Assembly (NCBI RefSeq): GCF_015710975.1
Contig: NZ_CP049783.1
Location: 1,591,501 to 1,655,500 of the forward strand
Source: Paenibacillus polymyxa
Lineage (GTDB): Bacteria; Bacillota; Bacilli; Paenibacillales; Paenibacillaceae
DNA length: 64,000 nt
Direction of reading: 5' to 3'
A program made the position numbers and the translations under genes. The notes beneath the pieces were generated by a model, which saw only the letters and a list, made by a program, of their open reading frames with translations, was not told where the DNA came from and ran no database searches. Positions 1-64,000 of the stretch are shown piece by piece. Each line of letters begins with the position of its first letter. Within the stretch, counting starts at the first letter, position 1.

Positions 1-828
1 GAGATCTACAGCATTGTACACCTTTTTGTAATTAGCATCGGTATCGGTAATGTTCCCACCACCTGTATTACCATACGAAAAGCCAGTCAAATTATAATTA
101 TTTTTGGAGGTTACACCGGGGTCCATCCCTGGAGTTGGTTGTTCTGTACCCGGACCCGGTGTCGGCTTCACAGGTGGTGTACTTGCATTCCCTTCTGAAG
201 AAGCACCCGATACAATCACATTGTCGAACTGGGCAACTGCTTTAGACGTTACCAGACCCATAGCTCCAGCAGTGAGACTAGTGTCTGTGGCGGATAACTC
301 CAGCTGATCATTAACATACATTTTGATTTCCGAACCGGATAGCTCCAGCTTCACTCTGTACCATGTATTGGTGTCTAGTTTGTATTTTTTATTGGTAGCC
401 AATGTCTTCATAGATCCATTAACTTTTTTACGAATCTCAAGGGCTCCGCCTTTCTTATTGTACAACGATGCTGCATAGAAGTTGTTAGAATCTGTGTATC
501 TACCTGCCACATATACTCGATTAGAGCCATTAAAATCATTTACATATACATCTGCTTGCACACTATAATTCGTCCATGAGGTATTTCCTTTAACGGAATG
601 GCTTTCGCTTCGACTAGATTGTTGGTATGTAGAACCATTCCCGTCCTTGACCACAGACCAGTTCCCCGAATCTGCGGACCAGCCTCGAGCTTCTCCTTGT
701 TCAAAATCATCACTTACCTGTACATTCTCATCAGCCTGTGCATGGCCTAATAGCGGTAATGATAAAGACAGTGCCAACGTACTGCTTAACATTACACTTG
801 CACATTTTTTTAACAAACTCGATTTCAT
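1..828 (-). CDS. Secreted pectate lyase (PL1-like), N-terminal part only
   Basis: The minus-strand frame is open from an ATG at 828 to the window edge (276 codons), so the C-terminal catalytic domain lies outside. Residues 1-32 are a Sec signal peptide (two lysines, a Leu/Ser-rich core, then GHAQA). Residues about 35-205 look like a concanavalin/LamG-like beta-sandwich (DDFEQG start, LDTNTWYRVKLE, AQFDNVIVSG end). A Pro/Thr/Gly linker follows, and the last residues (YNLTGFSYGNTGGG, then KVYNAVDL) match the start of secreted polysaccharide lyase family 1 domains. The enzyme would cleave polygalacturonate outside the cell, which fits the arabinan and galactan enzymes elsewhere in the window. 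The family call rests on the short catalytic start only, so PL1 is likely but the exact specificity is unknown. Confidence 0.75.
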   Translation of the reverse strand, partial: MKSSLLKKCASVMLSSTLALSLSLPLLGHAQADENVQVSDDFEQGEARGWSADSGNWSVVKDGNGSTYQQSSRSESHSVKGNTSWTNYSVQADVYVNDFNGSNRVYVAGRYTDSNNFYAASLYNKKGGALEIRKKVNGSMKTLATNKKYKLDTNTWYRVKLELSGSEIKMYVNDQLELSATDTSLTAGAMGLVTSKAVAQFDNVIVSGASSEGNASTPPVKPTPGPGTEQPTPGMDPGVTSKNNYNLTGFSYGNTGGGNITDTDANYKKVYNAVDL

Positions 829-840
829 ATAACAATTCCC

Positions 841-1102
841 TTCTCAATTGGATTTATGAATACTAAAGCAAACGGTATATAACGTATTGATGGAGGAAAT
901 CATATCCATACACCAATGAGGGCCCCTAATCGCTATACTCCAATAATTATAGGCACTTAAATAAATATTAAAATATGTCTAATTACTTATCTTTTGTCTT
1001 AATTTTTCTATTAATTTTTCGTTCTTTTTCGCGAACACACCAAATGATGTTTCATAAAATCACAAAAAACGAGATTTTTTTATTTTTGAATAAGACATAC
1101 GG
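841..1102. other. AT-rich intergenic region
   Basis: This gap lies between the divergent pectate lyase and the ClbS-like gene. It must hold the pectate lyase promoter on the minus strand. I see no ORF, strong hairpin or clear operator. A partial cre-like string (AAACGGT) near 865 matches too poorly to call. Confidence 0.4.
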
Positions 1103-1130
1103 TTGTCATATTGAGAATGGTACATATAAA
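1103..1130 (+). promoter_or_regulatory. SigA-type promoter of the ClbS-like gene
   Basis: TTGTCA (1103-1108) and TATAAA (1125-1130) are separated by 16 nt and lie about 40 nt before the start codon, which is preceded by AAGGAGCG. Confidence 0.5.
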
Positions 1131-1168
1131 GGGTGAGTATCACCAATATCATGTAAAGGAGCGATTAG

Positions 1169-1690
1169 ATGTCTAGCTACGACTACGCTTCCAAATCAGA
1201 GTTAAAAGAAGCCATTCATACCGCCTACTTACGGTTTGACGGTGAATTCCAGGACATCGACGAAAGCCACAAGGATACTCGAATCGACGAAGTAGATAAA
1301 ACACCTGCAGAAATGATAGCCTATCAGCTTGGATGGCTTCATCTTGTCATGAGTTGGGACAGAGACGAACGAGAAGGGAAAACCGTCATCATGCCTGCCC
1401 CGAATTATAAGTGGAATAGACTAGGCGAACTATACCAATCATTCTACAAGACCTATTCCCACCACTCTCTATATGAATTACGCGATATGTTCAAGTTGGC
1501 TGAGCAAACGTGGCTGGATTGGGTGGACACACTCAGTCATGAAGAACTCTTCACCCAGGGCGTTCACAAGTGGACAGGCACCAATCCGAACTGGCCTATG
1601 GCGAGATGGATTCATATCAATTCCGTAGCACCGTTCAAAACATTCAGGGCCAAGATCCGGAAATGGAAGAAATACAACGTGCAACATTGA
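1169..1690 (+). CDS. ClbS/DfsB family four-helix protein (DUF1706)
   Basis: This is a 173-residue cytosolic protein with no signal or membrane segment. The layout matches ClbS/DfsB (DUF1706): an N-terminal helix ([13 protein letters not shown]), a central [17 protein letters not shown] stretch, a [14 protein letters not shown] segment and a C-terminal [26 protein letters not shown] tail. ClbS is a colibactin-resistance hydrolase, but most family members are uncharacterised, so the function here is open. The start ATG has AAGGAG about 8 nt upstream and a SigA-like promoter. It is monocistronic or weakly linked to udk, which begins 75 nt downstream. Confidence 0.8.
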   Translation: [173 protein letters not shown]

Positions 1691-1765
1691 TGAAAAAAAG
1701 CGTGCATTGTGCTACAATACTTGAGTTGTATCGGGATACATTTAGGGAAGGGTAAGTGAAACGCC

Positions 1766-2401
1766 ATGCTAATTATTGGTATTGCCGGCGGTACAGGTTC
1801 CGGTAAATCGACGGTCGCACGCGCCGTCGTTGAGCGTCTGGGATCTAATAAAGTGACTTTCATATCTCAGGATAACTACTATAAAGACCATTCACATCTG
1901 AGTTATGACGAACGTGCTTTGGTCAACTATGATCATCCGTTTGCCTTTGACAACGACTTGCTGATTGAGCATCTTCAATGTCTGAAAAAAGGACAAGCAA
2001 CTCAAGCGCCCGTGTATGACTTTACGGTTCATGCTCGTTCCACGGACGAGACGGTAGAGCTTCTGCCGAATCATATCGTTATGTTGGAAGGTCTGCACGT
2101 ACTGTCAGACGAAAAACTCCGCAGCCTGCTTGATATTAAGGTATTTGTGGATACGGATCCAGATGTTCGCATTCTCCGTCGGGTTCTTCGCGATATTGAG
2201 GAACGCGGTCGCACCATCCATTCGATCCATGATCACTATTTAACGACGGTTAAACCGATGCACGAGGCATTTATTGAGCCTTCCAAGAAATACGCCGACC
2301 TGATCCTGCCTGAGGGAGGACATAACGAGGTTGGTATTCAACTGCTGTCTATTTTGACTGAAAAATATTTGGCAGGAGATCGGACATGGGGTACTGTATA
2401 A
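1766..2401 (+). CDS. udk: Uridine kinase
   Basis: This 211-residue cytosolic enzyme phosphorylates uridine and cytidine to UMP and CMP in pyrimidine salvage. The Walker A loop GGTGSGKS is at residues 8-15. SQDNYYKDHSHLSYDERALVN covers the nucleoside-binding region, and DTDPDVRILRR/RDIEERGR is the lid typical of Udk. The length is normal. The RBS is GGGAAGGGTAAG just before ATG 1766. A Rho-independent terminator follows within 20 nt. Confidence 0.95.
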   Translation: MLIIGIAGGTGSGKSTVARAVVERLGSNKVTFISQDNYYKDHSHLSYDERALVNYDHPFAFDNDLLIEHLQCLKKGQATQAPVYDFTVHARSTDETVELLPNHIVMLEGLHVLSDEKLRSLLDIKVFVDTDPDVRILRRVLRDIEERGRTIHSIHDHYLTTVKPMHEAFIEPSKKYADLILPEGGHNEVGIQLLSILTEKYLAGDRTWGTV

Positions 2402-2419
2402 AGTAATCCCGGTTGTTCA

Positions 2420-2450
2420 GGCTGTCGAGATTTTCTCGGCAGCCTTTTTT
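2420..2450 (+). terminator. Terminator after udk
   Basis: GGCTGTCGAGA and TCTCGGCAGCC form an 11-bp stem (one G-U) with a 3-nt loop, followed by six T. A near-identical hairpin occurs at 51018-51047. Confidence 0.85.
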
Positions 2451-2546
2451 GTCTTTTGTATGCCATTTGAACTAAATTATTTTTGGAATCACCCTGCCGT
2501 TTATGTTAGCATGTAAAGATTAAAAGCTTTAGATTTTAGTTAAAGT

Positions 2547-2560
2547 TGGAAGCGTTATCA
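2547..2560 (+). promoter_or_regulatory. Candidate cre site upstream of the two-component operon
   Basis: TGGAAGCGTTATCA matches 13 of 14 positions of the Bacillus catabolite-responsive element TGWAANCGNTNWCA. It lies about 80 nt before the response-regulator start, which suggests CcpA control of the sugar-uptake locus. This is pattern matching only. Confidence 0.5.
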
Positions 2561-2637
2561 ACTATGTCCGTCAGATGATTAGGCCCTCGCCTTAATGGCG
2601 TCTTTTTTGAATAGATATAATTATGGAGAGTGCTGTC

Positions 2638-4203
2638 ATGAATGAGCTATGCAACATTTTAATTGTAGATGATGAAATATTGGTACGGCAAGGGATCAAA
2701 CATCATTTGTCGTGGGAACAATACGGATTTCGAATTGTAGGCGAGGCCTCCAATGGGAAAGAGGCGCTGGAGCTGATTGAAGCCTTGCGTCCTCATATTG
2801 TCATTACGGATATCGTAATGCCGATCATGGATGGCGAGGAGCTGACACGCATCGTCAGACAGAACTATCCAGATATCGAAGTGATTGTGCTCAGCAGCTA
2901 CGGCGAGTTTAATTATGTGCGCTCCACCTTTCAGCAAGGTGTGGCTGACTATATTTTAAAGCCCAAGCTGGACACAGATGAGCTGCTTCAGGTGCTCCAG
3001 CGAACAGCCCGCAAAATTCCATCCATTCAGTATCAAGAGGATGCCGGGAATAACCAAATTACGATGGAACATGTGATCGAGAAATTGATCTCCGGCTATA
3101 GCATAGACTATGAAGCTGAGCTGCTGAAGCAAGCATTCCCTTATGCCCGTTTTGCGCTCATAGGTATAGAACAGTCGGCACAGCAAGATAAGGGACGCTC
3201 TACCACTCTCTCTGCTTCAGACCTATTTTCCAAGCTTACAGATCGAGTAGCCTCTGCCTGTGAACACGTGGTTCTGCGCCAGCTGCCATCGGATGGGTAT
3301 GCGGCCGTTTTTTTAGCCAATCTGGGGCCACGGGAATTAGATGCCTGGATGGCTGCGGTTAGGGAAGTTGCTCAAGAGATGAAGCAGCTCGATCCGCAGA
3401 CGGGCTGGGCGGTCAGTCATCTATTTGATGATTTTAATCAGATTAGCGATGTCTATCAGGATGAACTGCCGAAGCTGCTAAGCTATCGCTTTTATTTCCC
3501 GGAGACAGCACTGCTCATAGAAGATGAACTCCCTCAGCCTGTTCAGGTGAATCGTTCGTTTAACTTAAAACAGTTTACGGAAGAGATGAAGCGTGAGCAT
3601 TTTGATACAGCTTTTCAGGATTTGAGGTCTTATGTAGCCGCCATGTCCGGCAACTATACCTCGACCGCTTTTGAATTCAAATCGCTGCTCGGAAATATCG
3701 TGTTCAACATTACAATTTTGCTCGGGAATCAGGGGTATGATATGAAGGAGCTGGATGCGGCGAAATATTCGTATTTCAAAACAATTAATGATGCCCCTCA
3801 TGTACATGAAGCCGTACGGTTGCTGGAGACTTTTTTGGAGGAAGCGAACCGACAGATCCTGGCTAAGACGCAGCAAGGAAGTAGTGCAAGCATGAAAAAA
3901 TTGCTGGAGTATATTGAGGAACATCATGCTGAAACACTCAATTTGACGACCCTTGGGCAATATTTCCATTTTAACCCCTCTTATTTGTCCAGTTATTTTA
4001 CGGCACACCATACAGAGGGATTTAGCGAGTACCTGAACAAAATTCGGGTTGAAAAAGCTGCTGAACTACTGCGATCGGGGACGCTGCCCATTTCAGATAT
4101 TAGCAGTACAGTAGGCTATTCGGACCCCAGCTATTTTACTAAAGTGTTCAAAAAAGTGAAGGGATACTCTCCCAGTCAGTACCGCCGGGAACATCTCCAT
4201 TAG
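2638..4203 (+). CDS. YesN-type AraC-family response regulator
   Basis: This 521-residue protein has an N-terminal receiver domain: VDDE acidic pocket, phospho-acceptor Asp58 in TDIVMP and a KPK motif. A long middle region follows, then a C-terminal AraC-type double helix-turn-helix (LTTLGQYFHFNPSYLSSYF and ISDISSTVGYSDPSYFTKVFKK). An in-frame ATG at 2623 exists, but GGAG at 2626-2629 serves the ATG at 2638, which is preferred. It sits 39 nt before the cognate YesM-type kinase. By family analogy it activates the downstream ABC importer and beta-galactosidase when an extracellular oligosaccharide is sensed. The inducer is unknown. Confidence 0.9.
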   Translation: MNELCNILIVDDEILVRQGIKHHLSWEQYGFRIVGEASNGKEALELIEALRPHIVITDIVMPIMDGEELTRIVRQNYPDIEVIVLSSYGEFNYVRSTFQQGVADYILKPKLDTDELLQVLQRTARKIPSIQYQEDAGNNQITMEHVIEKLISGYSIDYEAELLKQAFPYARFALIGIEQSAQQDKGRSTTLSASDLFSKLTDRVASACEHVVLRQLPSDGYAAVFLANLGPRELDAWMAAVREVAQEMKQLDPQTGWAVSHLFDDFNQISDVYQDELPKLLSYRFYFPETALLIEDELPQPVQVNRSFNLKQFTEEMKREHFDTAFQDLRSYVAAMSGNYTSTAFEFKSLLGNIVFNITILLGNQGYDMKELDAAKYSYFKTINDAPHVHEAVRLLETFLEEANRQILAKTQQGSSASMKKLLEYIEEHHAETLNLTTLGQYFHFNPSYLSSYFTAHHTEGFSEYLNKIRVEKAAELLRSGTLPISDISSTVGYSDPSYFTKVFKKVKGYSPSQYRREHLH

Positions 4204-4242
4204 AGAACAAGCGCATATCTGCCAGCAGAAAAGAGATAACAT

Positions 4243-6057
4243 ATGAAAAGATATATCCATAAGATCAAATATCAAGGTCTGTTCTTCAAAATCTTTATTG
4301 TTATGGTGGTCAGCATCACTGCGGTATCGTTGCTGACCTCTTTGGTGACGATTCGAATGTCTGAACGACTATTCGCTGAGACATTCAGTATTACCAATGC
4401 CAAGGTGCTTAGCCAGATTCAATCCAGCTTTGAATCCTTCAATGACTCTATCGTGAATGCTGTAACCCACGCTTCGGAAAATGGAACCGTCAAAAACTAT
4501 TTGACTAGCGGCCAATCTGACTCGATTAACTCGGCAAGGATTTACTTCGGTATGGCACAGCAAATGAAGCAAATTAAATCGAACGTCGATGCTTATGATG
4601 TCGGTGTCGCTGTAACAGGTCTGAACGGACGGAGCTTTTACTCCGATTCCTCCTATTGGCCTGTAACTGCGGAGCAGCTTAAGAGCAGTGCTATTACGGC
4701 CCGAAGTGTAGCACGCCCGGCACAGCTTATGTATCAAATGGATACGGAGTTATTTCATCAACAAATGACTAGCACCGTCCAAAAACCCTCACCCTATATT
4801 ATCGCCTCTAAACCATTTATGGAGCGAACCAGTGGCACCTTGTACGGAATGATCTACATTGCCATTCGGGAGCCAGAATTTCGGCGTTTTTATAACAATT
4901 TCACGAGTAACGGTAATGATGTGCTTATTTTGGACAAATCAGGACTGATCGTATCGAGCAACCGTCAGGACCTAATCGGACAACGCTCCAGTGAGCTGCT
5001 GGGCTATGCCACCAAAATCAATGAACAGGGACTAAACTATATTAATGCGGATGTAATGAATAAGGAGAGCATCGTTCTTTCCAACTATATCCCTTCATTT
5101 GATTTTTATCTGGTGAACATGATCGATAGACAAACCGCGGTTGGGCAAATTATTGACGTTAAATCTGTTGTATGGATCTGCATCGCCATCGTACTGATTG
5201 CTTTGGTGATTGTTTTTCTGATTTCTCGTCGCCTGATTCGTTCTTTGACTCGGTTGGTCAAGCAAATGTCGACGATACGTGAGAAAAATTTTGATAATTA
5301 TATCCCGGTTACGGGCAGCTACGAGGTCAGACAGCTAAGTCATGCTTACAACTACATGCTCGATGAACTAAATGATTATATTCGTAAGCTTTTAGAAACC
5401 CAAAAAGGCCAACGAAATGCAGAGCTTGCTGCACTACAACGGCAGATCAATCCACATTTTCTGTACAATACATTGGCTTCAATCAAAATGCTGGTACTCA
5501 AAGGAAACAAGGAAACCGCCGCCGAGACGATTAATGCGCTCATTTCCTTGCTGCAAAATACAATCAGCAATGTGAGCGAAACGATCACCATCGAGCAGGA
5601 AATGGCCAACATGCAAAATTATGTATTTATTAATCATGTGCGTTATGGGCAGCGGGTACAGGTAAATTATTTTGTATCACCCGATTGTCTGGAGTATCAT
5701 GTGCCCAAGCTTATCATTCAGCCTTTTATCGAAAACTCTTTTTTCCATGCGTTTAATGAGAAAAATACAGGGCACATCTATATATTGGTGTCGAAAACAG
5801 AGGATACATTGATCTGTGAAGTAGTCGACGATGGAGACGGTATGGATTTGGACGGAAATACAGCGCAGGACGGACTGCCGAATCCCAAGAGCAAACGCCA
5901 ACTATTTACAGGCATCGGCATTCAGAATGTACACAATCGCATTACCCTTTTGTATGGAGAAGAATATGGTGTGACCATCTCCAGCAAGAAGGGCGAGGGC
6001 ACCAAAGTAAGAATGACACTGCCTCTAATTGTAAAACCCGCTCCTCCTACCCCATAA
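4243..6057 (+). CDS. YesM-type sensor histidine kinase
   Basis: This is a 604-residue membrane kinase. TM1 is at about residues 14-36, followed by a roughly 270-residue extracellular sensor (dCache/YesM-like), TM2 at about 307-327 and a HAMP linker. The His_kinase motif QINPHFLYN carries His405, and the HATPase domain has DDGDGMD and GIGIQNVHNRI. This architecture (HisKA_7TM-independent His_kinase, LytS/YesM class) pairs with AraC-type regulators in Firmicutes. The gene lies directly behind its partner regulator and before an ABC sugar importer, so a role in sensing an extracellular sugar is inferred. Confidence 0.92.
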   Translation: MKRYIHKIKYQGLFFKIFIVMVVSITAVSLLTSLVTIRMSERLFAETFSITNAKVLSQIQSSFESFNDSIVNAVTHASENGTVKNYLTSGQSDSINSARIYFGMAQQMKQIKSNVDAYDVGVAVTGLNGRSFYSDSSYWPVTAEQLKSSAITARSVARPAQLMYQMDTELFHQQMTSTVQKPSPYIIASKPFMERTSGTLYGMIYIAIREPEFRRFYNNFTSNGNDVLILDKSGLIVSSNRQDLIGQRSSELLGYATKINEQGLNYINADVMNKESIVLSNYIPSFDFYLVNMIDRQTAVGQIIDVKSVVWICIAIVLIALVIVFLISRRLIRSLTRLVKQMSTIREKNFDNYIPVTGSYEVRQLSHAYNYMLDELNDYIRKLLETQKGQRNAELAALQRQINPHFLYNTLASIKMLVLKGNKETAAETINALISLLQNTISNVSETITIEQEMANMQNYVFINHVRYGQRVQVNYFVSPDCLEYHVPKLIIQPFIENSFFHAFNEKNTGHIYILVSKTEDTLICEVVDDGDGMDLDGNTAQDGLPNPKSKRQLFTGIGIQNVHNRITLLYGEEYGVTISSKKGEGTKVRMTLPLIVKPAPPTP

Positions 6058-6080
6058 ATATGGAGCGAGAACAGAGTGGG

Positions 6081-6123
6081 CCGAATGGTGCTTACAAGCA
6101 ACAGCGATGGGAAGCACCATCGG
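6081..6123 (+). other. Stem-loop after the sensor kinase
   Basis: ATGGTGCTT (6085-6093) pairs perfectly with AAGCACCAT (6112-6120), and the stem extends with CCG/CGG. There is no T-run, so it may be an mRNA-stabilising or processing hairpin rather than an intrinsic terminator. Confidence 0.4.
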
Positions 6124-6195
6124 CTGCGCAGTGGCGCTTCGTGAATATCTTTAGTCCCTCCTATAAAAAGTACCTAAACCTAAAGAAAACACAAA

Positions 6196-6209
6196 TGTAA
6201 GCGGTACCT
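6196..6209 (+). promoter_or_regulatory. Weak cre-like site
   Basis: TGTAAGCGGTACCT matches 12 of 14 positions of the cre consensus. It shares the core AAGCGGTACC with the opposite-strand site at 6301-6314 (AAGCGGTTACC), giving an inverted pair about 100 nt apart before the binding-protein gene. Confidence 0.35.
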
Positions 6210-6300
6210 TTTTGGATAAATCATAATAATAAGACCAATCTGTATAAAGATATTCCTAACTGCCAGTAAAGCAAGGATGATAAACTAAATTCATAAACAA

Positions 6301-6314
6301 GGTAACCGCTTTCA
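6301..6314 (-). promoter_or_regulatory. Candidate cre site upstream of the ABC importer
   Basis: Read on the minus strand, TGAAAGCGGTTACC matches 13 of 14 cre positions. It lies 54 nt before the binding-protein start, where CcpA binding would act as a roadblock or promoter block. The response regulator could instead use the repeated AAGCGGT core. Confidence 0.5.
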
Positions 6315-6368
6315 AAAAAAGTTCTACATGGTTAGCAACATATAAAAAAAGAGTAGGGGTTGAACAAA

Positions 6369-7658
6369 ATGAAAAAAATGTCTTTCCTTCTGCTGATTGC
6401 AAGCTTGATCTTGTTATCCGCATGCTCCAGCAATTCTGAGAAAGCAGCTACGACCACAGATTCAGGCAAGAAAGAAATTACAGTCTGGGCTTGGGACCCG
6501 AACTTCAACATCGCAGCCCTGAAGCTGGCAAAAGATCGCTATGTTGCCAAACATCCAGATGTAACCGTAAACATTGTCGAATATGCTCAAAACGATATCG
6601 TTCAAAAAATGAATGCCGGCCTCAACTCCGGTTCTACTAAAGGATTGCCAAACGTGGTTCTAATTGAGGATTACCGGGCACAGAACTTCCTGCAAGCCTA
6701 TCCCGATTCTTTCCATGATATGACTAATTCGATCAAAGCATCCGACTTCGCTGATTATAAAATCGGGCCGACCAGCTACAACGGCAAGCAATACGGAGTT
6801 CCTTTCGACTCTGGCGTTATGGGATTGTATGTAAGAACGGATTATCTGGAACAAGCTGGCTACAAGGTGGCAGACTTGACCAATATTGATTGGGACAAAT
6901 TCATTGAAATCGGTAAAGCTGTAAAACAAAAAACAGGCAAAGATATGCTGACTCAAGATCCGAATGACCTCGGTCTGATCCGTGGCATGATCCAAACAGC
7001 GGGTTCCTGGTACCTGAAAGAAGACGGTAAAACACCAAACCTGGCTGGTAATCCAGCTCTGAAAGAAGCGCTCTTGACGTACAAAGCCTTGTTCGACGCC
7101 AACATTGTTAAAATGAATGCCGACTGGAGTCAATTCTTGGCCGCATTCAACAGCGGTGCAGTTGCTTCTGTACCTACAGGTAACTGGATTACACCTTCAA
7201 TTAAGGCAGAAGCTTCGCAATCCGGTAAATGGGCTGTTGTACCTTTCCCTAAACTGAAAAATATACCTGAATCCGTGAATGCTTCCAGCCTCGGCGGCAG
7301 CTCCTGGTATGTCCTCAACTCGGACGGTCAAGATACCGCTGCTGATTTCCTGAAAGAAACATTTGGTTCAGATACAGAGCTGTATCAAGATATGCTGAGC
7401 AAAATCGGAATTGTTGGTTCATTGAACGCAGCTTCCAGCGGTAAAGCTTATGACGTGGAAGATGCTTACTTCGGTGGCGACAAAGTATACAAGAAATTTG
7501 CTGATTGGACTAAACAAGTTCCAAAAGTCAATTATGGCCTGCACACTTATGCAATTGAGGACATCATGACTGTTGAAATTCAAAACTACCTGAACGGAAA
7601 AGATGTAGATGCAGTTCTGAAGGACGCTCAAGGACAAGCGGAAGCACAGCTTAAATAA
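6369..7658 (+). CDS. ABC sugar importer, lipoprotein solute-binding protein
   Basis: This 429-residue extracellular lipoprotein has a signal peptide ending in a lipobox, LSAC, with the lipidated Cys near residue 19. The rest is a family-1 (MalE-like) binding protein, with KKEITVWAWDPNFN at the mature N-terminus and aromatic ligand-binding residues (GSWY, GNWITPS, SSWYVLN). A TTG at 6360 is in frame, but the AGGGG at 6355-6359 abuts it and is 9 nt from ATG 6369, so the ATG is chosen. It delivers an oligosaccharide to the two permeases. No ATPase gene is present. Importers of this class usually share the MsmX ATPase encoded elsewhere. The ligand is probably a beta-galactoside, inferred from lacZ. 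Confidence 0.9.
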   Translation: MKKMSFLLLIASLILLSACSSNSEKAATTTDSGKKEITVWAWDPNFNIAALKLAKDRYVAKHPDVTVNIVEYAQNDIVQKMNAGLNSGSTKGLPNVVLIEDYRAQNFLQAYPDSFHDMTNSIKASDFADYKIGPTSYNGKQYGVPFDSGVMGLYVRTDYLEQAGYKVADLTNIDWDKFIEIGKAVKQKTGKDMLTQDPNDLGLIRGMIQTAGSWYLKEDGKTPNLAGNPALKEALLTYKALFDANIVKMNADWSQFLAAFNSGAVASVPTGNWITPSIKAEASQSGKWAVVPFPKLKNIPESVNASSLGGSSWYVLNSDGQDTAADFLKETFGSDTELYQDMLSKIGIVGSLNAASSGKAYDVEDAYFGGDKVYKKFADWTKQVPKVNYGLHTYAIEDIMTVEIQNYLNGKDVDAVLKDAQGQAEAQLK

Positions 7659-7703
7659 GTCAGTCCATCTAGCCAAGGCTAAACAATAAAACGATAAGCA
7701 CTT

Positions 7704-7733
7704 AAAACCTTGGGCTTGCGAGTTCAAGGTTTT
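7704..7733 (+). other. Hairpin between binding protein and permeases
   Basis: AAAACCTTG (7704-7712) pairs perfectly with CAAGGTTTT (7725-7733) and no long T-run follows. Such hairpins commonly attenuate or stabilise the transcript so that the binding protein is made in excess over the permeases. Confidence 0.5.
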
Positions 7734-7759
7734 ATTGCTGCATAGGGAGTTGACATGGT

Positions 7760-8656
7760 ATGAAGACAGCCGCGCCCAAAATGACTACAACACGTCTTAA
7801 AGCAGGTATGACAGGATGGTTGTTCATATCCATCGCAGTGATCATGATTGCCGCCTTTTATTTCTATCCGATGATTCAGGCGCTAATCTTATCCTTTAAG
7901 ACGGGTACTGGGTCTAATCTGAGCTTTAACGGCATTGATAACTATAAGCGTCTGTTCACTGACAAAATGTTCATTACCGCTGTGAAGAATACGTTTATCT
8001 ACTTAATTTTCCAGGTACCTTTAATGGTCATTCTGGCTCTGTTTATTTCCGTATTGTTGAATGATAAAAACCTGAAATTCAAAGGCTTTTTCCGCACCGC
8101 CATCTTCTTGCCGTGTATCACATCCCTTGTAGCCTATTCGGTTGTTTTCAAGTATCTGTTCTCGGCTGACGGTTTGGTAAACTCCTTGTTGCTGAACCTG
8201 CACGTGATTGGCACGCCAATCCAATGGATTACAGATCCTTTCTGGGCCAAAGTAACGATTATTATCGCGATCACATGGCGCTGGACAGGGTACAACATGA
8301 TCTTTTACCTGTCGGGTCTTCAAAACATTGACAGTTCCATCTACGAAGCGGCCCGTATTGACGGAGCTTCCCCGATCCGGCAGTTTTTCAGCATTACCGT
8401 TCCACTGCTTAAGCCGATTATCCTGTTCACCTCGATTACATCGACGATTGGTACACTTCAGCTCTTCGATGAAATCATGAATATTACCAAAGGTGGACCA
8501 GGTAACGCGACATCTTCTATTTCGCAATATATTTATAATCTGTCCTTCAAGTATTCATCCGACTTTGGTTATGCGGCGACCGTATCTTATTCCATCGTCA
8601 TTATGATCATTATCTTGTCGATTATCCAGTTTAAAGTGGCAGGTGAGAAAAAATGA
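7760..8656 (+). CDS. ABC sugar importer permease (MalF/LacF type)
   Basis: This 298-residue inner-membrane protein has six predicted segments (first WLFISIAVIMIAAFYFYPMI). The EAA loop that docks the ATPase reads EAARIDGASPIRQF-ITVPLLKP. The start ATG 7760 has GGGAG 10 nt upstream. An ATG at 7755 gives only a three-codon frame. It is coupled to the second permease by a 4-nt overlap, so the two form one heterodimeric channel. Confidence 0.92.
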   Translation: MKTAAPKMTTTRLKAGMTGWLFISIAVIMIAAFYFYPMIQALILSFKTGTGSNLSFNGIDNYKRLFTDKMFITAVKNTFIYLIFQVPLMVILALFISVLLNDKNLKFKGFFRTAIFLPCITSLVAYSVVFKYLFSADGLVNSLLLNLHVIGTPIQWITDPFWAKVTIIIAITWRWTGYNMIFYLSGLQNIDSSIYEAARIDGASPIRQFFSITVPLLKPIILFTSITSTIGTLQLFDEIMNITKGGPGNATSSISQYIYNLSFKYSSDFGYAATVSYSIVIMIIILSIIQFKVAGEKK

Positions 8657-9477
8657 TGAAAACAAAAAGAGCATTTACGTACGCCTTTCTGATTCTTGTG
8701 TCATTCATTTCGATTTTCCCGTTCCTGTGGATGCTATCCAGCTCCACGAACCTGTCAGTCGATGTGACCAAAGGCAAGCTTCTGCCTGGCTCCCACCTGA
8801 TGGATAACATGCACAATCTGCTCGAACAAGTAGACATCGTTACTGCGCTCAGTAACTCTGCAAAGGTTTCCATCTCAACGACGTTGCTGGCTATGCTCAT
8901 TGCATCACTGGCTGGTTATGGCTTTGAAATTTACAGAAGTAAAGCGAAAGACGTTGTCTTCAATATCCTGCTGATGTCGATGATGATTCCGTTTGCGGCG
9001 ATTATGATCCCGCTTTACCGGATGTTCGGCAGCATTTCTAATGTGATACCGTGGATCGGCATTGATACGCTCTCTTCTGTCGTTATTCCAACCGTAACTA
9101 CGGCGTTCCTGATCTTCTTTTTCCGTCAAAGCACCAAGATGTTTCCCAAGGATCTGCTGGAAGCTGGCCGGATGGATGGATTATCCGAGCTGGGTCTGTT
9201 CTTCCGGGTGTATATGCCTACGATGAAAACAACCTATGCCGCTGCCGCAATTATCACGTTCATGTCCAGCTGGAACAACTACCTCTGGCCTCTGATTGTA
9301 CTGCAAACGCCAGAAAATCAAACCATCCCGCTGTTGATCTCGAACCTCGGCTCCAGCTATGCACCGGACTACGGCGTTATTATGATTGCCATTGTCCTGT
9401 CCACATTGCCGACTGCACTGGTATTCTTCCTGATGCAGAAGCACTTTGTCGCAGGTATGGTCGGCTCGGTAAAATAA
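8653..9477 (+). CDS. ABC sugar importer permease (MalG/LacG type)
   Basis: This 274-residue inner-membrane protein starts TKRAFTYAFLILVSFISIFPFLWML, and its EAA loop is EAGRMDGLSELGLFFRVYMPTMK. The start overlaps the preceding stop (ATGA), with a GGTGAGAAAAA RBS. An alternative ATG lies one codon later. It is the partner of the upstream permease. Its C-terminal end is 51 nt before the beta-galactosidase start, so uptake and hydrolysis are co-transcribed. Confidence 0.92.
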   Translation: MMKTKRAFTYAFLILVSFISIFPFLWMLSSSTNLSVDVTKGKLLPGSHLMDNMHNLLEQVDIVTALSNSAKVSISTTLLAMLIASLAGYGFEIYRSKAKDVVFNILLMSMMIPFAAIMIPLYRMFGSISNVIPWIGIDTLSSVVIPTVTTAFLIFFFRQSTKMFPKDLLEAGRMDGLSELGLFFRVYMPTMKTTYAAAAIITFMSSWNNYLWPLIVLQTPENQTIPLLISNLGSSYAPDYGVIMIAIVLSTLPTALVFFLMQKHFVAGMVGSVK

Positions 9478-9528
9478 TAGATTTCTGTATACGGTCTTCA
9501 TTCAATTTAAAAATAAGGAGTGTTCGCC

Positions 9529-12500
9529 TTGACCATTCATACCCCTAGTCTGGACTGGCTCACCGATGTAACCAAATTCGCCGTAAATCGCTTGCCTGCC
9601 TATTCCGATCATAAATATTACACCACGCTTCAGGAAGCAGAACACCAGGCCGATATGGTCTGGCGTCACAGCCTGAATGGGAGTTGGAAGTTCAACTATG
9701 CGACGAATCCAGCCACTCGCCCAGCAGAATTCTATGCCCCTGACTTTGAATATGGCGGCTGGAGCGATATTCAGGTACCAGGTCATATTCAGACGCAAGG
9801 CTTCGGCCAAATGCAGTACGCCAATACGATGTACCCGTGGGACGGACATTCGGACGTTCGTCCACCTCATATTCCACAAGACCACAATCCGGTCGGTAGC
9901 TATATCAAAAGCTTTGTTTTGCCTGAAAATATGGCTTCTGACGCGCAGCCTGTGTTCATTTCTTTTCAAGGTGTTGAGTCGGCTTTCTATGTATGGCTGA
10001 ACGGACAATTTGTCGGTTACAGCGAGGACAGCTTTACACCGTCTGATTTTGAACTGACACCCTACCTGCAAGCTGGCGAAAACAAGCTGGCGGTAGAGGT
10101 ATATCAAAGAAGTACGGGAGCTTGGCTGGAGGATCAGGATTTTTGGCGTTTTTCCGGCATTTTCAGAGACGTATATTTGTACACGATCCCTACTGTTCAC
10201 GTACGCGACCTGCATGCCAAGGCGGACCTGGATGCTACCTACACGCAGGGCCTGCTGGAATTGAAACTGACTTTGGAGCAACCAGCAACAGCCCATACAA
10301 CTGTCGATGTGAAGGATGCCACCGGACATATAGTAGCTTCTTTGAAAGCTGACTTTACAGATGGCATCGCCTCGCTGTCAGCAACTTTGGAGCAAGTAGA
10401 GCGCTGGAGCGCGGAAAGGCCTTATTTGTACACGTTGTTCATTCAAATTTATGATGCCGATGGAACACTCGTCGAGGTGATCCCACAAAAGGTTGGTTTC
10501 CGCAAATTCGAGATGGTGAACAAGGTCATGCATCTGAATGGCAAGCGCATTGTGTTCAAGGGCGTGAACCGTCATGAATTTAACGCTCGTACCGGGCGTG
10601 CAATTTCCCGTGAAGATATGCTGTGGGATATTCGGACACTCAAGCAGAACAATATGAACGCTGTACGTACCTCTCATTATCCGAATCAGACACTGTGGTA
10701 TGAGCTGTGCGATGAGTACGGGATATACGTGATTGACGAAATGAACCTGGAAACACACGGTTCCTGGCAAAAACTCGGCGCGGTCGAGCCTTCGTGGAAT
10801 ATTCCGGCCAATCTGCCTGAATGGCAGGATATCGTTATGGATCGCGCTATTTCCATGCTGGAACGGGACAAAAACCATGCATCCATTCTGATCTGGTCCT
10901 GCGGAAATGAGTCGTATGCAGGCGAAGTGCTACGCAATGTCGCTAATTATTTCCGGTCCACCGATCCGAGCCGTCTGGTACACTACGAAGGCGTGTTTCA
11001 CAATCGTACGTATGATGATACCAGCGATATGGAGAGCCGGATGTACGCCAAGCCCGCTGATATCGAGCAATACTTGAATGACAATCCACAAAAGCCGTAT
11101 ATCAGTTGCGAATACATGCATGCTATGGGCAATTCTGTGGGCGGCATGCACAAGTATACCGAGTTGGAGAACAAATACGAGCTGTATCAGGGCGGTTTTA
11201 TTTGGGATTACATCGACCAAGCGGTCATGAAAAAAGATCGTTACGGACGCGAGTACCTCGCGATCGGCGGCGACTTTGACGACCGTCCAACAGACTATGG
11301 CTTCTGTACGGACGGAATTGTCTATGCGGACCGGAAGGTTTCACCGAAGATGCAGGAGGTCAAATTCCTGTACCAAAATTTGAAGCTCATCCCGGATACC
11401 AAAGGTGTGACCATTCGCAATGAAAACCTGTTCGAGGGAACAGGGGACTATGAACTGGTATACAGCCTGTTGCATGAAGGTCAAGAGATCACGCGAAATG
11501 TGAGTCATGTGGATGTGGCGGCTCAGACCGAAGCCTATATTCCATTGACGTTCCCAAGCACAGACGGGAAGCCTGGGGAATATGTCATTCACACGGCGCT
11601 TGTATTGAAGGAAGCGACGCTCTGGGCTGAGGCTGGGCATGAAGTAGCCTTCGGACAGCATATTTTCATTGTGGAAAATCCAAATCCGCTGAAAGCTCCT
11701 ACAGGTGGAGCCCTACGAGTGGTGCATGGCGATGTAAATATTGGCGTTCACGGTACAGATTTCAGCATCATGTTCTCCAAAGGAGCAGGCAGCCTGACTT
11801 CACTTCGCTACGCGGGACGTGAGATGATCGCTACGCCTCCTGCCCCGTTGTTCTGGCGGGCGACCACAGACAATGATCGGGGTACCGCACTCGGTTTTGA
11901 AGCTGGTGGCTGGTTCGCTGCAAGTCTGACGCGTAAATGTGTGGACATCGAGGTCACGGAAGAGCAGGCAGACCGTGTGACCATTACGTTCCGCTACACG
12001 CTGAGCATTCATGCCGACGTACAGGTAACGGTAGCCTATACCGTCTTGGCGGATGGCAGTCTGAACGTAAAATCCACCTATGAAGGTGTATCGGGACTGC
12101 CTAACCTGCCGATCTTTGCCCTTTCGTTCAAGGTTCCAGCGGACTACCGCCATCTGGACTGGTATGCGATGGGACCAGAGGAGAATTACATCGACCGGGC
12201 CTTCGGTGCTAGACTTGGCGTATTCCGCAACGAAGCTGCGGATAACGTGTCCGGGTATGTCGTGCCACAGGAATCCGGCAATCGTACAGGCGTGCGCCGT
12301 GTCGATATTACTGACGATTCCCAGCGGGGCATCCGCATTACCGCACCTGCCACCGCGCCGGTGGAATGCAATATATCGCCGTATACAGCGTTCGAGCTGG
12401 AAAGTGCATACCATGTGTATGAGTTACCAAACGTGTATTACACCGTTGTCACCGTAGCTGGCAAGCAAATGGGCGTAGGCGGCGACGACAGCTGGGGTGC

Positions 12501-12573
12501 TCCAGTACATGAAGAATATCAAATCCCAGCCGATCAAAAGCTGGAATTCGAGTTTACCGTGCAGCGGGTATAA
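9529..12573 (+). CDS. lacZ: GH2 beta-galactosidase, LacZ type
   Basis: This roughly 1014-residue cytosolic enzyme hydrolyses terminal beta-galactosides. The domain order is jelly-roll (LNGSWKFNYA, GVESAFYVWLNGQFVGYSEDS), Ig-like, TIM barrel, Ig-like and the large C-terminal Bgal_small_N sandwich (RATTDNDRG). The acid/base Glu461 lies in WSCGNES and the nucleophile Glu528 in SCEYMHAMGNS. GTG 9520 is in frame, but AAGGAG at 9515-9520 overlaps it and is 8 nt from TTG 9529, which is therefore the likely start. Placement after the importer argues for hydrolysis of imported galacto-oligosaccharides, such as those from pectic galactan. The natural substrate is inferred. Confidence 0.93.
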   Translation: MTIHTPSLDWLTDVTKFAVNRLPAYSDHKYYTTLQEAEHQADMVWRHSLNGSWKFNYATNPATRPAEFYAPDFEYGGWSDIQVPGHIQTQGFGQMQYANTMYPWDGHSDVRPPHIPQDHNPVGSYIKSFVLPENMASDAQPVFISFQGVESAFYVWLNGQFVGYSEDSFTPSDFELTPYLQAGENKLAVEVYQRSTGAWLEDQDFWRFSGIFRDVYLYTIPTVHVRDLHAKADLDATYTQGLLELKLTLEQPATAHTTVDVKDATGHIVASLKADFTDGIASLSATLEQVERWSAERPYLYTLFIQIYDADGTLVEVIPQKVGFRKFEMVNKVMHLNGKRIVFKGVNRHEFNARTGRAISREDMLWDIRTLKQNNMNAVRTSHYPNQTLWYELCDEYGIYVIDEMNLETHGSWQKLGAVEPSWNIPANLPEWQDIVMDRAISMLERDKNHASILIWSCGNESYAGEVLRNVANYFRSTDPSRLVHYEGVFHNRTYDDTSDMESRMYAKPADIEQYLNDNPQKPYISCEYMHAMGNSVGGMHKYTELENKYELYQGGFIWDYIDQAVMKKDRYGREYLAIGGDFDDRPTDYGFCTDGIVYADRKVSPKMQEVKFLYQNLKLIPDTKGVTIRNENLFEGTGDYELVYSLLHEGQEITRNVSHVDVAAQTEAYIPLTFPSTDGKPGEYVIHTALVLKEATLWAEAGHEVAFGQHIFIVENPNPLKAPTGGALRVVHGDVNIGVHGTDFSIMFSKGAGSLTSLRYAGREMIATPPAPLFWRATTDNDRGTALGFEAGGWFAASLTRKCVDIEVTEEQADRVTITFRYTLSIHADVQVTVAYTVLADGSLNVKSTYEGVSGLPNLPIFALSFKVPADYRHLDWYAMGPEENYIDRAFGARLGVFRNEAADNVSGYVVPQESGNRTGVRRVDITDDSQRGIRITAPATAPVECNISPYTAFELESAYHVYELPNVYYTVVTVAGKQMGVGGDDSWGAPVHEEYQIPADQKLEFEFTVQRV

Positions 12574-12605
12574 ATACACTCCCCGCATAGGCAAGTATAT
12601 ATAAC

Positions 12606-12651
12606 AAAAGCCCTTCCGCTGCTTCCCTCATGGAAAGCCGGAAGGGCTTTT
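12606..12651. terminator. Bidirectional terminator after lacZ
   Basis: AAAAGCCCTTCCG pairs with CGGAAGGGCTTTT (13 bp) around a short loop. A-run and T-run flanks make it usable by lacZ and by the opposing 12691-13089 ORF. Confidence 0.85.
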
Positions 12652-12690
12652 GTATTTACGTAATTGTAGAATAGGCGGCGGACGCCCTAT

Positions 12691-13089
12691 CTATTTCAAA
12701 ACAACTTCAATATCACGTCCAGGATCACTGTACTTGTAGATGCCAGGATTTAGTTCCAATCTTCCGTCTAATTTAATATCTTTATAACGATCAACATTAA
12801 CGCCTGTGGATACCATACCCTTCGCAATGATCTCAGGTACTACTTCTTTGCCGTTAATTCGCATCGTTGTTTGGCTGACACCTTTGAAGCCAGGGGAACC
12901 GGATTTCGATTCGACAATCAAATCTTTTCCCTCTGTATAGTATGCAAAATCAATTTGATAACCGTCCGCTTTAAGGCCAGCGAACTGTTTCTCTTCTTTA
13001 GGTTTATGAAGTGTGACCCAATTTTTAGACGTATCACGTTTCTCAATGACAGCATCGGCGCCCCGGCTAGCTCGTAGCCAGATTGACAT
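12691..13089 (-). CDS. Unrecognised ORF overlapping the DUF1963 gene; possible remnant
   Basis: There are about 132 codons from ATG 13089 (or 138 from 13107). The start lies inside the 3' end of the DUF1963 gene and no Shine-Dalgarno sequence precedes either ATG. The protein is soluble and charged (KNWVTLHKPKEEKQFAGL, YQIDFAYYTEGKDLIVESKSG, then a beta-rich C-terminus ending DIEVVLK). I recognise no family. The coding-like composition without a credible start suggests either translational coupling or the C-terminal remnant of a longer (perhaps secreted) protein whose N-terminus was lost in a rearrangement. Confidence 0.45.
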   Translation of the reverse strand: MSIWLRASRGADAVIEKRDTSKNWVTLHKPKEEKQFAGLKADGYQIDFAYYTEGKDLIVESKSGSPGFKGVSQTTMRINGKEVVPEIIAKGMVSTGVNVDRYKDIKLDGRLELNPGIYKYSDPGRDIEVVLK

Positions 13090-14005
13090 ACGTTCGCGTG
13101 AAATCAAGGTTTTTCAAATCCCTTTGATCTATAAAAAACTCCAAATACCCTGCGTCCCACCAGCACATACCGACCTCATTCAAGGATGATACAGAGAGCA
13201 AAACATGCCAATTTTCCGAAGCTTGATCGTGCTTTTCCCGATTCGCCTGGTATTCTTGCAGCTGAGGCAGCACTTCAGATCGTAACTGCTCCGCATACTC
13301 CGTACTTCCCCTATGCATAGCTTGCTCGGCTTCCTGGTGGATCTGACTCTCACTCTTATGCCAGTTAAATAGAAGACCCTCCAGCCCGTTTCGGCGTAGA
13401 TAAGCATCCCGACGAGTATTCCCGGCAAAAGACTGATGCTGTCCCCACACCGTGTCGCTATGTTCATATAGAAGCTCATAAAGCTCTTCGTACTGATCTA
13501 AAAGGATATCTCCCAGCTCACCCTCCGATGGCAGCGTCAAGATCGGCTGAAAAGAAATTGCATACGAGGTGAAATCCCTGTTCTCGGCACATACTTCAAC
13601 CTTCCCATTCGGCGGCAAAGTTTTCTTCAAAGCGCTGCTGTCACCGTTATAGTAAAAGACTTTATGGTCAATATCATAAGCTGGCTCATCCAGCCCAAGA
13701 AAAAAGTATAATATGCCCTGATGAGGCAATCCCTCGAATGGTGAAAAAGGCAACTCGCTTAGATTGATCTGAGCAATAAACGTATAATATTCTCCGTCTG
13801 AATCACACGGCCACTCGATTGAGGGGGGCAAATCCGGGTAGCCAGCAATTCGACTATTGCCAACACGCTCGTAATTTTCTTTATGATCTAGATGAAATTG
13901 TATAGCAGCTTGAGCTTCTTGATTGATCTCTTTTTTTAATTCTTCACCAAGTGAATGCTCTTCGAGTATTCGAGTCAGTTCTTCCTTTAATGGTGGTTGT
14001 AGCAT
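13067..14005 (-). CDS. DUF1963 (YwqG-like) protein
   Basis: This roughly 312-residue cytosolic protein matches YwqG/DUF1963: GNSRIAGYPDLPPSIEWP, YTFIAQINLSEL, GILYFFLG, a GLEGLLFNWHK region and a C-terminal end LEFFIDQRDLKNLDFT. The ORF extends to 14053, but AAGGGG precedes the ATG at 14005 by 8 nt, so that start is preferred. The molecular role is unknown. Relatives often occur near polymorphic-toxin and immunity genes, and no toxin is evident here unless the downstream orphan ORF is a remnant of one. Confidence 0.8.
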   Translation of the reverse strand: MLQPPLKEELTRILEEHSLGEELKKEINQEAQAAIQFHLDHKENYERVGNSRIAGYPDLPPSIEWPCDSDGEYYTFIAQINLSELPFSPFEGLPHQGILYFFLGLDEPAYDIDHKVFYYNGDSSALKKTLPPNGKVEVCAENRDFTSYAISFQPILTLPSEGELGDILLDQYEELYELLYEHSDTVWGQHQSFAGNTRRDAYLRRNGLEGLLFNWHKSESQIHQEAEQAMHRGSTEYAEQLRSEVLPQLQEYQANREKHDQASENWHVLLSVSSLNEVGMCWWDAGYLEFFIDQRDLKNLDFTRTYVNLATS

Positions 14006-14119
14006 CTCACTCGCCCCTTTTAACAAAGTATTATGTATTGCACTCTCATTCAATCTCTCTTAAATCAGATTATCAAATTATAGTCTGATAAGCCATGCCT
14101 GCTGTAAAGCGGAAATGGA

Positions 14120-15013
14120 CTAGACATTGTTCATAAATGTTTTGTGATAGGCATTCCGGTATTGCGAGGGAGTCATATGGACTCGCTTTTTGAACAATCG
14201 CATAAAATACTTCTCATCCGTGTATCCCGCTTCCTCCGCAACCTGCTTAATGCTCATATCTGTACGGGAAATTAGTTCCTTCGCTTTGTTGATTCGAATA
14301 CTGTGAATGAACTCCAAGGGGCGCATGCCCGTATTTTGCTTGAATAAACGAGATATATAATCCTTGTTGTAATTGAACTTCCGAGCCAGATCGGTCACGG
14401 TCAGCGGTTCCTCAGCATGAATTCGAGTCCACTCGATAATCTTGTTCATACTCACGTTCCCCTGTGAATGGACAGGATTGGAGATCAAGCGACTGAGGGC
14501 CAGTTCAGATATCTCAATCAGCAGTGAGGTGAACAAATAGTTAGCACTGTGATATGTAAGATAATGTGAGTTGGCGACATGCAAAATTTGATTGACAATA
14601 ATATGAATCCGATCTCCATTATCTGCCTGTACACTTTGCGGTAAATAGATATCGCGCATTACGCCATGACGCTGCAAAAGCCCGTCCATAGCACTTGTTT
14701 CCTGCTTCATTTCCTCACTAGATAATACATTCGGGGTCGCAGGCACATCGAAGTGAAACCAATAAAATTTAACCCCCGGCAATGATTCCCGGTATCCTCG
14801 GTGCGTACGACCAGGGTACAGCAATAGAATATCTCCTTCCCCTATTTCAAAATCCTCCTGTTCCTCCCGTATATATACCGTTTCTTGGACACCCAGGATC
14901 AACTCAAAGTTCTCAATGGAACGGCTCATATGCTTCCATGGCACCTCGGAAACAAACTCGCCTGCCGAGATTAGTTGGATCGGAGTATCTACATTCACTT
15001 TCAGATAGGTCAT
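14120..15013 (-). CDS. AraC-family regulator with cupin sensor domain
   Basis: This 297-residue protein has an N-terminal AraC-binding cupin (EIGEGDILLLYPGRTHRGYRES and a FYWFHF strand) and a C-terminal AraC double HTH (VTDLARKFNYNKDYISRLFKQ, IKQVAEEAGYTDEKYFMRLFKKRV, then MTPSQYR). The ATG has GAGGCG 8 nt upstream. It is divergent from the glycoside hydrolase at 15144 across a 130-nt gap, so it probably activates that gene in response to a sugar. Confidence 0.9.
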   Translation of the reverse strand: MTYLKVNVDTPIQLISAGEFVSEVPWKHMSRSIENFELILGVQETVYIREEQEDFEIGEGDILLLYPGRTHRGYRESLPGVKFYWFHFDVPATPNVLSSEEMKQETSAMDGLLQRHGVMRDIYLPQSVQADNGDRIHIIVNQILHVANSHYLTYHSANYLFTSLLIEISELALSRLISNPVHSQGNVSMNKIIEWTRIHAEEPLTVTDLARKFNYNKDYISRLFKQNTGMRPLEFIHSIRINKAKELISRTDMSIKQVAEEAGYTDEKYFMRLFKKRVHMTPSQYRNAYHKTFMNNV

Positions 15014-15143
15014 GTTATCGCCTCTTTAGATTCATGTTCGGATTTGTCCACCCATTGTATGGTTAAGCTACTGACATACCGCGGTTGCAATGCTAATGTA
15101 GTGGAGAAATATACACTTCCATCTTAGCTAAGGAGCGATGATT

Positions 15144-17402
15144 TTGAAAGCACAAGCTTTTGACTTGCATAAAGTAAGTATTGATTCCGGCCCACTTTAC
15201 CACGCTATGGAACTGAATACGACCTATCTGCTGGGTTTGGAACCCGACCGTTTATTGTCACGTTTTCGTGAATATGCGGGCTTGGAACCCAAAGCGGCTC
15301 ATTATGAAGGCTGGGAAGCACGCGGCATCAGTGGACATACACTTGGGCACTACCTGTCTGGCTGTGCACTAATGTTTGCCTCTACAGGCGATAAAAGATT
15401 GCTGGAACGAGTAAACTATGTGATCGACGAGTTGGAGATATGCCAAAACAGTCATGGAAACGGATACATTTCCGGTATCCCGCGCGGGAAAGAGATTTTT
15501 GAAGAGGTCAAATCCGGAGATATTCGTTCCCAGGGCTTTGATCTTAACGGAGGTTGGGTACCGCTATATACGATGCACAAGCTCTTCGCAGGCTTGCGTG
15601 ATGCCCACCTACTCGCTCATCATCCCAAAGCATTAGCGATGGAAATCAAACTCGGCGACTGGCTGGAGGATGTATTCCAAGGACTGAGCGATGAACAGGT
15701 GCAACAGGTGCTCCATTGCGAGTTTGGCGGCATGAACGAGGTGCTGACCGATCTGGCGGAACATTCTGGAGAGACACGCTTTCTGAATCTGGCGGAACGC
15801 TTTTATCATGGAGAAGTGCTGAATGATCTGGCAGACAGCCGCGATACGCTGGCAGGACGACATGCTAATACGCAAATTCCTAAAATCATTGGTGCAGCAC
15901 GGCAGTTCGAAGTGACAGGCAAACCTCTATATGCGGACCTCTCCCGCTTTTTCTGGGATCGGGTGGTTCACAAGCATTCCTACGTAATCGGCGGCAATAG
16001 CTATAATGAACATTTTGGTGAACCTGGCAAGCTGAATGATCGTTTGGGTGAGGGCACCTGTGAAACCTGCAACACCTACAATATGCTGAAATTAACAAGA
16101 CATATGTTCGAATGGGACGCATACGCAGCTTATGCCGACTACTATGAACGGGCAATGTTTAATCATATTCTGGCTTCACAGCAGCCTGTAGATGGACGTG
16201 TTTGCTATTTTGTATCGCTGGAAATGGGTGGACACAAGTCCTTCAATTCTCAATATGAGGATTTTACATGCTGTGTCGGGTCCGGTATGGAGAGTCACTC
16301 TATGTACGGCACCGCGATTTATTTTCACACAGCAAATACAATCTATGTTAACCAATATGTCCCTTCTACTGTGACGTGGGGGGAAATGGATGTACAGCTC
16401 CAACAAGAAACTCTCTTTCCGCAAAATGGGCGAGGAACGCTGCGTGTCATAAGCAAGGAGCCCAAGTTCTTCACGATCAAGCTAAGATGCCCACACTGGG
16501 CGGAGCAGGGCATGATGATTAAGATCAACGGGGAAGAGTATGCCGCAGAGGCATGTCCTACCAGCTATATTGTAATTGAACGGGAATGGAACGATGGAGA
16601 TACGGTCGAGTACGATATTCCTATGACAGTAAGAGTTGAGGAAATGCCAGATAATCCGCGACGAATTGCCTTCATGTACGGTCCACTTGTGCTGGCTGGA
16701 GATCTGGGTCCTGTTGAACAGGAGTCCAACGAGGAACGTCTGCTGGCATCTGTTCTGATCGGATCGGCTGATTCCTTGGCAACCAAGCTGACTGCTGACA
16801 GGATCGAGCCGAATACATTCCATCTAAGCGACCTGGGTTATATCGGAGAGTTGAAGCTTCGTCCGTTTTATCAGATATATGATCGTTCTTATACCGTTTA
16901 TTGGGATCTCTTTTCCAAGGAGGAGTGGACATCAACAGAGGCAGAATACCGTACCGCGTTAGCGTACCAGCTGGAACTGGAACGACGTACAGTGGATGTT
17001 GTGCAGCCTGCCGAAATGCAGCCTGAACGGGATCATGCCTTTACTGGCGAACATGTAGGCTTGGGGTCCATCTATAACCGCAAATATCGCGATACATGGC
17101 CTGGGGGCTGGTTCTCTTTTGTCATGAAGGTGCTCCCTGATGAGCCTGTCCAATTAGCAGTGACCTATCTGAAGGACTCCGACCGCTCTCATCGTGACTT
17201 TGACATCATCGCAGATGGTCAGAATTTGGGAGAAGGCAAGCTGGAATCCGAGGAAATGAATAAATTCGAGACGTTTGCCTATGAGTTGCCTCTGTCTGTG
17301 ACGAGCCACAAAAATGAAGTGACAATTCAATTCAAAGCCCATCCACAAGGCAAGGTGGCGAAAGTGGCTGGATTACGAGTGATCAGACATTCTATTGTAT
17401 GA
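15144..17402 (+). CDS. DUF1680/GH127-superfamily glycoside hydrolase
   Basis: This roughly 752-residue protein has no signal peptide. An (alpha/alpha)6 barrel occupies about residues 10-440 (YEGWEARGISGHTLGHYLSG, GGWVPLYTMHKLFAGL), followed by beta-sandwich domains. The metal-site residues of the beta-L-arabinofuranosidase superfamily are all present: Glu307 and Cys309 in CETCNTYN, and Cys376-Cys377 in TCCVGSG. ATG 15138 is only 2 nt from AGGAG, while the in-frame TTG 15144 has ideal 8-nt spacing and is chosen. It is clearly diverged from the second family member at 23899-25842 (longer, with a different N-terminus), so GH127- or GH146-like activity on arabinose side chains is probable, but the linkage is unknown. 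Confidence 0.85.
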   Translation: MKAQAFDLHKVSIDSGPLYHAMELNTTYLLGLEPDRLLSRFREYAGLEPKAAHYEGWEARGISGHTLGHYLSGCALMFASTGDKRLLERVNYVIDELEICQNSHGNGYISGIPRGKEIFEEVKSGDIRSQGFDLNGGWVPLYTMHKLFAGLRDAHLLAHHPKALAMEIKLGDWLEDVFQGLSDEQVQQVLHCEFGGMNEVLTDLAEHSGETRFLNLAERFYHGEVLNDLADSRDTLAGRHANTQIPKIIGAARQFEVTGKPLYADLSRFFWDRVVHKHSYVIGGNSYNEHFGEPGKLNDRLGEGTCETCNTYNMLKLTRHMFEWDAYAAYADYYERAMFNHILASQQPVDGRVCYFVSLEMGGHKSFNSQYEDFTCCVGSGMESHSMYGTAIYFHTANTIYVNQYVPSTVTWGEMDVQLQQETLFPQNGRGTLRVISKEPKFFTIKLRCPHWAEQGMMIKINGEEYAAEACPTSYIVIEREWNDGDTVEYDIPMTVRVEEMPDNPRRIAFMYGPLVLAGDLGPVEQESNEERLLASVLIGSADSLATKLTADRIEPNTFHLSDLGYIGELKLRPFYQIYDRSYTVYWDLFSKEEWTSTEAEYRTALAYQLELERRTVDVVQPAEMQPERDHAFTGEHVGLGSIYNRKYRDTWPGGWFSFVMKVLPDEPVQLAVTYLKDSDRSHRDFDIIADGQNLGEGKLESEEMNKFETFAYELPLSVTSHKNEVTIQFKAHPQGKVAKVAGLRVIRHSIV

Positions 17403-17539
17403 CCAAATGATCTATATAAATCTACGATAACGCCACTACGCAGGCGGATAGTGTTTCCCAACTCCACCGCTTTGCTTGTCCAGCACTATTCTGCCTGCTC
17501 CGTTTTTTGATGTTCATCTTTTAAATTCAGCTTAAATAC

Positions 17540-17578
17540 AAAAAAAACAGATGCTCCTATGAGCTATCTGCTTTTTTT
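17540..17578. terminator. Bidirectional terminator
   Basis: Seven A followed by CAGAT-GCTC pair with GAGC-ATCTG followed by seven T, across a CTAT loop. It separates the convergent hydrolase and RDD genes. Confidence 0.8.
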
Positions 17579-17623
17579 GTTTACCCTAATAACTTCGAAT
17601 ATAGTGGCTGCTTCATGTTCACG

Positions 17624-18727
17624 TTACATCATGTTCATTTCACGGAAACTGTCTCTAATCTTGCGCAGCTCTTGCTGGGCTCGACCGTACCGGGAAGCGT
17701 AGGTCCAAGCAAGCACTTGATGATAATGCGAAGGCGTTTCAATCGTGGTCACATTATACATGATCGGAATCCCGTCTACTTCTCCTTTTAGGGTGAATTC
17801 AATGGCTGGGTATCCATTCACCACCCTGTCGGAGGCCAGCCCCAATTCGGGGTCCGTAATTTCTGACACCAAATGGTCTTCAATAATCCCTTTATATTCT
17901 TGAAGGGTCATACTGCTGTCAAAGTCGCTTTTCGGTTCAGACAATACAATCAAATATCTATCGGTAAATTCATTTTTAATGGAAATATCCGCTTCCTCAT
18001 TAATCATATTATCTCGTGACCAATTCCACGGAGCCGTAATCGCAAACTGGTTATCCTTACTGATAAATACCTCTGGCTTCACGATTTGAGTAATGAGCGT
18101 AGAAATTAAGGATACAGCAAAGACAATCGAAGCGATCGTCATCAGGATGATTGCTCCTGCAATAATTCCGTTTTTCTTTCTGCCTACCTTCCCCAAATCC
18201 CGTACCTTAACTACATATGTATTGGCGACCATATCTCCAATTCGTTGTTTCCGAGGTGTCACCAGCACACAGATGCCGGCGGGCAGCCCCCAGAAAAGCA
18301 GCGGATTCGTATCCACCAGATATATGAGCGTACGGATCAACGATTTAATCATGCCTGGTGGCCTTCCTTCTCCATTCACAACCTGAATACGAAGTACAAA
18401 CTTGCCCAGCGTATAGCCTGTAAGTCCTTCCAGTAACAGATAATAGCAGAAAGAGCCAATCAAGAAGAGAATCACTACCATGCCCAGATTTGGAGTTTCC
18501 GTTTCAGATAGTTTCTTCGCTGCGAAATAAACCAGCCCTCCATACCCAAAGACGATAAGAATGAAGTCAATCATCCAGGCGGCCCATCTTCTGAAAAAGA
18601 TAGAGGCTCCGTATGTCTCTGATAATACCGCCATCCTATCTGGTTCTCGTCGTTGATAGCCGCCATTCCTCACAAATTCTCCCGGTGCTACTGTAGATGG
18701 ATTTTTCGATAAATGATGTTCTTCCAA
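17624..18727 (-). CDS. RDD-family membrane protein with PsbP/DcrB-like extracytoplasmic domain
   Basis: This roughly 367-residue protein has an N-terminal cytosolic stretch and an RDD domain (FFRRWAAWMIDFILIV, LLEGLTGYTLGKFVLRIQVV, KQRIGDMVANTYVV) with three membrane helices. A fourth helix (GIIAGAIILMTIASIVFAVS) follows, then an outer domain of about 150 residues (FAITAPWNWSRD, GYPAIEFTLKGEVDGIP, YHQVLAWTYAS) resembling PsbP/DUF1795 folds. The ORF opens at 18772 inside the LysR gene. TTG 18727 with AGGGGTG 6 nt upstream avoids that overlap and is chosen. The function is unknown. Confidence 0.75.
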   Translation of the reverse strand: MEEHHLSKNPSTVAPGEFVRNGGYQRREPDRMAVLSETYGASIFFRRWAAWMIDFILIVFGYGGLVYFAAKKLSETETPNLGMVVILFLIGSFCYYLLLEGLTGYTLGKFVLRIQVVNGEGRPPGMIKSLIRTLIYLVDTNPLLFWGLPAGICVLVTPRKQRIGDMVANTYVVKVRDLGKVGRKKNGIIAGAIILMTIASIVFAVSLISTLITQIVKPEVFISKDNQFAITAPWNWSRDNMINEEADISIKNEFTDRYLIVLSEPKSDFDSSMTLQEYKGIIEDHLVSEITDPELGLASDRVVNGYPAIEFTLKGEVDGIPIMYNVTTIETPSHYHQVLAWTYASRYGRAQQELRKIRDSFREMNMM

Positions 18728-18755
18728 ATGATACACCCCTGATGTCAATTTAATC

Positions 18756-19622
18756 CTAGTTAAGTATAGCATCCTTTTTCATCCAGTGGAGCAAGCCTGA
18801 CAGCGCACTGGAGTAAGCCGAATCCCGCCGATGAACAAACCACACCTCTAATTTGCTATATGTTTCGGGTAAACGATGCGAAGCAATCCTTCCTGCCTCC
18901 TTCGCCTTTACAATTGACGAGTGTGGAAGCATGGACACCCCCAGGCCAGAGGCTACACCACCCACAATGACTTCCAATGTCCCAAATTCCATAGTCTGAT
19001 ACGCATCTACACCTGCTTCGCTCAGAAAGCTTTCCGCTCTTGCCCGATGTGTGCAGCCTATATCGAAGAACAGCATAGGCTTGGCGAGCAACTTGCTCAT
19101 ATCACTTTCTCCCGGTTCCGAAATAAGCACCAACTCCTCTTCGAAAGCCGCCATATGCTCTATATTGGGATCATCGACAGGGCCATAGACGAATGCCCCA
19201 TCTAACTCGTAATTCAATACCTTTTGTACAAGAGCATGCGTCCCCCCGGTCATAAGCGACAGATGCACATCAGGGTATTGAGCGTGATATCCCGTCAATA
19301 ATGAGGTTAGATGCGTAACCGCAGTCGTCTCAATCGAGCCCAGTCGCAACGGTCCCGCAGGCTGAGCCGAATATTGAGTAGACTTCTCTGCCTCGTCGAG
19401 CAAGGTCAGTATGGATTCTGCATACTCCAGCAGATTCTCTCCTGCCGACGTTAGCGTCATTCCGCGGTTAGATCTGCGAAATAGCGGTACGTTCAATTGT
19501 GCCTCAAGCTGCTGAATCCGCGAGGTCACATTGGACTGTACATAGTTCAACACTTGTGCAGCCCTTGTGATACTGCCCTCGCGAGCAACCGCCCGAAAAA
19601 TTTTCAAATCACTGCTTTCCAT
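18756..19622 (-). CDS. LysR-family transcriptional regulator
   Basis: This 288-residue protein has an N-terminal winged HTH ([35 protein letters not shown]) and a LysR substrate-binding domain ([27 protein letters not shown]). The ATG has AGGTGATG upstream. It is divergent from the oxidoreductase at 19757 across about 130 nt, the classic layout for regulating that gene and itself. The inducer is unknown. Confidence 0.92.
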
Positions 19623-19756
19623 ATATACATCACCTGGTTGGTATGATCATTTATGATACTGACGTTCGATTTTGTTCATTTTACCGGATGCTTGCCGCTC
19701 TGTACAATTCAAAGTACATGCAAATGCATCTAAAATCGACTACAGGAGGCTTTAAA

Positions 19757-20746
19757 ATGAAAGCTGTAATACATACCGGCAAAAGCGGCCTTGAGGGCCT
19801 GATGTATAAGGACGTTACGGACAGACATCCGGGGCACGGCGAAGTGAAGGTCAGACTCAAAGCCGCGGGCTTGAACCATCGGGATCTGTTCCTCATGGCG
19901 GATCGAACCAACAACGATGCTCCACTCATTCTCGGATCGGATGGAGCAGGCGTGATCGAAGCTGTAGGCGCTGGCGTTCCAAACTCGCTGGTTGGCACTG
20001 AAGTAATCATCAATCCTTGTATCGGATGGGAAAAGGCGCACCTCGTTCCCTTGGTTCCTGCCATTCTGGGTGGTCCTTCAGATGGAACATTGGCCGAATC
20101 GGTTATCATTCCCGTTCAAAATGCAGTCCGCAAGCCAGCTTACCTGTCTTGGGAAGAAGCTGGGGTACTGCCTCTGTCTGCCTTGACCGCTTACCGCGCT
20201 CTCTCCACTAGAGGCCAATTTCAGCAAGGGGATCATGTGCTCATCCCCGGTATTGGCGGCGGGGTAGCCACGTATGCCATGCTCATGGCTTTAGCAGCAG
20301 GCGCACGGCTCAGCGTCACATCACGTAGCGAAGCCAAAAAACAAGCTGCCCTCACCCATGGTGCTCATCATGCATTCGACAGTGATAGCGATTGGAAAGA
20401 AAGTATGAACGGAGACACCGTGGATCTGATCCTTGACAGCATCGGACCCGCTACATTCGACAATTATTTGGATGTCATCAAACCGGATGGTCGAATCGTT
20501 ACATTTGGCGCAAGCTCAGGAGATCACATAGAGATTCCGCTTCGCTCCATATTTTTCCCACAGATTAGCATCATCGGTACCTCTATGGGGAGCAGCGAGG
20601 AATTCGCAGATATGCTCCAATTCATGGAGCGTCATTCCCTTCATCCCATTATAGACGGCGTCTTCCCTCTACAAGATACGGCGCAAGCCTTTTACCGTAT
20701 GCAGCAGGGAGCGCAGGTAGGCAATATAGGGATCAGCATGGAGTAA
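19757..20746 (+). CDS. Zinc-free MDR-family oxidoreductase (quinone reductase-like)
   Basis: This 329-residue cytosolic enzyme has a GroES-like N-terminus ([37 protein letters not shown]) and a Rossmann domain with a glycine-rich stretch, [22 protein letters not shown]. The structural-zinc cysteine cluster of classical alcohol dehydrogenases is absent. An upstream ATG extends the ORF to 19643, but AGGAGG at 19744-19749 sets the start at 19757. It is probably an NADPH-dependent quinone or enone reductase under LysR control. The substrate cannot be told. Confidence 0.88.
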
Positions 20747-20771
20747 TACGCACCTAACCATATGCGTCTAG

Positions 20772-20826
20772 AAAAAAATCCACTACTATAAAGGGCCTCA
20801 TCCGAGGTCAATTTTATAGTAGTGGA
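20772..20826 (-). terminator. Terminator of the MATE gene
   Basis: A perfect 14-bp inverted repeat (20779-20792 with 20813-20826, TCCACTACTATAAA) is followed, reading minus, by seven T. It may also stop the convergent oxidoreductase transcript. Confidence 0.8.
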
Positions 20827-20831
20827 CCTAT

Positions 20832-22223
20832 TCAGTCGATCAAACGATGCTGAACCCATTTGTTGCCGCGGAAGCGCCAGAGGAAAACGATCCCCCGCAC
20901 CCCCCATTCAATATCCATGGCCAGCCAAACACCCACAATTCCCCAATTGAACACAATACCCAAAACATATCCGAGCACTACCCGACATAGCCACATGGAC
21001 AGCATTGAGGTGAGGGACGTAAATTTGGAGTCACCTGCCGCCCTAAGCGCAGAAGGTGTGATAAAGGCGATGGACCAGAGCGGAATCTGGGCCAACGTAT
21101 TAATCAGCATGACCATAAAAATGTCATCTACAATTTCAGCAGGCGGATGAAACAGCCCTACCATCGGCTTAAACAAAGGCATTAGGATCAGCCCCATTAC
21201 AATAAACGAAGCGGACGACAGCCAAATAAACGATTTGGTAAACTTGCGGGCATCGTGTACATTTCGCCGTCCCATGCATTGACCGACCACGGTCACAATT
21301 GTAAGAGCCAGAGCATTTGCAGGAATTTGGAACACATTAGCTAGGGATGAGCAAATGGCATTCGTCGCCAATGCATTGGTCCCCAGGTTCACAATGAAAA
21401 TTTGGGTTAAAATTTTACCCCCATTAAAAAACATCTGTTCCGCCGCAAAAGGAAGACCAATAAACAGAATCTTTTTAAGCATAGCCAGATTAAAATAAAG
21501 CATATCCCTAAGCTGGACACGCAAGTCATCATCTACCCTGACCAAATAAATCAACGCGCAGGCAGCCCCTGCATATCTGGACACATTGACTGCAATCGTC
21601 ATGCCCAGTACACCCATATCCAACAAGTTAATAAATACGACATTCAGCAGTACGTACGAAAAGTTCATGATAAGCGAAAGAGCCAGCGATGCCCTCGTCT
21701 TGCCGATCCCTCTCAGCGCTCCACATACCGCTTCAACAATCGCAATCCCTACAAAGGACATACAGCTTCCCAGCAGGTACACCTTGCCGTTAGCCAATAC
21801 ATCAGGCGAGGCGGAGCCAAACAGCACACTTAAAATTGGATTGTACAACACGATCATAAACAGACTGATGCATAAGGCCAGCAAGGAAACGGAGGATATG
21901 GTACCGGAGGTTGCTTTAGAGACCATAAGGTCATTACCGCTCCCCTTATACTGCGCCACGACAACCGTTCCCCCGGTAGACACAGCCACAAACACATTAA
22001 TTAGAAAAATATTTAATGAATCAATCATATTTACGGCACTGACCGCCGCCATTCCTGACGAGCTAATCATAGCCGTGTTCACCAAATTAAGACCTACGAT
22101 AAAAGCCTGATCAATCAGAAGCGGGATAAACAGGGCGATAATCTGCCGATAATCAATGGACTCTCCTGAAAAATGTCTATTTAGAAAGCCATGCGTTCTC
22201 ATCCTTACACTCAGTTGACTCAT
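20832..22223 (-). CDS. MATE-family efflux transporter
   Basis: This 463-residue inner-membrane protein with about 12 helices in two six-helix halves exports organic cations or drugs by Na+/H+ antiport. Family signals are QAFIVGLNLVNTAMISSSGMAAVSAVN at the N-terminus, GTVVVAQYKGSG, GAARGIGKTRASL-like LRGIGKTRASL and GLPFAAEQMFFNGGKI. The RBS before ATG 22223 is weak (GTGATAAT). It stands alone between two terminators. The substrate is unknown. Confidence 0.9.
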   Translation of the reverse strand: MSQLSVRMRTHGFLNRHFSGESIDYRQIIALFIPLLIDQAFIVGLNLVNTAMISSSGMAAVSAVNMIDSLNIFLINVFVAVSTGGTVVVAQYKGSGNDLMVSKATSGTISSVSLLALCISLFMIVLYNPILSVLFGSASPDVLANGKVYLLGSCMSFVGIAIVEAVCGALRGIGKTRASLALSLIMNFSYVLLNVVFINLLDMGVLGMTIAVNVSRYAGAACALIYLVRVDDDLRVQLRDMLYFNLAMLKKILFIGLPFAAEQMFFNGGKILTQIFIVNLGTNALATNAICSSLANVFQIPANALALTIVTVVGQCMGRRNVHDARKFTKSFIWLSSASFIVMGLILMPLFKPMVGLFHPPAEIVDDIFMVMLINTLAQIPLWSIAFITPSALRAAGDSKFTSLTSMLSMWLCRVVLGYVLGIVFNWGIVGVWLAMDIEWGVRGIVFLWRFRGNKWVQHRLID

Positions 22224-22415
22224 ATTATCACATTCTTTTTTATCAAATTGAAAAAAACCCTTCAGCAGAAGAGTCTTTCATGGCGAAAAAATGTATAAAG
22301 TTGCAAGGCTAGATGTCTCTGGCTCTTGATTCTGTACACTTTTCTCTACATAGAAGTATCACTCTAAAAGAAAATCCTGTCAATGGTTTTGCTCACATTT
22401 GAATAGAAAAAACCG

Positions 22416-22448
22416 AAAAAACCTGCTCAGCTTAATGAACAGGTTTTT
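22416..22448 (-). terminator. Terminator of the GH127/symporter operon
   Basis: AAAAACCTG (22416-22424) pairs with CAGGTTTTT (22440-22448). Reading minus, T-rich sequence follows. It lies 53 nt after the symporter stop. Confidence 0.7.
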
Positions 22449-22500
22449 AAGCAGTATGACCATGCTATGAAACGTTATTAACCTCTTGTTATAAGAATGA

Positions 22501-23871
22501 TTATGATCTTCCCGCAATTAAATCTTGTTGAATAGAAGCTTCATTCTTCTCGAATTTCTTATAGAAAAACATAGGAATGATTCCGATTAAGAAGACGATA
22601 AACGGTAGCCAGATAAAGCTGAACTGAATGCCAGACAAAGCAGTCGGGGTCTGAACCTTTCCAGCAATATAGCCTGTGCTACCCATAACCCATGCTGGCA
22701 ATAATCCGCCAATTCCGCTCCCCGCTTTAATACAGAATGCGCTTCCAATAGAAGTCAGGAATCCACTTGCCCGAATTCCATTTTTCCATTCCCCGTAATC
22801 TACTGTATCGGACAACATTGCAAATGGCATCGAGCACGCAAAGCCTGATCCTAAGGCACCTATGATCCAACCAGCAATAATAAGGGTTAAGTTTGTACTT
22901 CCCATTAAAATCACGACTTGACCTAGTGCAGCTAATATCAATCCGATAATCATGATCGTATTTTTACTTAATTTTCTGGCGAAAAACGGAATCAGAACCA
23001 TCGAGATCAATTGCAAAGAGGTCAATCCATTGATTAAAGGCACCAAGTCCTTACTATCCAGATTGTATTGCAGATAAAAAATGAGCGTGGCAGAACGAAT
23101 ATTCAAGCCGATCCAGTAACACAGGTTAGCAGCTACAACGAGCATCCAGGGCCAGTTTCGCTTGATAGCTGTAAAGCTTTTAGCAATCGGGACAGATTTC
23201 GTTTTCACTGCCGCATTTTCACGCAAATCGCCAAACGCTATGAAAAACATAATAATCGCCATGATTCCAAATAAAACGAGCGTTAAGGAAAAGCCTTTTT
23301 GATCATTTCCCTGTCCAAAGAAGGCTACGAGGGGTAATGTGAACGTCGTGGCGATGAAGAAGCCCACGTTTCCCCCGACCATACGGAAAGAGTTCAAGAC
23401 CACACGTTCATTGGAATTGGTGCTCAGGTTAGGCAGAATAGACGTAATCGGCGTACTGATTCCCGTATACAGGATACCCGCTATGATATAAGTGATAGCC
23501 GCGTATGCAATTTTCCCCGATTCACTCCAATTGGGTGTCGTAAACGTAAGGACCATGAACACGGCAAACGGAACAGCTAGCCATAGAAAATAAGGTCTGC
23601 TCTGACCATATTTGGACCTGGTCCGGTCAATCAGGATGCCCCAGATCGGGGCATCAATGGCATCAATAAAACGGGTGATAAATAGTAATGTTCCGGCAAT
23701 CCCGATAGAAAGACCGAATACATCTGTATAAAAATATAACAGATAGCTGGAGATGACACAGTATAGTAGATTGCCAGCCGTATCCGTTAATGAATAGCTG
23801 ATTTTACGATGAAAAGGAACGGTACTGGTTGCTTTTTCAGGTGGTTCCGTACTCACAATTCTCGTACTCAT
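22501..23871 (-). CDS. GPH-family sugar:cation symporter (MelB/XynB-like)
   Basis: This 456-residue inner-membrane transporter has 12 helices. N-terminal KISYSLTDTAGNLLYCVISSYLLYFYTDVFG and DAIDAPIWGILIDRTRSKYGQSRPYFLW are diagnostic of glycoside-pentoside-hexuronide symporters. The ORF opens at 23889, but AGGAGAGGAAAG precedes ATG 23871, which is preferred. It lies 27 nt behind the GH127 gene, so it is co-transcribed and probably imports the arabino-oligosaccharides that the cytosolic GH127 enzyme cleaves. Confidence 0.9.
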   Translation of the reverse strand: MSTRIVSTEPPEKATSTVPFHRKISYSLTDTAGNLLYCVISSYLLYFYTDVFGLSIGIAGTLLFITRFIDAIDAPIWGILIDRTRSKYGQSRPYFLWLAVPFAVFMVLTFTTPNWSESGKIAYAAITYIIAGILYTGISTPITSILPNLSTNSNERVVLNSFRMVGGNVGFFIATTFTLPLVAFFGQGNDQKGFSLTLVLFGIMAIIMFFIAFGDLRENAAVKTKSVPIAKSFTAIKRNWPWMLVVAANLCYWIGLNIRSATLIFYLQYNLDSKDLVPLINGLTSLQLISMVLIPFFARKLSKNTIMIIGLILAALGQVVILMGSTNLTLIIAGWIIGALGSGFACSMPFAMLSDTVDYGEWKNGIRASGFLTSIGSAFCIKAGSGIGGLLPAWVMGSTGYIAGKVQTPTALSGIQFSFIWLPFIVFLIGIIPMFFYKKFEKNEASIQQDLIAGRS

Positions 23872-23898
23872 GATCTTTCCTCTCCTCATGCGAATGAA

Positions 23899-25842
23899 TT
23901 ATGATTCATAAACCCATACACGCATTTCCCCTTTGGCCCGATTACACCAGGCGTAGTAAGGAATAGCGGTAATTTGTTGAGGAACAAGTTCAAGGGGCTC
24001 GGAGCTGTATAATGCATTCGAACTTTTTACCCGATGTCCCTCTATGGTCAGCTTTACAATGCCACCTAGCAGATTTTCGCTAAACTCTTCTGTAATAGGA
24101 CTATCCTTTGGTAATCTTAGCCCTGCCAGGTTCGCCCCATTATCCGCTTCTTCCAGACAGTACACGACTGGACCGCGTTGGAGAGCAATTTGCTGCTGGT
24201 TCATGGAGACAAGCGGGTTGCTCCGAATGCGCTCGACCGGCATAGCCAAATGCAAAGTGACCACATCGCCGTCCTTCCAAGTGCACTGAATCTCGACATA
24301 GCCCTTTTCAAGCTGGTCTAGCGCTATAACTTCCCCATTCACCTTGACCTCTGCCTGCTTGCACCACCCTGGGATTCGCAGTGCCCATTTAAATGTAGTT
24401 GGCTCTGCTACATGGATCGAAAGAGCGAGATCCGCATCCCACGGATAATGATGAGTTTGTCTAATTTCAACGTCTTGGCCAGATAAATTCATGTTCACCT
24501 TGCTGGCAATATACAGATGCGTATACAATGTGTCCTCGGTCTGGGTGTACATATTGTCCTCCACCGATGCAATCATTCGCGCCAAATTGGGTGGACAGCA
24601 GGCACAGAAGAACCATTTTTGCCGCTCTGTTTTTACATGTTCCTGATCTTTTCTCGATTTTTGAAAAGGATTGACTTCCAGCGGATTTACGTAGAAAAAC
24701 CGTTTCCCATCCAGATCCATTCCGCTGATCGTTCCGTTGTATAACGCACGCTCCAGGACATCACCATATTTCCGGTCCGGCGCTAAGCGCAGCATACGGT
24801 TAGCCCAGAAAGCCAGCCCTACAGAGGCACAGGTTTCGCAGTACATGCTGTCATTGGGAAGATCATGATGGCAGGTGAATGCTTCCGCATTCACCGTAGA
24901 TCCGATTCCGGCGGTAATGTACATTTTGTGGTTCGTGACATCATCCCACAGCGTTTCACAGGCTTGTAAAAGGGAAGCATCTCCCGTTTTTGCGGCCAGA
25001 TCCGCCATCGCAATATACAAATACACTGCTCTTACCGCATGGCCGACGGCCTCTTTTTGCTCCCGCACAGGTTGGTGTGCCTGCTGATATTCAAAGCCAA
25101 GGCCAAAATTAATGTTGTTATCATCATTCCAGGTGGGCTCTGTTTGAATATGCTTTCTCTTTTCTTGCTCCTCCACAAAATAAATTGGATGCTGTCCCCG
25201 CTGTTCGATAAAATATTGCGCTAATTTAAGATATTGATCCTTAGCCGTTACGTCGTATAATTTGATCAAGGCCAGCTCAATTTCTTCATGGCCCGGATAG
25301 CCTTTCCGTTTCCCTTCTTCTGTACCAAAAGTCTGCTGAATCAGGTCTACGTATTTCTCCATAATGTGAAGAAATTTCGTCTTACCTGTCGTTTCATAAT
25401 AAGCAACAGCCGCTTCTATAAAGTGCCCGGCACAATACAGCTCATGATTATCTCTTAGGTTCGTCCAGCGATTATCGGGTTCCTTGAGCAGATAATACGT
25501 ATTCAGATACCCATCCTCAGCTTGAGCCCTTCCCAACAGTTCAATAACTTCATCGGCCCGCTTTTCAAGCGCAGAATTTGGATGATCCCTTAAGCTAAAA
25601 GCGACCGTCTCCAGCCATTTGGCAAGATCACTGTCTTGGAAAACGGTTCCATAATACTCCCCACTGGATTCACCGGCCGCAATTCTAAAGTTCTCAATCG
25701 CATGACTGGGTTCTGTATCTGGTAATTCATCATTTAGTGCTTTCCACTGATAAGGAATGACCTCTTCCGCCACAACCTGCTTATACTTTTTCCAAAATGA
25801 ATCATCGACGATGACATGCTTCACTGGCTTTGCCGTTTTCAT
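23899..25842 (-). CDS. GH127 beta-L-arabinofuranosidase
   Basis: This 647-residue cytosolic enzyme resembles HypBA1, which removes beta-L-arabinofuranose from plant hydroxyproline-linked arabinans. The start VIVDDSFWKKYKQVV and PSHAIENFRIAAGES, EGKRKGYPGHEEIELALIKLY and AYAHCHDL-like AEAFTCHHDLPND are typical. The catalytic metal site is complete: Glu336 and Cys338 in YCETCAS, and Cys415-Cys416 in FFCACCPPN. No signal peptide is present, so the substrate must be imported, presumably by the downstream symporter. A divergent AraC gene and a cre-like site lie upstream. Confidence 0.93.
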   Translation of the reverse strand: MKTAKPVKHVIVDDSFWKKYKQVVAEEVIPYQWKALNDELPDTEPSHAIENFRIAAGESSGEYYGTVFQDSDLAKWLETVAFSLRDHPNSALEKRADEVIELLGRAQAEDGYLNTYYLLKEPDNRWTNLRDNHELYCAGHFIEAAVAYYETTGKTKFLHIMEKYVDLIQQTFGTEEGKRKGYPGHEEIELALIKLYDVTAKDQYLKLAQYFIEQRGQHPIYFVEEQEKRKHIQTEPTWNDDNNINFGLGFEYQQAHQPVREQKEAVGHAVRAVYLYIAMADLAAKTGDASLLQACETLWDDVTNHKMYITAGIGSTVNAEAFTCHHDLPNDSMYCETCASVGLAFWANRMLRLAPDRKYGDVLERALYNGTISGMDLDGKRFFYVNPLEVNPFQKSRKDQEHVKTERQKWFFCACCPPNLARMIASVEDNMYTQTEDTLYTHLYIASKVNMNLSGQDVEIRQTHHYPWDADLALSIHVAEPTTFKWALRIPGWCKQAEVKVNGEVIALDQLEKGYVEIQCTWKDGDVVTLHLAMPVERIRSNPLVSMNQQQIALQRGPVVYCLEEADNGANLAGLRLPKDSPITEEFSENLLGGIVKLTIEGHRVKSSNALYSSEPLELVPQQITAIPYYAWCNRAKGEMRVWVYES

Positions 25843-25865
25843 TGAATAAACATCCCTTCCTGGAA

Positions 25866-25879
25866 ATAGAACGCTTTCA
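25866..25879 (-). promoter_or_regulatory. Weak cre-like site before the GH127 operon
   Basis: On the minus strand TGAAAGCGTTCTAT matches 12 of 14 cre positions and lies 24 nt before the GH127 start, in the leader. It is consistent with glucose repression but is only a pattern match. Confidence 0.35.
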
Positions 25880-26035
25880 TTTTTGAAAAAATAAGGATAA
25901 AGTAATGATAATATCGAACAGGCTAACCTGAGCGCCCCTTGCTACAGTCCTTATTTTATCAACCTGAATTTATAAAAAAAATCGCGATCTTTAACTAAAA
26001 CTTATACGATTTCACACACAAAGGAGCTGACTTCT

Positions 26036-28422
<2,387 letters not shown>

Positions 28423-28470
28423 TGCCCGTCAGGGAAATCGAGACAACAACGTTCTGACTTGATCCATAGA

Positions 28471-28521
28471 AAAAAGGGGTGTCCTAAAAGCCATAAAACG
28501 GCTCTTGGGACACCCCTTTTT
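28471..28521. terminator. Strong bidirectional terminator
   Basis: AAAAAGGGGTGTCC pairs with GGGACACCCCTTTTT around an AAAAGCCATAAAACGGCTCTT loop that itself pairs GCC/GGC. It separates the convergent phytase and GH51 genes. Confidence 0.9.
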
Positions 28522-28572
28522 GTTTTTAAGCGAGAAAAGGTTCCAACATCCTTACCCTAACTATCTCGTACC

Positions 28573-31500
28573 CTACGCTTTAAGATCCAGTACCAGTACA
28601 TTTACCGAATTAGCCGGTAATTGTAAGAGGACAGAATCTGTATGAAGTGTGACCTGCTGTTCGGTAAGCACTACCTTTTCATCATTTTTCTTATTCACGT
28701 TAGGTACATGAACAAGCGAGGAATCGCCGGTTAGTGTAATCAGCTTGGCGCTGGACTCAACATTCAAATCTTGTAGATTCAGCTGCGTTGCCTTATCTAC
28801 GTTGTCGGCATTCACAAGCTTCACATATACATGTTCAGCATCTCGGGTCACCGAATGAAACACGTCTCTGTTATAAGCCTCCAGCTTGTAATCCAGCACT
28901 TTGCTGGTTGTCTTGCCGTCCGTGTAGGAGCAAATCAGGTTGCTGCCCGTTTCTCCCCCATAGTTCACCGTGATGGTGTAGTCGGTATTATCGGCCAGTT
29001 CTTCATAGCTGGCTGCTCTCAAGTTGCCCGCAGCTGTACTGGAAGAGTAGTCACCCATGGTATAGCCTTCTATGCCTTGCTTGTAAACCTTCACGCCGGT
29101 AGCATTGCCGCCATAGCCAACCGCGTATTCGATGACGTTCTTTTTCTCAGCGGTAATATCCGTGAGACCTGCACCCACATAAAAACCGTCCGTGCCGGAA
29201 ATGCGGGAAGCAACGACCTCTACCTTATAGTTGTTCCAGCTGTCGTTCAAGATGTACAGGCCGTTCAGACCGCTATCTTGGGCTTTGAGGACAAGCCCCT
29301 TGCCTTCCTCCACCGTATATCCCACGGAACCAGGAATAACCTTCCAGGCTGAATTCAATGCCTTGGTAAAATCTTGATCCAGCAGCACACTGCCGTCCTT
29401 ATTCGAAGTAACAGTCACACGCTTAACCACAACCTCGGCGTTACCTGTCGCGATCTCAATTCCACCCTGAGGAATGAGGTCAATTGGCTGGCCGTTTTTG
29501 TAAGTAGAGAACGAAGTGGCCAATACTTTATTACCCAAATATTGGGCATACATTTGCTGCACATAATAGTTTGGTGTAAACCATACAGTTTCGTCATCGA
29601 ACCAGATACAATCCGGTGTCCATCTGTACGTTCCGTCCGTCAGGACTTTGTTAAACAGCGGCGCATAGGCAGCCAACCGGACGACATCAGCATTATTTTC
29701 GAAGCCCGTCATCACTGCTGCTTCTGCGACTGCGCCTGCCAATGTATTTTTATCTGTTGAGGCATACTCCCCAACAAACACCTTCGACGTTTCTTTCCAG
29801 TTGACACTGCCATCAGCGTTATAAGCTCTATAGTAATAATTATAGCGGTCCACATTATTCAACAGATACTCATTAGAACGGTAATAGTGCTCATCGGCAA
29901 TGGTGTCCATATAGTCTTTTTGCTTCTCATACCAGGTTACAGTTTCTTCCGTCACCTGGTTACCGTCCGCAAAAGCAACCTTGGCAGAGCCCTTCATATT
30001 ACCGCTCAGGAACTTCCAGCCCTGTTGATAGGCATCGTCGTCTGCTTGAGCGCCAACCGTGGAGATGATGTGCAGCTCATATCCTGGGTAGTTTTTCTCC
30101 ATGTACTCATCAATCGATGTCTTGAACACTTCAAAGTTGGCGAAGAACTCTGTGCCCCAGTTTTCGTTCCCCACGCCCAGATAACGCAGATCGAACGGTG
30201 CTTCATGGCCCATTTTTTTACGCATGGCGGCCCATTCATTGTGTTCAAAATCAACGCTGATCGCAAAGTCGATCAGATCCGTAAAATTCTTGATATAGTA
30301 TTCTCTTAATGCGCCGCCAGCCGGATGAGCATAATCCGAGCGGGCTTGGCAGAGCACACCACAGGCCATAACTGGAAGCGGAGCTGCATTGAGGTCTTCT
30401 GCCAACTGGAAGTATTCCATATAACCAAGACCCATGGTCATCATATAGCCCCATACATTAAAGTTTTCCTTGCGCAGCTCGATATCCCCAATGGATTCCT
30501 TCCAGTCATATACGTTTTCCCATATAAATGATCCTTCGGAAATACATCCCCCTGGAAAACGCAAAAACTTCGGATGCATGCCGACCAGTGCGTTCACCAG
30601 ATCTTTTCTCAATCGGTAGTTCGGATTACCCTGATAGTTGGCGTGTGCCGATGAGGATTGCTCTTCCTCTCCCGCCCCCCATACATCTTGTGGGAATAAG
30701 GAAACCATATCAATGGAAATGTCGCCTTCAAATGTAAGCGCCAGCTGTCCCAGAACCGTAGCTGTACCTGTCAGCACCAGCTTGGAATCGACGCCGTACT
30801 TTTTCCACGTGTTGCCACCTTCCACCTGTACGGTTACCGAATCACTGATGGCCTTTTCCTTCGAGTCTTGCAGTTGCAGTGTGATTGTACCCGCAGATTC
30901 GGCCTTTGCCCAGATGGTAAACTCATACTTGGCACCCTCCTGGATGGACATGGCACAATTCTGGTTAGAATCGGAAAAGCCTTTGTTTCGAATCGTTGCC
31001 CCATCCGCTACTGTTACGTAATAAGAGTTCACATCCTTGTCTTTTGCGCCCAAAAACTCATTTAATCCACCGCTATGTTGTGGAGCCATCTTGTCCGTAT
31101 CACCAGACCAGGCGAACAATGGATTGCGGTTCCGTCCTGTAGAGCAGCCGCATTCACCAGAAGCATGGGAATACGTATCAAACTCAAAGGATTCGAAGGA
31201 GCGATTTTGTACAAGTTCTGCATATATCCCACCATCTGCCGCGTTATTGATATCTTCGTAGAACAAGCCGTACATCACTTCGCTGACATCCACAACTTCT
31301 TTATTCCCATGAATGGTCAGCGTGTATGGAGGCAACTGTTCTGGAAGAACGGATACTTCAAAGCTTTCTTCAATCCTGCTTGAACCTCTGGTCAAGAGAG
31401 CCGTAACGGTGACCCCCTGTGCGGAGGTAATCGCCTGAACCTGCCCATGGTCAGAGAGTATGCTAGGCTGGCTGGATTTCCAGGTCACTTCTACTCTTCC

Positions 31501-32313
31501 ACCCATCAGAACCGTTGGCAGGGATATGTCTTTGGTTATAATTGTCGTCGGGAATGACAAATACTTATCGCGGGCAAGCTTCACGATCTCTTCATCTGTC
31601 AATGAATCGCACATGACCTCAATAATTTCATCCGCCGTCAAACCTGCTTTATAAATTCGGAAGTCCGAAACCGAGCCAGCAAAGTCTACATCGGCTGCAT
31701 GTTGGGAACGACCGATAAAATTGTTACTATAGTTGGTCGTATCTGCAAATGTTTCGAACCATTTGCGCAGCTTGGCATAGTTACCACTGGAGGTTTGGCT
31801 GATGGAGCCGTCCGCTGCCACTTCACCATTGACATATACCACTGGACCCGCACTGCTTAATGTACCGCCTTTTGTGCCGATGACAGACAGGGCGATGTGC
31901 ATCCACTCATCCCTGACAAAGCCTCTTCCTGGGTCTACGGACAAATCCACCTCAGTGAAAAGAGTTCCGCGCAGATTCCGTGTCATAAACATATAAGGCC
32001 CAGTATGCGCTTTACCAAAGTCAAAAACACGTTCCCACATATCCGTGAATCTGCCGAAGTTTACCCAAGCCGTCACTGTAACACCGGTGTTATCGCTTAC
32101 ATCTTTGAACAGATCAGAAGGGAGCTGAATATAAGATGTTCCGTTGGGTCCTCCCTCAAGTGCCAAAGCCGCTCTTCCGGTAGCATGGGAGATCGTAGGT
32201 GCTGCTGTGCCTGAAGCAATCCCGTCATTACCTTGTCCGGAGCTATCCTTGCCGACGTTCTCTGCATCATCAAACTTGTACCGCGCAATGATTTGATCTT
32301 GGAATTTGGTCAT
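28573..32313 (-). CDS. LamG-Ig-GH51 alpha-L-arabinofuranosidase
   Basis: This 1246-residue protein is unusually long for GH51 (about 500). Residues 1-235 are a LamG/concanavalin-like domain (YKFDDAENVGKDSSGQGNDG, GSVSDFRIYKAGLTADEI). About 245-330 is an atrophied bacterial Ig domain (DISLPTVLMGGRVEVTWKSS). From about 335 comes a CBM-like insert within the arabinofuranosidase core (GLFYEDINNAADGGIYAELVQNRSFE), with acid/base Glu717 in GVGNENWG and nucleophile Glu849 in VGEYAST, followed by another LamG-like insert. It removes alpha-L-arabinofuranose from arabinan or arabinoxylan. No signal peptide is visible despite carbohydrate-binding modules. AGGAGCC lies 8 nt before the ATG. Confidence 0.9.
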   Translation of the reverse strand: MTKFQDQIIARYKFDDAENVGKDSSGQGNDGIASGTAAPTISHATGRAALALEGGPNGTSYIQLPSDLFKDVSDNTGVTVTAWVNFGRFTDMWERVFDFGKAHTGPYMFMTRNLRGTLFTEVDLSVDPGRGFVRDEWMHIALSVIGTKGGTLSSAGPVVYVNGEVAADGSISQTSSGNYAKLRKWFETFADTTNYSNNFIGRSQHAADVDFAGSVSDFRIYKAGLTADEIIEVMCDSLTDEEIVKLARDKYLSFPTTIITKDISLPTVLMGGRVEVTWKSSQPSILSDHGQVQAITSAQGVTVTALLTRGSSRIEESFEVSVLPEQLPPYTLTIHGNKEVVDVSEVMYGLFYEDINNAADGGIYAELVQNRSFESFEFDTYSHASGECGCSTGRNRNPLFAWSGDTDKMAPQHSGGLNEFLGAKDKDVNSYYVTVADGATIRNKGFSDSNQNCAMSIQEGAKYEFTIWAKAESAGTITLQLQDSKEKAISDSVTVQVEGGNTWKKYGVDSKLVLTGTATVLGQLALTFEGDISIDMVSLFPQDVWGAGEEEQSSSAHANYQGNPNYRLRKDLVNALVGMHPKFLRFPGGCISEGSFIWENVYDWKESIGDIELRKENFNVWGYMMTMGLGYMEYFQLAEDLNAAPLPVMACGVLCQARSDYAHPAGGALREYYIKNFTDLIDFAISVDFEHNEWAAMRKKMGHEAPFDLRYLGVGNENWGTEFFANFEVFKTSIDEYMEKNYPGYELHIISTVGAQADDDAYQQGWKFLSGNMKGSAKVAFADGNQVTEETVTWYEKQKDYMDTIADEHYYRSNEYLLNNVDRYNYYYRAYNADGSVNWKETSKVFVGEYASTDKNTLAGAVAEAAVMTGFENNADVVRLAAYAPLFNKVLTDGTYRWTPDCIWFDDETVWFTPNYYVQQMYAQYLGNKVLATSFSTYKNGQPIDLIPQGGIEIATGNAEVVVKRVTVTSNKDGSVLLDQDFTKALNSAWKVIPGSVGYTVEEGKGLVLKAQDSGLNGLYILNDSWNNYKVEVVASRISGTDGFYVGAGLTDITAEKKNVIEYAVGYGGNATGVKVYKQGIEGYTMGDYSSSTAAGNLRAASYEELADNTDYTITVNYGGETGSNLICSYTDGKTTSKVLDYKLEAYNRDVFHSVTRDAEHVYVKLVNADNVDKATQLNLQDLNVESSAKLITLTGDSSLVHVPNVNKKNDEKVVLTEQQVTLHTDSVLLQLPANSVNVLVLDLKA

Positions 32314-32462
32314 CTTTGTGGCTCCTATACCTATAGTTTATTAATGTAATACCTAATTAGTTAATATAAATGCGTATTATATAGCTATAGTACCTTATCC
32401 TGTGTACTTTTTTCAATCCAATAAATCAGATTTATAAAGAAAATGCTTGAACAAACTACAAT

Positions 32463-32506
32463 AAAAAAGCAGTTATCACAGAGAATACTCTGCAACAACT
32501 GCTGTT
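32463..32506 (-). terminator. Terminator of the ydjI-pspA operon
   Basis: AGCAGTT pairs with AACTGCT (32468-32474 and 32498-32504), with an inner CAGAG/CTCTG stem. Reading minus, a run of T follows. It is 13 nt after the ydjI stop. Confidence 0.75.
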
Positions 32507-32518
32507 TGGTTTACAAAA

Positions 32519-33511
32519 CTATCCGTTCAATTTATGTCCACAATTCGGACAAAAGTTAGCTCCCTCGTTTTTTGTACCACAATTCGGACAAAAATTTGGC
32601 CTTTTACCGTCGCCAGAAGGAGTGGGGGCATCGGGTGCAGGCTGAGTCTCAGCCTGAGGCTGTTGACTTGGGTTCAAATTTTTCATCATTTCATTGGCTA
32701 TATTCATGCCCATCATCATACTCGCCATATCCGACGCAGCACCGCCGCCTTTTACATTCCCCGATGCCATACCGTCAGTCATCGTCACTTGTTGGTACTT
32801 TTGCAGATTACCGATCATTTCATGAGAAGCCGTCTTCGTAATCATATCCTGAATTTCTTGAGGATAATTGAAGCTCATCACATGAAAGCCTGTAATCGTC
32901 ATACCGTTGTCCATCACTTGCATATCCAGGTCTTCTTGAATGCCCTTCGAAATATCAGAAGCATTTGCCTGTAGATTAAACATGTCCTTGCCTTCTCTGC
33001 TGATCCACTTCATCAATAACTGATCCAACACCGAAGTAATGCGTATTTTAACGTCCTCTACAAGATAACTGTCCTTTACCCCGGCAATCTTATCAATAAG
33101 CGTAACATAATCGTTTACTTTAAAATTAAACGTACCGTTGGCCCGAATCGGCATCCCGCCTGGCAATTGGGGGGTCGGAATCAAAACCGGATTTTGTGTT
33201 CCCCATTTGACCGTAAACTCCTTCGTATTAACGAACAAGACCTCCACCCGCATGCCGCTGTTAAAACCGAACTTGAACCCTTTTAATGTCGATAGAAATG
33301 GAATAATATCCGAGTCCATGTTATATGACCCTTCATTCTCAAAGATACCCTCGATCTTGCCGTTATTAACAAAAATCGCGTCCTGACCGGAGCGGATGAT
33401 TAATTTACTGCCTTTTTTAATTTCACGATTGCTCCATTTCCAAAAAATCATATCATCCCTAAATTCTTCCCATTCTACTACATTTGCAAATTGATTTCTG
33501 AAGAATCCCAT
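32519..33511 (-). CDS. ydjI: YdjI-like SPFH-domain protein with zinc ribbon
   Basis: This 330-residue cytosolic protein has an SPFH/band-7-like body (FFRNQFANVVEWEEFRDDMIFWKW, IRSGQDAIFVNNGKIEGIF) followed by a Met/Gln-rich linker. It ends in a double CxxC zinc ribbon (NFCPNCGTKNEGANFCPNCGHK). It matches B. subtilis YdjI in the PspA operon. It is the last gene of a four-gene unit and lies 21 nt behind ydjH. Its likely role is assembly of the PspA membrane-protection complex at the cytoplasmic face. Confidence 0.9.
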   Translation of the reverse strand: MGFFRNQFANVVEWEEFRDDMIFWKWSNREIKKGSKLIIRSGQDAIFVNNGKIEGIFENEGSYNMDSDIIPFLSTLKGFKFGFNSGMRVEVLFVNTKEFTVKWGTQNPVLIPTPQLPGGMPIRANGTFNFKVNDYVTLIDKIAGVKDSYLVEDVKIRITSVLDQLLMKWISREGKDMFNLQANASDISKGIQEDLDMQVMDNGMTITGFHVMSFNYPQEIQDMITKTASHEMIGNLQKYQQVTMTDGMASGNVKGGGAASDMASMMMGMNIANEMMKNLNPSQQPQAETQPAPDAPTPSGDGKRPNFCPNCGTKNEGANFCPNCGHKLNG

Positions 33512-33532
33512 GTGCTGTATCCATCCCTTCCG

Positions 33533-34327
33533 TTAAAATGATCCTCTGCTGCCGCTATGCGAGTGACCGCCGCTGGTGGTTCCACCCCCTCCGCCTGATG
33601 AGCTGCTGCTACTGCTCTTTTCAATCTTCCGCTTCGTTGTCGTGGTGTGAGTGTACAGATCTTGATGTGCAAGAACCCCTGACGTGCTTGCATCCTCGTA
33701 GGTCTGCCGATTTACCGTAACCCGACCGCCGGAACTCGAAATCATCTTACCTACAATAATAGACGCCAATCCCAGCGCAATCGCCAAGTGAAGCCAGCCT
33801 TTGAAAAATATACTGTCCGGATTCACCCCTGGGCGGATAGCCAAATATTTGTGCGCGCCGAGAATATACTTTTGAAAGGCAAGTCCATAGTTGCCATTCG
33901 TCAGATCCGGGGTAATTTCATGGCGGATTTTAGTAAGCCTGTCGTCATCCAGATACCGTTCTGCCTTATAAAATCCGGCCAAGTACACCTCTCTATTCCT
34001 CATATCCATCGTTAAAATGACTGCATTTCCATGAGCCCTGTCATAACCCGGACCATGATCATCATAAAAATCCTGTGTCATTTTCATAACATCCATATTG
34101 TCGGGATTGTTGGTCGTATAAATAATAATGTCTGTCTCTCTTTCAGCTCCGTATTGATTAGCCATAGAGTTCAACACATCATACTCTTCCTGATTAAGTA
34201 GACCTGCCTCGTCAAAAATCAATGGCTTCATCTCTGTCGTTGCTGCTTCGCCCTTCATTTCCATAGGAACCGCTAGAAAAACAGCAAAGAACAACAACAC
34301 AGCCACAATCACTCTATATTTTTTCAA
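33533..34327 (-). CDS. ydjH: YdjH-like TPM-domain membrane protein
   Basis: This 264-residue protein has an N-terminal signal/anchor (KKYRVIVAVLLFFAVFLAVPM), a TPM (Psb32/YgcG) extracytoplasmic domain (LIFDEAGLLNQEEYDVLNSMANQYGAERETDIIIYTTNN), a second membrane helix (WLHLAIALGLASIIVGKMI) and a Ser/Gly-rich tail ending GSRGSF. The ORF opens at 34405, but TTG 34327, with GGGGGGAG 7 nt upstream, overlaps the ydjG stop as TTGA and is the coupled start. It forms the membrane part of the YdjG-YdjH module that recruits PspA in B. subtilis. Confidence 0.88.
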   Translation of the reverse strand: MKKYRVIVAVLLFFAVFLAVPMEMKGEAATTEMKPLIFDEAGLLNQEEYDVLNSMANQYGAERETDIIIYTTNNPDNMDVMKMTQDFYDDHGPGYDRAHGNAVILTMDMRNREVYLAGFYKAERYLDDDRLTKIRHEITPDLTNGNYGLAFQKYILGAHKYLAIRPGVNPDSIFFKGWLHLAIALGLASIIVGKMISSSGGRVTVNRQTYEDASTSGVLAHQDLYTHTTTTKRKIEKSSSSSSSGGGGGTTSGGHSHSGSRGSF

Positions 34328-35358
34328 TAGAATTCTCCCCCCATTATTAGCCAAGTTATGAACCTTAATGAAAAGAGAGTTATGCCGAAAATGCCTGCAA
34401 ACCAAGCTGTCACTTTGAACTTGCTAATCGGAGGCTTACCAACTACTTTGCCCGTCTGACCGTTCATCGCAAACGTATGCTCCAATTGATTGTAGTCATA
34501 GTGGATGACCCATACTGGGAGCAGGACATAATCCGCTTGTTTTAATGTAGTATCAATTTGCTTTTCCGTGTAACTCACAGACGTATACTCTGACACCGTG
34601 GACTGAATATAAGCATCAATATATTCCTTCACTTTGTCTTTCACGCGCGGGAAAAGCTCCTCTTCGTTATAACTATACTTTTCCGCAATATAGCCCGCTA
34701 AATATGGCGTTTTAAAAGGTTTGAGCTGATCATAAGGAAAAGGCTCCAATTTATCCATCAGCTCGTCATTCATTTTCTCCGCAGCATCAATCGGAACCTT
34801 CACGTAATTCAAACGGATTTTCCGATATACATCAAAATGCTTCGTTTCTGTATATTCGTAATCTCCGCTCGTATAGGTTCTCACTTGGTTACCTTCACCT
34901 TGAACCTCAATTTGATTATGTAATTCATATAACCAGAAGGGGACATACATACCGGTTATTCCCTTGATTCGATCGGCTATCATAAATCGGTTCGGTGTCA
35001 GTCGGCCATTCTTGCACCATTTTTTGAACGCAGCTATGGCTTCTTCCTTGCTGATCGAAAAAGGAATAACCTGCGCCGGAGCCAGCTTCCCGGTCAGTCG
35101 ATCACCCAGTACCACGGCAGAACCACAAAAGCTGCACACCGTTGCACTCGTCTCCACTTCGGTCATAATTACTGCTCCACAGTTATTACAATGATACTCA
35201 TGGGCCTCATCTTCTGAAAAAACACGATTGGTCAGAGGATCAGGAATCGTATCGATGTTGTCCTCTCTTCCGCAGCTATGGCAAGATAACATTCCTGTCT
35301 CACTGTCAAAGACCATGCCGCTGCCGCAGTTGGGGCATTTGTATTCGATAACCGGCAT
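34324..35358 (-). CDS. ydjG: YdjG-like zinc-ribbon membrane protein
   Basis: This 344-residue protein has two N-terminal zinc ribbons (YKCPNCGSGM-LSCHSCG and YHCNNCGAVI-CSFCGSAV), a long alpha/beta central region and one C-terminal membrane helix (FKVTAWFAGIFGITLFSLRF). It lies between pspA and ydjH, with a 4-nt overlap to ydjH. It matches YdjG, the tail-anchored partner of YdjH in envelope-stress sensing. Confidence 0.88.
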   Translation of the reverse strand: MPVIEYKCPNCGSGMVFDSETGMLSCHSCGREDNIDTIPDPLTNRVFSEDEAHEYHCNNCGAVIMTEVETSATVCSFCGSAVVLGDRLTGKLAPAQVIPFSISKEEAIAAFKKWCKNGRLTPNRFMIADRIKGITGMYVPFWLYELHNQIEVQGEGNQVRTYTSGDYEYTETKHFDVYRKIRLNYVKVPIDAAEKMNDELMDKLEPFPYDQLKPFKTPYLAGYIAEKYSYNEEELFPRVKDKVKEYIDAYIQSTVSEYTSVSYTEKQIDTTLKQADYVLLPVWVIHYDYNQLEHTFAMNGQTGKVVGKPPISKFKVTAWFAGIFGITLFSLRFITWLIMGGEFY

Positions 35359-35384
35359 CTGCTCACCTCTTCATGTAGAAACTA

Positions 35385-36044
35385 TTATGATTCTTTGGAA
35401 TTGATTTTCTGCTTGATTGCAGCCAGCTCATCTTCTGCATTGGTACTCTTCTCATATTGCATGAATAACGCATCCAGGTCGTCCTTCGTCTCTCCCCGGA
35501 GTTCAGCTATCGCCATCGCTTCATCATATGCCTTGTTTGCCTTCTCTTCCAAGGCCTCAAAGCCAGAATCATGGTCGCCCATAGCATTCAAGGTTTGCTG
35601 TGCTTTGGCGATCGCCAGCTTCCCTTTAAGTTCGGCACGCCGCACTTCCAGACGCCCTATATCGGACACCAATTTCTCCTGCATTTGTTTCATATGTACG
35701 GCGTTTGCCGAAGCTAATTCATAAGAGGTCTGTAACGATTCCAGTTTCTCTGCCTGCAAGATTTTACGTTCCAGAAACTTTCGAGCCTCATCTTCATTGC
35801 CAGCTTCCACAGACTTACTTGCATAATGCTGGAGCTTTTTGATCTCAGCTCTACATTCATCCAGTGCTCTTTTCGCTCTTTTCTCATCAGCTAGTACCGA
35901 GGCCGTTTCCGCTTTCACCTTGCCCAGATCACTGTTCAAGTTCCGCATATAATCATCAATGGTCTTCTCCGGATCGCTCGCCTTATCCAATAAGGCGCTG
36001 ATATTCACCTTCATAATATCCCTAAACCTTGATAAAATCCCCAT
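35385..36044 (-). CDS. pspA: PspA/IM30 (Vipp1) family membrane-stress protein
   Basis: This 219-residue, almost wholly alpha-helical coiled-coil protein has an amphipathic start, GILSRFRDIMKVNISALLDKASDPEKTIDDYMRNL, typical of PspA/ESCRT-III-like rods. It binds and stabilises damaged membrane. The ORF extends to a TTG at 36059, but GAAGGAGGGC precedes ATG 36044. It is the first gene of the pspA-ydjG-ydjH-ydjI unit (27-nt spacing to ydjG). Confidence 0.93.
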   Translation of the reverse strand: MGILSRFRDIMKVNISALLDKASDPEKTIDDYMRNLNSDLGKVKAETASVLADEKRAKRALDECRAEIKKLQHYASKSVEAGNEDEARKFLERKILQAEKLESLQTSYELASANAVHMKQMQEKLVSDIGRLEVRRAELKGKLAIAKAQQTLNAMGDHDSGFEALEEKANKAYDEAMAIAELRGETKDDLDALFMQYEKSTNAEDELAAIKQKINSKES

Positions 36045-36083
36045 GATGCCCTCCTTCAAAAAGACTGCATTCCCCCCATATCA

Positions 36084-36110
36084 TACATCATATCCGGTTA
36101 AAAATGTTCA
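36084..36110 (-). promoter_or_regulatory. Possible ECF-sigma (SigW-like) promoter of pspA
   Basis: On the minus strand TGAACATTTTT (AAC core plus T-run) is followed about 18 nt later by TGTA, roughly like SigW promoters (TGAAAC/CGTA). The order matches known SigW control of B. subtilis pspA-ydjGHI, but both boxes have mismatches. Confidence 0.3.
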
Positions 36111-36168
36111 TCATTCATCATAGCTATATCCAGACTTATCGCATCCTTTCCACTATTACTAAAAAGCA

Positions 36169-36205
36169 AAGGGTTCAAAAACCCTCTACAGATTTTTGAA
36201 CCCTT
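36169..36205 (-). terminator. Hairpin after the aldo/keto reductase
   Basis: A perfect 13-bp stem (AAGGGTTCAAAAA with TTTTTGAACCCTT) starts 19 nt after the reductase stop. Reading minus, a T-rich stretch follows, so it probably works as a terminator. Confidence 0.65.
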
Positions 36206-36223
36206 CGAATTCATTGTTGTAGA

Positions 36224-37066
36224 TTACAGTTCTTCATAGGAATTGGGGTCCTGGTCCCATAGCCGTCCATCTTCCCTGCTAAGCGCTGAAATCACGTTCA
36301 TTTCCTCTGGTGACAACTCAAAATCAAAAATGTCCAGATTTTCCGTCTGATGTTTTATAGAAGAAGCCTTAGGAATTGGGATCGCTCCCAGTTGAATATG
36401 CCAACGTAAAATCGCTTGTGTCGCGGTTTTGCCATGAGCAGCGGCAATTTTCCCAATCTCCTCGTTCTCCATCATGCTGTGACCGCGACCCAAAGGGCTC
36501 CACGATTCCGTCACAATGCCCTGTTCAGCATCTTTGGTACGCTGATGCTCCTGATTAAATAATGGATGCAGTTCAACCTGATTGATGCTCGGCGCGATAC
36601 CTGTTTCCCGAATCAATCGTTCAGTATGCTCAGGCAGGAAATTGCAGACTCCGATCGAACGAATATAGCCCCGCTTCTTCGCCTCAATCAATGCCTGCCA
36701 GGCTTCAACATACCGATCGATTTTGGGATTCGGCCAATGGATCAAGTACAGATCATAATAGTCCAAACCGCCTCTATATAGTGACTCTTCGATCGTGACA
36801 ATAGCTTCCTGATACGCATGTCGACGACCTGGAAGTTTGGAGCAAATCAACAATTCTTCTCTCGGTACTGAACTCTGCTGGACAGATTTCCCAACAGCGC
36901 CCTCATTTTCATAGTTAAAAGCTGTGTCAATCAGACGGTAACCCGCATCAATCGCGCTGGTTATCACTTTTACTCCATCTGCACCCTTCAACCCAGCAGT
37001 TCCAAATCCAATGGCAGGCACCTTAGTGCCATCATTCAATACCTTCTCTGGAATTTGATGGTTCAT
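36224..37066 (-). CDS. Aldo/keto reductase
   Basis: This 280-residue cytosolic NADPH-dependent reductase is a TIM barrel with the catalytic tetrad visible in DTAFNYENEG (Asp, Tyr), LLICSKLPG (Lys) and YLIHWPNP (His). The C-terminal NADPH site is IPIPKASSIKHQTENLDIFDF. The ORF extends to 37165, but AGGAGGC sets the start at ATG 37066. It is monocistronic. The substrate is unknown; glyoxal/methylglyoxal or sugar aldehydes are typical for this subfamily. Confidence 0.9.
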   Translation of the reverse strand: MNHQIPEKVLNDGTKVPAIGFGTAGLKGADGVKVITSAIDAGYRLIDTAFNYENEGAVGKSVQQSSVPREELLICSKLPGRRHAYQEAIVTIEESLYRGGLDYYDLYLIHWPNPKIDRYVEAWQALIEAKKRGYIRSIGVCNFLPEHTERLIRETGIAPSINQVELHPLFNQEHQRTKDAEQGIVTESWSPLGRGHSMMENEEIGKIAAAHGKTATQAILRWHIQLGAIPIPKASSIKHQTENLDIFDFELSPEEMNVISALSREDGRLWDQDPNSYEEL

Positions 37067-37211
37067 ATTAACAGCCTCCTCTCCTATTCTCTTATACCAT
37101 AACACCTCTTCAATATTCAGACAAAATACAGTGCACCATTCGGTTCCCATATACTTATTACCCACTTGCTCGTGACTTCCCTATTAAATTCTTAGTGTGC
37201 TACATCAAAAA

Positions 37212-37259
37212 GTGCCTGATCCCCGTTGAAATCATACTTGAATTCAAGGGGCCAGGCAC
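37212..37259. repeat. REP-like palindrome
   Basis: GTGCCTG-ATCCCC-TTGAA at the left pairs with TTCAA-GGGG-CCAGGCAC at the right, giving a long imperfect hairpin between the reductase promoter and the phosphoketolase 3' end. The ends resemble the GTGCCTGNCCCC palindromes found dispersed in many genomes. It may serve as the phosphoketolase terminator. Confidence 0.45.
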
Positions 37260-37344
37260 ATCTATACTACTACCAAATCATATATTCCAGTTCATGCTTG
37301 ACTGCTTGGTTGTCCAACACAAAGCTGAAATGTACTATACTTTT

Positions 37345-39729
37345 TTATTTCAGGCCTTCCCATACCCAGTTCTCTACCTCTGGCAAGTCAATACCTTCTT
37401 CACGAATGAACTGATGATGTTTCTTAACTATTGCATCCATTTCATCCGCAATATTTGCGTACTTTCCAGCGTTAGGTAAGCTTAGAACAGCTTCCTTCAC
37501 CAAGTCAAAACGGTCCATTTGATTCAATACACGCATATCAAATGGTGTCGTAATATCGCCATTTTCACGGTAACCATGTACATGCAGATTATGGTTATGA
37601 CGGTCAAAGAACAGATCTTTGATCAGACCTTCGTAACCATGGAAAGCGAATACGACTGGCTTGTCCTTTGTGAAAAATTGATCAAACTCAGCGTCAGATA
37701 ATCCACGAGGATCTAACTTTTGGCTTCTCAGCTTCAGTAAGTCTACTACGTTGATGTAGCGAATCTTCAAGTCAGGCAGTTTTTTATGCAAAATCGAGAT
37801 CGCAGCTAAGCTTTCAATCGTTGGCTCTGTACCAGCAGAAGCGATGACAATATCAGGCTCTCCGCCTTGATCTGTACTTGCCCAGTCAATAATCTTCAAC
37901 CCTTTGTCTACCAATTCTTTTGCTTCATCAGCAGAGAACCATTGAGGACGTGGGTGTTTGGACGAAACAACCAAATTGATCTTTTGACGGTCATTTAAAA
38001 TAGTGTCAAAAACAGCTAAAAGAGAGTTGGCGTCAGCTGGCAAATACTCACGAATAAATTCTGGTTTCTTATCAGCCAAATGTCCCAACAAGCCTGGATC
38101 TTGGTGTGTATACCCGTTATGATCCTGTTGGAAGACCGTTGAAGTTGCTACAACATTCAATGATGGGATATCTGCACGCCATCCTTGATCCGTTGCTTTA
38201 CGCAGCCATTTGAAGTGTTGAGTGATCATCGAGTCAACCACACGCAGGAAGGCTTCGTAACTTGCAAAGAAACCATGACGACCTGTTAACACATAACCTT
38301 CCAGCAATCCTTCAGCTTGGTGCTCGGATAATTGGGAATCAATGACACGACCATACGATGACAAGAATTCATCATTAGGCTCAATAATTTGATCCATCCA
38401 TTGGCGTTTGGTTACTTCAAAAACAGGAGCCAAGCGGTTAGACATCGTTTCATCAGGTCCGAAGATTCTGAAATTACGATTCTCTTCATTTAAAACGACC
38501 ACATCTTTAACGTATTTACCTAACACAGACATATCTTGCGCAATCACTTTACCAGGCGTGGAGTTATCCAGCGCATAGTTACGGAAATCAGGCAATTTCA
38601 AATCTTTAATAAGTTTACCTGCATTCGCAACAGGATTCATTCCCATTCGTTTATCGCCAGTAGGTAAAATTTCAGCAATCTCAGCTTTTAACCGACCGTT
38701 TTCATCGAACAATTCCTCTGGTCTATAGCTATTCAGCCATTCTAATAAAGCAGGTGCGTGCTGCATATTTTTTTGATCGACCGGAATTGGAACCTGGTGG
38801 GCACGGAACGAATTTGTATTCGGCACGCCATCCCATTCCTTTGGACCTGTCCAACCTTTAGGTGAACGGAAGATAAGCACTGGCCACGCCGGACGAGTAA
38901 GGTCATTATTTTCACGCGCATTCTTTTGAATAGCTTCAATCTTTTCGATGGCAGTATCCAATACTTTCGCCATTTCTGGGTGCATGTGATCAGGATCTTC
39001 ACCTTCAACAAAGAATGGTTCCCAACCCAAACCTTTAAAGAACGAGGTTAACTCTTCTTTTGATTGGCGAGACATAATCGTTGGGTTACTAATTTTGAAG
39101 CCATTTAAATGTAAGATCGGCAGCACTGCGCCATCCGTGATTGGATTGATAAATCGGTTAGAGAACCACGAAGCGGCCAATGGACCCGTTTCAGCTTCAC
39201 CATCCCCAATAACAACAGCCGAGATCAGATTCGGATTATCTAGAATAGCACCTACACCATGAGAAAGGGAATAGCCCAGCTCCCCACCTTCATGGATAGA
39301 TCCAGGGGTTTCAGGCGCAGCGTGTGAAGCAATACCGCCAGGGAATGAAAATTGTTTGAACAGTTTCTTCATACCTGGGATATCCTGCGTGATTTGCGGA
39401 TAAATTTCGGTGTAGCTTCCATCAAGATATGAATTTGAAACCATCACTTGGCCGCCGTGACCAGGGCCTTCAATGTAAAGCATGTTCAAATCATATTTAT
39501 TAATAACACGATTAAGATGAGCATAAATAAAGTTTTGGCCTGGAATCGTGCCCCAGTGTCCAATAGGCTTAACCTTTACATCCGAATCTTTCAAAGGTTC
39601 TCTCAACAAAGGATTGTCTTTTAAATAAAGCTGACCTACTGAAATGTAGTTCGTTGCACGCCAGTATGCATCAAGTTTTTCCAAATATGTTTTAGACGAG
39701 TAATCTTCTAACACGGGTGATAAAGCCAT
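37345..39729 (-). CDS. xfp: Xylulose-5-phosphate/fructose-6-phosphate phosphoketolase
   Basis: This 794-residue TPP enzyme splits xylulose-5-P (and often fructose-6-P) into acetyl-phosphate plus glyceraldehyde-3-P or erythrose-4-P. Diagnostic segments are [47 protein letters not shown], the TPP motif [19 protein letters not shown] and [12 protein letters not shown]. The length is typical. GTG 39738 is in frame, but GGGAGTGG precedes ATG 39729. It gives the cell a pentose route to acetate, fitting the arabinose-releasing enzymes. The upstream GntR gene probably regulates it. Confidence 0.95.
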
Positions 39730-39790
39730 GGTGTCCACTCCCTAGTAATTTTGTTTGTAATTTATTTCCGGAAATTTCATCTACATGTAC

Positions 39791-39818
39791 ATCATAACGC
39801 TACGCTGAATTAATTCAA
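39791..39818 (-). promoter_or_regulatory. Promoter of xfp
   Basis: On the minus strand TTGAAT (39813-39818) and TATGAT (39791-39796) are 16 nt apart. A TGTACATG palindrome just downstream and ATTTCCGGAAAT in the leader are candidate operators for the adjacent GntR regulator. Confidence 0.5.
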
Positions 39819-39987
39819 CCTTTTTCACAAGTGATACGGTCCAATTTTGTGAAATTTTGAACATACTATGAAATATAAATTAAAAAGACAGTAAAAAAGC
39901 TCTTACATTAAAATATATAGAAGGATAAACCAATAAAATTTGTGATAAATGAAGAGTTTGCAGACTCTAATTCTTTTTCAAAACTAT

Positions 39988-40019
39988 AAAAAAAAGACCG
40001 GAGAATTCTCCAGTCTTTT
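39988..40019 (-). terminator. Terminator of the GntR gene
   Basis: AAAAGAC-GGAG pairs with CTCC-GTCTTTT, and eight T follow on the minus strand. It separates the regulator transcript from xfp. Confidence 0.85.
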
Positions 40020-40021
40020 CA

Positions 40022-40744
40022 TTAGTGTACCGATACAAAGGTATTAAATTTCAAATATTTGTAGTGAAATCGCATATGCGAAAATTCAAATGGGGTACCG
40101 TTATCCAAAAAGAAAACACCCTCCATAATGCCTACGGGTTCATTTTCTTTCAATTGCAGTAGCTTTTGATCATTCTCTTCAGACGGTTCTGCAAAAATAG
40201 ATAAAAAGGATTTGGTGACGGCCAGGTTCCGCGAGTCCTCCAAATAATTAAAAATGGAACCCTCAATAATGGTCTGATTTAAATCCTGGACAATTTTAAT
40301 GGGAATATAGCCCGTTTCGATCATAAATGGATCATCATCAAACAGACGCAAGCGAACGATTTTATAAACAAAATCATGAGTGTCCAAGAACAAATCGCGC
40401 TGTAGTTCTTCTGTCGGTGGAATGACCTCAAAACTCAATACTTTGATTTTTGGCTTTTTGCCATGCATTTGAAAATTATCAGTAACTCCTAGATTAGAGC
40501 CCTCGTAGTTAAAGATAGATTCATTTCTTATGTATAAGGGATTAATAAATGTCCCGGAACCTTGTTTTTTGAAAATAATTCCGACACTCTCCATTTTAGT
40601 CAGAGCACGTTTAATGGAACTACGACTAACCTGGTAAGTCTCACTAAGACTACGTTCATCTGGCAATCTCATATCTGCAAACTTTCCAGCGAAAATTTTC
40701 ATTTTAAGATCGTCAATAATTTGCTTATAGACAAATTGTGTCAT
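40022..40744 (-). CDS. GntR-family (HutC/UTRA) transcriptional regulator
   Basis: This 240-residue protein has an N-terminal winged HTH (YKQIIDDLKMKIFAGKFADMRLPDERSLSETYQVSRSSIKRAL) and a UTRA effector domain (KPKIKVLSFEVIPP, DPFMIETGYIPIKI, HMRFHYKYLKF). GAGGAG precedes the ATG. It lies immediately upstream of xfp on the same strand with its own terminator, so it probably represses xfp and responds to a sugar phosphate. The effector is inferred only. Confidence 0.88.
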   Translation of the reverse strand: MTQFVYKQIIDDLKMKIFAGKFADMRLPDERSLSETYQVSRSSIKRALTKMESVGIIFKKQGSGTFINPLYIRNESIFNYEGSNLGVTDNFQMHGKKPKIKVLSFEVIPPTEELQRDLFLDTHDFVYKIVRLRLFDDDPFMIETGYIPIKIVQDLNQTIIEGSIFNYLEDSRNLAVTKSFLSIFAEPSEENDQKLLQLKENEPVGIMEGVFFLDNGTPFEFSHMRFHYKYLKFNTFVSVH

Positions 40745-41061
40745 ATAGTACTCCTCTTTCAGGTCTTCTATAACTCCATATAGTTTACCATAAACATGCC
40801 CATTTCATCTCATGTTTGTTTGTGTCCCTTCTACTTTACATCCTTATGCATAATGCTACCATGACATATACATCACACCACTGAAACATATCTGCAAATC
40901 AGCAAAAAATACAGCACTTCCACATTAACATCCGCATAGGACCAAGCCTGTTTCGAACTTTGTGGGTTGTTTGACTAGACCAGGCTAAAATCCTTGAATA
41001 CATTGTTATTATTTATCTCGTTCAAAGGTTCTCTAATTAGAATGGTGGGGGGGAGATCACA
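40745..41061. other. Intergenic region between GntR and GT2 genes
   Basis: This is the divergent promoter region for the regulator (minus) and the glycosyltransferase (plus). It is AT-rich, with no ORF of note and no clear hairpin. I could not settle on a promoter. Confidence 0.4.
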
Positions 41062-42210
41062 TTGGCTATCCGCTACAGCGTCATCATTCCAACCTATAAT
41101 CGCGCCCAGCAGCTGTTGCTCACACTCGCTTCATTTGAATCACAAACCTACCCGAAGCAACTATTCGAAGTCATTGTAGCTGATGATGGTTCTACAGACG
41201 GAACGAAAGAAATGGTCGAAGGCTTCAAAGCATCCTATCCTCTTATCTATGTGTCACACCCTGAACAACGCGGTCGATCTGCCGTTCGAAATTTGGGACT
41301 GCGCCGAGCAAAAGGGCTATACATCATTTTCTGTGACGCTGACTTTTTGGTGCTGCCTCATTTCATTAAAACCGTGAGCCGTTATCACCGCAAGTATCCC
41401 AAATCTGTGCTTTCAGGCATTCCGCACTCGTGGGACGATGCATTTACCCACTATCACCCTGATTTTTCTGTGGAAGAAAAAGAACATTGTCGGAGCATAC
41501 TTACACAATCCGGCTTATGGAATCCTGACTTTGAAACAGCGAATGAAATTACCCCGGTCATAACGCCAGAAGATATCCTTCATCAAACGGGCGCACTGTC
41601 TAAAGTCGTTAGTCCCACAAGGGTTCCTCCCAATACGCAGAAACAATTTGCCTCAACGGACGTAGCTCCCTGGATGATGCTAGTAACTCGTTGTGTGGCC
41701 ATCAGACGCAACCACTTAATTCGTATTGGAGGTTTCAATGAACGGTTTGTGCTGTACGGACTCGAAGACTGGGATCTTGGCTATAGACTGCATCGCTTAA
41801 AAATCCCTTTTTATTGCATCAAAGAGGTGGTCGGGTATCATCAGGAGCATCCAACCCATCTTAGAGGTAACGTTTTAAATACGGAAAATCTAAGAATCAT
41901 GTATGAAACTTACGGGTTCAATGACTCCTCGTTAAATTTATTTGCTCTGATTCCTCCATCCGAGGATTTTGAGACCTACAAAAATACGCTGCGAGTATTG
42001 CGCAGGGGACTCCGTTCCAGGTTAACACGTTCATCAGCTATGTTGTTGAGAAGGACACTACGCATTGCTGCCAAGCAGTTTTATTATCATAACAACACCC
42101 CAGCATACCAACAATCATTACGAGCGATACAAAGGAAAGCTGAGAACCGGAAAAGCCGAGTCGCTCATGTGTTACGAGAAATGTTAGTAAAGTCTGAAAA
42201 GCTGGTGTAA
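41062..42210 (+). CDS. Family 2 glycosyltransferase
   Basis: This 382-residue protein has a GT-A fold: SVIIPTYNRAQQLLLTLAS, VIVADDGSTDGT and a metal-binding FCDADF. The galactosyltransferase-type C-terminal segment is GGFNERFVLYGLEDWDLGYRL. An Arg-rich helical tail (about 310-382) may associate with the membrane. The start is TTG 41062 behind GGGGGGGAGATC. It is a lone gene, so it may decorate a surface polysaccharide or glycolipid. Donor and acceptor are unknown. Confidence 0.88.
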   Translation: MAIRYSVIIPTYNRAQQLLLTLASFESQTYPKQLFEVIVADDGSTDGTKEMVEGFKASYPLIYVSHPEQRGRSAVRNLGLRRAKGLYIIFCDADFLVLPHFIKTVSRYHRKYPKSVLSGIPHSWDDAFTHYHPDFSVEEKEHCRSILTQSGLWNPDFETANEITPVITPEDILHQTGALSKVVSPTRVPPNTQKQFASTDVAPWMMLVTRCVAIRRNHLIRIGGFNERFVLYGLEDWDLGYRLHRLKIPFYCIKEVVGYHQEHPTHLRGNVLNTENLRIMYETYGFNDSSLNLFALIPPSEDFETYKNTLRVLRRGLRSRLTRSSAMLLRRTLRIAAKQFYYHNNTPAYQQSLRAIQRKAENRKSRVAHVLREMLVKSEKLV

Positions 42211-42353
42211 TAACAAGAGGGCGGAAGGTCATGAGATATATACCTGGAAGCAGGTTCTGTCTTGGATAGATAATGTCGTATATTAGATTAGTCAAATCAT
42301 AAATATAGGTTAATTGCGGAGGATTTTATTTTCAGGGAGTAATCTATCAAATG

Positions 42354-42387
42354 AAAAATCCACAATCGAATGAGATTGTGGATTTAT
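42354..42387. terminator. Bidirectional terminator
   Basis: AAATCCACAATC (42356-42367) pairs perfectly with GATTGTGGATTT (42374-42385), with A/T-rich flanks, between the convergent glycosyltransferase and dioxygenase genes. Confidence 0.75.
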
Positions 42388-42434
42388 GTGACTTTATCTG
42401 GATGCAAAACAGCAGCTATTTCGTTTGATTTCGT

Positions 42435-43385
42435 TTACTTTTGTTTATCTGTTAATGTTCTCACTTCAATAGGATGCAGGTTTGCCTCGATCTGAGCCCG
42501 CTGCGGTTCATACCACTCTGGTAGCATTAATTTCTGCCCCAAAGATTCCGCAGGTTCATCGTTAGCAAAGCCCGGTGGATCTGTAGCAATTTCAAATAGT
42601 ATGCCGCCCGCTTCTCTGAAATATATCGCATTAAAATATTGGCGGTCGATGATGGGAGTCGGCTGATACCCATAATGCTGAACTGTGCTTCTCCAGTCTT
42701 CATGTTGCTCGAAATCTTTTGCGCGCCATGCAATGTGATGCACTGTGCCTGCTCCACCAAAGCCTAAACCCATCTTGGCAAGCGGAACATCCACGATATT
42801 ACCGATTTCTCCTGCAGATTGATAACGAGCATATTCGGCATCTTCGTCGATTTTCGTAAATCCGAGTATACTCTCCAATGCATCCATCGTTTTCTGTGGA
42901 TTGACGCTAAATAGTACGGCGCCTCCGAACCCTTTAATGGCGTTGTCAGCCGAAATGCCATCGTAAGACCAAGTACTGTTCGCTCCTTCCGCACGTTCAA
43001 CAAGCTCAAGACGTAGGCCCTCATTATCCTCGAATTGAAGATATTGTTCATTAAAACGGCTTGTTTTCGTAACTTCAATACCAAAGCTTTGCAAACGGTG
43101 CTGCCAAAAATCAAGTGAACCTGGCGGTACCACATACGAGGTTATGCCCACCTGACCGCCTCCGACTCGCCCTTTGGGAGTTCCTGGTGCCGGGAAAAAA
43201 GTAATGATCGTTCCAGGACTTCCTGCCTCGTTACCAAAATACAAGTGGTAAACCTCAGGAGCATCGAAGTTGATCGTTTTCTTCACTAACCGAAGTCCAA
43301 GAATACCTGCATAGAAATCGACATTTGCCTGCGGATTACCAGCAAAAGCTGTAATATGATGAATACCTGCAGTTTGAAGTGACAT
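42435..43385 (-). CDS. Ring-cleaving dioxygenase, MhqO-like (VOC family)
   Basis: This 316-residue protein carries two glyoxalase/VOC modules. GIHHITAFAGNPQANVDFYAGILGLRLVKKT and VHHIAWRAKDFEQHEDW give the metal-binding His, and GGILFEIATDPPGF gives the Glu. It resembles B. subtilis MhqO/MhqE hydroquinone-specific dioxygenases, which open the ring of quinols formed during quinone stress. AAGGAGG precedes the ATG. It is the last gene of the DUF896-DoxX-dioxygenase unit. Confidence 0.9.
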   Translation of the reverse strand: MSLQTAGIHHITAFAGNPQANVDFYAGILGLRLVKKTINFDAPEVYHLYFGNEAGSPGTIITFFPAPGTPKGRVGGGQVGITSYVVPPGSLDFWQHRLQSFGIEVTKTSRFNEQYLQFEDNEGLRLELVERAEGANSTWSYDGISADNAIKGFGGAVLFSVNPQKTMDALESILGFTKIDEDAEYARYQSAGEIGNIVDVPLAKMGLGFGGAGTVHHIAWRAKDFEQHEDWRSTVQHYGYQPTPIIDRQYFNAIYFREAGGILFEIATDPPGFANDEPAESLGQKLMLPEWYEPQRAQIEANLHPIEVRTLTDKQK

Positions 43386-43458
43386 ATAAAATCCTCCTTT
43401 TAATTGTAGAAATCCTTATTTTTATCATTGGTAATTTTTAATGACTTAGGTTCATGTA

Positions 43459-43857
43459 TTAATGAAGTATTGCATCAATGGAATATGGACCTGCGCCTAT
43501 CAACGCAATACCGACTACGACAGCAATAAGAACCAGCGGATATTCATAGCCATTAGCGGTGGCCCAGATCCCGTTTTGACCATGTACTTTGACAATCGCT
43601 CCAAGCATCGTCATCGTAATCAACAATGCTGCCAGTGGAGTAAGCAGTCCTACAGCAAATAGAGCTCCTCCCAGCAATTCCATCAATCCAGCGGCCACGG
43701 CCATCAGTACTCCGGGCTTGATCCCGATTGATTCCATCCAACCACTGGTACCTTTTGGACCATAACCACCAAACCAGCCAAAAAGCTTCTGAGCCCCGTG
43801 CCCCACAAATAGCAATCCTACTACCAAACGTATCAACAACAATCCACTCGCCAACAT
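43459..43857 (-). CDS. DoxX-family membrane protein (MhqP/CatD-like)
   Basis: This 132-residue protein has four helices: LLLIRLVVGLLFVGHGAQKLFGWFGG, VLMAVAAGLMELLGGALFAVG, PLAALLITMTMLGAIVKVH and PLVLIAVVVGIALIG. The ORF begins at 43872, but GGAGCGTG precedes ATG 43857. DoxX proteins pair with ring-cleaving dioxygenases in the mhqNOP and catDE operons of Bacillus, the order seen here. It is probably involved in quinone or thiol-oxidant tolerance at the membrane. Confidence 0.9.
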   Translation of the reverse strand: MLASGLLLIRLVVGLLFVGHGAQKLFGWFGGYGPKGTSGWMESIGIKPGVLMAVAAGLMELLGGALFAVGLLTPLAALLITMTMLGAIVKVHGQNGIWATANGYEYPLVLIAVVVGIALIGAGPYSIDAILH

Positions 43858-43926
43858 AAAATCACGCTCCATATTATATTTATTATTTAAAGATTTTTAA
43901 ATTAGAGATATTTGGCAAAGCTAAAT

Positions 43927-44154
43927 TCATGGTTTAACGATTTTAGCCTGCTCTCTTCTAAGTTTTTCAGGAGTTACATCATCACCATTTGGATCGTAAA
44001 TCGTAGCGTTCAAGAGAATACTTTGTACAGATCCCCGAAAGATTTGAAGGTATTCCTTGCGAAGATCCATTTGCTCCGTTTTTTCAATTTCAGTTAACCC
44101 AACTTCTTTTGCTTTGTTTGCCAACTGATTAATTCTTTCTAAAATCGCAATCAT
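43927..44154 (-). CDS. DUF896 (YnzC-like) small protein
   Basis: This 75-residue helical protein (IAILERINQLANKAKEVGLTEIEKTEQ, LRKEYLQIFRGSVQSIL, then DPNGDDVTPEKL) belongs to DUF896, whose members include B. subtilis YnzC. GGGAGGT precedes the ATG. It is the first gene behind the palindromic operator and is likely co-transcribed with the DoxX and dioxygenase genes. That link between DUF896 and an electrophile-stress operon is unusual. Molecular function is unknown. Confidence 0.88.
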   Translation of the reverse strand: MIAILERINQLANKAKEVGLTEIEKTEQMDLRKEYLQIFRGSVQSILLNATIYDPNGDDVTPEKLRREQAKIVKP

Positions 44155-44205
44155 GTGTATACCTCCCTGTTCAAAATTTTCTGTTTGTTTTATCTTTAAT
44201 TTATT

Positions 44206-44246
44206 TATCTTGATATAAAGATATAATATTTTTTTATTCTTGTCAA
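44206..44246 (-). promoter_or_regulatory. Promoter and MarR-type palindrome of the DUF896-DoxX-dioxygenase operon
   Basis: On the minus strand TTGACA (44241-44246) is followed by AT-rich spacer and a -10 that overlaps an 18-bp near-perfect palindrome (44206-44223, TATCTTTATATCAAGATA). Its arms resemble the ATCT-N-AGAT layout of MhqR operators in Bacillus. A repressor bound here would block the -10. Confidence 0.6.
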
Positions 44247-44504
44247 CACTTTATTAAAAAGGGAAGAAGATAGACCCTTGAGTTGCTTTTCACCCCCATA
44301 ATATCAAGGCCATCTCCATACTGATATTACTTGTATTTTAAACGTACTATTGCAGTGACCAGACCATCGTAGGTACGATGGATATCCTGATAAGATCGCT
44401 TCTTTATCTGGATATCCATCGGATACGAATACGAAGCAGCCTTCAGTTCAACTGTATACACGTCCCGAATACAATTCGAAACCTAACAGCTTTGAAACAG
44501 ACCC
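44224..44504. other. Intergenic region between the spike operon end and the DUF896 promoter
   Basis: This convergence-free gap follows the DUF4280 stop. It contains a small CCATCGTA/TACGATGG palindrome (44362-44379) without T-run. No convincing terminator of the spike operon and no effector gene is seen here. Confidence 0.4.
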
Positions 44505-44921
44505 TTAGTCCAGCTCCTGTCCATCATTTTCAATTTGAATATGACCACAATACAGACATTGATGGGTACAGTTTTGTGTCAAAGCAGGCTGTCCTTCGAT
44601 CTTCACATCACTTTTGCCATTCAGCCACGGCATGGTCAGGACTGGAACACACGGAGCCTTCTTCACGCCATAGATGTCCACCATCTCACTTGCTTGCACA
44701 GCTGGATTTAAGGGACTGGAGCAATTTCCAAAAGACTGAATGTTCACCCCTGGAACGTAATCTCCAATGTTCATTTGTGCTTTGTTTTTTACGTAGACGC
44801 CATGGCTAAAAGGTCTCTTCAAACGGGTAGGTTGTGTGCCATAACTACAACTTAAGATCGCTCCTGCCACGACATAGCTTTTTTTTGCACCCGTTCCCGG
44901 TCTCACCTGGGCTTCTCCCAC
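44505..44921 (-). CDS. PAAR-like DUF4280 protein
   Basis: This 138-residue cytosolic protein has YVVAGAILSCSYGTQPTRLKRP at its start, a central NIGDYVPGVNIQSFGNCSSPLNPAV and several conserved cysteines (CSPL, CVPVLTMPW, CTHQCLYCGHI). That is the DUF4280 pattern, predicted to form a PAAR-like tip for VgrG spikes. The start is GTG 44921, abutting the preceding stop, with AGGAGG 9 nt upstream. It is the last gene of the spike operon. No effector domain is fused, so it may be a plain tip. Confidence 0.85.
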   Translation of the reverse strand: MGEAQVRPGTGAKKSYVVAGAILSCSYGTQPTRLKRPFSHGVYVKNKAQMNIGDYVPGVNIQSFGNCSSPLNPAVQASEMVDIYGVKKAPCVPVLTMPWLNGKSDVKIEGQPALTQNCTHQCLYCGHIQIENDGQELD

Positions 44922-45470
44922 TTACCCCATCCTCCTTAGTGCTTCTATCTCAACTCTTTGCACTCGAATACCTGTAAAAGATCGGCGCAGCAGGCTTTCT
45001 GCCACAGCCAAATGGATATAGATATAAGGTTCGATCAGTCCCTCAATCCGAAAAACAGGAGGCTCTATCTCCCCCTGTCTCAGTAACAAACGCTTCAACG
45101 TACCATTGGGGTACCATTCCGTTTGTGCGGACAAACAGTCCACCATCGGCGGACGAAGCACCCAGTATACCTCCTGTCTGGCCTGCTGGAAATCGGTAAG
45201 GATGGCTGCTTTCCACTTCAGTTCCGGCATATATTTCTCCAATAATACTTTCATCCGATCGGACACCAGTGGTAGGGGAAATTCCAAAAAATCCGGGTAC
45301 ACTGTTCGTGGATCGGTATGTACAGCCAAAAAAAGAGGTTCATCCTGCTGTTGCTGTCCCTCGGCCTCCGTCAGGATATCTTCTACTTGCAAAGGAGACA
45401 GCGCAGCAGGCTCCACCCGATGCTTTACCCGCTCGTCTACCATTAGCCGAAAATATCTCAGTGCAGCCAC
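44922..45470 (-). CDS. Unassigned 182-residue protein of the spike operon
   Basis: This soluble 182-residue protein contains YPDFLEFPLPLVSDRMKVLLEKYMPELKWKAA and a C-terminal YIYIHLAVAESLLRRSFTGIRVQRVE. These segments faintly recall Imm11/DUF1629-type proteins found near type VI cassettes, but I am not sure. The GTG start at 45470 overlaps the pentapeptide gene by 13 nt, with AAAGGGG directly before it (tight spacing). An internal ATG at 45443 lacks a better RBS. It is co-translated with its neighbours, so it belongs to the system as an adaptor, chaperone or immunity-like factor. Confidence 0.7.
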   Translation of the reverse strand: MAALRYFRLMVDERVKHRVEPAALSPLQVEDILTEAEGQQQQDEPLFLAVHTDPRTVYPDFLEFPLPLVSDRMKVLLEKYMPELKWKAAILTDFQQARQEVYWVLRPPMVDCLSAQTEWYPNGTLKRLLLRQGEIEPPVFRIEGLIEPYIYIHLAVAESLLRRSFTGIRVQRVEIEALRRMG

Positions 45471-46696
45471 CCCCTTTTGCTAGCAGCATCCCTGACCTGT
45501 GTAGACCACTCCAAACCAATGGCTCCTCTACGCTGTTCATCGGTAAAAATAACTCCTTGTACGTTTGCACCCGTAAAATCAGCCCCGATCAAGCATGCCT
45601 CTTTAAAGGATGCACCTGTCACATCTGCTCCAACAAAGCAGGCATCCGTGAGGTCTGCCCCGTCCAAGGACGTTTTTTGTAGTAACGCCTCTTGAAATAT
45701 AGCTCCTCGCAACTGCGCATCATGAAAACGGGCCCCCTGCAAGCTCGCCCCTGTGAAATCTACGCTGGCAAAACCCAATGGCTCCCAATCCAATGAAGCA
45801 TCTGATCCATATCCGGCGTTACCCATAACGACATCCAATATGGCCCCTTTCATCGAGCATCCGCTAAAATTGGCCCCATGAAGCAAGCTGTATGTCAAAT
45901 CGATTCCATTTAGCTGACTTTCCTGCCACACCGTTCCTACCAGGATACAACCATGCAGTCGGCTATGCTCCATTCTGATTTGGCGAAAGGCTGTATAACG
46001 GAAATCCAACAGGTTGTAATCCCCATCCGATAGTTCAACTTGGGTCAACGCCTGATAGCTGTACGCATGTTCTTCTTTTTCCTCCAACCACGACTTGATT
46101 TCATTTGCCTCCATGGCTCTGCGATCTTCTCGATATACCGACACACTATGATCCATATATTCCCCCACACGAATCTCGAACGTCTCATCTCGCTCCAGCT
46201 CTTGAAACTCCGGCAAGCACACAGCCTGTTTCATTGCCGAGCGCACCACATTCACAACGAGCGCATGAATGTGTACTGCTGCCTCCAACATTATCTGCTC
46301 CCATTCAAGCTCCGATAGAGAAACTTGCTGCTTCTCTACCTCCCCTCGCAATTGTCGCTGCAAATCAGTCCAGTAAGAATATGCCCAGCTTGTATTCCAT
46401 TCAAAACGGATCGGCTGCGGATCAAGCATCCATAAAGCATCGGAAATCTCTACGAGATAACCAGGCCGTTCTTCCAGCCACATGGTACGTAGCATAGAGT
46501 ACGTGATATAACCGATCCTTCCTTTTCTTCCTTGAAGCTGCTCTTGCCGAATATGCTGGCAATATCTCCGAAACTCTTCGACACAGGCCTGAATCCGTTG
46601 CTCCTGCGTCATCTTGAACTTCAGTGCCCAGTCTCTGCGGATGAGAAACCATGCCTGATTCAAAATGTCCTGCCATTGCGATTCGAACTCATCCAT
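45458..46696 (-). CDS. Pentapeptide-repeat protein of the spike operon
   Basis: This roughly 412-residue protein has a helical N-terminal region of about 220 residues (WQDILNQAWFLIRRDWALKF, DALWMLDPQPIRFEW) and then about 30 pentapeptide repeats of the A(D/N)LXX type (LLHGANFSGCSMKGAIL, TSLDGADLTDACFVGADVTGASF), predicting a right-handed quadrilateral beta-helix. ATG 46696 has GGAG 6 nt upstream. ATG 46708 is possible but has no good RBS. In proteobacterial VgrG cassettes a pentapeptide protein sits beside PAAR genes, as here. Its function there is unclear. Confidence 0.85.
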   Translation of the reverse strand: MDEFESQWQDILNQAWFLIRRDWALKFKMTQEQRIQACVEEFRRYCQHIRQEQLQGRKGRIGYITYSMLRTMWLEERPGYLVEISDALWMLDPQPIRFEWNTSWAYSYWTDLQRQLRGEVEKQQVSLSELEWEQIMLEAAVHIHALVVNVVRSAMKQAVCLPEFQELERDETFEIRVGEYMDHSVSVYREDRRAMEANEIKSWLEEKEEHAYSYQALTQVELSDGDYNLLDFRYTAFRQIRMEHSRLHGCILVGTVWQESQLNGIDLTYSLLHGANFSGCSMKGAILDVVMGNAGYGSDASLDWEPLGFASVDFTGASLQGARFHDAQLRGAIFQEALLQKTSLDGADLTDACFVGADVTGASFKEACLIGADFTGANVQGVIFTDEQRRGAIGLEWSTQVRDAASKRGWLH

Positions 46697-46784
46697 AGGC
46701 TTCTCCATTTGTACTCAACCACCACCTAAAGCTCTCATAAATTCATATCTTCAGGCTGATGCCATTCATCCGCTGCCCTACAGC

Positions 46785-48200
46785 CTAATTCGACTTCACT
46801 TCACTGCCCTTCATATCCGCTGATCCACTCAATTGAATATGACTGCCATTGCAATCCATACGCAGCTCGCTGCCTGCCGACAAATTCATCGTTTTCCCAG
46901 CCGACAAGCTCAGATTACCACCCGCCGAGATACTTACCTGTTTATTGCTCATAATATGAATGCCTTCCTTATCGTCCAGCTTGATAAAAATAGCACCATC
47001 TTTACCCGTCACGACCAGTTCATCCGGTCCCAAACGAATTTCTTTTCCATGAGGTGTGCGCCATATTTTCATCTGCGGATTGGAAAGCTTGTTATGCCCG
47101 CTTCCTCTGTCTGCACGTCGGACTGCACTACCCGCTACCCCATCCTCTTCACGGCTGCCCGGAAAATAGAGTGAAACCGGGTCCCCTTTCTCCGGCATTA
47201 CGTACCAGCCTGTATGTCCCCCGCCGCTATACACCGTCGAATAGTTGAACCAATGCGCCTGATCGACCGCCTGCTTCTCGTCGCAATCCAGATGGATACG
47301 TACCTGATCCTGACGTACGTCTACGACCACCCCGCCTAATGAAGCACCCGCCAGCTTTTCCTGATAATAGCCTTTCTGCCGTAAGCCTTTGTACGAGGCA
47401 AGCACATATTGATGCCGCAACAGCCCTTGCCTCATCTCCGTATAAGCCTCAATGACATACAAACTGTGTCCCTGAAAGGTCAACTGAGCGCCCAGATCCA
47501 GCACCTCGTCTGTCTCCACCTCATAAAAAATAAAGTCATTTTCGTTTACCTTTGCCTGCTCATTTTCCTGAAAGTAGCGGAAAGGCAGCATCTGCTTGCG
47601 TACCGTATAACGGGTATGATCCAGTACTGCCTGTGCAGGGCTGTCTTCAATGCCAAAATAAAATTTAGGACTGTCAAAACGCGCCACAGGCATCAGACTC
47701 GTATGATAGCGGGAAGCCATGCGTCTTAAAAAAGCCCAATCCGTTTCCTGATACTGAATCGCAATCCGTCCGATAGGCTCTCCACCTGTCGCTCCATCAA
47801 TCACATCCAACCCTTCATAATCCTTACCAATCTGCTCCAGCATCTGAGGAATCGTCATTTTGGTATATTGAAAAGAACGGGTGCGTTGCTGAATATCCAT
47901 CCGATAAGTATGGGAAATCGCCTCTACCTCCAGATAGTACACATCCCGCACAACCTTCACTTCGACCGATAGCGCAATCCCGCTGAATAGCGGCTTACTT
48001 TCACCCAATTCATTCTGCTGGCTTACCTCAATCACCGTGTTCTTTTCCGTCGTTTCCACATAGCTGTCTTGCATCTCTTCCGGGATGATCCCTGTAAAAT
48101 AGAGCCGAGTATGCTCGTTGATTTTCTTCGTGAGGGTAAGCTGCTCCAGCTCAACCAGCTCGTAAGGCTGGATTTGGATATTATCGTAGCCCAGACTCAT
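46785..48200 (-). CDS. VgrG/Pvc8-like spike protein (contractile injection system type)
   Basis: This 471-residue protein shows the gp27-like base typical of VgrG and phage late-control D: YVETTEKNTVIEVSQQ, FSGIALSVEVKVVRDVYYLEVEAISHTYRMD and IAIQYQETDWAFLRRMASRYHTSLMP. A gp5-like OB fold follows (GVVVDVRQDQVRIHLDCDEKQA, GGGHTGWYVMPEKGDPVSLYFPG), then a short Ser/Gly beta-helix (NKQVSISAGGNLSLSAGKTMNLSAGSELRM). The start ATG overlaps the upstream DUF1795 stop by 4 nt (ATGA), with GGAG upstream. No fused effector domain is seen. Confidence 0.9.
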   Translation of the reverse strand: MSLGYDNIQIQPYELVELEQLTLTKKINEHTRLYFTGIIPEEMQDSYVETTEKNTVIEVSQQNELGESKPLFSGIALSVEVKVVRDVYYLEVEAISHTYRMDIQQRTRSFQYTKMTIPQMLEQIGKDYEGLDVIDGATGGEPIGRIAIQYQETDWAFLRRMASRYHTSLMPVARFDSPKFYFGIEDSPAQAVLDHTRYTVRKQMLPFRYFQENEQAKVNENDFIFYEVETDEVLDLGAQLTFQGHSLYVIEAYTEMRQGLLRHQYVLASYKGLRQKGYYQEKLAGASLGGVVVDVRQDQVRIHLDCDEKQAVDQAHWFNYSTVYSGGGHTGWYVMPEKGDPVSLYFPGSREEDGVAGSAVRRADRGSGHNKLSNPQMKIWRTPHGKEIRLGPDELVVTGKDGAIFIKLDDKEGIHIMSNKQVSISAGGNLSLSAGKTMNLSAGSELRMDCNGSHIQLSGSADMKGSEVKSN

Positions 48201-48871
48201 AGCGAATCCGCTCCTTTCTCAAGCGTAGTTTGTAAGGGCAATGAAACTGCATGAAGCGACTGAACTGTATTTTCCGCTACAGGTATCCATACCTCCATGT
48301 CCGATTCCGTACAGTTAAACGTCCCCATCATCACCTGTCCTGCATGGGTGAACAGCAGGATTTCGTTGTACAAATTTGTATCCACGCCTGCAGCAACAAA
48401 ACGGATCACCCCAATGGACAGACCGGAATGATTTACGATCACTTGAGTGCCCAACCAGTTACGGATCGGTTGTACAGCTCGCAAAGTGTCCGCCATTTGC
48501 TCCACAAACTCAGAAAGTTCCTCTTCTGCCAAAGTGGACTCTGTCCGATTAAAGGTGATATTCACCGTTCCATCCTCCGAGGTATAAATAACCTCTGGAC
48601 GATATTCCGAAGGATACTTAAATTGGGCCTGCTCCAGTGGCATCAAGCTAAAAGATTTTGGGACGCTAACCTCCATTTGTCCGTCCAAAATCATCCTCCA
48701 TTCCAACGTAATGAACTCATCACCTAACCGCAACGCCTGATTTTTCCCGAAAACGGATTGATCCCGTTCGGATATAACAGTTTGAGAAAGACTCGTATTT
48801 ACGTTATTAGATGCAACATCATAATTAAGCCTATTTTTGAGACTTAAAATATGCTCGTCCATATAGCTCAT
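48197..48871 (-). CDS. DcrB/Eag-like (DUF1795) protein of the spike operon
   Basis: This roughly 224-residue protein has a helical N-terminus (residues 1-45), then a DcrB/DUF1795-type body: MEVSVPKSFSLMPLEQAQFKYPSEYRPEVIYTSEDGTVNITFNRTES, LRAVQPIRNWLG and YNEILLFTHAGQVMMGTFNCTESDMEVW. In type VI systems the Eag proteins with this fold chaperone effectors that carry transmembrane helices. The ORF opens at 49021, but GAAGGGA precedes ATG 48871. It is the first gene of the operon and is translationally coupled to vgrG. Confidence 0.8.
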   Translation of the reverse strand: MSYMDEHILSLKNRLNYDVASNNVNTSLSQTVISERDQSVFGKNQALRLGDEFITLEWRMILDGQMEVSVPKSFSLMPLEQAQFKYPSEYRPEVIYTSEDGTVNITFNRTESTLAEEELSEFVEQMADTLRAVQPIRNWLGTQVIVNHSGLSIGVIRFVAAGVDTNLYNEILLFTHAGQVMMGTFNCTESDMEVWIPVAENTVQSLHAVSLPLQTTLEKGADSL

Positions 48872-49228
48872 AGGGTTAGTCCCTTCTTCGTAAAAAAGAT
48901 AAGTATTTAATTCAAAATATAAAAGCAAAAGGACATATTTAACAATAACCCATCTTATGTATGTATCGGCCAGAATAGAGAGTTTGTTTACAGAAAGAAC
49001 CATAGAATGCGTTATTTTCAATGTATATTTCTGAAATTAATATGGAGAAGGGGATGATAGGAATGCACTAAGGATCGGATTGAATCCTTCCTTGCTCAGA
49101 ATGAAAGCAGGTATTATGTCTTGGAAAGGCCGCTCCCTTAATGCAAGTGATTTTATCAAGCGGTTTGGATAATGGGGGTTTGTAGAGTTGAAGTTACACA
49201 TGGTCCACAATCGAACTCATTAAAAAGC

Positions 49229-49255
49229 AAAAACCCACTCAATGAGCGGGTTTTT
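49229..49255. terminator. Bidirectional terminator-like hairpin
   Basis: AAAAACCC-A-CTC pairs with GAG-C-GGGTTTTT around AAT, with A-run and T-run flanks. No intact gene ends beside it, so it may belong to a lost gene at the edge of the inserted region. Confidence 0.65.
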
Positions 49256-49258
49256 CAA

Positions 49259-49268
49259 ATGGAGGCGA
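49259..49268 (+). other. Candidate second attachment core of the ssrA-inserted element
   Basis: ATGGAGGCGA occurs here and again at 53497-53506, the 3' end of ssrA next to the recombinase. Ten identical bases could be an att duplication, but this length can occur by chance in 64 kb. Confidence 0.25.
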
Positions 49269-49960
49269 ATCATGGCATGGCAAATCCACAATTTGGCGTC
49301 GAGTAATGTTGAGATTGTTTGGTGAGGTGGCATAATTATTTACGAAATTGAATTCAACAAATTAAGTGCACCCGAGCATAAAGCTTGAGCATTATTGTAA
49401 AATGAAAATAATGTGTTTATCTTGCTCATAAGCACAATTGAACTATTCATGTACTCTTTTCCGTCCTGTGTCTCTTTAGTTTTTCCTGATTTAGAACCAC
49501 AAAATTGATTGGGCATATCCTAAAATTACTGACGAAACAAAGCGAATCATCGACACGTTCTTGATTAACTGGGATGTGTCTCCAATCGCTAGAAAAACGG
49601 TTGGATTCATTGAAGAGTCGCCGGCTGATATGAACAGAGATGCCGATCGTGGTGGATCAACTGGGAGGAAAAAACACATATCATTAAAGGGTTTGTCCTA
49701 GCTATGAGGACGTCTGTTCGGTCATTAAAACAGGTGCGAATCATTTTCGGAGACTGTAAGGAACACTTTATTGAAGAGCCGGCTTAGGAAAAAAAAGACG
49801 TTGAAAAGTTATGGATAAACAGAAATTTAAATGGTAATATATACCTTTACAAATTCACATAACAGGAATAAAATTACTGTATTAACAACTAGTGCCCATC
49901 AAGCAACGGCAGATAAGTTTGGTCAGCACCAACTCAATTTAATAATAAGGAGCTTCAAGC

Positions 49961-50965
49961 ATGAAAAAGAAAATCGGATTTGTTTTAGTTTCGATGGTCG
50001 TTGGTATGTCTTTTATTTCAGGAACATCAAATGCATATGGATTAAATGGAATTATTGCCGGCAAGTTTTCCGTAGAAGAAAAGCCAACGTATAAGTTTAC
50101 TCTCACTTCTGCTGCCTTAAAAAAGGATGGAGGTATAGTTGCAACGGGTCGAACGTCGAATATTCGTGCTTGGTACAATTCTTACGATGAAAATGGCCGA
50201 GTGTTTTGGTCTTCTCAGTCTGAAGTTTTGGTTGAACCAGGCACTACAATTGTCTTATCAGATGGAAGTACACTTTCTTCATCAGAATATGGTGAATGGG
50301 AAATCAAAGATGAGTCAGGAAGTACAGTTCAGACTGGGAAATGGGATATGGGGGGACCTGTATATAAAATTAAGCAGCTAAAAAATGGGAAAATACTTTT
50401 TGCAGGCTCACGAGGAGCTTACCAAATTTTTGAACCTGACATGACTCCTTTTCGAAGTGGGATGTGGAGTGCAAACGCAGTTATTTATGATGCCGAAGAA
50501 ATGGATAATGGCAATATATTGTTAGTTGGGACACACGGGAATTGGTCTGTAATCAACAATGAAGGTAAAGGTTTGAAGTCAGGAAGGTATAAAACTTCAG
50601 CCATAACAAGTGTTGCCCGATTGTCTGACGGTAATTTAATAGCCGTAACTACTCCTGGTTCATATATTTTGTTCAACCAAGAAGGGACAATCATTGGAGA
50701 TGGATTGGTGTCAGGAAAAAATGTCGTCAGCTCTCTTCGATCCGTAACATCTTTTCCAGGTAATCATGTAGTAGTCAGAGATGGCAGCAAAGTCCACATA
50801 TTAAAAATTGAAAATAATACTGCTATGAATGTTTATACTGGAAAAACAATTGTTGTTCCGGATGAAATAGATAATAAAACTACAGTTAAAATTTCTGATA
50901 ATAAAATTTTCTTTGGTGGAAAAAATGGGATATTCCAAATATTAGAAGTTGATTTGACTCCTTAA
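49961..50965 (+). CDS. Secreted repeat protein, probably beta-propeller-like
   Basis: This 334-residue protein has a Sec signal peptide (KKKIGFVLVSMVVGMSFISG, cleavage near SNAYG). The mature part shows about five or six repeats of roughly 40-45 residues around an L-x-NGxILxxGxxG-x-Y/W-x-I/V core: KQLKNGKILFAGSRGAYQIF, EMDNGNILLVGTHGNWSVI, RLSDGNLIAVTTPGSYILF and KISDNKIFFGGKNGIFQIL. That suggests beta-propeller blades. AAGGAGC precedes the ATG and a terminator follows. I recognise no named family. It lies inside the decayed ssrA-side region and may be cargo of that element. Confidence 0.7.
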   Translation: MKKKIGFVLVSMVVGMSFISGTSNAYGLNGIIAGKFSVEEKPTYKFTLTSAALKKDGGIVATGRTSNIRAWYNSYDENGRVFWSSQSEVLVEPGTTIVLSDGSTLSSSEYGEWEIKDESGSTVQTGKWDMGGPVYKIKQLKNGKILFAGSRGAYQIFEPDMTPFRSGMWSANAVIYDAEEMDNGNILLVGTHGNWSVINNEGKGLKSGRYKTSAITSVARLSDGNLIAVTTPGSYILFNQEGTIIGDGLVSGKNVVSSLRSVTSFPGNHVVVRDGSKVHILKIENNTAMNVYTGKTIVVPDEIDNKTTVKISDNKIFFGGKNGIFQILEVDLTP

Positions 50966-51017
50966 CTATCATAAATATAATTTCTTTAAAGAGAAGAAAG
51001 AGAAGTCCTCTTTCCAG

Positions 51018-51047
51018 GCTGTCGAGAAAGTCTCGACAGCTTTTTTT
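51018..51047 (+). terminator. Terminator of the secreted repeat protein gene
   Basis: GCTGTCGAGA pairs perfectly with TCTCGACAGC around AAG, followed by seven T. The stem is nearly the same as the udk terminator at 2420-2450. Confidence 0.9.
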
Positions 51048-51123
51048 ATGTTAATTTTATTTAAGACGACACCGCGTTAATGTTATTTAATATAGGTAAC
51101 TATGTAGAACGGACGGTGTTGAT

Positions 51124-51450
51124 ATGCTGCGACCTCATCGAGACAAACAACAATCTTTTGAATTGGTTTCTCTGGAAGAACTGGTACCGCAAGATCATCT
51201 GCTTCGTAAAGTGGAGAAATATAATAGACTTCTCCGTTATTCATGAGAAGGTAGGCCCGCTGTATTGTGCGGACAACGGGCCTCCTGCCATTAATCCTAC
51301 CGTGTTGTTTAAAATGATCTTTCTCGGTTATTTCTATGGCATTCGCTCAGAACGGCAACTCGAGCGTGAAATTCAAACGAACCTAGCCTATCGCTGGTTC
51401 CTGGGGCTGGGCTAACGGATAAAGTTTCAGATCATACGACGATTAGTAAA
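51124..51450 (+). pseudogene. IS1182-family transposase fragment
   Basis: From ATG 51124 the frame reads LRPHRDKQQSFELVSLEELV and PQDHLLRKVEKY, the N-terminus of IS1182-type transposases. A one-base shift near 51221 is needed to continue into IDFSVIHEKVGPLYCADNGP, TVLFKMIFLGYFYGIRSERQ and YRWFLGLG. A second shift near 51412 leads to LTDKVSDHTTISK and a stop. Only about the first 105 residues of a roughly 450-residue protein remain, and the catalytic DDE part is missing. It is a dead remnant. Confidence 0.8.
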
Positions 51451-51464
51451 TGAAGAATAAAAAA

Positions 51465-51534
51465 ATTCAAGTATGTTCTTGACGCAGAAGTTATTCAAGT
51501 AAGTTCTTGTCCAATATTCAAGCAAGTTCTTGTC
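51465..51534 (+). repeat. Three 19-bp direct repeats
   Basis: ATTCAAGTATGTTCTTGAC (51465-51483), ATTCAAGTAAGTTCTTGTC (51493-51511) and ATTCAAGCAAGTTCTTGTC (51516-51534) differ at one to three positions. Each contains a CAAG/CTTG dyad. Spacing is 28 and 23 bp. They lie between the transposase fragment and the broken ABC ATPase, so they could be recombinase, IS-end or regulator binding sites. Confidence 0.75.
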
Positions 51535-51840
51535 GCTACACGAATATGAACGATGCATATAAGCTTGCTGATCATATGGACGTGGAGTTGGGTCGAAAAT
51601 GGCCGGGTTGAGTCGCGGACAGGAGCGCGTGTGCTACTGATTTTATGTCTGGCACGTGAGGTTCTCCACTCATGATCCTGGATGAAGCGTTCGCAGGTAT
51701 TGATGTCCTCTCCAGAGTGGCCGGGATTATTGATTATTTGGAGGGTCGGCGGCAATCTATACTCATTAGCACGCATGATATTCAGGAAGTGGAAGGCTTG
51801 TTTGACTATACTCAATATCCCTTTCAATCTAAAAAACAAC
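51535..51840 (+). pseudogene. Broken ABC-transporter ATPase
   Basis: Pieces in different frames join into the end of an ABC ATPase: NMNDAYKLADHMDVELGRK, then the signature LSRGQERV, then LLILCLAREV, then the Walker B stretch MILDEAFAGIDVLSR and the H-loop region ILISTHDIQEVEGLFDY. At least three frameshifts (near 51600, 51635 and 51670) separate them, and the Walker A half is absent. The family appears to be a multidrug or bacitracin-type (BcrA-like) ATPase. No permease is nearby. Confidence 0.65.
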
Positions 51841-51915
51841 GGTACCAACGAAAGCATCATTCAGCGCGAGGTCGTCGATACCGTTTAATCTTGATTTAAT
51901 ACTACTTAGAAAATT

Positions 51916-52113
51916 TTAATTAGAAAAAATACTTACAGTTTCGAAATATTGAAATCTGCACTTTTCTTCCTGATTTTCTTGGGAAAGTTCAATAAACCAA
52001 TCTTCAAGCTTATCTTCTTCTTTAAAAATTCTCGATCTCTAAAAGTTCAATTCTAGTTCTGGAAATGAATACATCCAACCCAGTTCTGGATCATTTTCAT
52101 CATAAAGTGATTT
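51916..52113 (-). pseudogene. Minus-strand coding remnant with in-frame amber stop
   Basis: The frame reads HEKSLYDENDPELGWMYSFP, ELELNF, a TAG at 52039-52041, and then IFKEEDKLEDWFIELSQENQ, EEKCRFQYFETVSIFSN and TAA. The composition is protein-like on both sides of the stop. The 5' part is cut by the recombinase fragment. The family is not recognised; small acidic proteins like this include immunity proteins, but that is a guess. Confidence 0.4.
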
Positions 52114-53534
52114 CTCATGATGCGAAGCAATTTCGATGAAGTTCCACAGTTCCAGCAAATGATTGTCGATAGTGAAAAAGGATTATTTGATGTGCTCATT
52201 GTTCATAAGTTGGATCGTTTCAGCCGGGACAAATACGACAGTGCTAAATACAAACGCAAATTGAAACTAAATGGCACTCAACTGTACAGCGTCACCGAAA
52301 ACCTAGACGGCTCCCCCGAAAGTGTCATTCTGGAATCGTTGCTGGAGGGTATGGCTGAATACTATTCTAAAAACTTGGCCCGTGAGGTCATGAAAGGAAT
52401 GAAAGAAACCGCATACCAATGCAAGCATACAGGCGGTCTGCCTCCTATTGGTTACGCAGTAGACCCTGTAACACGGAAATACATCATTAATGAAGAGGAA
52501 TGTGGCATCGTCGAAACTGTTTTTTCGATGTTCCTCGCTGGTCATGGGTACAACCAGATCATTAGGGAACTAACAGAGCAAGGCTCACATCACGTTATGG
52601 GAAACCGATCAGCAAGGGAACCTTAGGTACCATTCTTCGCAATGGAAAATACACAGGCACCTACATTTTCAACCTCACCGACAGCAAGGATGCGGCTGGT
52701 AAACGAAACGGCAATCGGCATAAAAATAGTGAAGATGTGATTCGTGTCGAAGGTGGTGTGCCACAGCTTGTAACCAAGGAAAATTTTCAAAAGGCACAGG
52801 AAAAGATGAATCAAAATAAGCGCCAACCTGGCGCTTACAAGGCAAAAGAAATGTACCTGCTTAGCGGACTCATTGTTTGCGGGGAATGTTTGAAAAACGT
52901 AGGTATTCAGTATGCCATGATGGGCAATACCAAATACAGCGGTAGAAGCAAACTGAAATATGTCACCTACCGTTGCGGTAACCGTGATCGGACAAAGGCA
53001 TGTAAAAACCCTGAGCTGCGCCGCGAATACATTGAAGCCTACGTGCTGGCTCAGCTTCAGGAGAAGATTTTTAACGATCAGGCTATCCCTGTTCTGGCTA
53101 AACAGCTTAATGAGTACCAGAATTCCAAGCAAACGAGCGTCAAAGCCGACCAACATCGCCTGACCAAGAGTCTGGAAGGTGTGAAGCGCCAGATTGATAA
53201 CATTGTAAATGCGGTGGCTGGCGGTCTGAACAATCCTACCATTCTTGAAAAGTCGTCCTCACTGGAACAGCAAAAGATTGAGCTAGAAACGAAACTGCTT
53301 GAGGCTCAGCAGGTAAAAGAAAAAGCAGCCATCACAGAGGATGCTCTGCGACAACTGCTTTCTGGCTTTCAGAACCACATCACCAGCCGGAACCTTCCTG
53401 AGATCAAGAAGTTTATCGGCAGCTATGTAGAAAAGGTGATTGTCTACAAAGAACACGTAGAAGTCATCTTTAAGCTACAAATTGTGGATTTGATCGATGG
53501 AGGCGAGGGGAGTCGAACCCCTGTCCGAAGATAA
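52105..53534 (+). pseudogene. Large serine recombinase, truncated and frameshifted, ending inside ssrA
   Basis: The first open part (from about 52117) gives the catalytic-domain end LIVHKLDRFSRDKYDSAKYK and the ESLLEGMAEYYSKNLAREV helix. A frameshift near 52585-52600 moves to KPISKGTLGTILRNGKYTGT, the recombinase and zinc-ribbon domains (LLSGLIVCGECLKN, YRCGNRDRTKACKNPELRR) and the coiled coil. The N-terminal 50-60 residues with the catalytic Ser are missing. The last residues GGEGSRTPVRR are the antisense reading of the ssrA 3' end, showing that the gene abuts its attachment site. The protein is almost certainly inactive. Confidence 0.85.
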
Positions 53535-53859
53535 CGACACATAAGCTTCTACGGGTGTAGTCACAGTTTTGATGTCACCCGAGTATCGCCCCGTAACCGG
53601 CTATACGTTGGGTCAGCCTGATTGTCTTCTTCAGCACACCCCAGGCGGAGATGTGGCAGCGTATCCCACTATAGGTTAGCCCCTACATCCGGCACATGGG
53701 CGATGCAGGAGAGGAGCACGCTCACAGGTTATTAAGCTGCGAAAGCGTAGTTGTTTTGTTGTTTGCCGTTTAATAGGCTTTAGCGTTGATGAAGTGGACG
53801 CGTCCCCACTACCCGCTACCCATGCTCGAACTATCCCCGTCGAATCCATAAACGCCCCC
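53498..53859 (-). ncRNA. ssrA: tmRNA
   Basis: The 362-nt gene has a 5' end GGGGGCGTTTATGGATTCGAC and a 3' end GGTTCGACTCCCCTCGCCTCCA, which pair as the tRNA-like acceptor and T arm. The tag frame runs from GGC at 53765-53767 to TAA at 53732-53734 and encodes GKQQNNYAFAA after the charged alanine. It rescues stalled ribosomes with SmpB, whose gene is 250 nt upstream. The terminal CCA is not encoded: TCG follows the discriminator A, probably because the inserted element replaced the native downstream sequence, so CCA must be added by nucleotidyltransferase. Confidence 0.95.
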
Positions 53860-53911
53860 TTATTATAAAAGGGCTCCACGGATAAATCCGGAAATACCGG
53901 AGCATAAGTGC

Positions 53912-53942
53912 ATAATATCAAAAGCTGAATCCTAAGATTCAA
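53912..53942 (-). promoter_or_regulatory. Possible ssrA promoter
   Basis: On the minus strand TTGAAT (53937-53942) is followed at 17-19 nt by GATATT/TATTAT (53912-53919), giving a precursor leader of about 50 nt for RNase P to remove. The palindrome TGAATC-TTAG-GATTCA (53926-53941) overlaps the -35. Confidence 0.35.
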
Positions 53943-54112
53943 CACTCGAACCATGTTAAATCAAGATGCATTGAAAAATTACTACTTCGTTAGTATAACA
54001 TATTACATGTCATAACGAAACGGATTGAAGCCATTATAGCTTGATAAAATAGCACCATTACAGGAACAAGTAACTTATCCACGTAATTTGTACCATTCTA
54101 ATCAGCAGTAAC

Positions 54113-54592
54113 TTATCTTGCAATTTTTTGCTTCTCTCGTAGAGCACGTTGGATATCACGCTGCGCATCACGTTTGGCAGCCGTTTCTCGCTTGTCATAC
54201 TGCTTTTTACCTCTACCCAGTCCAAGCAGCAGTTTGGCATAACCGTTACGAACATAAATTTTGAGCGGCACGATGGTGTAGCCTTCCTGTTTCGAGAGAC
54301 CAATAAGCTTACGAATCTGCTCTTTATGCAGCAGCAGCTTACGCGTACGCGTCGGATCGGTCGGATTGTTACGATTACCTTGTTCAAAAGGGCTGATATG
54401 CATATTGTGAATATGAATTTCACCATTACGGATCGTAGCAAAAGCATCGCTTATATTAGAGCGACCATTCCGCAGAGACTTAATTTCCGTTCCCGTTAAC
54501 ACCATGCCCGCCTCGTAGGTGTCCTCAATAAAATAGTCATGGGAAGCTTTTTTGTTCTGGGCGAGCACTTTCCCGTCTGCCTTCTTACCCAT
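54113..54592 (-). CDS. smpB: SsrA-binding protein SmpB
   Basis: This 159-residue protein binds tmRNA and brings it to stalled ribosomes. An OB-fold core is visible ([38 protein letters not shown]-like [26 protein letters not shown]). A basic C-terminal tail, [28 protein letters not shown], enters the mRNA channel. A GTG at 54601 is in frame, but AAGGAG precedes ATG 54592 by 8 nt. It lies between rnr and ssrA, the usual order in Firmicutes. Confidence 0.96.
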
Positions 54593-54837
54593 GAATACCA
54601 CTCCTTATACATAACTTAATTCAATCTAGAAATCCAGCTACAAAGAGCTACCCTAGAAATATATTGTAACAAATTTCAGATGGTAAAAGCAAGAAAGTCA
54701 AGGCTGCTACATTTCTAATTACCCCAATAGCACACTAAAATCAAGCGGCTTCTATCCATTGCTACAGACAGAAACCGCTCTTATACCTAGGCCTCATTTA
54801 GCATGATCTACTGCTCTTGAGAAGCTCTAGTCTCCTA

Positions 54838-54866
54838 AAAAGTAAGTTGGTTCAACCTACTTTTTC
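54838..54866 (-). terminator. Terminator overlapping the rnr stop codon
   Basis: On the minus strand AAAAAGTAGGTTG pairs with CAACTTACTTTTT around AAC. The stem contains the rnr TAG stop, an economical overlap of coding end and terminator. Confidence 0.7.
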
Positions 54867-57466
54867 TTTTTCCGTACAAACCCAGCGGTGCTATTCCCGC
54901 CGTTACCGCCCTTTTTTTTCCGCTTGCGACGTGCTGCACCTTCACCGCCTGATCTTGCATCACTACCTGGGGTAGCTGCATCACCAATGAATATCCCGCT
55001 GGTAGACGTCTTCTTCCGCCGCTTGCTTGCCCCGGATGCTGGCGAATTGTATCCGCCCTTGCCACTGCCAAAACCGAAGCTGCCTGTCGAGCCTGTTCCG
55101 ACACCGTTTCCACCAACACGCCCTGAACGCCCTGCGGTGCTGATGCCTCCGTTGCCGCCCTCTTTAGGCTTTCCAGCCGCCTCACGACCGCCTTTACGCT
55201 CTCTACCAGCTTTGTCCTTGCCGCCCTTGCGGTCACGTCCTTCTCGGCCCCTGCCTTTACCACGGCCCTCGCCACGTGCAAAATCTCCGCCCTGGCCCGA
55301 TCCACCCGTCCGTTCACGGCGTTGCCGTTGCTTCATATCGACGAGTTCAAAGTCAATTGTGTAATCTTCCATATTCACACGTGCGACGCGAACCTTAACC
55401 TCATCCCCAATGCGGAACACCTTAGAGGTGCGTTCTCCGATTAACGCCATATGCTGCTCGTCAAAATGATAATAGTCGTCCGTAAGTGCACTCAGACGCG
55501 TCAGACCCTCGACAGTGTTGTCTAGCTCAATGAACATCCCAAAGCTGGTTACACTGCTGATGATCCCCTCAAACTCCTCGCCAACCTTGTCCAGCATGTA
55601 TTCAGCCTTTTTCATTTGCTCTGTGTCGCGCTCTGCATCCACAGCCACACGTTCACGCTCGGAGGATTGCTGAGCAATGTCTGGCATGCGTGCAGTCAAG
55701 TATTCCTGACGCTCATCTGTCAAAGCCCCGCCATTCTCCAACACCTCACGAATAACACGGTGAATTACCAAGTCAGGGTAACGACGAATCGGTGATGTAA
55801 AATGAGAGTAATACTCCGCGGCCAGTCCAAAATGTCCTGTTGACTCCGCATCATACTTGGCCTGCTTCATCGAACGCAGCATCATCGTGCTAAGCACCGT
55901 TTGCTCCTTCGTGCCCTGAATGTCTTCCAACAATGTTTGCAGTGCACGCGGATGAATAGAATTCCCTCTACCTTTGATCTGATGACCAAAATTAGCTGCG
56001 AAAGCCATAAAATTTTGCAGCTTCTCTGGATCGGGGTCCTCATGAATTCGGTACAAGAACGGTACCTTAAGCCAGTGAAAATGTTCGGCTACCGTTTCAT
56101 TGGCCGCCAGCATAAACTCTTCGATAATTTGTTCGGCTATCGTACGATCCCTTTTCACAATATCGACAGCTTTGCCTTCGTCATCTACAATCACTTTGGC
56201 CTCATCAAAATCAAAATCAACCGCACCCCGGCGCATCCGATTTGCACGCAGCTTCAACGCCAAATCCTTCATCGTACGGAATACATCAACCAGGTCCTTG
56301 TAGCGTTCCATCAGTTCTGCATCTTCCTCTTCGAGGATTTTGCGAACGTTCGTGTAGGTCATCCGTTCCTTTGTTTTAATCACGCTGGTGAAAATATCAT
56401 GCTTTACGACCTTCATATGCTCATTGAATTCCATCTCACAGGATAAAGTCAGTCGATCCACCTGAGGATTCAATGAACATATTCCGTTTGAAAGTCGATG
56501 TGGAAGCATCGGAATGACGCGGTCAACCAAATACACACTACAACCGCGGTTATATGCCTCCTGATCCAGTTTGGAGTTCTCACGCACATAATACCCTACG
56601 TCAGCAATATGAACGCCCAGACGGTAGTTTCCATTCGGCAAGCGCTCTACATTAACCGCATCATCGAGGTCTTTGGCATCCTCACCGTCGATGGTAACAA
56701 TGACCTTATCGCGCAAATCACGCCGTCCTTGACGTATAATTTCTTCTTCCGTAATCGCATCAGGAGCCTGATCCGCTTCCGCCATCACTTCATCTGGAAA
56801 AGCCTCTGGAAGCTGATGCTTGCGAATAACGGACAATATGTCGACGCCCGGATCATCCTTATGACCCAGCACTTCCAGCACTTCGCCTTCCGCCGCTGCA
56901 CGTCCTTCTGGATAGCTCACAATACGCACGACGACCTTTTGCCCGTTCACAGCTCCGTTGAAGCTGTCCTTAGGAATGAAAATGTCCCGGTTAATACGTT
57001 TATCATCCGGCAAAACAAAACCGTATGCTTCGTGACTCTGAAACACACCGACTACCTGAAGCACTGCGCGCTTCACGATTCGCACAACTTCGCCTTCTAA
57101 TCGGCCACCCGCAGGTCCCTTTGACGTCACTCTTACCAGTACCGTATCTCCATTCATTGCGCTCTTTAAGTCGTTAGCATGAATGTATACATCCGGGTGC
57201 TCCCGGTCCTCTGGAATCAAAAAAGCAAAGCCCTTGGCATGGGCCTGCAAACGCCCGCGCTGCAAATCCATCCGTTCTGGAACACCATAACGGTTTGTGC
57301 GGGTCAGCAGAATTTTCCCATCTTCCTCCAATGCGTTCAAGAGCTTAAGGAATTCACGAAACTCTTCTGCATCCTTAACGTCAAAATGTTGCTCCAGCTC
57401 CTGGTATGTCATAGGCTTGTATGCGGTCTCGCGCATGAAATCAAGTAGTTGTTGCTCTGTTATCAT
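54857..57466 (-). CDS. rnr: Ribonuclease R
   Basis: This roughly 869-residue 3'-5' exoribonuclease has an HTH-like N-terminus ([27 protein letters not shown]), cold-shock domains ([33 protein letters not shown]), the RNB catalytic domain with Asp residues in [15 protein letters not shown] and [21 protein letters not shown], and an S1 domain ([24 protein letters not shown]). A very long tail of about 155 residues rich in Gly, Arg, Lys and Ser follows. A GTG at 57478 is in frame; GAGGTGG before ATG 57466 sets the start. It works with tmRNA in degrading non-stop mRNAs. Confidence 0.95.
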
Positions 57467-57604
57467 AATTTTGTCCACCTCGGGTGACCTTTAATTTTCA
57501 GTAATAAATCCGCATGTTCCTTGTTCCTGATACAAGGCTCTTAATATACTCATACCCTAGTATACACGAATTTAATCGACGGCATCCCTGCCTGTCCAAA
57601 ATCC

Positions 57605-57638
57605 AAAAAAGCCCCCGTTTCCCATGAAACGAAGGCTT
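57605..57638 (-). terminator. Terminator of secG
   Basis: AAGCCCCCGTTTC pairs imperfectly with GAAACGAAGGCTT around CCAT, and six T follow on the minus strand, 17 nt after the secG stop. Confidence 0.7.
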
Positions 57639-57654
57639 AAGGTATATACTTATC

Positions 57655-57888
57655 TTATTTTGCGAAAAATGCAACCAAAACGGAAACGATCATAAAACAT
57701 GCACCCAAAACAGCAGTTACGCGTTGTAAAATCAAATCCATACCGCGAGCTTTGGTCTTGCCGAACAGATGCTCAGCACCGCCAGAGATGGCACCGGACA
57801 AACCTGCGCTTTTCCCCTTTTGCAGTAAAACAACCGCTATAACAGCAATCGAGAACACAACGAGCAGCACTTTCAAAAAGATTTCCAT
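57655..57888 (-). CDS. secG: SecG preprotein translocase subunit
   Basis: This 77-residue membrane protein has two helices (FLKVLLVVFSIAVIAVVLLQ and VTAVLGACFMIVSVLVAFF) flanking the conserved cytosolic loop KGKSAGLSGAISGGAEHLFGKTKARGMDLIL. It assists SecYE in protein export. GTG 57900 is in frame, but AGGAGGTG precedes ATG 57888. It lies between eno and rnr, the usual Firmicutes order, and has its own promoter and terminator. Confidence 0.95.
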   Translation of the reverse strand: MEIFLKVLLVVFSIAVIAVVLLQKGKSAGLSGAISGGAEHLFGKTKARGMDLILQRVTAVLGACFMIVSVLVAFFAK

Positions 57889-58006
57889 GAAAAATCCCAC
57901 CTCCTGAGCTTATACATCTGTTTTGCAAAACAACACAGCCTCTTTTATGAAAACATGCACATATCATGCTTTAAATAGCCGGAAATTAACGCAAAACACT
58001 ATTTTT

Positions 58007-58035
58007 ATTCTACCACAGCTTCCAGTAGATAACAA
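58007..58035 (-). promoter_or_regulatory. SigA-type promoter of secG
   Basis: On the minus strand TTGTTA (58030-58035) and TAGAAT (58007-58012) are 17 nt apart, about 120 nt before the secG start. Confidence 0.55.
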
Positions 58036-58096
58036 CAGCTACAGTAAGACACTTAGCCATTAAGCTTCTGTAGATAATAGATACATTATTCATAAC

Positions 58097-58136
58097 AAAA
58101 AACAGACCTGCTTGCATATAGCGAGCAGGTCTGTTT
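58097..58136 (-). terminator. Terminator of the glycolytic operon
   Basis: AAACAGACCTGCT pairs with AGCAGGTCTGTTT, and a T-run follows on the minus strand, about 80 nt after the eno stop. Confidence 0.88.
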
Positions 58137-58218
58137 AATTCATGCGTAAAAGCTTCGAGCGTCAGACTTCGTGATCATAAACCATCGATCTAAGACGCTG
58201 TCAGCATTTTTCGCAATA

Positions 58219-59511
<1,293 letters not shown>

Positions 59512-59568
59512 TTAATCTCCTTTGTAATTCATAATTTATTGGTCAAGCCTATACTTATTAAATCAAGC

Positions 59569-61113
59569 TTACTTGCGGGATGCAATCATAGATTTTCCTG
59601 TCATTTCCGCAGGTTGCGGAAGTTGCATCAAATCCAGAAGCGTTGGAGCTACGTCAGCCAGAATTCCATGCTCACGTAGAACGATATTTTCGTCAGTCAA
59701 AATGAACGGAACCGGATTCGTTGTGTGAGCTGTGAACGGACGTCCCTGCTCATCAATTTCCATATCCGCGTTACCATGGTCAGCGATGATAATTACCACG
59801 CCACCTTTGGCTTTAACTGCATCTACAACACGTCCAACACATTCATCCGTCGTCTCTACTGCCTTAATTGTTGGTTCCAGCATACCGGAGTGTCCAACCA
59901 TATCCGGATTGGCAAAGTTCAGGATAATCGCATCATGCTTGTCGGCTTCGATTTCCTTAACAGCAGCATCCGCTACTTCATACGCACTCATTTCAGGCTG
60001 CAGATCATATGTAGCCACTTTAGGCGAGTTGATCAAAATACGAGTTTCGCCAGGAAGCTCCACATCGCGTCCGCCACTGAAAAAGAAAGTAACGTGCGGA
60101 TACTTTTCTGTCTCAGCAATACGCAATTGCTTTTTGTTGTTTTGTACCAGCACTTCGCCAAACGTGTTGTCCAGGTTTTTCGGTTCATAGGCAACAAAGC
60201 CTCCAACCGTTTCACTGAACAAGGTCAGGCAAACAAAGTGCAGATTTTTAGGCCATTGTGGCCCACGGTCAAAACCACGGAAATCTTCATTGGTAAATAC
60301 TTGAGACAATTGAATCGCACGGTCAGGACGGAAATTCAGGAATACGACAGAGTCATTGCTTTCAACCAGCCCTACAGGGCTTCCATCAGCCTTCACAATA
60401 ACAGTTGGCTCCACGAATTCATCGAACACTGATTTTTCATACGATTCCTTTAATGCTTCGAGTGGGTCGGTATATTGAGGACCTTCACCGTATACGATTG
60501 CACGGTAAGATTTCTCAACACGTTCCCAACGTTTGTCGCGGTCCATTGCATAATAGCGTCCTTGTACGGTTGCAATTTGGCCAATGCCCACTTCCTGAAT
60601 TTTAGCGACCAATTGTTGCATAAAGCCTACGCCGCTATCAGGCATAACGTCACGTCCATCCATGAAAGCATGAATGTACACTTCGGTTAATCCTTCTTTT
60701 TTAGCCAGATCCAGCATAGCGAACAGATGGCTGATATGGCTATGCACACCACCGTCGGACAGAAGTCCGTACAAGTGAAGTTTAGTGTTGTTCTTCTTCG
60801 CATGCTGCACGGCTTTAACCAATGTTTCATTGTCGAAGAACTCGCCTTCACGGATGGACTTCGAAATACGAGTCAAATCTTGATATACGATTCGGCCTGC
60901 GCCGATGTTCAAGTGACCTACTTCGGAGTTACCCATTTGTCCTTCCGGCAGACCCACCGCTTCACCAGAAGCCGTCAAAGTAGTATGTGGATACTGTTTT
61001 AAATACCGGTCGTAATTCGGTTTATTGGCCTGTGCAACCGCATTGCCTTCCACAGTGTCACGCAGTCCGAATCCGTCCATAATAATTAAAGCTACCGGTT
61101 TTGGTGCTGTCAT
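59569..61113 (-). CDS. gpmI: 2,3-bisphosphoglycerate-independent phosphoglycerate mutase
   Basis: This 514-residue Mn-dependent enzyme of the alkaline-phosphatase fold interconverts 3- and 2-phosphoglycerate. It starts [23 protein letters not shown], has the phospho-Ser site [19 protein letters not shown] and the metal sites [12 protein letters not shown] and [12 protein letters not shown]. The ORF extends to 61218 inside tpiA, but ATG 61113 begins one base after the tpiA stop, with GAGGGGG upstream, so the genes are translationally linked. Confidence 0.96.
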
Positions 61114-61114
61114 C

Positions 61115-61879
<765 letters not shown>

Positions 61880-61926
61880 CTAACTATTAGGTGCCCTAAA
61901 GCCTTTATTACGCGTAATGCGTTTGA

Positions 61927-63108
61927 TTATTTATCGTTAAGTGCAACAACACCCGGAAGTGCTTTGCCTTCCATGAATTCCAGGGATGCGCCGCCGCCAG
62001 TGGAGATGTGATCCATTTTGTCAGCCAAGTGGAATTTTTCAGCCGCAGCCGCAGAATCACCGCCACCAATGATGGTGTATGCTTCTGTTGTAGCACAAGC
62101 TTCCGCTACTTCACGAGTACCGCCAGCGAAAGGCTCGATTTCAAATACACCCATTGGTCCATTCCAAACAACCAATTTGGAGTTTTTGATAACATCTGCA
62201 TAGATTTTGCGAGTTTTCGGTCCGATATCCACGCCTTCCCAATCTGCAGGAATGCCGTCGATGTCCACAATGTTCGTGTTCGCTGTAGCGCTGAAATCGT
62301 CAGAAATAACGATATCCACAGGAAGGTAGAAGTTTTTGCCAAGCTTCTTCGCTTTTTCAATAAATCCAAGAGCAACGTCCAGTTTGGATTCATCCAGCAA
62401 AGATTGACCCACTTCATGACCTTGAGCTTTGAAGAATGTATAAGTCAAACCGCCGCCAATAATTACGTTATCTGCAATGTTCAGCAGGTTGTCGATTACG
62501 TCGATTTTGTCTTTTACTTTGGAACCACCAATAATGGCTGTAAAAGGACGATCTGGATTCGACAGGGCTTTACCAATAACAGACAACTCTCTTTCCATCA
62601 GCAAGCCGGAAACAGCCGGAAGAAGATGCGCGATACCTTCTGTAGAAGCATGAGCACGGTGTGCTGCACCAAAAGCATCATTCACGAAAATGTCAGCCAG
62701 CTCAGCAAATTGCTTCGCCAGTTCAGGATCATTTTTCTCTTCTCCTGGGTAGAAGCGTACATTTTCAAGCAATAGCACATCGCCGTTTTTCAGTTCAGCC
62801 ACTTTCGCTTTAACAGCCTCGCCAACTGCTTCGTCCACCTTAACAACAGGCTTATTAAGCAGTTCTGACAAACGCACACCAGCAGCAGTCAGACGCATGG
62901 ATTCAACAACTTGACCCTTTGGACGTCCAAAGTGACTCGCCAAAATAACTTTTGCACCTTTTTCAATCAGGTAGTTAATGGTTGGCAAGGTTTCGCGAAT
63001 ACGCTTGTCATCGGTAATTTTACCATCCTCAACCGGAACGTTAAAATCTACACGAACAAACACCCGTTTTCCATTCAGTTCTATATCACGTACGCTCTTT
63101 TTGTTCAT
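61927..63108 (-). CDS. pgk: Phosphoglycerate kinase
   Basis: This 393-residue enzyme makes ATP and 3-phosphoglycerate from 1,3-bisphosphoglycerate. Characteristic segments are [46 protein letters not shown], the hinge and nucleotide region [14 protein letters not shown], and [14 protein letters not shown] with [14 protein letters not shown]. The ORF opens at 63162; GGAGG lies 3 nt from ATG 63114 but 9 nt from ATG 63108, which is preferred. Confidence 0.96.
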
Positions 63109-63174
63109 CTCCATATTCCTCCGCACCCTTATAATTTTACGAAACAGGAATTTAAGGCACATTTTGATATATAA

Positions 63175-63206
63175 AGAGCGGAAACAATAACACCTGTTTC
63201 CGCTCT
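63175..63206 (-). other. Hairpin between gap and pgk
   Basis: AGAGCGGAAACA pairs perfectly with TGTTTCCGCTCT (12 bp, 8-nt loop), 24 nt after the gap stop. Reading minus, only a short TTTATATAT follows, so it may be a partial terminator or an RNA-stabilising element that raises gap mRNA over the distal genes. Confidence 0.6.
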
Positions 63207-63230
63207 ATGATGTTGCTCGATAAGGAATTC

Positions 63231-64000
<770 letters not shown>

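Follow-up and report, generated by a model that had tools for sequence, protein, structure and literature searches.

A VgrG and DUF4280 spike cassette in Paenibacillus polymyxa, probably an exchangeable module of a T6SS-like contractile injection system of Bacillota

The window analysed here is a stretch of 64,000 nucleotides of Paenibacillus polymyxa contig NZ_CP049783.1, and in the ORF list it contains a cassette of five genes at 44505..48871, all of them open reading frames on the minus strand (Table 1). The first-pass annotation had described five same-strand genes encoding DcrB-like, VgrG, pentapeptide-repeat, 182-aa and DUF4280 proteins, and both the reading frames and the profile searches bear this out at these coordinates. 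Its account of their packing holds for the 4-nt and 13-nt overlaps and for one zero gap; between the VgrG and pentapeptide genes there are 76 nt, or the stated 88 nt when the second in-frame ATG is taken as the start codon. The 4-nt overlap joins the DcrB-like and VgrG genes, the former reading from an ATG at 48871 (the mechanical ORF starts further out, at a TTG at 49021). A comparison of gene order among relatives, as proposed earlier, shows that the complete five-gene set is present in 52 of 77 related loci, and the grouping is therefore not due to chance.

Table 1. Genes of the spike cassette (window positions) and products of the machine locus in the same genome (C1 positions).
Feature	Position	Strand	Basis
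DcrB/DUF1795-like protein, 224 aa	48197..48871	-	ORF; family profile against solved structures
VgrG-like spike, 471 aa, without C-terminal extension	46785..48200	-	ORF, Pfam, profile A1
Pentapeptide-repeat protein, 416 aa	45458..46708	-	Pfam pentapeptide 5.4e-26
Imm11-related 182-aa protein	44922..45470	-	ORF; distant relative in L138
DUF4280 PAAR-like spike tip, 138 aa, GTG start	44505..44921	-	Pfam 1.8e-36
722-aa predicted sheath, weakly Hcp/TssD-like protein, J-protein, Hsp70-like ATPase (m5)	C1:3382722-3401460		
FHA, PP2C, Ser/Thr kinase, conserved unassigned m6, m7, m8	C1:3382722-3401460		

Sequence profiles firmly assign the 471-aa protein to VgrG at the family level. As a single sequence it gives partial matches to Phage_GPD (1.5e-6) and Phage_base_V (4.2e-5), and the family profile A1 finds solved VgrG and Pvc8 spikes (8gra at 4e-17, 7aef at 5.5e-15); the possibility raised earlier that it lies outside the VgrG fold is thus answered by a profile search that puts it inside the VgrG family. 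Against PHROGs it matches phrog_52, a tail protein, at 3.4e-6. The DUF4280 assignment is likewise firm on its Pfam match; this protein contains six cysteines and matches the IglG model at 1.1e-7, with 31.9 bits falling far below the cut-off of 200. Profile searches thereby find here the VgrG and PAAR-type tip of contractile injection systems. There are several VgrGs with differing extensions per genome, and toxin domains lie at the C-termini of sister VgrGs (in locus L013 the sister VgrG-toxin gene is broken into two ORFs); the window VgrG has no toxin, and therefore would be a structural or co-assembled spike.

The remaining cassette proteins are less readily placed. The window DcrB-like protein has no match to Pfam DcrB/DUF1795 as a single sequence and none in PHROGs, but the earlier DcrB/DUF1795 label is borne out by its family profile, which matches DcrB (13cz, 1.4e-4) and DUF1795 (6e8a, 2.9e-4); in Pfam, three of the 26 members of the family match DcrB. 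The top match of this profile, 7q58 at 1e-6, spans only 23 positions and was dismissed as a chance hit. A role as spike or effector chaperone, in the manner of Eag, is possible. Across the 77 loci there are 70 places where the pentapeptide gene comes after a VgrG, and its N-terminal domain of about 200 aa is also found alone (L014:4433-5038, 201 aa). The 182-aa family is present in 68 of 82 clustered loci; its distant member in L138 matches Imm11 at 3.1e-9 and the window copy at just 0.13, and in the PDB its profile has MXAN_0049 as best match, at 0.041. We infer that this Imm11-related protein, a conserved cassette member, acts as an adaptor or chaperone.

A search of the whole genome for a sheath, suggested in the first-pass annotation, found a sheath-fold protein outside the window, within a machine locus far from the cassette (Table 1). 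None of the 15 proteins examined from this locus contains an internal stop, and six have TM-like segments. The 722-aa protein is predicted by AlphaFold to adopt the contractile-sheath fold, aligning with single-chain sheaths over residues 3-705, with eCIS and phage entries as its best structural matches; the model comes from one AlphaFold run, a shallow-alignment run having given a pLDDT of 46. A BFVD fold search with it returned an uncharacterised Myoviridae protein (5.7e-4) and a tail sheath (5.5e-3). It is through fold alone that this protein is predicted to supply the contractile sheath: sequence profiles from Pfam, NCBIfam and the PDB gave no link between its family and a known sheath. 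The source-genome protein has no NCBIfam match and a single Pfam match, TssG at 0.36, three relatives have chance-like Pfam matches only, the relative in L087 has two chance-like NS1 matches, and a 98-row profile against the PDB has one chance-like match (2d1l, 0.0054). Of 7,995 candidates scored, 2,515 are homologues of the family at E <= 1e-3; the 120 homologues listed are without a Pfam domain and, where a source names them, carry the label 'transcriptional regulator', hypothetical or uncharacterised.

The Hcp-like protein has weak but consistent TssD matches (4.5e-4 to 2.4e-3, below cut-off) and a weak profile match to solved Hcp1 (6bdc, 1.5e-3), which make it, weakly and by sequence, a candidate for the inner tube. 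The source-genome m5 matches just HSP70, weakly (0.006), and a distant homologue in L138 matches SrfB (PF07520) at 4.1e-7; the m5 profile has no PDB match at 0.01. For m6, m7 and m8 there are only chance-level matches in Pfam and NCBIfam, and the m6 and m8 profiles have no PDB match of note.

The sheath, m5 and strong VgrG matches are found together in each of the 34 VgrG genomes, whereas none of the 164 others has this combination, and their genes adjoin one another in most relatives; in L022 the machine block lies directly upstream of an orthologous cassette, whereas in the source genome the cassette is detached from it. That the spike might serve a contractile machine encoded elsewhere was one of two alternatives offered earlier, and it is supported by this 34/34 versus 0/164 co-occurrence, which takes in the sheath-fold protein, the weakly Hcp-like protein and the accessory block. 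We infer that the spike loads physically onto this machine. The other alternative, a distinct Firmicute system, is right insofar as the machine differs from the canonical T6SS, the PF04984 prophage sheath and the YukC-type T7SS.

With T6SS of types i-iii the system shares the VgrG and PAAR-type tip, the weakly Hcp/TssD-like protein, the sheath fold, C-terminal toxins on VgrGs and the FHA/PP2C/kinase set, which has a T6SS counterpart. It differs in that the T6SS sheath is made of TssB plus TssC and the predicted fold here is a single 722-aa chain, in the Hsp70-like and J-protein genes of the locus, and in its Gram-positive host; among the locus proteins scanned, neither TssJLM or another membrane complex nor a TssEFGK baseplate was recognised. 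ClpV (TIGR03345), present in T6SS, gave nothing over cut-off in the source genome, the best score being 419 bits versus 885 for an 823-aa frame that we take to be ClpC-like; in a control the cut-off was passed in one of 14 genomes. The Francisella FPI T6SS is similar in being non-canonical and in its DUF4280 PAAR-like tip, IglG (PMC5349215), although the window DUF4280 protein scores far under the IglG cut-off. The PAAR_H2/Phage_GPD pairs of Firmicutes in PMC8651086 are probably the same genes as those described here, and the passages of that paper on these pairs mention neither a sheath nor a tube nor a machine locus for them.

Could the spike instead load onto a phage tail in the same genome? 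The source genome has a single PF04984 sheath match (C1:600191-600676), whose neighbours read as tail genes of what we take to be a PBSX-like prophage, and such sheaths occur in 31 of 34 VgrG genomes versus 120 of 164 others (p 0.026). Yet PF04984 is thus common without VgrG, and VgrG genomes G053, G084 and G086 have the 722-aa sheath and no PF04984 match; being present in 151 of 198 genomes, only slightly enriched with VgrG, and missing the true candidate, it was rejected as the partner. Nor does the cassette look like a piece of a tail operon, a possibility kept in view by the first-pass annotation: seven flanking window ORFs (among them DoxX, glyoxalase, DUF896, transposase and recombinase) include no tail gene, and no VgrG match was found among 50,697 phage records. 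VgrG-like stretches on 30 IMG/VR contigs do count against a non-phage placement; for the five strongest (27-36% identity) the other 11 queries were unmatched within the fetched DNA. We give loading onto the prophage tail very little credence. Export of the VgrG and DUF4280 proteins as substrates of T7SSb, which might be suggested by a lipase gene and a weakly matching WXG100 gene (6.6e-5, below cut-off) near a VgrG in L014, is scarcely credible: YukC (EssB family) is absent from all 34 VgrG genomes and occurs in two of 198 overall, with a positive B. subtilis control, which argues against a YukC-type carrier.

An extracellular eCIS-type particle freed by lysis, rather than a cell-anchored device, has more to commend it: the predicted sheath is a single chain with eCIS and phage entries as its best structural matches, and no TssJLM was recognised among the locus proteins scanned. 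However, the AAA+ ATPase, tape measure and tail fibre of eCIS (Afp, PVC, Streptomyces coelicolor CIS) were not recognised among the locus proteins scanned, the Hsp70-like and J-protein genes and the several VgrGs with differing extensions set the system apart from them, and the TM-like segments, together with those varied VgrG extensions and an FHA/PP2C/kinase set, which fit T6SS-type use and regulation, argue against such a particle; we therefore regard the particle as unlikely, while allowing it real weight. PF06841 has no match in the source genome, a result that is uninformative because the control was silent as well. Degeneracy, with the block kept for another role and the window cassette a relic, would accord with their separation here and with the split L013 gene, but the intact frames of the 15 locus proteins and five window genes, and a mean column identity of 73% in the sheath family over 48 mostly close relatives, make it very improbable.

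The reading that we favor, with a probability of roughly 0.87, is that the five genes encode an interchangeable spike unit belonging to a T6SS-like injection system of Bacillota that works by contraction. A tube of Hcp-like rings would lie inside the sheath, capped by a VgrG trimer and the DUF4280 tip, with the DcrB-like, 182-aa and pentapeptide proteins aiding spike loading or stabilisation; m6-m8 may form the baseplate, and the Hsp70-like/J pair may aid sheath assembly or recycling. Firing, which a phosphorylation pathway controls in some T6SSs, would be controlled by the kinase, PP2C and FHA proteins, and contraction would push the spike and the toxins of sister VgrGs into neighbouring cells. 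More tentatively, it is possible that this is a distinct, cell-anchored monoderm weapon in which the Hsp70-like protein and a dedicated J-protein replace ClpV in recycling a single-chain sheath, with kinase/PP2C/FHA control and interchangeable VgrG-toxin spikes loaded by means of Imm11-like and DcrB-like chaperones, and that it attacks bacteria across the Gram-positive wall.

An injection machine of Gram-positives has already been suspected in print, and a table in PMC3482391 lists firmicutes under T6SS; in the open-licence literature, preprints excluded, we found no paper identifying or describing such a machine. What we propose here is the machine itself, in which a sheath family goes together with a constant set of partner genes. 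If true, cell-anchored contractile weapons would reach into the monoderms, and an Hsp70/J pair would suggest itself as an alternative to ClpV.

ORF calling places the five cassette genes in tandem on one strand, as the first-pass annotation had described, and successive neighbours, 5' to 3', overlap by 4 nt, stand 76 nt apart, overlap by 13 nt and abut without a gap; the overlaps and zero gap agree with that description, while the 88 nt it claimed between the VgrG and pentapeptide genes holds only if the second ATG of the latter is the start. Its family assignments also stand, those of the DUF4280 and pentapeptide proteins by Pfam. The window VgrG as a single sequence gives only partial Pfam matches (Phage_GPD, Phage_base_V, DUF2345), and it is the profile of its family (27 sequences) that matches solved VgrG and Pvc8 spikes, at best 4e-17; the DcrB/DUF1795 assignment similarly comes from a family profile (13cz 1.4e-4, 6e8a 2.9e-4) and not from the window protein alone. 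The 182-aa family connects to Imm11 via a distant member in L138, a locus of the phylum sample (3.1e-9), and the closest named relative of the window VgrG is from Paenibacillus polymyxa (99% identity). Upstream of the cassette are a transposase fragment and parts of a serine recombinase; separately, an IMG/VR contig (L095) carries an extended VgrG close to an ORF reading as a serine recombinase, which suggests that VgrG cassettes can sit at provirus borders.

Features of the window cassette, the machine locus and related loci (C1, contig of the P. polymyxa genome; L and G labels, loci and genomes compared)
Feature	Location	Strand	Size (aa)	Remarks
Cassette, five genes	window 48871-44505	minus
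DcrB-like	first in transcription order	minus	224	counted from ATG at 48871
VgrG	second	minus	471
Pentapeptide-repeat protein	third	minus	416	Pfam pentapeptide 5.4e-26
182-aa protein	fourth	minus	182	Imm11-related family
DUF4280 protein	last	minus	138	Pfam DUF4280 1.8e-36
Transposase fragment	window 51080-53534			DUF772
Serine recombinase parts	window 51080-53534			two separate ORFs: Resolvase/Recombinase; zinc ribbon
Machine locus	C1:3382722-3401460
Kinase	machine locus, first listed		303	Pkinase 7.4e-35
VWA protein	machine locus	opposite to others
Protein with predicted sheath fold	machine locus, after VWA gene		722
Hcp-like protein	machine locus		141
J-protein	machine locus		149	DnaJ 2.4e-26, HPD present
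Two FHA-type proteins	machine locus			first has two TM-like segments
Two PP2C-type proteins	machine locus			one TM-like segment each
m6, m7	machine locus, after PP2C genes, before m5
m5	C1:3395721-3398366		883	AIDFGTSN, DCGGGT, TGQSC
RDD membrane protein	machine locus, between m5 and m8
m8	machine locus, after RDD gene
DUF2167 membrane protein	machine locus, last listed
VgrG paralogues with extensions	C1:3466837-3468219; C1:3477566-3478948
Split VgrG gene	L013:8014-11125 (C1:2635014-2638125)		240 + 762	two ORFs
Lipase-domain and weak WXG100 genes	L014:16979-18886			adjoin a VgrG
Extended VgrG	L095:9983-12823		947	IMG/VR contig
Two giant Hsp70-like proteins	L134 (G002:C2:30001-50000)		1508 + 1568	related to m5, 1e-115, 1e-124

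The proposal that the spike serves a machine whose parts are encoded elsewhere in the genome is supported by a locus 1.74 Mb from the cassette, which holds a protein with a predicted contractile-sheath fold together with an Hcp-like protein. All 15 machine-locus proteins examined are free of internal stops; the FHA pair and the smaller PP2C protein were named by likeness to the relatives scanned, and the listed motifs of m5 are ones that we take to be Hsp70/actin ATPase motifs. No VgrG was seen by eye within the locus, the nearest lying 68 kb away. The 141-aa protein is likely, though not proven, to be an Hcp-type tube protein: Pfam TssD matches it and three relatives (4/4 scanned) at 4.5e-4 to 2.4e-3, under the curated cut-off, and when a profile of 10 sequences is used, solved Hcp1 (6bdc) comes up at 1.5e-3, ahead of a second chain at 0.55 (0.029 for Hcp1 with 8 sequences).

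When GTDB genome contigs were scanned, the best 80 of 541 relatives yielded 77 loci, with hosts including Paenibacillus, Brevibacillus, Aneurinibacillus, Lysinibacillus, Sporosarcina and Solibacillus, as well as Acetivibrio, Pseudobacteroides and Defluviitalea. ORF clustering over these loci plus five own-genome stretches revealed a block common to up to 34 of the 82, made up of a pair each of FHA proteins and PP2C phosphatases along with m6 (~428 aa), m7 (~231), the Hsp70-like m5 (~882) and m8 (~260). The m5-m8 set is complete in 32 of the 77 loci, absence from a locus not being established because contig ends cut many of them, and a DcrB-like gene directly follows m8 in 28 places; four loci (L054, L059, L062, L087) additionally hold a 720-735-aa protein and two of 100-143 aa. 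The block was not found in the clustered 24 kb around the window cassette. Comparison of gene order across relatives places an orthologous cassette immediately downstream of m6-m7-m5-m8 in Paenibacillus sp. NAIST15-1 (L022; identities: VgrG 90%, DUF4280 93%, 182-aa 81%, pentapeptide 77%, DcrB 74%). One 20-kb stretch of G053 (L139), read by eye, contains sheath, Hcp-like, FHA, PP2C, m6, m7, m5 and m8, then DcrB-like, VgrG, pentapeptide N-domain, 182-aa and DUF4280 genes.

One set of 34 genomes, among the 198 surveyed from the order, accounts for every strong VgrG hit (E below 1e-100; 59 genomes have a hit of any strength), every m5 hit at E = 0 (36 genomes have an m5 hit) and every sheath hit. 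This tally excludes 25 genomes whose VgrG hits are weak and two whose m5 hits are weaker (G002, G057); all of these lack the sheath. In the genus by itself, 12 genomes possess the full trio and 19 possess no member of it. A distance of 6.7-8.4 kb separates sheath and m5 in each of the 34, and a VgrG is no more than 5.2 kb from m5 in 32, the exceptions being our genome and G129, whose assembly of about 350 contigs does not allow linkage to be judged. DUF4280 is in all 34 sheath genomes and 43 others; YukC is in 0/34. Of 398 genomes sampled across the phylum, 13 encode the sheath, and four of these belong to the family of P. polymyxa. We also note that the giant Hsp70-like pair of G002, a genome lacking the sheath, may belong to a related system, and that many genomes of family f6 have a single DUF4280 gene (about 1e-37) with a PF04984 sheath (about 1e-19), which may be a separate eCIS.

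A compact cluster is present in two of the 13 sheath-positive genomes. L138 encodes a DUF4280 protein (1.9e-6) whose AHH nuclease match falls narrowly short of the cut-off, a member of the 182-aa family, a sheath protein at 26% identity, an Hcp-like protein, a VgrG (Phage_base_V 2.8e-10), m7, m5 and m8; L137 partly retains that arrangement, its matches being to sheath, Hcp-like, 182-aa, m7-like and Hsp70-like proteins. A putative m6 is assigned in both from position and length only, without a tblastn match. DcrB and pentapeptide queries had no match in either, and no FHA or PP2C genes were seen by eye; these four may therefore be accessories, and the remaining genes the core.

The computation shows the parts of this system, their folds to the degree given above, and their association. 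We propose that they would assemble into a contractile tube with VgrG-DUF4280 loaded at its tip, m6-m8 perhaps forming the baseplate, and that the device would deliver VgrG-fused toxins under phospho-control. The Hsp70/J pair may aid assembly or recycling; no ClpV is over cut-off in the P. polymyxa genome (best 419 bits versus 885), which leaves room for Hsp70-like m5 in that work. The device may be either cell-anchored or released.

The same genome has DUF4280 at three places and VgrG matches at eight, some with long C-terminal extensions (948 aa in L014 and 1060 aa in L015, from start codons). A third is a 984-aa open frame running from L016 into L015, its last 131 residues giving a YwqJ-like deaminase match (5.3e-7) and a 175-aa gene coming next. 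Two extended paralogues ~10 kb apart differ in their C-termini, one being YwqJ-like deaminase; nearby VgrG paralogues with differing C-termini are typical of toxin-tip exchange. The split VgrG gene of L013, which also has a C-terminal extension and is followed by a 137-aa gene, looks broken. Genes neighbouring the VgrG-toxin genes are putative immunity genes. After one cassette in L014 come a glucosaminidase-like protein (1.2e-4, under cut-off) and lipoprotein-like genes. Lipase-domain and weak WXG100 genes also adjoin a VgrG of L014; the genome gave no YukC match, yet it may carry some other type of T7SS. With such extended and toxin-linked sisters, these loci look like polymorphic-toxin loci, of which the window cassette is the toxin-free member.

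PMC5349215 (2016) and PMC8651086 (2021) note spike genes in Gram-positive bacteria and speculate on an unknown phage-like system, and PMC3482391 (2012) lists firmicutes under T6SS. The suspicion of such a system is already in print; searches of the open-licence literature (without preprints) turned up no publication that identifies the sheath, the tube or the partner block.
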